Shown here: piece by piece, positions 1 through 64,000 of the stretch
Numbering within the stretch: position 1 is the stretch's first letter
How the letters are laid out: every line of letters starts with the position of its first letter
Assembly (NCBI GenBank): GCA_026874595.1
Contig: CM049308.1
Span: 17,110,001-17,174,000, forward strand
DNA length: 64,000 nucleotides
Source of the DNA: Sipunculus nudus
Taxonomy: Eukaryota > Annelida > Sipuncula > Golfingiida > Sipunculidae
Direction of reading: 5' to 3'
Made by a program: the position numbers and the translations under genes
Notes under the pieces: model-generated
The model's input: the letters and a program-made list of their open reading frames with translations, nothing else
Told to the model about the DNA's origin: nothing
The model's database searches: none

Positions 1-540
1 GTTTCAGGAAGAATTAGTGAAAAAAAAGTTGGCTAATGACATTTGACTGAACAAATTTTTCCAGAAATCAGTGAGGACGAGCAAATGGTTTTTACATTTT
101 TATAAAAGATTCTCGATAAAAATTTCATAATTATATAATTATGTTGCTAAACAGGTAAATGCACAATATTTCAATTGGAGATGTTATCGAAATTTTGTTT
201 TGTTTTCTTTATAATAAAGTCCGAGTGGCATGAGTTCACATTCAAAATAAAAAATTTCCATCCTAGATATGGGGGGGGGGGGGGGGGATCTTCAAAATTA
301 ATGCGGACCTTATGACTCATTTGGTTGATTAGAAGTCTAATCTTTCTAATTGATTTAATTATAGCGTCCAGTATCACAACTTTTATTTTAGACATCAGAG
401 GATATATTTCAAAGTGCAGGCTATTTTACATGTTAAAGTTCAAATTAATACCGGAGAAAAGAACTTTAAAAGTGCACTATGAACTAATAACCAAGAATAT
501 CTAGTGAATATATGTGCATGTTTATCATTAATTGTTCCAG
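1..540. other. Region upstream of gene 1
   Basis: AT-rich, with a G run at 271-287. No clear TATA box or other core promoter element. A splice acceptor-like tract ends at 540, so the true promoter of gene 1 may lie further upstream, outside the window. Confidence 0.4.
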
Positions 541-554
541 CTCCGACTGCAGAA

Positions 555-21196
<20,642 letters not shown>

Positions 21197-21400
21197 GATT
21201 TTACTGTCGTTATATGGCTGGAAATACAGCTTACGTCAAACGGAGAGCGCAATTTTTGTGGATAATAATATATCCTTTACCAAGAATTATCCCCCCCCCC
21301 CTCAGAAATGGTTAATTTAGAGATACAATTTTGATTCAATATTGATTCATGAAAATTACAGGACTACTTGATTTTCCTCTATGTCTGTATTTGTTGATTC

Positions 21401-21406
21401 AATAAA
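21401..21406 (+). terminator. Probable polyadenylation signal of gene 1
   Basis: AATAAA lies 205 bases after the gene 1 stop codon, a usual distance for a short 3' UTR. It is not tested against transcripts. Confidence 0.45.
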
Positions 21407-24400
21407 GAAACATTTAGCTGGCACAAAAGTAGTTCGACGTTTATCATTAATGCATAATGCATGTATACAGGCGAGGACACTCAGACTTGGAGCACCGGTG
21501 CCATGCTTTTCTTCGACCTCGGCAAAAAAGCCCTTTGCACTTGTTTCCATTCCCTTGCCGATACAACATCTGTTGTAGACGATTGACACTAACAGTTCAT
21601 ATTGATGGGGTTGATTGATTTTATCTAGGTAGTAAAATACTTGCATATAAAAGAACATTCATAAAAAAATACAGTATCTTGACATAACCAAGGATAACAC
21701 TGAAAAGTTTAAATTATATAAACTTATTTCGATATTGGTCCTTGTGATCAAGATTTATACAATAGAAAAAAGGGCATGCAAGGAATACCTGATATATAAA
21801 TCAAATTATATGTAGTTATGTACAATTAATAGTATAAAAATAGATGTGAACAATAATTAAGGACTACAAAACATAAAAGTATTGCTACATTTTTTCGAAA
21901 TAGTGTGTTTGGACTAATCATTCCAAGCATATTTTAAAATACAGAACAATGTGGAATACATAAACGGTTAAGTCATGACTAAGCACAGTTTCCATCATAA
22001 GAAAAAAAATCAATTAAAATAATTATAAGTAGTATTATAGTTAACTTTAAATGTCTAGAGACCAATGTGACATGACATATTAGTTTAGCATAGTTTGAAT
22101 GACTAGAAACCAATGTAACATTTCACAAAATATAACATAATTTAAATAATTAGAAACCAATGTGGCATATTACAGAGTATAGCATAATTTAAATGACTAG
22201 AATCCATTGTGGTGTATCACAGAGTCATTTTTATATGTGACTAAACAAAATCAGTATATACCCAAAAATGTATAACAGTGGTTAAAGGTCCGTAATATCA
22301 ACGAAAAATGACTAATTGCTAGATCTGAATTGATGAAAGTAAAAGAATCCTGTCTTATCATTAGAGGTTGGGTTGTATATAACAGAGCCACAACTGTGTA
22401 TAGGGTTCTTATCAGGGTCTGTGGCATATATATGTTTCATTTGACAAAACCCACAATGCTGGTTTAAGGTAGCCAGCATACGAAGCCAGCATACGACCGT
22501 TACGTGCAGTGCGCATGCTCGTGGAATAGTTTTATAATATACTAGCTGATAAACCCGGTATACCGGGCTTTTTACCGGAATTTGGGAGATGAATTAATTA
22601 AGATGAGGAATGTTGACTTTCTTTTTCTTTTAACAGTAAAAAAAAGATTTTCAGTGGGATACTGTCTCAATAAGATATGTACAAATATTTTTTTTAATTT
22701 ATTTTGCGGCGCTGCGCTCTTGGCAAAAATTCATATACCGGTATGTGTACCATGAAGACTTGGTAGTAATGTTAACATTTGCGAACCGGAATCGGGCGCG
22801 GGCACATTCAGGTTTTCGATTATGTTTGACTGGTTACGATTGTTGGGCGTACAAAGAATAAGTTTATGTGAGGAAGACATGAAAGATAAATTAAATGTAC
22901 GTTTAAAGGCAAGGAAACTGTTGCTGAAGAAAGATATGGAAACACGCATACCTAGTTATTAGCAGAAGCGTACCCAAATAAAGTCGCAACCGTTTTTATA
23001 TTATATCAGACAAATTTTGAGGCCTGGAAACCCCGCCTGCACCTATCCTCTACCCTGTTCCGGAAATGTATACCTTTTATCCGGTTTTGTCATTAATCCC
23101 CCTTGGTTGAACTCCTCCTTTTCGTAAAGCGAGAGTCATGTGTTTTTCACATTTGCTGACAATCCCATGGGTCAGAGCTTAACATGCTTAAACCCCTCAC
23201 TGCAAGAAAGTAGGGTTATTCACATGCACAAAAGACTTAAAACTTTGTGTACATGAAAAATTATTGATTGTCATACCGGCCTTGTCACTACGAGAATAAT
23301 TACCTTTTAAATGAGGTATGGCACAGTGTCATGCGCATCGTGGTTTCAGAGAACTTTGAGGACAAAGGTGAAGCCAATCTCTTTTAAAAGTATAAGATTT
23401 ATATGTTAAGTTCCAGTTTCACCGTCCATCATGTAGAATTAAAATGCAAAAAAAAAAAAAAAAAAAAAATAGCAGCCCTAGGACCATATTGGATTTTAGA
23501 TATTGGTCTGAAATATATTACGTCAAATAATCTTAAAGAGACCAATTTTAAGAAAAATTACAGCATTATCGAAGAAAGCCCTTGCAAATTGAGTTTAAAA
23601 GATTTGCCTGGCATTCATATTGGATTTAACATGAGCCTGGAATTTGAAGGCAATGGTCCCCTCATGGATGTCTATGTTCTGTAAAATATTCATATAAGAT
23701 AATCAGTGATTGTGCCATACTATATGTTAGGCAGATCTGTAAAACGATAAGGCTGCAGCCATGAAGTCCTCACAGGCATCAATTGCCCACGTTAATTTGA
23801 GTAAGTCGAACACATGCGCTAAAAATAAACACCGATTGTGCTCTGGCGGCCATTTTTAAATTCGGACTGGTCTTTAATTCGACAGTTCTGGGGCCCTCAT
23901 TGACACCAATCATCCCGGGGAATTTGAGAAAGATCAAATGTATTCTTTATCCGAAAAATGCGCGCGAAAGAAAATAACCGATTATGCCCTGGTGGTCATA
24001 TTGGAATTCGGACAAGCATCTTCTCGTTGTGATATTGCGCGCAAAAGAAAGCGTTACTAACGGACGGACGGACGGATGGAAGGACAATGTGATTACAATA
24101 GGACACCGCTTAATCAAGCTTTTTCATAAGTTATTTCAAAGACGTTAAAAGAGAGATGGTGATATAACGAACATTGCCAGTTATCATTACCGTTAACATT
24201 ACAGTCATGATCAACGTTATCGGATTAAACAGTAAGATCAAATGTTTATTTGATGTGTATCCCACTAGTGTTTCAAATGCCAAGTGCATGTTCATTTTCA
24301 GATTTTTATTGAGAAGACATCAGCAACATAAAATTTGTCAATGTTGTCAATAAGGGGAGATTGGTAAACGCTACAATTCGCACGACGTTTGTACATAATG

Positions 24401-25299
24401 CTATGTAAAAAATCGGGGGACTTAAGGCAGACATGCCTTATAAGCACAATATCTCTACACCTCTGACCGCCCATTCGTCCAGCCACCCGTCCTTGCGCAT
24501 GGCACAAATCGTAAGTAGGTTACCGCTGGACTCCAGACAGGTATGAAATTCTATGCTTAAATCTCCGTAGGTAAGCAACATTGTTCCCCTTCTTTGTTAG
24601 TTTCATATGCAGGGGAATCTTGTTTTTGAGTACTTATAAAATAACAGCCTTCCATGTTTGTTAGGATGGTGAACATAATTTCAATGGTCTCACAAAAATT
24701 AAACGGATTTACATATTCACACAATAATTTACCATATTTACACCTATCAGTGCCGGCCTGCGAAAGATTGCCACATTGATTCCTTAAAAGTATTACTCAT
24801 CGAATATAATCAGTCAGATTTTAAGAAAAAAAGAAATAACTTAAAAACCGCATTTCTTCAAATAAACAAGCGCAGCTTAAGGACCCGCGGTGAGGCATCA
24901 TAGTGGTCCGATTTTATGAAGCCCAAATTCGTATAGTCCCAGACTATACTAAAGTCTCCAGACATTTCTTTGTGAACATGAATCATTGATGAAATTTTGA
25001 AATTAGAATACATTCATTTGATAGTATTATTTTTGCTGCCATTTATTTTTAACCCTGTCAAATGTTTTTGCAAAATCAATTAAATAATTTCTCTGGCTCC
25101 CACTAAGAAGCTAACGATCTTTACTGCAGCCCTTCATTATAACAATCATTAGCTACATATGTACGCTGGACACACCATTAGGTGTGCAACCGCTAGGTAC
25201 GGCGAGGGTCTACCTGACTGATCGTTGGACAGACCAAGTAGGAATTCCATACAGATTATTAGCTGGGGAGTCTGTGTAAATGAACCACTCTCCTGAAAA

Positions 25300-25420
25300 A
25301 GCCGCCATCTTTAGAGGAAAGGCCCTTATTTTCATAAACATCTTTCCCTTCATGCATCGCAGTGTTTACACCAATTGCAGATTCCTATTGGCTGATATAA
25401 CCGGATGATACCAAGAGCCC
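25300..25420 (+). repeat. Dispersed repeat copy with CCAAT-type motif
   Basis: Plus-strand partner of the copy at 18955-19065, sharing ttattttcataaaca, tctttccc and agattcctattggctg. Family unknown. Confidence 0.55.
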
Positions 25421-25789
25421 GGGTAAAGAAATACCTATATATCATTTTATTAACAGTAAGTGCCCATTATTCGTTCAAAAATAATCATTAGGGTTGCAAA
25501 TTTCGTCCCAATAGCTTCAAAGTAACTGTATTACTGGTAATATGTCAGGGTTATATGCTGTCCTTACGCTACATGTTTAAACGTATTTGAACAGTTCTGC
25601 CCAACCATCCTTGAGGTTTACTCACTGTAACACGTTGTACCGCTTGTGTCAAGCGGTGCCATTTGCTACTTTTTGCATCGCTGTCCACACTGGGATTCTT
25701 GACCATTTCTCGGTCGACATTTCCTTGACGTGACAGAGGAGTTTTCGTGTTTCATGATATATTAGTACGCATAACATGCAATTGTGAAG

Positions 25790-25862
25790 CTCGTGACCGG
25801 GTCTCGAACCAGCATCCGTGTGATAACAAGTCCTATGCGCTATCAATGCTCCATGGAGGACG
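25790..25862 (-). mobile_element. tRNA-related SINE head or tRNA relic
   Basis: Read on the minus strand it has an A-box-like TGATAGCGCATAGG and a B-box-like GGTTCGAGACCC, spaced about 30 bases apart as in a tRNA. The cloverleaf is not convincing enough for a working tRNA. The body probably continues to about 25640 on the minus strand. Confidence 0.45.
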
Positions 25863-26709
25863 AGTTGGAAACCAGGGTTCGAATGGGGATATTTAAATTT
25901 ACTCTTGAGAATTGGGTTAGTCGGACCATAAATTGGTTAAGAGACCATTGAAATATGTTGGATAACAGTTGTTTCAAGGCAATTGACGTGCTCATGAGAG
26001 TTTACTTAAAACAAGTAAAATATGGTAAGCATGCCTGTGCTCGGTGTGGAGAGAAGGCCATTTCAAGAACTATGACAAATTTTGATTGTGAAGTTTGACC
26101 GTTGAGGCAAATACTTATTCCATCCCCCAGTCCCAAAGTCCCTATTTTGCAGAGGTCAGTTTCGAGTTAAAACGACCTATTCATTAGCTAATAGTCTATG
26201 CATTACTTATTGAAATACTAGAGCTTGATATGAAAATCTAAACAAATGGACAAAGCAAGGTGAAATTTAACACACTTTTAACACAAATATACATGTATTC
26301 GAACATATTTAACACAATTTTGACAAGGATATAAAATTTAAGGAGATATAAGGAGGTAAAATATTTTGATTTTAGAAACCCTAGGTAATTTTTATCAACT
26401 TAAACTAGTAGAACAGATTGACATTTATGGTGCTTAAACATAGTGAATGTTTTAGTCACAAAACTAATAAAATATACATAACCATTTTTCGGTTTCAGCT
26501 TTTTCCAGGTTTCAAAAGAAATTTCATCAGGGCCTGTCTAAGTGTTAGGCGAAAACCTGTAAATTTATTTAAAAGCCAATTTATTTCAGTCACAGTGTAA
26601 AATAATGGCGATTTTTTGTGATTTAATTTGCACAGTCATGTATACATGTCCACCTGATGAACAATGAAATTCTCCTATTAGTCCAGAGGCCAGTAGGGGT
26701 ATAGCTCCC

Positions 26710-26733
26710 GGGGGGGGGGGGGGGGGGGGGGGG
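26710..26733. repeat. 24-base poly-G run
   Basis: The longest of many G or C homopolymer runs in the window. Others include 271-287, 2466-2484, 32399-32417 and 38681-38696. Length is unreliable by nature. Confidence 0.9.
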
Positions 26734-26756
26734 CAAACCCATATTTTCATATACTT

Positions 26757-27780
26757 AGAGGTCCGTAGTTTGTGAAAATGAATGTTTACACTTGAAACAA
26801 GGCTGATTAAAATAATATGGCCCTTTTATCAAACCTAGTCTAAGTACAAAGTTTTTGACTGACAGTTAATCAGTTAAGGAGTTATATGGTCATTGTATAA
26901 ATTCCTTAATATGGTGGTGTAAGCAAATTCATTTTAGTCCTCTTTTATAACAAAACTAGATGGATATAACTGTGTATTTGAACGAGTTATATGCCTATTA
27001 TGTGCAGGTATATCAAATTCACAAAATAATTTTGATTTTTTTATATGTGCGCATTTTTTAACCAAAAATTGTTGACACAATAAATTGTATGGATTTTATT
27101 CGTAAAACGAGTTTATTTAATTGTTTTTTTGAGGTCCCTTAATTACGAAAATGAATGTTGGTTGTTGAAACATGGATATATTTTGAGAAATGGCCCTTTT
27201 TTCAAAGTGCTCAGTTTGCGGCTGAAGGAAATCAGTTACGGGTGTATGGCCACAAAATCGACCGTATCTTCCTTAATCCTAGTCCTATGGTAGTGAAATA
27301 AACACCATTTTACTCCTCTCTTATAAAACAAGGCAGATATAAATGGGCATGCATTTCGACGAAATTCATGCTTTATATGTGCTGTTATATCCGGTCCCAA
27401 AATAATTTTGAATTTTTTTATATGTGCACAATTTAAACAAAAGTCTAGACACAATGAATTATTTTGATTTATTTCATTATCCGAGTTTATTTATTGTTTC
27501 ATATTTTACTAGATTATGAAAAGTAATGTTGGTAGTTGAAACAAGGTGAAATCTTGGAGAAATGGCCTATTTATCAAACCGCATGTAAGTGCTAGGCTCT
27601 TTGTTGAAACAAGCTAGAGCTTCCATAACACGTGTCTTAGGATAACAAAATAAGTACCATTGTATTCTCTTTTTAATTGTTAAATAAGACATAAATAACG
27701 TTTGATGGTTTCCATTTGCAAGGCAATTAATTAAAATTGGTATTCGGACTAAAGCTATAATTAAACACTTAGTTAAAGAG
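26757..27780. repeat. Imperfect tandem repeat, about 370-bp units, nearly three copies
   Basis: Units start near 26757, 27131 and 27497. Each opens with a form of gaggtcc...gaaaatgaatgtt, then tggccctttt-atcaaa, then ataattttgattttttta-tatgtgc, and closes with gagtttatt-aattg. The third unit is shortened and more diverged. Confidence 0.7.
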
Positions 27781-28558
27781 CATATTTTAACTAACGTAAC
27801 AAACCAAAATTATCCATTAAAATTTAGTTTTAAATAATATGGTTTCGATACAGAGGTTTTGCAATGATAACTCTTGCAGCTTTGCAGAAAAAAATATTGC
27901 CCAGACTCAGATATGCTAGTGCAGTAATTTTTTCGCTGCATTAACAGCCTGCAACGTTTAAGATTTGCCGCGGTCATTCAAATGTCCGTAACTTCAGGAC
28001 GTTGTCTGGTTTTCTCTGCCAACACGCATTTTCTACACCCATGCACCATAAATCACAAAACAACCCCAGATTTTTTAAATGATCTAAATTAATTATTTCA
28101 ATTTAACTTTGGTAAATAAAGATGTTGAAATAAAAATCAATTTAAAATTTTACTGGATGCAACCGTTTCTATGAGTTATCCTTCACGACGCGTCACGACG
28201 CTCAGCTGAATATGTCAATAAAGATATGTTTATGAGCTTTTAAAAAAATAGGTTCTGTGATCAGTTTTGGTCCTGTGATCAGTTTGAAGGTAACCTGTCT
28301 ATACCCAAATTGGAGTTGTCATCAAAAAATTAATTTTGGAATGAATGGCCCTCGTGACCTTGGCTTTTGACCTTGTGACCCCAAAATCTCGAGGTAACCT
28401 CTCCTACTGGCAGGTTCGCCATATATGGAAGATAGAAGGTTTGCGATGACAAGTTTGGCTTAAAATGCATCCACAATCTTTCTAAAGTAGTGGGTCCTGT
28501 GACCTTGACCTTTGATATCATGACCCCGTAATCAAAAGAGTTCTTACTTTAGTGGTGG

Positions 28559-28613
<55 letters not shown>

Positions 28614-29740
28614 AGTTTGAAACCAATATTTCAATCCAAACTGATGTAATCATCTGGATAGGTGGCCCAGTGACCTTGACCTCTGACCCTAAAATCCATA
28701 AGTTTCTTTCACTGTTGGCAGGTGAGTAATATCTGGAAAATGGACTGTTTGGAATGAAAAGTTTTACTTAAAATACATCAACCTGTATCTTTTATATTTT
28801 TTACGCATTTCTTCTCTGTTTTTGAGACCTTCAAATCTCCTTGGAAACCTGAAGTTAGATCACAGTGACCTATATTCTGCATGATATGTAAAAGAACATT
28901 ATTTGAGCACCCTATAGATTTGCATGATTGGTTACAGTTAGACCTAGAATTTACTTTGATTAAGATCCAGGGAGGTTCCTGTATAAAATTCTTTGAAACC
29001 TGAAACAGTGTCACTGTGGGAAACGCAATAAATTTAAAATTTTTAATAGACAATCACCAAACTTACAGCGTTCATATTTTTCAAGTCACAGAGGCGGTAA
29101 TTAAAATTTATGATGTGAACGTAATAAAAAGAAAAAAGTATTTATATCATCAATACACCTCATAAACGGCTACTTCCATAACAGGCGGGACGTACCAGAT
29201 CTGTAGCATAGATCAACTATTTTCTTGTTGATTTAGAATTTTATGTTACATTAATAGGTATTTCTGCCCCGTTCCGTCAGTGACCGGCACATAGTTACAC
29301 ATCCCTTTCTACCAGCAACCAGTTCAAAACGGGAAGGCATCCCGCTAAATGCTCAAATGCAAGTCCCACCATTTGTAAATTTACACCAGAATTATGAAAT
29401 GAAGCATACTTCTGGCAGCCAGATTCTTCTTGTCCCTAAAAAATCCAATAATTCCTGTATTCGCACGATCGAAAGCTTCGCCTGATGGAAAACTTTGCAT
29501 GACAGTAAATTGGCATTTGGAATACGTTTGTGTCGCCCCCATGATGATCACCTGTAGGTGCTGCCATCTTATAGCAAATTATATCACTAATCCATTAGCT
29601 GAGATCTGTTACCACGCCAATGGAATGTGATTCATGTCAAACCAACAGATAAATAACTTGAGCAAATAGGAAGGTCAGTTTCCCGGTAAGAGACCTACAT
29701 TTTAAAAAAAACGAATTCATTCAAAATCCCATCTCTCAGT
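27781..29740. other. Intergenic DNA with AAGGTCA-rich repeat
   Basis: From about 28260 to 28900 the DNA repeats 'gtgaccttgacctttgat' and related text with spacing of about 180 bases, a type common in bivalve dispersed repeats. No coding signal. Confidence 0.4.
28562..28609. repeat. (TA)n microsatellite
   Basis: Alternating TA run inside a stretch rich in tgaccttg-type sequence (28330-28700). Confidence 0.95.
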
Positions 29741-29907
29741 CAGTGTGTGTGTTGGGGGGGGGGGGGGGTCATATTTCGAGGGGCGTTCAAACGTTTGTTA
29801 AAAATTCAGGCTGTGAGGTGTATATAAAAACCCAGAGGCCTGTTAGGCACACATATACGGCTGGCTTGACATCAGTCGTAAGCCGAGTTTCCTTGCCCGA
29901 CTCAGCT

Positions 29908-29908
<1 letters not shown>

Positions 29909-29975
<67 letters not shown>
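29909..29975. repeat. (TA)n microsatellite
   Basis: Alternating TA run at the left edge of the insert in unit C. Confidence 0.95.
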
Positions 29976-29977
<2 letters not shown>

Positions 29978-31699
29978 CTATTTCACGTTATAAGCGCCCC
30001 GGGCGCTCTCAAAATTTTTCCAAAAAAAGCGCCCCCCACCTTACTTCTGCCAACTGCTTGTGTACATGTGTTTGACGGTTTACACAACACATTCAGGACA
30101 ATTGAAAAAAAACAACGATCTTTTAGCGATTGTGTGAAGTTTTGAAAAATAATAACTACTCCAAGTAATACCGATTTGCAGACTATTTAATTTTGTGTTG
30201 TTTGAGAGAATTATATGAATATCTGCAGTTCGAGATTTCCTTTGCAGGTGAAGAGGAAAAATAAAGATGGTAATAAATTAACTCTTAAATAAAAGTTACC
30301 GCCTATTAAGGTAGTAGAATATATAAATTGTTCATATAAAGGTTAGTTAAACAATATTTATTTGAGAGATGAAAAAATATAGTACGAGACGTCGGTACCC
30401 CGATTATGTCAGTCACCTTGCGCAAATACCTTAGACACCTGAGCCGATGTCTGACATGGGATGGCATCGCCAATAATTGTTCTTTTTTTCTTTCATTATG
30501 CATGATATTACAAAGGTTTAAGAAAAGCTGAAATACTGGTCCTTAGACTCTAGCGTATTTAATAAACTTCAGTGCGTATACGTACCAAAATCAGGGATTT
30601 TGTTTTAAAATTGTGAGGAAAATCGTCCTATTTATATCCTGCGGAAACACGGTCCCTTTCTTTAACTTTGTTATAATACATTCATTTCTGGACGTAGTCT
30701 AATAATACAAGCCTGTCAAACATTAAATTTCGCGTCACCCGAGGAAAGGTAACGCGCTTATGGTTGTCTTTTAATCGAAGTGCCATGTGCGAGTCTCCGT
30801 GTATGTCAGTGTGGAAGCCAGCTGCCAGCGTCCGCATTTACTGGACTCGTAAATATTTTACGCTGTAAATATGGCACCAAAAGAAAAAAATCATTCTTGT
30901 TTTAATATGCATATTACGTGCTACTGGATGGCATTTAGCCAAGTAAGCATGTTCCACGCATCCCGCGCTAGAATTGTATACACAAACCCAGGGCTTGAGA
31001 TTTTGAGTACATGGGTAAGCCCCGCACGCTGTCAGTGGCATCGACAATTATATCACTGCATTCATGTTTCAAGTGAATTGCTAAGATATTTTTGCAAAGG
31101 AAAAACTAAAATTATATATTTTCAATATTTGGACTTTCGTTTCTGTCTGCCAGTTGTACGATTCCGCCCGCGATCGCGTAAAATCACTGTTTTTACTGTC
31201 AGAAGGGCTTTCGTATATTGAATTAGTTAAAATCCCTGTGTCAATGCGGCATGGGCAAACCTTTTCTTACCAATTATTTAAATAGATGAACATCTAAATC
31301 TGATGTATAAACGATAAATTCAAACAAAAACAAAACATTGTAGTGTTCTTTATTGATTGTATATTACCACCATACGGACAAAATCATCGATATTTACGGC
31401 GTCCAGTTCGACCGACGATTGCCGCAAATTATCCTTGGCGGCCCTGAGGACGCTGAAAACTTGTACCCGTATATAAGACGGCCGCCCTTCTTTGCCAAAT
31501 ATTTTAGGATAAAATTTATCGTCCTGCACACGAGCAAATACGGTAAGTATATATATTTCACTGCATTATACATCCACATACTTACCTGAATTCAGATCAC
31601 CCGATCAGCATTGCCTCCCGCAGGGTCGGCCATCACGGAAACAATCAGTCAATGTTATCTATGACACACTTGACCACTGATTCTGTGATGTGTTACTAA

Positions 31700-31730
<31 letters not shown>

Positions 31731-31943
31731 GATGACACAGCCTAACGGAGATAGAATAAAAACTGGCGGTAATTTTAAGTTTGGCGGGCAGAAATGAAAG
31801 CATTACGTTGCCCTTTGTCATATTGGCTTGGGAGAAAAGTGAGGTTAGGATGGCTCATCCCTTAGTTTTCTTGAAGTGATCTCCCAAATCCGGGCGGGGG
31901 GAGGGGGGCTTATTACAGAAGAGGCGTTATTACGTCAATTACG

Positions 31944-31946
<3 letters not shown>
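29976..31946 (-). mobile_element. Probable DNA transposon remnant inserted between TA runs
   Basis: The left edge has ttataagcgccccggg and aaaagcgccccccacc. The right edge, read on the minus strand, has gacgtaataacgcctc and aataagccccccctcc, which suggests degenerate terminal inverted repeats. On the minus strand near 31365-31555 a frame reads VFARVQDDKFYPKIFGKEGR and SSVELDAVNIDDFVRMVV, then a stop overlapping AATAAA. It looks coding-like but I do not recognise it. It may be the end of a transposase. Confidence 0.35.
31700..31730. repeat. (ATT)n microsatellite
   Basis: About ten trinucleotide units. Confidence 0.95.

Positions 31947-32012
<66 letters not shown>
31947..32012. repeat. (TA)n microsatellite
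   Basis: Alternating TA run at the right edge of the insert in unit C. Confidence 0.95.
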
Positions 32013-32016
<4 letters not shown>

Positions 32017-33949
32017 TCCCACTGCCACTTATACGCGTATTATTAATTATTGATGGAGTGTTGGATCTACCGCTACAGACTCACATTATTTCAAACATAT
32101 GATTCTGTTCCAGAGAAGTGAGAAAACATCATACAAAGAACCAGGAAGGTCACAGGGTTATTCCACTTGTGATCGACAACAAATGTAGCAAATTGCCTTT
32201 TTTCTGATCCATCGGCAGTGACATTTCGAGACAATAAGTGCAACCTAAATCAAAAGTGTAACGACATTATTATTACATCTTAGACTGAAGCCGCATGGAA
32301 TCACCATGAAATTAACTGAGACACACACTTCATGTCGCTTCAGTGTTTTGTCCTGTTTGTTCTGGCAATTTAAATAGCAGGGGGATGAGGATTTAAGTGG
32401 GGGGGGGGGGGGGGGGCGGCCTTGTCATATAAAGAGGGGCGTTGAAACGTTTGTTAAAAATTCAGGCTGTGACGGTGTATTTCAAAGCCCAGTGCCGTGA
32501 TAGCCATACATATATGCGGCTTCCTTAAACAAAAGGACAGATGACTTCAGTCTTAAGCCGAGTTTCGTTGCCCGACTCGGCTTGTAAAATGTCTGCTGGC
32601 TAAACCAGGCCTGACAGCTTATTCATTTGATGATTCAACAAAGTATCCGTTTTATTTAAACCAGTTATCTATATTACGCGTGACAAATTTTAACCATTTA
32701 ACATTTAACTAGTTTGTGATTACATATCGAGTAAGGTTTATCATGGTGGTTTTATAAGCCAATATTTTCATAATCACATTTTTAGGGATGTCACGCATGA
32801 CTATGTATATTAATGTATATATAACTTAAACTTTGTCAGTCAGCTTCAACATCGACCAAGCTAACTTAACAAATCGTCCGGACCCCCCCCCCTCCACTTT
32901 TTCAGCCGCCGCAACCTTTTTAAAGGGTTTCAGTCCAATTTATCCGACCTGTAACACTCCCCCTTTTCTGGAAGTGGGGACCATTTTCTAGGCTTTGACA
33001 TAAGGGATCCTGGGTTGGACCCGTCCTTTTCACAAATCCTGGATCCTCCCCTGCAAACCACGGAGTCAAGGTCGTGTTCACTGATCTTCACAGTGCTAGT
33101 CAAGATGCACACGAACCTGCATGATTCACGACAAATCAACAAATGATTAAATGAGGCGTTTCCCCCAAGAAAAGTTGCAAACACGTTATAGCTTCAGATG
33201 CAATGGATCATCATCTTGAGGTGCCCTGAATGCCACGGGCAACATGGCAGCTCATACCGGAAATAAGGGTAGCCGTAACAACCCGACTCAGTGGACAATG
33301 GTAATTGGGCTGGTATGCTTACTTGAGGTGTAATACAAGCAATATCAAGGAATGCATCGGAACGGTCTTTATTAATGTCGCATTTATATTGTGGTTAACA
33401 GCCCATCATTTTAACATTTTGCTACGAATCATGAATTAACACAAGAGAATACATGTAAACTCAAAACCCAAACTGAACTGAACTCTATATTCATGCGGTC
33501 AGAAATTCAACAAACATACCGATGGGTTAAAACGGAACTTTCCTCGCTCATGTTTTGTGTTGTTAGAAAGTATACTAAAATTCTAATGATTAGTCTGGTT
33601 TATGTCGATATATAAAGTGTACCTGTAGGCCATGTGACGTTGTAAAAAATTACAAAAATATTAGCATATATTGTCTTCCTCAGTCCTAGATGTAAAGGCA
33701 CTATGACAGCTATAATCTGTTCTTAATGTCAGAGGGCCGCTATCGGCCGTTACCAAAGCAAAGAGTGTGCTCAAGAACCCTTGAACTTATACTAATGGTT
33801 AATCTTTCCCCGAGATAAGTACTTCCTGCGGCAAAAGAATTCGACGACATAGCTCCTTCATTTAAACCAATCTGGAAGAATCAAGGGGAATAGAAAGAGT
33901 TGCTTTCATCAATTCGTAGCACATTCAGCGGACCAATGTGACTGAAATC

Positions 33950-34068
33950 TATCTAATCTATCTTATCTATCTAATCTATCTGTCTGTCTGTCTGTCTATC
34001 TATCTACCTAATCGAATCCAATCTAATCTAGTCTAATCTAATGTAATCAAATCTAATCTAATCTAATC

Positions 34069-34106
<38 letters not shown>

Positions 34107-34135
34107 CTCTCTCTATCTATCTATCTAATCTTATT
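33950..34135. repeat. (TCTA)n / (TCTG)n / (TAATC)n-type microsatellite in unit A
   Basis: Mixed TATC, TGTC and TAATC repeats; the counterpart in unit B lies at about 42556-42690. Confidence 0.9.
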
Positions 34136-34240
34136 TATTTAATTAGGAAAGCCCATTCAGCTTTATACTGTTTTCCAGTTGGGTCCTCTTACAATTGCAT
34201 ATCTATCTATCTATCTACCCCTCCTTCTCGCTAGCTCTTC

Positions 34241-34242
<2 letters not shown>

Positions 34243-34297
<55 letters not shown>
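34243..34297. repeat. (CT)n(TA)n compound microsatellite in unit A
   Basis: CT run passing into TA run. The same junction occurs in unit B at about 42778-42842. Confidence 0.95.
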
Positions 34298-34299
<2 letters not shown>

Positions 34300-36356
34300 C
34301 CTTCCACTGCCATTCACACGCGTATTGTTATTGATGAAGCGGTTGATCTACAGCAACAGACTCACATTATATCAAACATATGATTCGGTTCCACAGAAGC
34401 GAGAGAACGTTATACAGAGAACCAGGAAGGTCACAGGATTCTTCCACTTGTGAGCCAGAACAAATGTAGCAAATTTCCTTTTTTCTGACCGCACAGGCAG
34501 TGACATTTCGAGACAATAAATGGAACTTTAATCAAAAGTGTAACGACTTAATTATTACACATTAAACTGAAGCCGCATGGAACCACCATACGTATGTACT
34601 CAACTGAGTCACATACTTCATTCGCATCAGTGTTTTGTTATGTTTTAGCACCCATTAAAGCTTCGTCAGGCCTAAATGCACGGTGTCGTGCTGAGAGTGC
34701 AAATCAATAAATTATTAAAATAAACTCCAATACTGTTCATGCTCGTGGCGAATGTTGGAGTATTTCTTGATTGCATCTATCAAATTCATCTAGTGTTGTA
34801 CGCATTGCGCTTAGATGATGAAGATGTTTTAATATATATGAATGATTGTTCAATTATAATATTGATTAAACCACCAACGATTGCAACAGAATTTTTTTTT
34901 GTATGTGGCTCCCAGGCAGCCGTCTTTACAGTTTGTTTACATAATTTCTTGATTTAATTTAATGTAACATCTCTTTCTAGAGACAAGCACATAGACGACA
35001 ACATTCCTTGGAGTTGCAAATGGCAATAACCAGATTATTAGCAAAGTAATTATGTATTTTGCGATTGATCATCAAAATTAAATTATGTCCAATAAACAGA
35101 CACCAATAACTAAAATCCACTAAAATTGTAACAATAGACCAGAGAGATCCGCAAGAGTTTGATTAAAATTTATGCAATTTCAACACGTTATATATTTTGA
35201 ATACCTTTTCATACAAAAGCATAAATTTCCGATTCATTGCTTCCGCCAGGGGAGTATGCAACCTATCCCATTCGTGTATGTGTGTATTGTTGTGTTAGTG
35301 TGGGTGTTTGTGTTTTTGTTTCCCAACATTAGTCATGCAATCTCCTTTAATTTTCAGGACATTTCGGAAATAGGCCAAGAAAGAATAGATGAAATTTAGG
35401 TGTTCTTCCAGCATCTTCTACGGATTCTGAAGTGTCATCAGGGAATATTCACAAACGCACGGTCATTTATGTACGAATATACAGGAAATATTGGCCAAAA
35501 AATAAGTTAATGCACAGAAGGTCCAGTCCCATTAGTGTCCCCGGCCGCCTGTTCAGTTCACGGTCGAGCACCCAAAATTTTGGAGTGGCCGTGACCACTG
35601 TGTTCTCAGTTCGGTTTTGAAAATTGTGCTGCCATGACAGAGATATGTATCCATTACGATGCAGATTCTTGGTTCCTTGATGAGCTGATTTGAAAATTGA
35701 TATGCGAGTTGATCATAGATATCTTTTTCAATTGTGTGATATCGGTGGTACCATCTTAATTCTTTTCTTATTTAGCCTTTTTATTGTTTATGATTAGACT
35801 GACAAATATATATATCAGTCATGTCACAGTCGGGTTAGCTCACCAATTATTTATTTAACTGATCATCAAATTATGTGATAATGTAGTTTAAGTAGACATT
35901 TATATTTCTCTCAATGTACGAAGTCTGAAAAAGTGTGAACAAACTTTTGAATATTAGACCCTAATGTCACAGGTAAAACTTGTCAGCTGAATATTTCTCT
36001 CTTGGACAACCTGTACATGTAAGTTGAAAGTCTACGGGTTTATTAATAGGATACAAACTCTACATATACATGTATGTCCCTCATCACTAAAGAAAAAAAA
36101 TTTAGACTTTGGTGTGTATGTTGCCACAACGGGAACATCCTTAACGATTATTCGTCAGAAGGGTCAAGGTCACAGGTTAATGTCTGATATAATTTCAGAT
36201 GAGGAACCCTTAGTGATAATTTATGTGATCCAGTATTCATATTTATGGGTCCAAATGATAAATTAGTTAAAAAATGCACATTAGTATCACCCTAATCCTA
36301 AAAGAATCCATTGATTTATGGTTAAAATTCAAGGTCATAGATCACATTTGATGTTT

Positions 36357-38680
36357 CCACAATCTAAACCTGTATGTTACCTACATTTGGTTTTCAGGGT
36401 AATAATATATTCGCCATATGGGCCCTGCCGGAGCAAGGAGCCCCGATACATTGCCGGGAAGAAGCATGAAAAATTCAGACCTACCGGGACAGAAAGATAA
36501 GTGGCTTCTTTGTAGAAAACCTCTTTCTGATATCGTGTAGTACGTATTTACTATATAATACAGAGGATGAGTTGTTCAATGAACTAAGTCATCAGAAATA
36601 AATAACTTCTTGTAGAAGGCCCTAGATTCATTCAATACAGCGTATGTACTTGACAAATTATGGAGTTCATAATATATGTAATCTATGTTAATGCACTGGC
36701 TGCCTTCTGGCACCCCCCCCCCCCCCACTCAATCTAAGATAATAAGAGTAGGCTTATTTTGATCCAGATATATAACATATCTTTAAAATTAATTATAGGT
36801 TAACTTTAAACATTATGTTGACGGAATGTATGTAATGCACATAACAGATGTAATCACCTCTACCGGATAGAGAGATGGGGTTATTTAACCCAGCAGTGTG
36901 TAGAATGTCTAGGGTATTTTAAACATACCGGGAGCAATAATTCCCAGATAATATTAGGAAGAGGAAATCCAAACTTGGCAATATGCCTTGTTTGAAAATG
37001 TGAAATTTGAACAAAACCTCCAAAAAAATCTCCAAAAACTACCTGCCATGACGTAAACCAAATAAAAAGTATACCCGTCATTGGAGTACATTTCTACCTT
37101 CTCGTTAACCCTCCAGTATTTCAATGAATTAAACTGTAAAAAATTTAGTTATGTTCCTCATCATAATGACGATCATGGGGAGGGGGGATGAATCATAGGG
37201 ATGGGGGGGGGGGGTGAATCATAGGCGTAGCTTGGGGCAACGTTTTTGTGTACCTATGTGCGTGTGAACCATGATATATTCAAGTTTCTACAATCAAATA
37301 TAAAAATTTAAAATATGGTCAAAGAGAAAGGCAGAAATGTAACCAGTTTCTCATTTAATTATTGGTATATTATAACCAATATATGAACCTTAATCTCTGA
37401 AAAGCAGTGGAGATGATTACATATATCATTACCCCTTGCGAAAATGTCAGGGTTGGGGTGGGATATATACCCCAATAGCCCCTTTATTGAATTATCTTTT
37501 TATGAGATGTCAAAGTGGAAGAGTGTTGAGGTAAATAGAAAGAGACCAGAATGAGGAAAACGGGAATATGATGTATACGTTTATTGCATAAATGTGAGGG
37601 GAACATCTTACTCTGTCCAAATCCACAAAAGCCCCCCACCCCAAACGTGGTACCACATTCTTCTGCAACTAGAGAAACTAGTCATGAACTAGTCATGTTC
37701 ATAAAACATACCAGGTTTCGAGACACCAGGTGAAATCAAAGTTGAGAAACTGTCATGATTACTGTCATTTGATGGTCTCAAAAATAGCAAAAAATCGTTA
37801 AAAAAAACAGAAAAATGGAGGTGGTGCCACCATTTTTCCGAAACTGACAAAATTAGTCATGGTCAATATTTAAGGCAATATTTATTGCAATCCATTCATT
37901 AATAATCAAGATACTGGAGGTTTTGTATCAAATTTTTAATTATTCGGGGGGGGGGGGGGGGCTTACAAGCCCCATAGCTGCGAGAATATAGTTTGCACTG
38001 ACCTTATTTCAGGTTTCCAAGGAGATTTTTTATTGCCCTCCCTGGATATCCACTAAGAAGTTTCTAGGTCAAAGGGTTAAGACTTGTGTCCTGTTAACGG
38101 ACGCCCGGACGGCCCGACGAATGACGGACAAAGCAGTTGACCTTCAGACTTAGACCCCGGTCGTTTTTAATTATTTGATATCCAGTGTACATGCAGAACA
38201 TAATTGGATATGCTGTATATTAAAAAGCGTAAGATAATTTTATCCTGAGAGCTTTATTTAGAAAATGATATACAAAGAAAAATAGAGCGTTTAGTCTATA
38301 CGTATTGGGTATTGAATTGAGTGTATTGGAATTCGTATTGTATCAGAATACGCAGACTGATATCCAGCAATATTACACAAACTACTTCAGCTTGCATGCC
38401 TCGTAGTCGGTAGGCAGTAACATGGTATTTGTTTATTTTATCAAGACGGATTTCTTCAGTTACATTATATGTCAAACTGAATGGGCTCCAAAATAGAGGC
38501 CTGTAATCCACAACAGACGAATCAAGTTTCAAATAATCTCTTTCCGTCTATCTCCCCCCCTTAAAATTTTGTTCTCTCTATCTCTGTAACATGGTTCACA
38601 ATTGGAAGGGACAAAACACAAACACGTCTTTATAATTGCTAAAGCTCGAATCGATTTCCCTTTGTAGAGTGTGGCATTTG
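36357..38680. other. DNA between units A and B
   Basis: Contains C and G runs (36713-36727, 37204-37214, 37946-37962). A single copy of the roughly 285-bp repeat found as an array at 52.2-53.5 kb lies at about 37770-38150, with its acggacg-type tail. A copy of another repeat at 38385-38640 has a partner at 47097-47355. No exon recognised. Confidence 0.5.
38385..38640. repeat. Dispersed repeat pair (partner 47097-47355)
   Basis: Shared text includes tttgtttattttatcaaga / tttgtttattttgccaaga, tcagttacattatatgtcaa / tgagttatatgatatgtcaa, and ggaagggacaaaacacaaa / cgaagggatcaaacacaaa, all in the same order. Confidence 0.7.
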
Positions 38681-39780
38681 AGGGGGGGGGGGGGGGTTTG
38701 TCATATATAGAGGGCCGTTGAAACGTTTGTTAAAAATTCAGGCTGTGACGTGTATTTTAAAGCCCAGTGCCGTGTTAGCCATACATATATGCGGCTTGCT
38801 TAAACAAAAGGACAGATGACTTCAGTCATAAGCCGAGTTTCGTTGCCCGACTCGGCTTGTAAAATGTCTGCTGGCTAAACCAGGCCTGACAGCTTATTCA
38901 TTTGATGATTCAACAAAGTATCCGTTTTATTTAAACCAGTTATCTATATTACGCGTGACATTTTAACGATTTTACATTTAACTTTTTTGTGATAAAATAT
39001 CGAGTAAGGTTTAATAAGCCAATATTTTCATAATCACATTTTAGGGATGTCACGCTTGACCATGTATATTAATGTATATATAACTTAAACTTTGTCAGTC
39101 AGCTTCAACATCCACAAAGCTAACTTAACGGATCGTCCGGACCCCCCCCCCCCTCCACTTTTTAGCCGCCGCAACCTTTTTTAAGGGTTTCAGTCCAATT
39201 TATCCGACCTGTAACACTCCCCTTTTCTGGAAGTGGGGACCATTTTCTAGGCTTTGACATAAGGGATCCTGGGTTGGACCCGTCCTTTTCTCAAATCCTG
39301 TATCCTCCCCTGCAAACCACGGAGTCAAGGTCGTGTTCACTGATCTTCACAGTGCTAGTCAAGATGCACACGAACCTCATGATTCACGACAAATCAACAA
39401 ATGATTAAATGAGGCGTTTCCCTCAAGAAAAGTCGCAAAAACGTAGTAGCTTCAGATGCAGTGAATTATGAGATCTTGAGGTGCCCTGAATGCCATGAAA
39501 GGCAACATGGCAGCTTATGCCGGAAATAAGGGTAGCCGTAACAACCCGACTCAGTGAACAATGGTAATTGGGCTGGTATGCTTACTTGAGGTGTAATACA
39601 AGCAATATCAAGTAATGCATCGGAACGGTCTTTCTTAATATTGCATTTATATTGTGGTTAACAGGCCATCATCTTAACAATATTGCTACGAATCATGAAT
39701 TAAAACTAAAGAATACATGTAAACTCAAAACCCAAACTGAAATAAAACTCTATATTCATGCGGTCAGAAATTTAACAAAC

Positions 39781-40982
39781 GGTAATCGTGCAAAGTAACA
39801 GACCCATATTTCTCTCTCAAACAAATAAGTGTGACCATATTTCACTAAAAATTTTTTTTTGCATGACAAAGTTGACGATCCGGCGCATCTAATGATATCA
39901 TATTTTTGTATATTATTTAATTATTTATTTTGCTACAAACTGTCGAAAAAGGGTAGTTTGCCGAAAATATTCAAAATGACGTCGAGTCAAAGACGTTCTG
40001 AGCCGACGTCATGAATCCACAGTAATATACATATATACCATGTTAAACATTTAGATGATGTCTTATAAAAATTATCATTCAATATATAATATTATGCATA
40101 TATGTTTTTACTTTTTTTACCTCTATTTTTCAACATTTCACTTGATTTACGTATGTATTAGTTATAATTAATGACACTATTAAGGTGTGATCTCTTTTAT
40201 TAATGGTGTGACCACATATATTAGTTAGGAAATAGTAAATAAAATGTGGTGTAACCACATTTAAATATATTCTTACATCATCATATCCCTGATTTTTTTC
40301 TATATTCAATCCGATTTTTTTTTCAAACCAAGGGACCATATTTTTTACCAATGAAAAATTATATGTGACCAGCTTTTATTTGACCAGCCATACAAGTTTG
40401 TATTATATAAATAATATTATAAAATCTGGTCACATATGGTGTGACCACTTCTTTTTACCAATACATATTGACAAAATAAACTGTGACCACATTTTATTTG
40501 ACCAGCCTAATAAGTTCGTATTATATATAAAATATTATAAAATCTGGTCACATATGGCGTGACAACATTTTTTACCAATAAACATTGACAAAAATAAGGT
40601 GTGACCACATTTTATTTGACCAGTCCTATAAGTTTGTATTATATATATAATATTATACAATGTGGTCACATATTGTGTGACCACTTTTTTTTCAATAAAT
40701 ATTGACAAAAATAAGGTGTGACCACATTTTATTTGACCAGCCATATATGTTTGTATTATATATAATATTATAAAATATGGTCACATAAGGTGTGAAAATA
40801 ATTTTTACAAAAAATATTAACAAAAATAAGGTGTGACTACATATTATTTGACCAGTCATATAAGTTTTTATTATATATATAATATTATAAAATATGGTCA
40901 CATATGGTGTGACCACATTTTCCACCCATGAATATTGACAAAAATAAGGTGTGACCACATTTTGATCAGCCATATGAGTTTG

Positions 40983-41057
<75 letters not shown>

Positions 41058-42005
41058 GAAATGTGATCACATATGGTGTGACCAAATTTTTTACAATAAA
41101 TATTGACAAAAATAAGGTATAACCACATTTTATTTGACCAGCCATATATGTTTGTATTATATATATATATGATATTATAAAATATGGTCACATATGGCGT
41201 GACCACATTTTTTACCAATAAATATTAACAAAAATAAGGTGTGACCACATTTCATTTGACCAGCCATATAAGTTTGTATTATATATATATATATATTATT
41301 ATAAAATTAGGTCACATATGGATGATATGCCCAACATGGTCCCGTGTATGTCCTGCGTTCGTCTCGATTTTAAGGGCTACCGGTCTGTTACTCATGGGGA
41401 GGGGATGTTCCCATCCGATTGTCTTTACATAAAGTAGTCTAACAGAAAAAAAATAATAAGATAAATGACATGTCTAAAATGTAGTCTTTATACTCTGTCC
41501 ACAAAAAATGACTGTTTATTACACCATTTATATTTATTTGACATAAAAAACGTACATAGAGATAAAGCTGAATACAGCGAGAGTTAACGTGATCAGTCGA
41601 ATACATTCACAGAAGACAGTTGCATGTTTATGTTTTGTATTAAATTTGGGGAAATATGGATATTTAGAGGTAAAATTGTCCCTCGCTCTATGCATAAAAA
41701 GATATATTGACTGTAATTTTTGTCAGACATCATCCTTTTGTTTAACATGGTATGCACGTACATTACTGTAGATTCATGACGTCGGCTGAGAACGTCTATG
41801 ACACGACGTCATTTTGGGTATTTTCAACAAACTTCCCTTTTTTGATAGTTTGTAGCAAAATATATTTATATCAAACTTACAAAAATATTGTATCATTAGA
41901 TGCGCTGGATCTTCAACCTTAACATGAAATAATTTTTTCATTGAAATGTGGTCACACTTTTTTGTGAGACCATGTAAGATGGGTCCGTCACTTTGCGCGA
42001 TTACC
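39781..42005. mobile_element. 2.2-kb non-autonomous DNA transposon with about 245-bp TIRs and an internal satellite
   Basis: The left end GGTAATCGTGCAAAGTAACA and the right end on the opposite strand GGTAATCGCGCAAAGTGACG start inverted repeats that can be followed for about 245 bases (39781 to about 40030, and about 41758-42005). Shared blocks include gcgcatctaatgata, ttttgctacaaact and agccgacgtcatgaat. The flank taacaaac on the left appears on the right as taacaacaaac, consistent with an 8-bp target duplication plus a small slip. Unit A has the intact site near 33505. No transposase is encoded. Long TIRs with an 8-bp duplication suggest a MULE-, P- or hAT-type mover, but the class is not settled. 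Confidence 0.85.
40355..41310. repeat. Internal satellite of the TIR element, about 117-bp units, eight copies
   Basis: The phrase ttatttgaccagcc recurs near 40379, 40498, 40617, 40734, 40849, 40962, 41133 and 41257. Each unit also has aggtgtgaccacat and ggtcacatatggtgtgacca, so GTGACC boxes occur in both orientations. The longer sixth interval comes from a TA expansion at 40986-41054. Confidence 0.88.
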
Positions 42006-42186
42006 TAACAACAAACATACCGAGGGGTTTACCATTATGTTGAGTTGAACGGAACTTTCCTCGCTCCTGTTTGGTGTTTTAAGAAAATATACTAAAATGC
42101 TAACGATTAGTCTGGTTTATGTCGATTGAAAGTGTACCTGTAGGCCATGTGGCGTTGTAAAAAAATTAACAAAATATTTGCATATA

Positions 42187-42363
42187 CAGGGGCGGATCCA
42201 GGATTTAGGAAAAAAGGGGGGGGGGGTCCAATCCAGGAGGACAGTGATAACCCTAAAAAAAGGTCCTCAGGTCTGAAAAAGGGGGGTCCAGGCGGCAAAC
42301 CTTTGTCTGAAGCCCTTAAAAAACGTTGTTTCTGATGAGAAAAAAAAAGGGGGGGGGGGGTCA
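42187..42363. mobile_element. hAT-like foldback element fragment, copy 1
   Basis: Starts CAGGGGCGGATCCAGGATTT and matches the longer copy at 48885-49092 through gaccctaaaaaaaggt-type and cttaaaaaa-gttgtttctg text. The right terminus is missing. It is absent from the matching point of unit A (near 33664). Confidence 0.7.
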
Positions 42364-42777
42364 GGTAGCTAGTAATCTGGTCTTAATGTCAGAGGGCTTA
42401 TACTAATGGTTAATCTTTCCCCGAGATAAGTACTATGTCATCGAAAATAATTCGATGACATAGCTCCATCACTTAAACCAATCTTGAAGAATCAAGGGGA
42501 ATAGAAAGAGTTGCTTTCATCTATTCGTAGCACATTCAGCGGACCAATGTGACAGTAATCTATCTAATCTATCTAATCTATCTGTCTGTCTGTCTGTCTA
42601 TATAATCTAATCCAATCTAATCTAGTCTTATCTAATGTAATCAAATATAATCTAATCTAATCTTATCTATCTATATATCTTATATGTTTATTTTATCAGG
42701 AAAGCCCATTCAGCTTAATGCTGTTTTCAGTTGGGTCCTCTTACAATTGCATATCTATCTATCTATCTATCTATCTA

Positions 42778-42843
<66 letters not shown>

Positions 42844-43675
42844 GGCCTTCCACTGCCATTTACACGAGTATTGTTATTGATGGAGTGTTGAACCTACCGC
42901 TACAGACTCACATTATATCAAACATATGATTCGGTTCAACAGAAGCGAGCGAACGTTATACAAAGAACCAGGAAGGTCACAGGGTTATTCCACTTGTGAG
43001 CGAGAACAAATGTAGCAAATTTCCTTTTTTTCTGATGCATCGGCAGTGACATTTCGAGTCAATAAATGCAACTTAAATCAAAAGTGTAACGACATATTTA
43101 TTACACCTTAGACTGAAGCAGCTTGAAATCACCAAAAGTATGTAATCAACTGAGTCACACAATTCATGTCGCATCAGTGTTTTGTTCTGTTTTTGCACCC
43201 ATTGAAGCTACGTCAGGCCTTAATGCACGGTGTCGTGCTGAGAGTGCAAATCAATAAATTATTAATTTAAACTCCAATATCGTTCATGATCGTGGCGAAT
43301 GTTAGAGTATTTCTTGATTGCATCTATCCAAGTCATCTAGTGTTGTTCGCATTGCGCTTAGATGATGAAGATGTTTCAATATATCTATTATCGTTCAATT
43401 ATAATATTAATTAAACCACCAACGATTGCAACAGATTTTTTTTTCGCTTGTGGCCCTCAGGCAGCCATCTTTACAGTTGGTTAAGGTAATTTCTGGTTTT
43501 TCTTTTAATGTAACATCTCTTTCTAGAGACAAGCACGTAGACGACAGCATTCCTTTGAGTTTACAAATGGCAATAACCAGATTATAAGCAAAGTAATTAT
43601 GTATTTTGCGATTGATCATCAACCTGAAATTATGTCCAATAATCAGACATCAATAACTAAAATCAACTCTACCTT

Positions 43676-43890
43676 GTAAAGGTAAAGGTAACGTTGAGGG
43701 TTTTTATAGTCTGATATCACCGACGATGTCAGTCTCATCCGACTTTGCCTTCCTGGTCTTTCGGGCCTGTTCATTCTTGTAGCTTTTCTCGGCTACCTGG
43801 GGAGCATACAACCCAAGCTGCCATATCAGGCGCATGAGGGTTATTTGTTCTACATTTGCCTTCCTCCCATGAACAGTAAGTGTAACAAGA
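43676..43890. repeat. Unidentified insertion in unit B
   Basis: About 215 bases more GC-rich than the surroundings, between 'caataactaaaatc' and 'caagaatagacca', which are almost adjacent in unit A (near 35110-35140). No terminal repeats recognised. Confidence 0.5.
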
Positions 43891-45062
43891 ATAGACCACA
43901 AAGATCAGCAAGAGTATGACTAACAATAATCTAATTTCAACATGCGGTATATTTTGAGTACCTTTTCATACAAAATTATAAATTTCCGAATTATTGCTTT
44001 CGCAAGGAGAGTATGCAATCTATCCCATTCGTGTGTGTATATGTGTGTTTTTGTGTTTACCCCAACATAAGTCACGCAATCTCATTAAATTTTCAATGCA
44101 TTTCGGGAATAGGGCAAGAAAGAATAGATAACATCTTCTACGGAATCTGAAGCGTTATCAAGGACTATTCACAAACGCACGGTTATTTATGCACGTATAA
44201 ACCTGGAATTATTGGCCAAAAATTAAGTTAATGCAGAGAGGTCTAGACTCATCAGTGTCTCCGGCCGCCTGTTAAGTTCACGTCTGAGCGCCCAAAATTT
44301 CGGAGTGGCGGTGTCCACTGTGTTCTCAGTTTGGTTTTGAATATTATGCTGCCATGGAGGAGATATATATCCATTTGGATGCAGATTCCTGGTTCATGAG
44401 TGAGCAGATTTTAAAATTTATATGAGAGTAGATCATAGATATATTTTATCAATATGATATCGATGGTACCACATAAATATTCTTATCTTTTTGGCCTCTT
44501 TATTGGTTATGATTAGACTGGCAAATATATATGTCATGTCTCAGTTGTGTTAGCTCACCAATTATTTATTTTGCAACTGATCATTAAGTTATGTGATAAT
44601 GTAGTTTAAGTAGAGATTTATATTTCTCTCAGTGCACAAAGTCTTAAAAAAGTGTGAACAAAGTTGTAAATATTAGACCTTAATATCACAGGTCATACTT
44701 GTCAGCTGAGTATTTCTCTCTTGGACAACCTGCTCATGTAAGTTGAAAGTATTTGGGTTTATTAAGGGATTTAAGCTTTACATATGAATGTCCCTCATCA
44801 CTAAAGAAAATTCCTTTCGACTTTGGTGTGTGTGTTGCCAGAACAGGAACATCCTTAACGATTATTCGATTGAAAGATCGAGGTTACAGGTTAATGTCTG
44901 ATATATATTCAGATTAGGAACCCTTAGGGATGATTTATGCACTGCAATACTCATTTATGGGTCCAAATGATTAATTAGTTAAAAATGCATATTTGTATCA
45001 CTCTGTTCCCAAAAGAATCCATTGATTTAGGGGTAAAAACTCAAGGTCATAGATCATTACAT

Positions 45063-46956
45063 TTTGATACATAATGAAACCAAACATACTTACGAAAATT
45101 TGAATTCATTGGAAAGCGTTAGATTTTTAATCAAATGACAATTAATGTACTGATTATATGGATTAAAGTAAACCAGTGTTGCTACTAAACTTTACCACAT
45201 ACATCTGGCACTGCGATGCTATCACTTAATAGTGTCCCATTAATGCCACCACACATATCAATGTCCGTTATATGGTTCTTCAATCGATTATGATTAGTAA
45301 TTTGATTAATTATATGTAAAATTTGTATAAATATTATCTTTTTGTTTACTATATTTTTTTTGCCAGCAAGTAAATGTTGTATATGTAATGCGATTCAGTG
45401 CTTTCAGAGATGGTTAGTAGTATATATTTTTACTTAAGCTAACATATGCCTCTATTTATTGTACTGTTTAATAATGACATAGCTGCATTGGTTGGAATAA
45501 ATATTATGAAAGGTTTTGCCATCCCTACACCGCATCATGCAGTGTGTCAGAAATATTTGCCAATCCAATATATTGGCTCTAGTCAAAAAGGATAAAAATC
45601 GATCTCACAATTCTTGCACTAATTCATAATCCATTAGTATTTGGACGATACTTATAGCCGGACTATATTTGGAAAGGCTGCTGCGTATGGCAAAGATGAA
45701 ATGAATAAACACAAGGATATACTAAAGGGGATGGGAGTTTGGGTTTTGTCAAGTCTACTGTCGTTTAATCGATAACTCAGCGACACTTTAGTATATCGCA
45801 TTTTATCTTGAGATAATCTTAATTGTTGATGTTCGTGGTAATATATCAATAATTAAGTTTTGATAGTTCCGTTGACACCAATTAAACAAACTCATTTTTA
45901 TTGAAATAATAAATAAAAGCATGCATGTGGAAGATTGGATGATGAAATCATAAATGAAAACCAATGGTTGCTCAATCAGAGGAAATCGAAAAAAATGTAT
46001 TATACTATGTTACAATATTATTTTAAATCATGAGTCATATGTTTTAAAAAGGTATCTAATCAAAATTATTAAAGCTTAATATCTATATAAGAATAATGAT
46101 CAAAATCCTTAATACAGGTCAAATAGAAGATTAATTAATTAAATTAAAAGGAAACGTATTATCCCCTGGATACGAAATTGCCCTAGGGGATGCATTTTAA
46201 GCTAACAAACCCTCCATCTTTTACATTTCGGTAGAGCAAAGATTTGAATGGATTATGCATTTGGCTACAATGACAAAAGTGAAAGCACTGGTCCATTGTA
46301 CTAACACTAATGCTTAGAATTTAATACATCCAGAAAGGTGGCATATATTTTTGTACGACGTGGAGAAATGAGGAAGTCATTTTAAAATGTTTCCTCAATC
46401 TTTATCAGGGAAATTTAGGTTGGGGAAAATATGGAACATTTTTTTCTTGACGGTTAATTGCTTTTATAATATTTCATTACATTTATGGCTGAACAATATG
46501 CGTTTATAAGTGTGAAATATGAATATTAAGCACAACCAGTAAAATAATATTTTGATTATACGCGTTTACTTCGATCCATTTTTGAATACGCGCCAGGGTT
46601 CTTAAATGTTGCGCACATCGCACAATAACCCTCTGACCCAAAGATGCAGCAGTCTGATGCATTAAGACAACATGACCATAACTTGTTTTCATACGTGATT
46701 TTCTACTATAAATCTAAGGAAAGCAAGCCTCCGCCATTCTCTTATTCAGCCCACATTTTCAGTTTCATTCATGCATAACTGACTGTGGATTTGTGAATAA
46801 ACCTGGATCCGGAACATGTTCCGGATCTACACAAAAATCTCATTGATTCTTCTTCATTCGCCCATTCTCAAAGTTGGCGCTCATTACTATGCGAGTTATG
46901 TTGTGAACAAACACACTCACACACACATACACACATACACTTGTTGTTTCCTGCAT
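45063..46956. other. Intergenic AT-rich DNA
   Basis: Nothing recognised: no repeats shared with the rest of the window and no coding signal. Confidence 0.5.
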
Positions 46957-46965
46957 ATTACAACT

Positions 46966-47058
46966 TAGACTGGTACCCCGCTCTATTATGGCACCGCTGC
47001 TTTAGGCCATACATAGATGTTTGGGTTGAGGACCATAATAGAGCAGGGTACCAGTCTA
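46966..47058. mobile_element. 93-bp foldback MITE with 9-bp target duplication
   Basis: The ends TAGACTGGTACCC and GGGTACCAGTCTA belong to inverted repeats of 26 bases with one mismatch (through gctctattatgg). ATTACAACT flanks both sides exactly (46957-46965 and 47059-47067). A 9-bp duplication points to a Mutator-like mover. The loop is only about 41 bases and encodes nothing. Confidence 0.88.
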
Positions 47059-47096
47059 ATTACAACTACCTATCTATTCACATGTGACTACATTAA

Positions 47097-47355
47097 CTCT
47101 TCAGTATACAGGCCTCGGTAAGCAGTACTTTTGCATTTGTTTATTTTGCCAAGATCGGTTTCTTGAGTTATATGATATGTCAAAATTAATGGCCTCCGAT
47201 ATACCTGCCTGTTACCGACATACAAACGAATCGGTTTCAAATGATCTGCATTTATCTCTCCCTCTCTCTCTCTTAAAAACATAATTCATTATATCTTTAG
47301 CAAAGTAACATGTTCAAGATTCGAAGGGATCAAACACAAAAAGAACTATATATTA
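47097..47355. repeat. Dispersed repeat pair (partner 38385-38640)
   Basis: Second copy of the pair described at 38385-38640, with the same order of shared blocks, ending before a short tataaaag-rich stretch. Confidence 0.7.
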
Positions 47356-47958
47356 AGATTAGTCCGTTTGTTTATTTGCATATCATGATATAATTGTCAT
47401 ACAACAATTTACAAAGCTCAGTAACCCAATAGTTTATATATATATGATATGTAATCTCTGTTAGTATAAAAGTGAGTAAAAATATGTGTAATTTTACACA
47501 ACTGACTTGATTAATTTTTTTAAAAGTAAATTCACCTTCCAAGCATAAGCTCTTCATCCAATATATAAAAGCAAAAAAAAGGCGTGTTATGATAAGTTTT
47601 GTTCTTGTATATTCTGAGCTTTAATTCTGGTATCTTGAAGAGTGTAACACCCCTAAGGAGGACTGATTAATAATAAGAATAAATGACTTCTATATATACT
47701 GAAAAATCATCAAAGCCTGAATCTGCGATGTCCTTAAATCTTTCCGAAATCTGCAAAGTTAACTACCATTTCAATGGTAAAATAACGGTGCCCATCCATT
47801 GATCGAATGCATAAACAATAATATGTGAAAATGACGAGTGGGTTGTGATGCCCAAAAAATTCTAAAAACTGCTTTTCACGTGACCTTGCCCGCATGATGG
47901 AGAAGAGTCCCAAGTGGTTCACGATATATGTTAGTGATCTGCCAGGATGTATAACGCG

Positions 47959-47964
47959 TTTATT
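47959..47964 (-). terminator. Possible polyadenylation signal of gene 2
   Basis: AATAAA on the minus strand, 86 bases after the gene 2 stop codon. Confidence 0.4.
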
Positions 47965-48049
47965 ATGTATTAAATAGCGTGAAAATAAATCTCGTGCTTC
48001 AAGATCATAAAGGAATAACCAATTGTCCCACTTCTTGTGATTCACTTGT

Positions 48050-48316
48050 TCAAGTGCTTACACATGGTTTGTAACATCTGTAGATGATCCTTCCTTTCTT
48101 GCAGCATGGACACCCGTTTGCTGCGATCAGTAATTTACCATTACAACGGATTTTCTTACCTCTGATAACTAGTCCTGGTCTCTGAGCTTTCGTGGATTCG
48201 CAATTTTCACCTTTAGGCAAATCTCCAAATGTTTTCGTCGTTAATTTAGTATTACATGTCGTGTCTTTTACATCTGGTTTAAATTTGACATCGATTGGTA
48301 TACAGCCTTTTGGTTT
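48050..48316 (-). CDS. Gene 2 exon 5: Cys-rich C-terminal domain and stop
   Basis: Acceptor acgattgcag, phase 0 in. It encodes KPKGCIPIDVKFKPDVKDTT and further CNTKL, NCEST, IRCNGKLLIAANGCPCCKKG and YRCYKPCVST, then TGA at 48050-48052. Nine cysteines and many lysines; family not recognised. It could be an extracellular binding module attached to the pseudoprotease. Confidence 0.8.
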   Translation of the reverse strand, partial: KPKGCIPIDVKFKPDVKDTTCNTKLTTKTFGDLPKGENCESTKAQRPGLVIRGKKIRCNGKLLIAANGCPCCKKGRIIYRCYKPCVST

Positions 48317-48342
48317 CTGCAATCGTAAATAAATCACTTTTA

Positions 48343-48413
<71 letters not shown>

Positions 48414-51400
48414 AGAGAGTCGCCAATTCGAAATAATTAATTCACATACATATTTGAAACAAAATTTGCCGCATTGTGAGAACTGCATGGAGTTTAATTC
48501 CTCTGACCAAACAAATACTTGACTATGGCAGAGTGACAGTCGGAGTTGTATTAAAACTTCGGCGAAAAGTTCCATTATCTTTTCCACATATTTAAAAAAA
48601 TGGAACTATCAAGGTATTTATAACAAACCAACCAACCATTAAATATATCGGATAAGTGTCAGATGGTTCCAGCCAGTTCTACTTAAATTTGTATAATTGC
48701 CGTTACTACTTTTACTGGGATCAATTCGTTTGATATAAATGCCTATACTGAGAAATGATATCAGGCCCAGGAATAGCTGTTAACGATATATCTTTGGAAC
48801 ATCTTCCTCCAGTACGTTATTGAATTATAGCAGATTGATATAGATTAAGTACATAATTCAAAGTTCAATTTTATTAAATCCAATCAGGGGCGGATCCAGG
48901 ATTTAGGAAAGGGGGGGGGGGGGGGGGGTTCAACCCAGGAGGACAAAAGAAAACCCTAAAAAAAGGTTCCCAGGTCTGGAAAAGGGGGGGGGGGGTTCAA
49001 ACCGCAAATTTTTGTCTGAAACCCTTAAAAAAGTTGTTTCTGAAGGAAAGGCGGGGCGGACACCCTAGACCCTTCCCCTGGATCCGTTTCTGCCAATAAT
49101 ACAAACTTACTTTGACTTTATATGGGAACTCTGTCGCTCCTGGTACGCTGGTCATAGGAGGTGCATCTACTGCTGGAGCTGAAATAGAAATAAATAAAAC
49201 TTAAGGTTGCTGCAACCTTGCTGGTAAGCCTAACTTGAGTCGTGATACAAATCATAACGAGGAATTCTCATGTTGCATCCATATCATGGTAAACAACCAA
49301 CTATCTAAACATTAGGCTACGAAAGATGAATTAAGACACAATAATGCATGTCAACTTATAATCCAAACTAAATCTCCGCCTCTATGGTAATAAGTCATTT
49401 CCTGTATCGCGTACGAGTTGACTGCGTCCAGTAACAGGTGCGAGCCATTCTTTTATTCATGCGGTCATCAATTCAACAAACATGCAAAGGAATTTACCAT
49501 TCTGTTAATTTAAATGGAATTTATCTCACTCAAGTTAGGTGTTGGTTGGAAGTATACTAAAACGATTGGTCTGGTGTATGTCATGTGACAGCGTATTTGT
49601 AGGCCATGGAGCGTTGTCAGAAAAAATATCTCCTGATAAATATCAATATCTCTTGATAAATGTGGATCAACTAATTTAATTAAAAACTAAAATAATTAAA
49701 TGTCAATAATATTTCTGATGAATTTTACGGTCCATCTTAGTCTATTCACGGCCCAGCGCTTGTCTGTCTGACACAAGTCAGTTCGTTTACTTGTAATAAT
49801 AGTCAACTACGTCGATCTTGGACTATTCATGGCAGTCTCTTTTTATCTTCATGGAACATATGATAATTTGATTCTCATTTTTATTTTTTCTGCACTAAAT
49901 TGCAATACGTTGCGTAAACAATATGTTGTTTTTGGAATATTTGTTCCTTTATTTTAAATTATTAGGTTCGGAATCATGTAAAAGAAAGTGAAAACACATA
50001 ATTGAAGGGGGGGGGGGGGGAGGGGTCACCTGTTACCACGTCCTACATGTACCTACCATATACTGATATTTTGACTGAATTGTTTGGTGACAAGAGTATT
50101 TCTGTATTTCTCGTTTCAACAAAAGTGACCAAGGTTTATGATCTGATACCGATCGGACTCAGAATGATGCCGCCAAAGTGGTAAAACCAGTGGCCCATCG
50201 GTCATGACGCTCAAATGAATTCAAGGAATCTTGAACAATGAGTAAAATGATTCAAATGGTGCTCAAAATCAGAAATTTTGCAAATAGTCTTTAGATATAG
50301 GTTTAAATTAACTTATTCTACATTTAGTTTCTACCATTTCTGCCCATCTGAATAATAAAGTGCTAAACCATGTTCTTTCACACAGCTTGCAGAAACTAGT
50401 GTGACAGTGACAATATTTCAGGTTTACAAGGAGATTTTCTATCGATTACCTGGAATGAGCGTTCTAGGCCAAATGGATACAATTTGTGCCCCATCTGGCT
50501 AAAAAAAAATATTTTTTTGCCCATTAATTCGGAAAATATAGGTCACTATGACAACAATTTTGTTTTTCAGGGAGATTTTTCATGGACTTCCATTGAAGTC
50601 AAGTTAGAAGACTTTAGGTCTTACAGTTACGATATGTGGCCTGACTAAGGACGACAGCTTCATTTGAAGGTCTCAAGAATAGAATAAAATGCGTTAAATT
50701 TGATAAATTAGAAATGGCACCACCAGTCTGCAGAAAATGATATAACACTCCATGATCAATATGCATACAAAGAATCATGGCGATCTATGTATTAGTTATT
50801 CAGATAATGAAGCTTTTTTTATCATTTTTTTTATTATCCGGGGGGGGGGGGGGGTTACTTACAAGCCCCATAGCTCGGTGGATATGGAACCCGGTAATAG
50901 TATAGAGACCTTATTCTAGGTTTACAAGGAGCTCCTTTGTAAACCTATATGGGTGATTAGTTAGACATTTCTTGGTCAAGTGGCAACGATTTGTGCCTTG
51001 TTAACGGACGGCCGGAAGGACGGGCACACGACAGACGAAGAGCTCAGATGACTTTCCGTCAGCTGAGTTAAAAATGCAAAAAAAAGGTCCAATGCCCTCC
51101 AGCTTGGACTATATTGGCCCGGGTTATTAATGAATGATATTTGCATGAGGAGAGAGTTTGCAAAATATAGATTAATATGAGCCTGTCAACAACCAAGGCA
51201 TGGCTGGAAAATACAAAGTGGTACCTTATTATCTTGTTTATACCATCATTTGATCTAGTAGGTTCTAACAGGGTATTTTAAGATTGACTTAATGTGACTC
51301 GAAACACATTGATAACAATTCTGCTTTGTAGTATTTTAAGAGGTGGCCCAGAATAATATCAATCTATAGTTCTGTCCTATTTGCAAGGCGAGCATATGAA

Positions 51401-54400
51401 AATTATTACCCGTTATAGCGATTGATACTTGTACTGATACATGAATGCGTTAGCCCTGTTGTAAGCAGGTTTTCAAATATTTTCTTTTATAGACTGGAGT
51501 GTCTATTAATGTCTCATGGTTTCACATACATCAAATCTTCTTTAAATCAGAATTATCATAAAACATATATTACACATAACATGAATAAAATTTCTTCAAT
51601 ACCTGATGATATTGAAATTTTATCGGTAGTGATATCCTGAAGGCATGGGAATGATGTGGGATAAAATAACCCCAGAAAAGTTTTAAAATTGGTATTATCA
51701 TATAAATCGCAAATAATATATCGGACAGATTATGGTAGGATATCAAAATGAAACATTACCCATTGGTCAGTTGGTCTTCTGGTCATTGATATAATAATTT
51801 AAGTATCTTGCTTTTTTTGCCTTGGAGAGATGGGTTAACTCGATCACCCTCACACTAGACACCACATGCTTTCTTGCGGGACCAATTAAAACGTGAGCAA
51901 CAAAAGTACAGAGACAACGGCGATATGAATGGTAACACTGGTTTTATTTGTCCTCAGTTATGTCGAAGAGAGTATTTGGAAGTTGCATAAAAATTTAGGC
52001 CAACAGAGAAAGGAGATAACGGTAAGGTCTCTAGAATTCGATAAAATAGCAAGTGACCCATGGGTAATGACGCTCAGCTGACTGGGAAGAGATTCGCAAA
52101 AGGAAATTTTATCATCTGAATGGTAGCTAGTATATACCAATTCAACTAAAGCATCAAACAGATTAACCAACAGGCCAAGATTGTGACAGTATTTATATAT
52201 CTCAAAAATAGAGAAAAAAATGCATTAACTTTAAAAAAATTACAGGTGGTTCAACCAGTCTGCAGAAACTAATAAAAAGACTTAATGGTCAATATCCATG
52301 CAAAGAATCATGGTGATCTCTGCATACTTCAGAGTCCTATAGCATGAAGGATATTGGTAACAGAGACCTAATTTCAGGTTTCCACAGACACTATTCATGG
52401 GCCTCCTTGCATGACAAGAATGAAGATTCTAGGTCCAGTTGTTATGATTTCTGCCCTGTTAACAGATGTTCATATCTTTAAAGGTCTCAAAAATAGAGAA
52501 AAAAATCGTAAAAAACCCAAACAAATACAGGTGGTGCCACCAGTCTGCAGAAACTGATGAAACACTCCATGATCAAAATTTTCCATTATTCTGAGCTGTA
52601 CTTTGGAGTGCCATAGCTCAAAGGATATGTGTAACAGAGACCTAATTTCAGGTTTCCATGGAGACTTTTCATGGGTCTCCTTGTGTATCAAGAATGAAGA
52701 TTCTAGGTCCAGTCGTTACGATTAGTACCCTGTTGACAGATAACTACATCCTTAAAGGTCTCATAAATAGAGAAAAAAATTTATAAAAATTTGAAAATAA
52801 ATACAGGTGGCGCCACTTGTCTACAGGAACTGATGGAACACCTCTTGATGAATATATCTGCCAAAAATCATGACCATCAGTGTTGTAGTAATTTAGATGT
52901 TGCAGTTTGTTTTTATCAAATTTTCCATTATTCTGGGAGGGGGGGGGGGGGTAATTGGGAGCCCCAACATTCAAAGGATATGGGTAACAGAGACCTTCTT
53001 TCAGGTTTCCATTGAGACTTTTCATAGGTCTCTCACTATGTCAAGAATGAAGATTCTAGGTCCAGTCTTTACGATTTGTGCCATGTTGACAGATGTTCAC
53101 AAAGGTCTCAAAAATAGAGATAACAATTCGTAAAAAATCGTAAAATACAGGTGGCGCCACCTGTCTGCAGAAACTGATGAAACATCTCATGATCAATATG
53201 TATGCAAAAAATAATAACCATCAGTGATGTAGTTTATGAGATATTGAAGTTTTTGTATAAAATTTTTGACTATTCTGGGGGGTACTTTGGGGCCCCATAG
53301 CTCGAAGGATATGAGTAACAGAGACCTGATTTCTGGTTTCCTTGGAGATTTTTCATAGACCTCTCAGAATTTCAAGTTACAAGATTCTAGGTCCAGCGGT
53401 TACGATATGTGCCAGGTTTACGTACGGACGGACAGACAGACGGACGACGGACAAAGAGTGATCGCTATAGCTCAGATGAATTACAGTCAGCTGAGCTAAA
53501 GATTGACCACAACAACAACTACGGAGTCAGAGAAAAAAGTACGAGGGATAAATATTTTATTAATCTAAACAATATGTGAAAAATTTTTCCTTTACCCTTA
53601 GTCTGTACTTCAGAATGATGGATTAAGTGTTTGAGAAACATGAGCACATCAGCCGAAAAAGAGCAGAGGATCCAGGACTGCACTCAATTTGATCCACATT
53701 TGATCTAAAACTTTTGCTCTGTCGATGGTTTTAAATTTAAAATGTTCATTGAAATAATGGGGAATTATTCGGTGATATTGTTAATTTAAACAAAGCGACA
53801 TACTAAAAAAATATCCATACTGTTTTTTACAATTTCAGTTAACCATCTTCATCAAGGAAGGTTACGAGATCGTCTTATACACAAAAGCAAACACTCACAA
53901 AAATGATCCTCCATGTAAGCGCCCGCGCCCTGCGGTCCGAACAATTCATCAAGTAGAGGAAAGAGGTTGGCGGCCACGCTGCACTTGTTCAATTCACAAT
54001 CGGGGTAATTGCGGATAATGATGCCAACCAGGCGATTCCTTTTGAACACTGGGGCTCCGCAGTCACCAAAACACGTGGCTTGTTTTGGCACAGTCGTCAA
54101 CATACAGATGTTCTTCTTTCCGTCAGCTGTTATAGTAGTAATGCCATTACAGCACGTGTTAACCCCACTCCATTTCATTTGCGCCGCTTGCAACATTAAT
54201 GCATAAGTTTCAGGTGACATCGATGTCATCCCCCATCCACTCAGCATAACAGGTTCATCCAACGTAGGTACGTCTCTTCTTGAACATGTCAGAAGTACCG
54301 GTTTACAGGTAGACAACTCATAACCTCTTTCGATGATTATTATTGCCACCTCTTTATTCTTTGTATATCTTACTTCTTTTACTGTTCCTTCTGCGGTTTT

Positions 54401-57400
54401 TGAGGGACCGCTGTACAGTCTGAAATAACATAAGTATAGGTAAAATGCGTGAAAAAAGAATGTTTTGCGCGGTGCCTCATTTATAACACGGAACATGTTT
54501 ATGATACCAAATATCTCAGGTAGGTGTGATAGTCTACCAAAAATAAGGGTGAACCCGGGACAAATTGCAACAGAAATTAAACCAACTGTATCTTTCTCTT
54601 ATCTTAAAAAATCTATAGAATAAAATATTAAAAGTTCCAAAAAGTCCCATGGGGGAAAATAATTGATTTTGATTATTTCACTTGGCTAAATAACGATTAA
54701 CCTTTACTTGCGTTTTACTATGAGTGACCACTCATTTGAAAGATCTCTTCATGGCCTGTCTATTGAATCTGATTCAAATGTAAATCTACCAATAATAAGG
54801 ATTTTACGTATATTGACAGGGGCAGGGCTGGACAATAGCACTTGACCAAGGGGTTGGGAATATAACTTGCTCCACTGTCTGATATTGCCGGCTGGGTCTA
54901 CGATATACTAATATCAGACCATGCCCTTGACAAAGCCCAAGGGAATATCACATACAGCATAATTCAAATAGAAAGAGGAGCAGAGTATGTTTTATATCAC
55001 GAGATGTATCATGAGGGATATATAGGGTTATCAACATCAGGGAATATTTAGCATTTAAATGGTATTAATTGTAATTTAACATTTGGAACCTAGGATATCA
55101 TCCCCTTGATATTTTATATTTATTATTCCCGTGAATGCATAAGAATAGATAACTCTAACGTTATATTTAAAGTGTAATAAAATATGTCATCCTCAAGTAT
55201 CTCATGCCGTGATGAAAGACTCGGTCAATGCTTTACTGTAACCACCGGTTAAAAAAAAAAAAAACAAAAAAAAAAAACTAAGGGTTTCTGGCAAAAAGTT
55301 ACTTAATTCATATTCTTGCTGACACGTACGTACCAGCACAAGCATGGAGCTCAATATTCTGTACATTAAGGCGGAGTTCATACATTAAAGAACTAGAATG
55401 GCTTTGTTTTTGCAGTGCAAAAACAGATATATGTCTCCCCCTATGGGCCATCCAAAAACATTAGGGGTAAAATATGCACTATCACAAAATACTGATTATA
55501 GATTTCAGCAGATTTGACCTTGAAGGTAAAGGTCAACACTTTTTGAGCTCCGATGATATTTTGGCAGAAAGAACTGGTGTGTCAAATTTGAGAACAAAAT
55601 GTGAAATACTTCAAAAGTAAAAAAAAAAAATACATTTCGGAAGATTTGCCTTTGAAGATGAAGGTCAAGGTCACCCAGTTTCGATATCCTTTGAGTTTGT
55701 TGCAGGAACAATGAGTGTTTAAAATTTTGGAGGAAAATATGTAACCCATCAAAAGTTACCGCGTTCACAAGACAATAACTATAATTCGGCCGATTTAACC
55801 TTGAAGATCCCGGTCAAGGTCACTTGGTGTCAAACACCTCTGAGAACTTGGTAGGAACAATTGGTGTACCTTATTTGAGGACAAAGTGATAAATACCTGA
55901 AAATTTATGAGGTTCAAAACAATTTTATATTTCGTCAGTTTGACCTTGAAGATTAAGATCAAGGTCATCCGCTTTCGAATTCGTCCGAGATTTTGGTAAG
56001 GAGAATGAGTTTTGAAAATTTTTGGGGAAAATATGTAGCCCTTCAAATGTTATCGCGTTCACAGAGAATCACTAAAATTCGGCCGATTTGACCTAGAAGA
56101 TCCCGGTCAAAGCCACTCGGTTTCGAACATCCTGGAAAATTGGTAGGAACAATTGGTGTTCTTAATTTAAGGACAAAATGATAAATACCTAAAAAGTTAT
56201 GATGTTCACAAAACGTTTACATTTCTGCAGATTTGACCTTACTAATAAAGATCAAGGTCACCCGGTTTTGAACTCGTCCGAGATTTTGATAGGGACGAGT
56301 GTTGAAAATATTTCGGGAAAATATGTAGCCCTTCAAACGTTATCGCGTCCACAAGACAATCACTAAAATTCGGCAGCTGACCTTGCCCGATGAAGATCCC
56401 GGTCAAGGTCACTCGGTTTCGAACACCTCTGAGAACTTGGTAGGAACAATTGGTGTACCTTATTTGAGGACAAAATGATAAATACTTCAAAAGTTTTGAT
56501 GTTCACAAAAAGTTCACATTTCGGCGGATTTGACATCAAGGTGAATGTCATGGTCACCGGGTTTCAAACTGGTCCGAGCACTGGATAGTAAGAATTGGTG
56601 TACTAAAATTGAGGACAACACGTAAAAAACTTCAAAAGTTATGCGGTTCACAAAAATTTTATATTTCGGCAGATTTGACCTAGAAGATGAAGGTCAAGGT
56701 CAATCGTTCTCGAACTCTTCCGATTTTTTTATAGGGACAATGTGTGGTTAATTAATTCGGGGAAAATATGTTGCCCTTCAAAAGTTATCGCGTTCACAAG
56801 AGAATCACTAAAATTCGGCCGATGACCTTGCCCGATGAAGATCCCGGTCAATGTCATACGGTTTCGAACATCTCTGAGAACTTGGTAGAAACAATTGGTG
56901 TTCCAAATTTGAGGACGAAATGATGAATACCTCAAAAGTTATGATGTTCACAAAACGTTTACATTTCGGCAGATTTGACCTTAAAGATGAAGATCGAGGT
57001 CACCCGGTTTCGAATTCGTCCGTGATTTTGATAGGGACAATGAGTGTTGAAAATATTTGGGGAAAATATGTAGCCCTTCAAACGTTGTCGCGTTCGCAAG
57101 ACAATAACTAAAACTCGGCCGATGACCCTGCCCGATGAAGATACCGGTCAAGGTCACTCGGTTTCGAACACCTCTGAGAACTTGGTAGGAATAATTGCTG
57201 TACCAAAATTGAGGACAAAATGATAAATATTTCAAAAGTTATGAGGTTCACAAAAAGTTCACATTTCGGTGGATTTGACCTTAAGGTGAATATCATGGTA
57301 ACCGGGTTTCAAACTGGTCCCACCACTGGATAGTAACAATTGGTGTACCAAAATTGAGGACAAAATGTAAAAAACTTCAAATGTTATGGGGTTCACAAGA

Positions 57401-60400
57401 AGTTCACATTTCGGTGGATTTGACCTTTAGGTGGATGTCATGGTAACCGGGTTTCAAACTGGTCCCACCACTGGATAGTAACAATTGGTGTACCAAATTG
57501 AGGACAAAATGTAAAAAACTTCAAAAGTTATGGGGTTCACAAAAATTTATATTTCGGCAAATTTGACCTTGAAGATGAAGGTCAAGGTCACCGAGTTTAG
57601 AACTCCGACGAGATTTTTGGATGAACAAAGCGTGTTGAAAGATTTGGAGGAAATTATGCAGCCCTTCAAAAGTTATCGTGTTCACAAGATTTCCTACAGA
57701 CGACAACGACTGACGACGTCAGACGACGAAAAGAAGATGGCACTGAAAACGTCTCCCCTTGGTGGGTGGGGGGGGGGGGGGAGACATAATGACTATAATG
57801 AACACCATTTATATGATACCCATTTAAACGTTCAATCACGTTTTAATAAATTGTGATTTAATATATGGAACCATGGTAATTTTCAACTTAGGAAGTTGCA
57901 AAAAATTAGGAATCTGGTCAAATCAATAAGAAATTTTAATAACCTTCCAGACCACATTGACCACAAGCAAACAGGACAAAGGAATAACATTACTTGTACT
58001 TTTAAATCTCTCTGATTTTTACCAACAAATTTTACGCAGTCAGGGCTCCCAATTCAAATTTTAAAGTAAATTAAACAAATGGAAAAAAAACCAGGATAAC
58101 AGATTTGGATACATATGGATTTTTACACCTTTAAATTTAATCAAGGGACTTAATAATATATGTATGAATAGGTAGCGAATATAGCGATGATTTTTTGCAT
58201 TGTTGATTAAAATTTTTACATATGCATATGCAAAGAAGTCATATTATCAAGAAAATAATAATCTCATCGTGAGTTATGAGATATATATCGACTTTCTCTC
58301 TCTTATCAAAGCGGTATATTGTTATATTTATCGTGAAGCATACCGCCAAAGAATATTTGGAAGTACAATCTTGCAACGTTCAAAAGGTATGTATTACATA
58401 TCTTGCAATTGTTTCAATAAGCAGGTTCATTGCTGCTTTAGTAAAGTATTTTCATTCATGAGACATTTTCAATACTTTGAAAGCTGCATGTATGTGCAAA
58501 TTATCCTCGAACAAGTGCTGAAACAAATCAATGGGAAAAAATAATGGAATCCACATGGTATAATAAAGCTGAGTTACTACAAAATGCTTTTGTGACTCAG
58601 GGGTAGAGCGAAGGACTCAAAACCGGGAGATCGTGGGTTCGAATGTCAGCCGAGGAGGTGAGGTTTTTCACGATCTGCCCCCATCAAGGATGAGCGCTCT
58701 TAAGGCTTAATTAATGGCAAGGCTGTCCTCACATACGAGTGCGTCTTTGGGTGTTTCCTCGGTGTTATGAAGCAGCAATGGGAATGATTACACACCCCGG
58801 ACCCGCAGGTGCGGTAGAAATCGGGCCTGGGTGACACCTGGATACAAAATAAAAATGAAAGGAAGCGAATGCTACCGCCCTGTCAAGTCGTCCCAAACCG
58901 AAATGGAAACTCTGCAGATGTACAATCTTAGGTTAAGAATTAGGTAAGACAACATATAAAAATTGGAGGCGGTTACCTCCACCAAAAATAATAAAAAAAA
59001 AATGAAAATATCTTATTTTATGTTACAGCTAAGATACAAGATTCCCTCCAGGTTGGACTGTGGAAATATCTGCTTTGAATATAAATTATAATCTGAGGGT
59101 AACACAACCTTATGTGGAGCCTGATATTTCAATTTTACAGTGAGCATTCCCTTTTTGATAAGAAAAATCTAACAGGAAGACATAAACTGAGACATCAGCT
59201 GAAATCAATCTGGGGCATGGTGTATCGTATATTGCAATGAGGGTTGATCGAGAGTTGTCCACAGGTGATCCTGATCAGTAAAGAAAGATTGAAATCGAGA
59301 TTGACAAAAAAGGTACCAGAAATGAAAAAAAAAAACAAAAACGTACGAACAAAACATATCACGTGAAAATACCAACAAGTTATACCTGTTATGTACATGG
59401 GCACTGAATTCGAGTTCCTGATTTGATATATTCTGTCGCATGTCGAGTGTAAACAGTAGACAGATGGACAGGCATACTGGGAGGATAAATTATTTTCAAA
59501 ATTTACTCTTCGCATATTTACTGACGAGTAAGTGAATATAATACATGCAAGATTGGTCTACTGTTGCAGTGCCATACAATTAATTTAAGTCTTTACCCAT
59601 AATGTTGATTCAATACAGTCTATGCAACAAGGCAGATGTATAAATTAATCATGCTTGGATTCATAATATTTGGATTTATCACTGAATAAATGACAAAATA
59701 ATGTAGACTTTCCTTTTCCCGCTTAACAATTCCTTAGGGCCAGAGTAACGTTTCAGAAAAAATAAGAAATTAACATAATTGTGCAATTGAATGAATTATA
59801 ATTAGAATTCTGTAAGTTAGCTATCTTAGATTATATTCATTTCTTGCTGTATCAAATGCGTCTTAAAGAATACAGACACCTGGCACCTGACATTGACTAG
59901 ACTGTATAACACTTCTGATATCGGGCCATTACGGTCTCTCCAGGTCAGTACTCCGCTGATTTTTACATTAACTTTCTCAAAACAAAATCCACGGAGAAGC
60001 AAACCACTGGAACCTAAAGTGACGGCAGAAAATCAAATATGACGTAAAATAGGAATTTCTCGACGCACCATCCCCCTTATTATGATCAAAATCGCAGGCT
60101 GAACTAGGGAATACGAAAAGTTTCTCACCAAATCAGACAGTGCCTTAAATGTCGAACTTCTGCGCTTTCCACCCTTATTTCTTTTATCATTTTAAAATTT
60201 TATTTCATATAAATTGTTGAATTGTACAAAGACCGGTAATTATAGCAACTGATTCACGCTCAGTCTGTTATCTAAGGCTCGTATGAAGGCATTCGGCCGT
60301 CTGTATATGTGTGAAAACAATAGAAAACAACCCATAGCAAAAAACGCTCATTGGCATGCAAGGAATCGAATCCGGATCATAAAATCCAACTTTCGAGAGC

Positions 60401-63400
60401 GAAAGTTGGTTCCTATGAAGGTTAATTAAAAAATTTAGCAAGGGTGTCCCTCATAAAAGTGTGGATGGAATTCATTGGAGTCCAAAATCCAAAATGGCTG
60501 CCATCAGTCATTTTGAATTGTCTTCAAGGTTTGGCACACAGTACTGTTCAGTACATGGAGAATGGGGGTTTTGGGTCGAAAAATTCATATTTGATGTAAA
60601 ATTTCCGATTTGACCTATTGTGACCTGAAAACTTAAGATGGCTGGAGATGTTAATTTTTTCAAAAAGGCCATTGCCTCTCAAACCTGGCGTAGGACCTCC
60701 AAAATTAGGTCTAGTGGTTTTTTATACCATGGATTGCTGAAGAAGACCCAACTATACTTCTGTACACGAGTGTAAACAACAGTGGACCGGTCGCGATCAC
60801 AGGAGTCAACATAAACATAGCGGGTGGGAATCGCGGGTTGGCTAGAACATCTGTTAATCAGAAGATGCCCTTAATGACTTGGCCTCAAAGCTGAAATACA
60901 TGTTCCCGCTTGCTTAAATATTGCATGTTGTAACTTCTTTTCACGCATACATCTCATTGCTGACTAAATTATTTTTCCTTGCATACAGAAAAAATTTAAA
61001 TAACTTTAATAAGTTTATAACTTTTATAAAAAATCATAAGTGGTGTCATTATTCAAATCAAATGAAGTACATCTGAGATTTCAAAGAGGATAGTAAATAT
61101 GAAATATGATCAAACGCTTAAAAATTCATATAATTTTGAAAGCCGACGTTTTGATTTGTGCTCGTAAACTCTGTTAATACATTGAAACTGTCTTTTTTAC
61201 AGTTTAAACGCTATAACTTCCAGTCTAAATCCCACAGTGTTAAAGTATACCGGTCTAAATTAGATGTGCACTATTTTTTACAATACATATCATCAATATT
61301 ATCTTGACTGAGCCGTCTTTACGACTTTGCAACATCATATACTTTTATATAATCTTCCCATTCACGCTTCTGCACTTTGAGTTGATCCACAAATGAGGAA
61401 CAGATTACTTTTATCTAATTCCTTTGAGGATTTTTATAAAATAAAACATCTATTTCAATACGTCTGAATAAAAGTTGTTAAAAAATTACGAAATATCTTC
61501 ACAACTTAATTTCTCGACATGGAGCTACATTTTATTAAACATAATAGTTAAGACCATGTGCGAACAAGCACTAAAATATTTATCTAATATTCACATTTAG
61601 CTTATTAAATCCTAATATAATATGTCTTTATTTTTTATTTAGGTTTCGAAGTTTGGAACTCAGTGTTAAAGAATTCTGATTAGTCAGGATACCCACTTGA
61701 AAGGGGACCCCATTGGCATAGACATCTGGACTTTGATCGTATAGGACAAGTTCGGGCTTTCACGGTTACTCCAACGGTTTTGCGAATGGGATTCCCCTAA
61801 TATCTAAATAAAAATTCACAAAACATACCCATAGAGCATCGGATCACTATTAGCCTATTGTAAAGGCTGTTTGACAAATATGGAAAAATGGTCTTTCTTA
61901 TCTTAAATTCGAAGGCCATTTTAGATTGTAGAGTAATGATCGATCGAATCACCAATTTTGCGTAAAATATGAATGTCATTACCCAAAAAATCCTCACAAA
62001 GCCAGAAATGCTAAAATTTGCCGGCCATCTGTGATTATCGGGGGATAATTGGTCAAATTTCAATTTTACCATAGACCAAACTGGACAAAATGCCACAACG
62101 TCAGACAGCCGTCGATTTGGGGTTCGAACCTATAGGTATTCACACTCATTTTTGCTGGGGACCTACCAACTTAATATTCACTTAACATTCAAAAATACTT
62201 CGAATGAAGTTGTAATGGATGTATGACGAATATGAAAAAAGGAAGCCTTTGGGTGCTTAAAATCTTTGATTCATAGGCAAAAACATGTCGAATCATGAAT
62301 TTAAAAAAAAACAAAATACTCATAAATTCCTGGACCCCAGAATCCATATATTGATCATTATTGCAAAACAAATCATTGAAAAAATATATTTCAAAATGGC
62401 AATTTTAGATTCCCACCGTTTTCGCTAGGAAATCCATCTTAAAGTTTTAAATTAACTTTCATAAAAAAACAAGTTCCTAAGAAAGAAACCTTTGCTTTCC
62501 AAGGTCTTGGCAATCTCAAAATAAAAAAAACAAACAAACAAAAAACATACAAATAAAATGTTTACCTTGTAAAGCTATTCTTCCATTTATTCCTCAATTG
62601 ACTCTGTAATTTGCACCACGACCATTTTTTAATGCAGCGATGCAACGTTTTGCTACTGATTTGTGTGACCCTTCTCCAGACTTCAAGCTCCTCTTTCATT
62701 TTGGAATATTAAGATCCACGTAAGTATTTTCAGAACGTTTATGACTTACTTGATACTGGCGGGTGAGGCCGCAGCACTTGCGCATGTCCCACACGTAAGC
62801 ACCACATGGTTAGAGATACACACACCGGAGCATTTTGTGAGTCCCGCATCAATAAAGACCATGGATTGTGAAGTCGTAGTATCTGTGTTTTCTGTCCCTG
62901 TTGGTATATCATACCATATTTTTTAGCATAGAACAGAAACAAACTAGTAATATAAAGAGAGAACCATGATGACACACTATGTTTTGTTTGTTCAAAAGTT
63001 CGTGTCCAGTGAACTTTGGCATTTTTTTTTCAATTGTGTACAACCTTTGATCATGGCATTAGTTTGACAAATTTGAAAAAAAAAAAATGTCTTTCTTATC
63101 TTAAATTCGGCGGCAATCTTGGATTGTAGGGACATAATCGAATCACAAATACGACGTAAAAGGTAAATATCCCTTTATATCCAAAAAAAAACCCTTCAAT
63201 ACCAAATAGCTAAAATTCACCAGCCATCTTGGATTATATTATTGGTCACAATAGTGACGGCCTTGTTATATAAAAAGAGACCCAAGATGTGGTTTTGTGG
63301 TGAAAGCCCTCCTGCAGATATTGAAATAATATAAAAACTACGCTAATGATGAAAAATAACACATAACTGATTAGTTTGAAATATCGCTCGCACGAGGTCT

Positions 63401-63568
63401 TTCAAGTAAAGGAAAATGGTATAGCTTTATGTGACTTCTATACAACTTTAACGCCCAGATGAAGGAATACCTACCTCCGATAACGAAGGAATCCCTCTTA
63501 AATCTTTTCAAAACATTCAAGCCGCACACCACGTTGACGGACAGTAAGATAACGACCAACATCTTCAT
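48050..63568 (-). CDS. Gene 2: secreted S1 serine-protease homolog (pseudoprotease) with Cys-rich C-terminal domain
   Basis: Five exons on the minus strand, 63568-63475, 62897-62750, 54419-53899, 49178-49111 and 48316-48050, total 1098 bases (365 aa plus TGA). All junctions are GT..AG with matching phases. Residues 1-16 are a signal peptide and 17-28 a short propeptide. VIGGTE at 29-34 is the trypsin-fold N-terminus. The usual LTAAHC reads LTCGTC (65-70), so the catalytic His is Thr69. The usual D-I-A-L-L reads E-V-A-I-I (Glu104). SGWG is at 141-144. GDSGGP reads GDCGAP (199-204), so the Ser is Cys201. Catalysis is therefore unlikely (inference). Such homologs act as binding or regulatory proteins in invertebrates. 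Residues 255-277 are a linker and 278-365 a nine-cysteine domain that I do not recognise. Residue VIGG is not preceded by Arg or Lys; the basic RFKR lies three residues earlier. Confidence 0.87.
48347..48405. repeat. (TA)n microsatellite
   Basis: Alternating TA run in gene 2 intron 4, about 30 bases upstream of the exon 5 acceptor on the minus strand. Confidence 0.95.
48885..49092. mobile_element. hAT-like foldback element, full copy, 18 bp from a splice donor
   Basis: Starts CAGGGGCGGATCCAGGATTT and ends CCCCTGGATCCGTTTCTG, imperfect inverted ends of the hAT CAGNGGCG type. CCAAT flanks both sides (48880-48884 and 49093-49097); the expected 8-bp hAT duplication is not clean. It carries two poly-G runs (48911-48929, 48986-48996). 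It lies in gene 2 intron 4, next to the exon 4 donor. Confidence 0.7.
49111..49178 (-). CDS. Gene 2 exon 4: short linker
   Basis: Acceptor ttctatttcag and donor GTAAGT, phase 1 in and 0 out. It encodes SPAVDAPPMTSVPGATEFPY and KVK, a Pro/Ala/Thr-rich linker between the protease fold and the C-terminal domain. It is too short to be found as an open frame but fits in phase on both sides. Confidence 0.75.
49179..53898 (-). other. Gene 2 intron 3
   Basis: Holds one repeat copy at about 50385-51070 and an array at 52190-53480 of the same family, a G run at 50008-50021 and another at 50839-50854. No exon fits here. Confidence 0.6.
52190..53480. repeat. Tandem array of about 285-bp units with acggacgg tail
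   Basis: The phrase ggtctcaaaaatagagaaa recurs near 52200, 52485, 52762 and 53107. It is followed each time by acaggtggcgccac, tctgcagaaactgatg, a G-rich stretch, and cagagaccta-tttcaggttt. The last unit runs into acggacggacagacagacgg and ctcagatgaattacagtcag. Related single copies lie at about 37770-38150 and 50385-51070. Confidence 0.85.
53899..54419 (-). CDS. Gene 2 exon 3: main protease body with GDCGAP
   Basis: Acceptor gttatttcag and donor GTGAGT, phase 2 in and 1 out. It encodes LYSGPSKTAEGTVKEVRYTK, then KEVAIIII, PVMLSGWGMTS, MKWSGVNTCC and QATCFGDCGAPVFKRNRLVG, and ends near LFPLLDELFGPQGAGAYMED. SGWG and the GD-x-G-x-P loop are plain. The open frame runs past the donor to 53852, but that tail is intron. 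Confidence 0.92.
55495..57720. repeat. Satellite array, about 145-bp units (roughly 15 copies), TCAAGGTCA in many units
   Basis: Each unit carries forms of atttgaccttgaagatga, aggtcaaggtcacccgg, tttcgaac-tcc-gagattttgg, aacaattggtgt or acaatgagtgtt, and cttcaaaagttat-gcgttcaca. Two sub-types alternate (one with 'gtagcccttcaaa', one with 'gataaatacctcaaaa'), giving a higher-order period near 290 bases. It ends in a gacgac-rich tail at about 57700-57735. Confidence 0.88.
58580..58860 (+). mobile_element. tRNA-derived SINE
   Basis: The head gtgactcaggggtagagcga gives an A box (58599-58613), and gtgggttcgaatg gives a B box (58636-58646), in tRNA spacing. A tRNA-unrelated body follows (cgatctgcccccatcaa, ggtgttatgaagcagcaatg) and an A-rich tail aaaataaaaatgaaag ends it. 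It sits in gene 2 intron 2, opposite to the gene. Confidence 0.85.
61855..62040. repeat. Dispersed repeat copy (partner 63070-63235)
   Basis: Shares ctttcttatcttaaattcg, ggattgtag or agattgtag, taatcgaatcac or gatcgaatcac, and agctaaaattcacc-like text with 63070-63235. A more diverged third copy lies at 62189-62400. Confidence 0.65.
62750..62897 (-). CDS. Gene 2 exon 2: N-terminal protease barrel lacking the catalytic His
   Basis: Acceptor ataccaacag and donor GTAAGT, phase 1 in and 2 out. It encodes GTENTDTTTSQSMVFIDAGL and TKCSGVCISNHVVLTCGTCA. This aligns with the trypsin run VxLxxxxxCGGSLISxxWVLTAAHC, so the two cysteines of that loop are kept while His is Thr. An extra Cys67 is present. 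Confidence 0.88.
63070..63235. repeat. Dispersed repeat copy (partner 61855-62040)
   Basis: Lies in gene 2 intron 1 (62898-63474). Same order of shared blocks as the partner copy. The rest of intron 1 shows nothing. Confidence 0.65.
63475..63568 (-). CDS. Gene 2 exon 1: signal peptide, propeptide and VIG
   Basis: Encodes MKMLVVILLSVNVVCG, then LNVLKRFKRDSFVIG, with donor GTAGGT and phase 1 out. ATG at 63566-63568 is chosen because it follows a TATA box by about 55 bases and opens a good signal peptide. A second ATG two codons on would serve as well. The upstream in-frame ATG of another frame has no signal peptide. Confidence 0.88.
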
Positions 63569-64000
63569 TCTGTGTTCGTGGTGTCTCCTGCTCAGTTCGA
63601 GTATACTTTGTGGTCTGCGCTTTATAAGTCCTGAATAAAATGGATTCTGTTTTGTAATTGGTAATTAACGTCTTCATGAATATGGATCTCTTTTTCTTCA
63701 AACTATCAAATAGCTTATCAATTATCCTTTGTGTAAGCGATTTGGGTCAGTGAATCAATGCACTACACAGGTCTCTCAATGAAATTAGCATTTCGGCATT
63801 ACATGAGCACTGCGCATTACATAAACCTGATAGGATGTACACCGTCGGAGAGCTTTTACATTTTATATTCTGTGTCTAGAACCGGTGGATAAACAATGTC
63901 AGAATTTGGTTCAGTGAGATCGGTTAGTGGTTTAACTACAATAATTAACCATTGAGAAACCTCGAATTAAATATATGGTGCCATTAAAACTAGGAAATAG
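63569..64000. other. Upstream region of gene 2
   Basis: Contains the TATA box at 63620-63626. Beyond that, AT-rich sequence in which I see no further sites. Confidence 0.4.
63620..63626 (-). promoter_or_regulatory. TATA box of gene 2
   Basis: TATAAAG on the minus strand, 52 bases before the ATG. A start site about 30 bases downstream would leave a 5' UTR of roughly 25 bases. Confidence 0.6.

Follow-up and report, generated by a model that had tools for sequence, protein, structure and literature searches.

A 2225-bp segment of the Sipunculus nudus genome, located at positions 39781 to 42005 of the window (the 64,000-nucleotide stretch of contig CM049308.1 analysed here), belongs to a family that is very probably a non-autonomous, cut-and-paste class II transposon with terminal inverted repeats (TIRs), carrying a satellite as cargo and mobilised by a transposase acting in trans. 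The main interest of the family is that this satellite repeats a motif from the element's own ends. The combination of long TIRs, a duplication held constant at 8 bp and empty sites is expected of cut-and-paste DNA transposons. In the present family, the TIRs define many copies, the target-site duplication has a fixed length and empty sites were recovered, with one copy (L027) behaving irregularly. The window segment is a real element rather than a chance arrangement: its ends mark 306 sites genome-wide, compared with none for the control.

Structure of the Window Copy

The element was delimited by its TIRs and by matches to the rest of the family, and was annotated without strand. Self-alignment placed the left TIR at 39781 to 40105 on the plus strand and the right TIR at 41681 to 42005 on the minus strand; both begin with GGTAATCG, the right one when read on the minus strand. 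Aligned with each other (39781-40100 versus 42005-41689), the two repeats were 81% identical over 324 alignment columns, and their outer limits fell exactly at 39781 and 42005. An earlier note, made from the sequence alone, had described TIRs of about 245 bp; the repeats are real and their ends exact, but they are longer than proposed, with 324 columns in this copy.

The interior contains a satellite array on the plus strand at 40364 to 41321, identified by monomer matches and comprising about eight to nine monomers, which agrees with the eight copies of a roughly 117-bp unit reported in the earlier note. Monomer spacing was 115 to 122 bp, except for one monomer interrupted by an expanded TA microsatellite (40986 to 41054). 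GTGACC boxes, also pointed out previously for the interior, occur at high density inside the element. The 13-nt box TGTGACCACATTT, considered below, was located in the left TIR at 39830 to 39842 (plus strand, one mismatch) and in the right TIR at 41944 to 41956 (minus strand). At 40152..40153, the window copy lacks about 185 bp that other copies have in the inner part of the left end; family matches split here (query positions 372/373) into two pieces separated by about 185 bp.

The window contains further repeats and coding regions. A tandem array with a unit of about 145 bp rich in AAGGTCAAGGTCA occupies 55634 to 57689 in about 13 copies. A 353-bp tandem repeat lies at 52575 to 53418, and the same repeat is the landing site of two family copies, L019 and L022, on other contigs. 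Open frames at 5858-6229, 16364-16843, 17713-18057 and 53852-54496 correspond to VWD, EGF, chitin-binding peritrophin-A (CBM_14) and trypsin domains.

Stability of the Two End Types

Left and right ends constitute two stable types that are 87% alike. Every copy was 92-99% identical to its own end type, with the exception of the right end of L045 (71.5%). Since the two types are stable across copies, the 81% identity between the TIRs of the window copy is mostly older than its insertion. Four further copies that were aligned had TIRs of about 404 bp, compared to 324 bp in the window copy, and an additional block of about 35 bp matched beyond the ~404-bp TIR in three of these four. The right end of L032 was 93.3% identical to the left type and 93.0% to the right type, and the corresponding values for L035 were 92.6% and 92.0%; judging by these identities, both right ends look like the product of partial conversion between ends.

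Genome-Wide Distribution and Transposition Signature

The assembly searched comprises 1,426,538,692 bases (1.43 Gb) in 153 contigs, with the window on contig C3. A query with the whole element returned 306 matching pieces among the best 40 of 319 candidates, and single-end queries yielded 387 candidates for the left end and 358 for the right end, with the best 40 scored in each case. The terminal 27-mer, allowing up to 2 mismatches, occurred 152 times in forward and 154 times in reverse orientation, 306 times in total, while the control, in which the pattern was reversed, gave 0 and 0. The family thus defined comprises about 150 copies, a figure that excludes more diverged ends.

We fetched 39 loci, 33 of which had both ends recognisable and, together with the window copy, formed a set of 34. 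Six loci (L017, L020, L028, L044, L046 and L047) were left out because one intact recognisable end was missing in the fetched stretch, and L045, with its poorly matching right end, was counted for duplications and excluded from dating. Another 11 loci served for end and array checks only and stand outside the duplication count. Copy length ranged from 1432 to 5725 bp in the set of 34, and the terminal sequence GGTAATCG...CGATTACC was repeated across the fetched copies with rare base changes. A pair of facing ends 928 bp apart (C6:54525862-54526789) is too short for the usual array and is perhaps a miniature derivative.

Duplications of 8 bp abutting the ends were exact in 28 of the 34 copies and carried one mismatch in four; the window copy had two mismatches, and L027 had no duplication. 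When the comparison was offset by 1 to 5 bases as a control, an exact match was obtained in none of the 34 copies. The earlier note had left open whether the TIRs define copies elsewhere, and these duplications in nearly all tested copies, along with the 306 terminal 27-mers, demonstrate that they do.

Joining the two flanks of each copy produced a match spanning the junction in the fetched sequence for 8 of 34 copies, and seven of these were aligned. Read-through with one target copy, or nearly so, was observed for the window copy, L014, L019, L022, L036 and L037; the alignment of L014 displays the right side only, and its initial match spans both sides. L014 and L036 had inserted into tandem repeats, the empty site being a neighbouring unit, and L019 and L022 into the 353-bp repeat that is also found in the window. 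The junction-spanning match of L040 was weak (70%) and falls outside the seven aligned. Against this pattern stand the imperfect duplication of the window copy and L027, which lacks a duplication altogether and whose two related sites are longer at the junction by 7 and 14 bases.

Empty Site in a Paralogous Unit

The window copy lies in unit B of two tandem paralogous units (A, 32404-36344; B, 38682-45056). Both flanks of the element are present without it in unit A at 32404 to 33670 (plus strand), a segment whose homologous stretches in unit B are 38682-39780 and 42048-42186. Flank comparison identified the left target-site duplication as TAACAAAC at 39773 to 39780 and, under the 8-bp rule of the family, the right one as TAACAACA at 42006 to 42013, with two mismatches between them. 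Alternatively, the right duplication may be CAACAAAC at 42009-42016, which leaves three extra bases past the element end. Unit A carries a single copy of CAACAAAC at 33508 to 33515 and is 3 bp shorter than a strict 8-bp reconstruction of the pre-insertion site. Slippage would be easy in the short AAC-rich stretch at this site and may account for the 3-bp excess. Within this 3-bp ambiguity, unit A is the empty site, and the paralogous empty site recognised in the earlier note is borne out by both flanks, the single CAACAAAC and the absence of any element remnant.

The single target copy in unit A favours insertion of the element after the A/B duplication, and parsimony, which is not proof, suggests that unit A never carried the element rather than losing it cleanly. 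The opposite order, in which the element predates the duplication and was lost from unit A through recombination between target duplications or clean excision, appears quite unlikely. What speaks for it is the divergence of the window copy, the highest among 33 dated copies: its K2P distance to the family ends was 0.069 (median of the dated copies 0.022, lowest 0.012), above the pairwise divergence of the left A/B flanks taken alone (0.052). Against this, unit A has one target copy and no trace of the element, the right A/B flanks differ by 0.11-0.17, so that the duplication may be old enough, and the same empty-site pattern was found for other copies at unrelated places. Divergence dating itself was tried and rejected as arbiter of the order, with 0.069 for the element standing between the left and right values of the flanks. 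The uneven divergence of the two units across the insertion point hints at gene conversion.

Dispersal and Turnover of the Satellite

The monomer length was 117-118 bp, and individual copies contained 3 to 37 monomer hits. Identities were calculated from 386 near-full-length monomers, shorter pieces having been dropped. Mean identity was 91.0% for monomers from the same copy and 90.8% for monomers from different copies; compared across copies, first monomers were 93.4% identical and last monomers 93.2%. The nearest relative of a monomer lay in the same copy in 88.9 of 386 cases, compared with 14.3 expected. The similar identity within and between copies, combined with this excess of same-copy nearest relatives, indicates that the source element already contained a varied set of monomers, that their order was passed on to the copies, and that partial local re-amplification followed. 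The data support the conclusion that the satellite array moves along with the element and that its copy number is altered afterwards.

A query with the satellite only gave 235 candidate regions, and 14 of the best 40, which were scored, lay in the window or the first 39 loci. Among the remaining 26 arrays, at least one element end was found at 18, and seven were on contigs C10 and above, outside the comparison; the exact-end pattern comparison covered the first 100 ends, all on C1-C9. The 18 end-bearing arrays included 11 on C1-C9 (one of them assigned by an end from the right-end search), two on C15 and C16, and five from the left-end search or the additional loci. The longest array among the additional loci was about 5.4 kb.

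These counts bear on whether the satellite first spread as free arrays, with the flanking inverted repeats being incidental, which we consider very improbable. The satellite is widespread, with 235 candidate regions (best 40 scored), and array C9:50730949 had no end within 7 kb among the ends listed. Free spread is nevertheless at odds with the 18 of 26 outside arrays that bear at least one element end, and with the duplications, which adjoin the TIRs and not the arrays. The earlier note had suggested that such an element can seed satellite DNA across the genome. With 18 of the 26 outside arrays bearing ends, seeding is demonstrated only in the form of short arrays within elements: spread as element-borne arrays is upheld, and the existence of free 117-bp arrays was not established.

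A 13-nt Box Shared by the Ends and the Satellite

Box TGTGACCACATTT lies near base 50 of each consensus end, and the consensus monomer contains three copies of it, two of which form an inverted pair 5 bases apart. With up to one mismatch allowed, 33 of the 34 left ends and 33 of the 34 right ends contained the box in their outermost 80 nt. At the same threshold it occurred 1459 times in 106,881 bp of elements, with 12 to 97 boxes per copy, compared with 0 in 131,184 bp of flanks. Box positions were less variable than the rest of the monomer (0.034 versus 0.063); of the 117 circular placements, 5 reached this value, counting the true one. Beyond the box, similarity between TIR and monomer was modest; for either end, 3 out of 1000 shuffles were at least as similar, the two ends not being independent of each other.

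From its position and recurrence, we read TGTGACCACATTT as a putative transposase-binding site. Alternatively, the putative protein that targets it may be a host DNA-binding protein instead of the transposase. Whether the satellite itself could be an amplified array of the transposon's own putative recognition site is rather doubtful, although the distribution of the box allows the suggestion to be made.

Search for a Transposase and Superfamily Assignment

ATG-initiated frames of the 34 copies reached at most 137 aa, on the minus strand, and consequently the transposase must be supplied from elsewhere. The earlier note had proposed a search for a transposase with matching TIRs; no autonomous partner with the same ends was found when 131 MULE-domain and 34 P-type (THAP9-like) matches in the genome were compared with 168 listed ends, nor among the candidate loci. 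L048 and L053, left ends without satellite, proved to be fragments of the left end that run on into different sequence. L044, L046 and L047 contain large non-satellite stretches and no stop-to-stop frame longer than 136 aa. A 9.1-kb pair of facing ends (C5:63656917 / C5:63666013) had no frame longer than 108 aa in 1.3 kb sampled in its middle. A 38-codon open frame in the right inner region was also rejected as a transposase remnant; it is short, and the region partly matches the inverted left inner region in three of the four aligned copies.

An 8-bp target duplication is typical of the hAT superfamily, and this is the length observed in the family. We also weighed two other assignments. The family may be of the foldback or Mutator type (MULE, Rehavkus-like) and owe its mobility to a MULE transposase, which we regard as possible, if short of probable. 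Long TIRs agree with this assignment, and MULE-domain sequences are abundant in the genome (131 matches); the consulted part of PMC6446971 gives MULE duplications of 8-11 bp and a minisatellite before the 3' TIR of Rehavkus. The same text gives 9 bp for the duplications of Rehavkus, in contrast to 8 bp here. Furthermore, of the 131 matches, only one was situated 12 kb or less from any of the 168 listed ends, and this match was external to the element in question; the commonest MULE-domain family had no such TIR in the 1 kb upstream of one copy. A non-autonomous element of the P superfamily, similar to Galileo, seems unlikely. Galileo, as portrayed in the portion of PMC4168063 used here, combines long TIRs with 7-8-bp duplications, and one of its D. 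willistoni copies has TIR tandem repeats of about 140 bp; P-type transposase sequences do exist in the genome (34 matches). However, the P-type match closest to any of the 168 listed ends was 93 kb away, so that all 34 fell beyond the 12-kb limit, and the Galileo target consensus GTATTAC given in that portion (PMC4168063) was not evident at family sites.

Two of the sequences encountered in this search have features of their own. The 39 matches of one MULE-domain family, exemplified by C10:17575435, all scored 47.6 bits; an open frame of 607 aa was present in 34 of these, and the family is apparently recent. In L053 (C1:4170901-4174900), the left-end fragment is followed by frames that appear leucine-rich-repeat-like by eye and then by a 58-bp tandem array.

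Comparison with Known Elements

Transposons with tandem repeats are already known, and the present family looks like a new example. DTC84 of Donax, which Satovic and Plohl reportedly described in 2013 among bivalve MITE-like elements with tandem repeats, is similar in being of the tandem-repeat MITE type, a likeness by mention only. Helitrons and Helentrons produce no target duplication and have no long TIRs; both features are present in our family. In Crassostrea, the sections consulted on the Helentron-borne satellites Cg_HINE and Pearl describe satellite-like arrays dispersed by a non-autonomous rolling-circle element (PMC7492417). Dispersal of arrays by a non-autonomous element is common to both systems, whereas the TIRs and 8-bp duplications found here indicate a mechanism different from rolling-circle transposition.

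Other comparable elements have long TIRs. Tetris, a foldback element of Drosophila virilis, is described in the consulted part of its report as non-autonomous, with duplications of 8-9 bp (9-10 bp in rearranged copies) and long TIRs that contain a variable number of tandem repeats, each about 220 bp long; these repeats also form kb-size satellite-like arrays (PMC4079207). Our family is likewise non-autonomous, with long TIRs, a similar duplication length and tandem repeats of variable number. In contrast to the repeats within the TIRs of Tetris, it has one array of single orientation between the TIRs, and free arrays comparable to the kb-size ones were not established here. Rehavkus, according to the portion of the source covered, has TIRs of up to 400 bp, an internal minisatellite and a transposase with a PHD finger (PMC6446971); long TIRs and a tandem repeat inside the element are shared, while the 9-bp duplications and PHD-finger transposase differ from the 8 bp and lack of a long frame in our family. 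Galileo, a member of the P superfamily, resembles the family in its long TIRs, duplication length and tandem repeats, but its target site is different, and in the D. willistoni case given in the consulted text the repeats sit inside the TIRs (PMC4168063), not between them as here. In the accessible parts of the tandem-repeat transposon literature searched, where elements were compared by description and not by sequence, no described element with these ends was found.

Proposed Mechanism and Implications

We propose that a transposase made elsewhere recognises both long terminal repeats, and that the element would then be excised and inserted at a new staggered cut of 8 bp, in a cut-and-paste manner. 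The staggered cut would become the 8-bp target duplication. The internal 117-bp satellite would travel as cargo, and its copy number may shift in place by unequal exchange or slippage. In this proposal, the 13-nt box of the TIRs and monomers would represent a putative transposase-binding site amplified into the satellite.

The family offers a clean case of satellite dispersal by an element whose TIRs, target duplications and empty sites are all documented. Its dozens of comparable copies allow the size, order and turnover of arrays to be followed from one copy to the next. It also advises caution, as dispersed satellite arrays may be transposon interiors. The growth of a satellite from a transposon's own recognition motif is thereby made testable. 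If this origin were true, the array could raise the element's chance of mobilisation or titrate the transposase, and the satellite would be maintained and homogenised by element-level selection, so that satellite DNA within a transposon would have arisen selectively.
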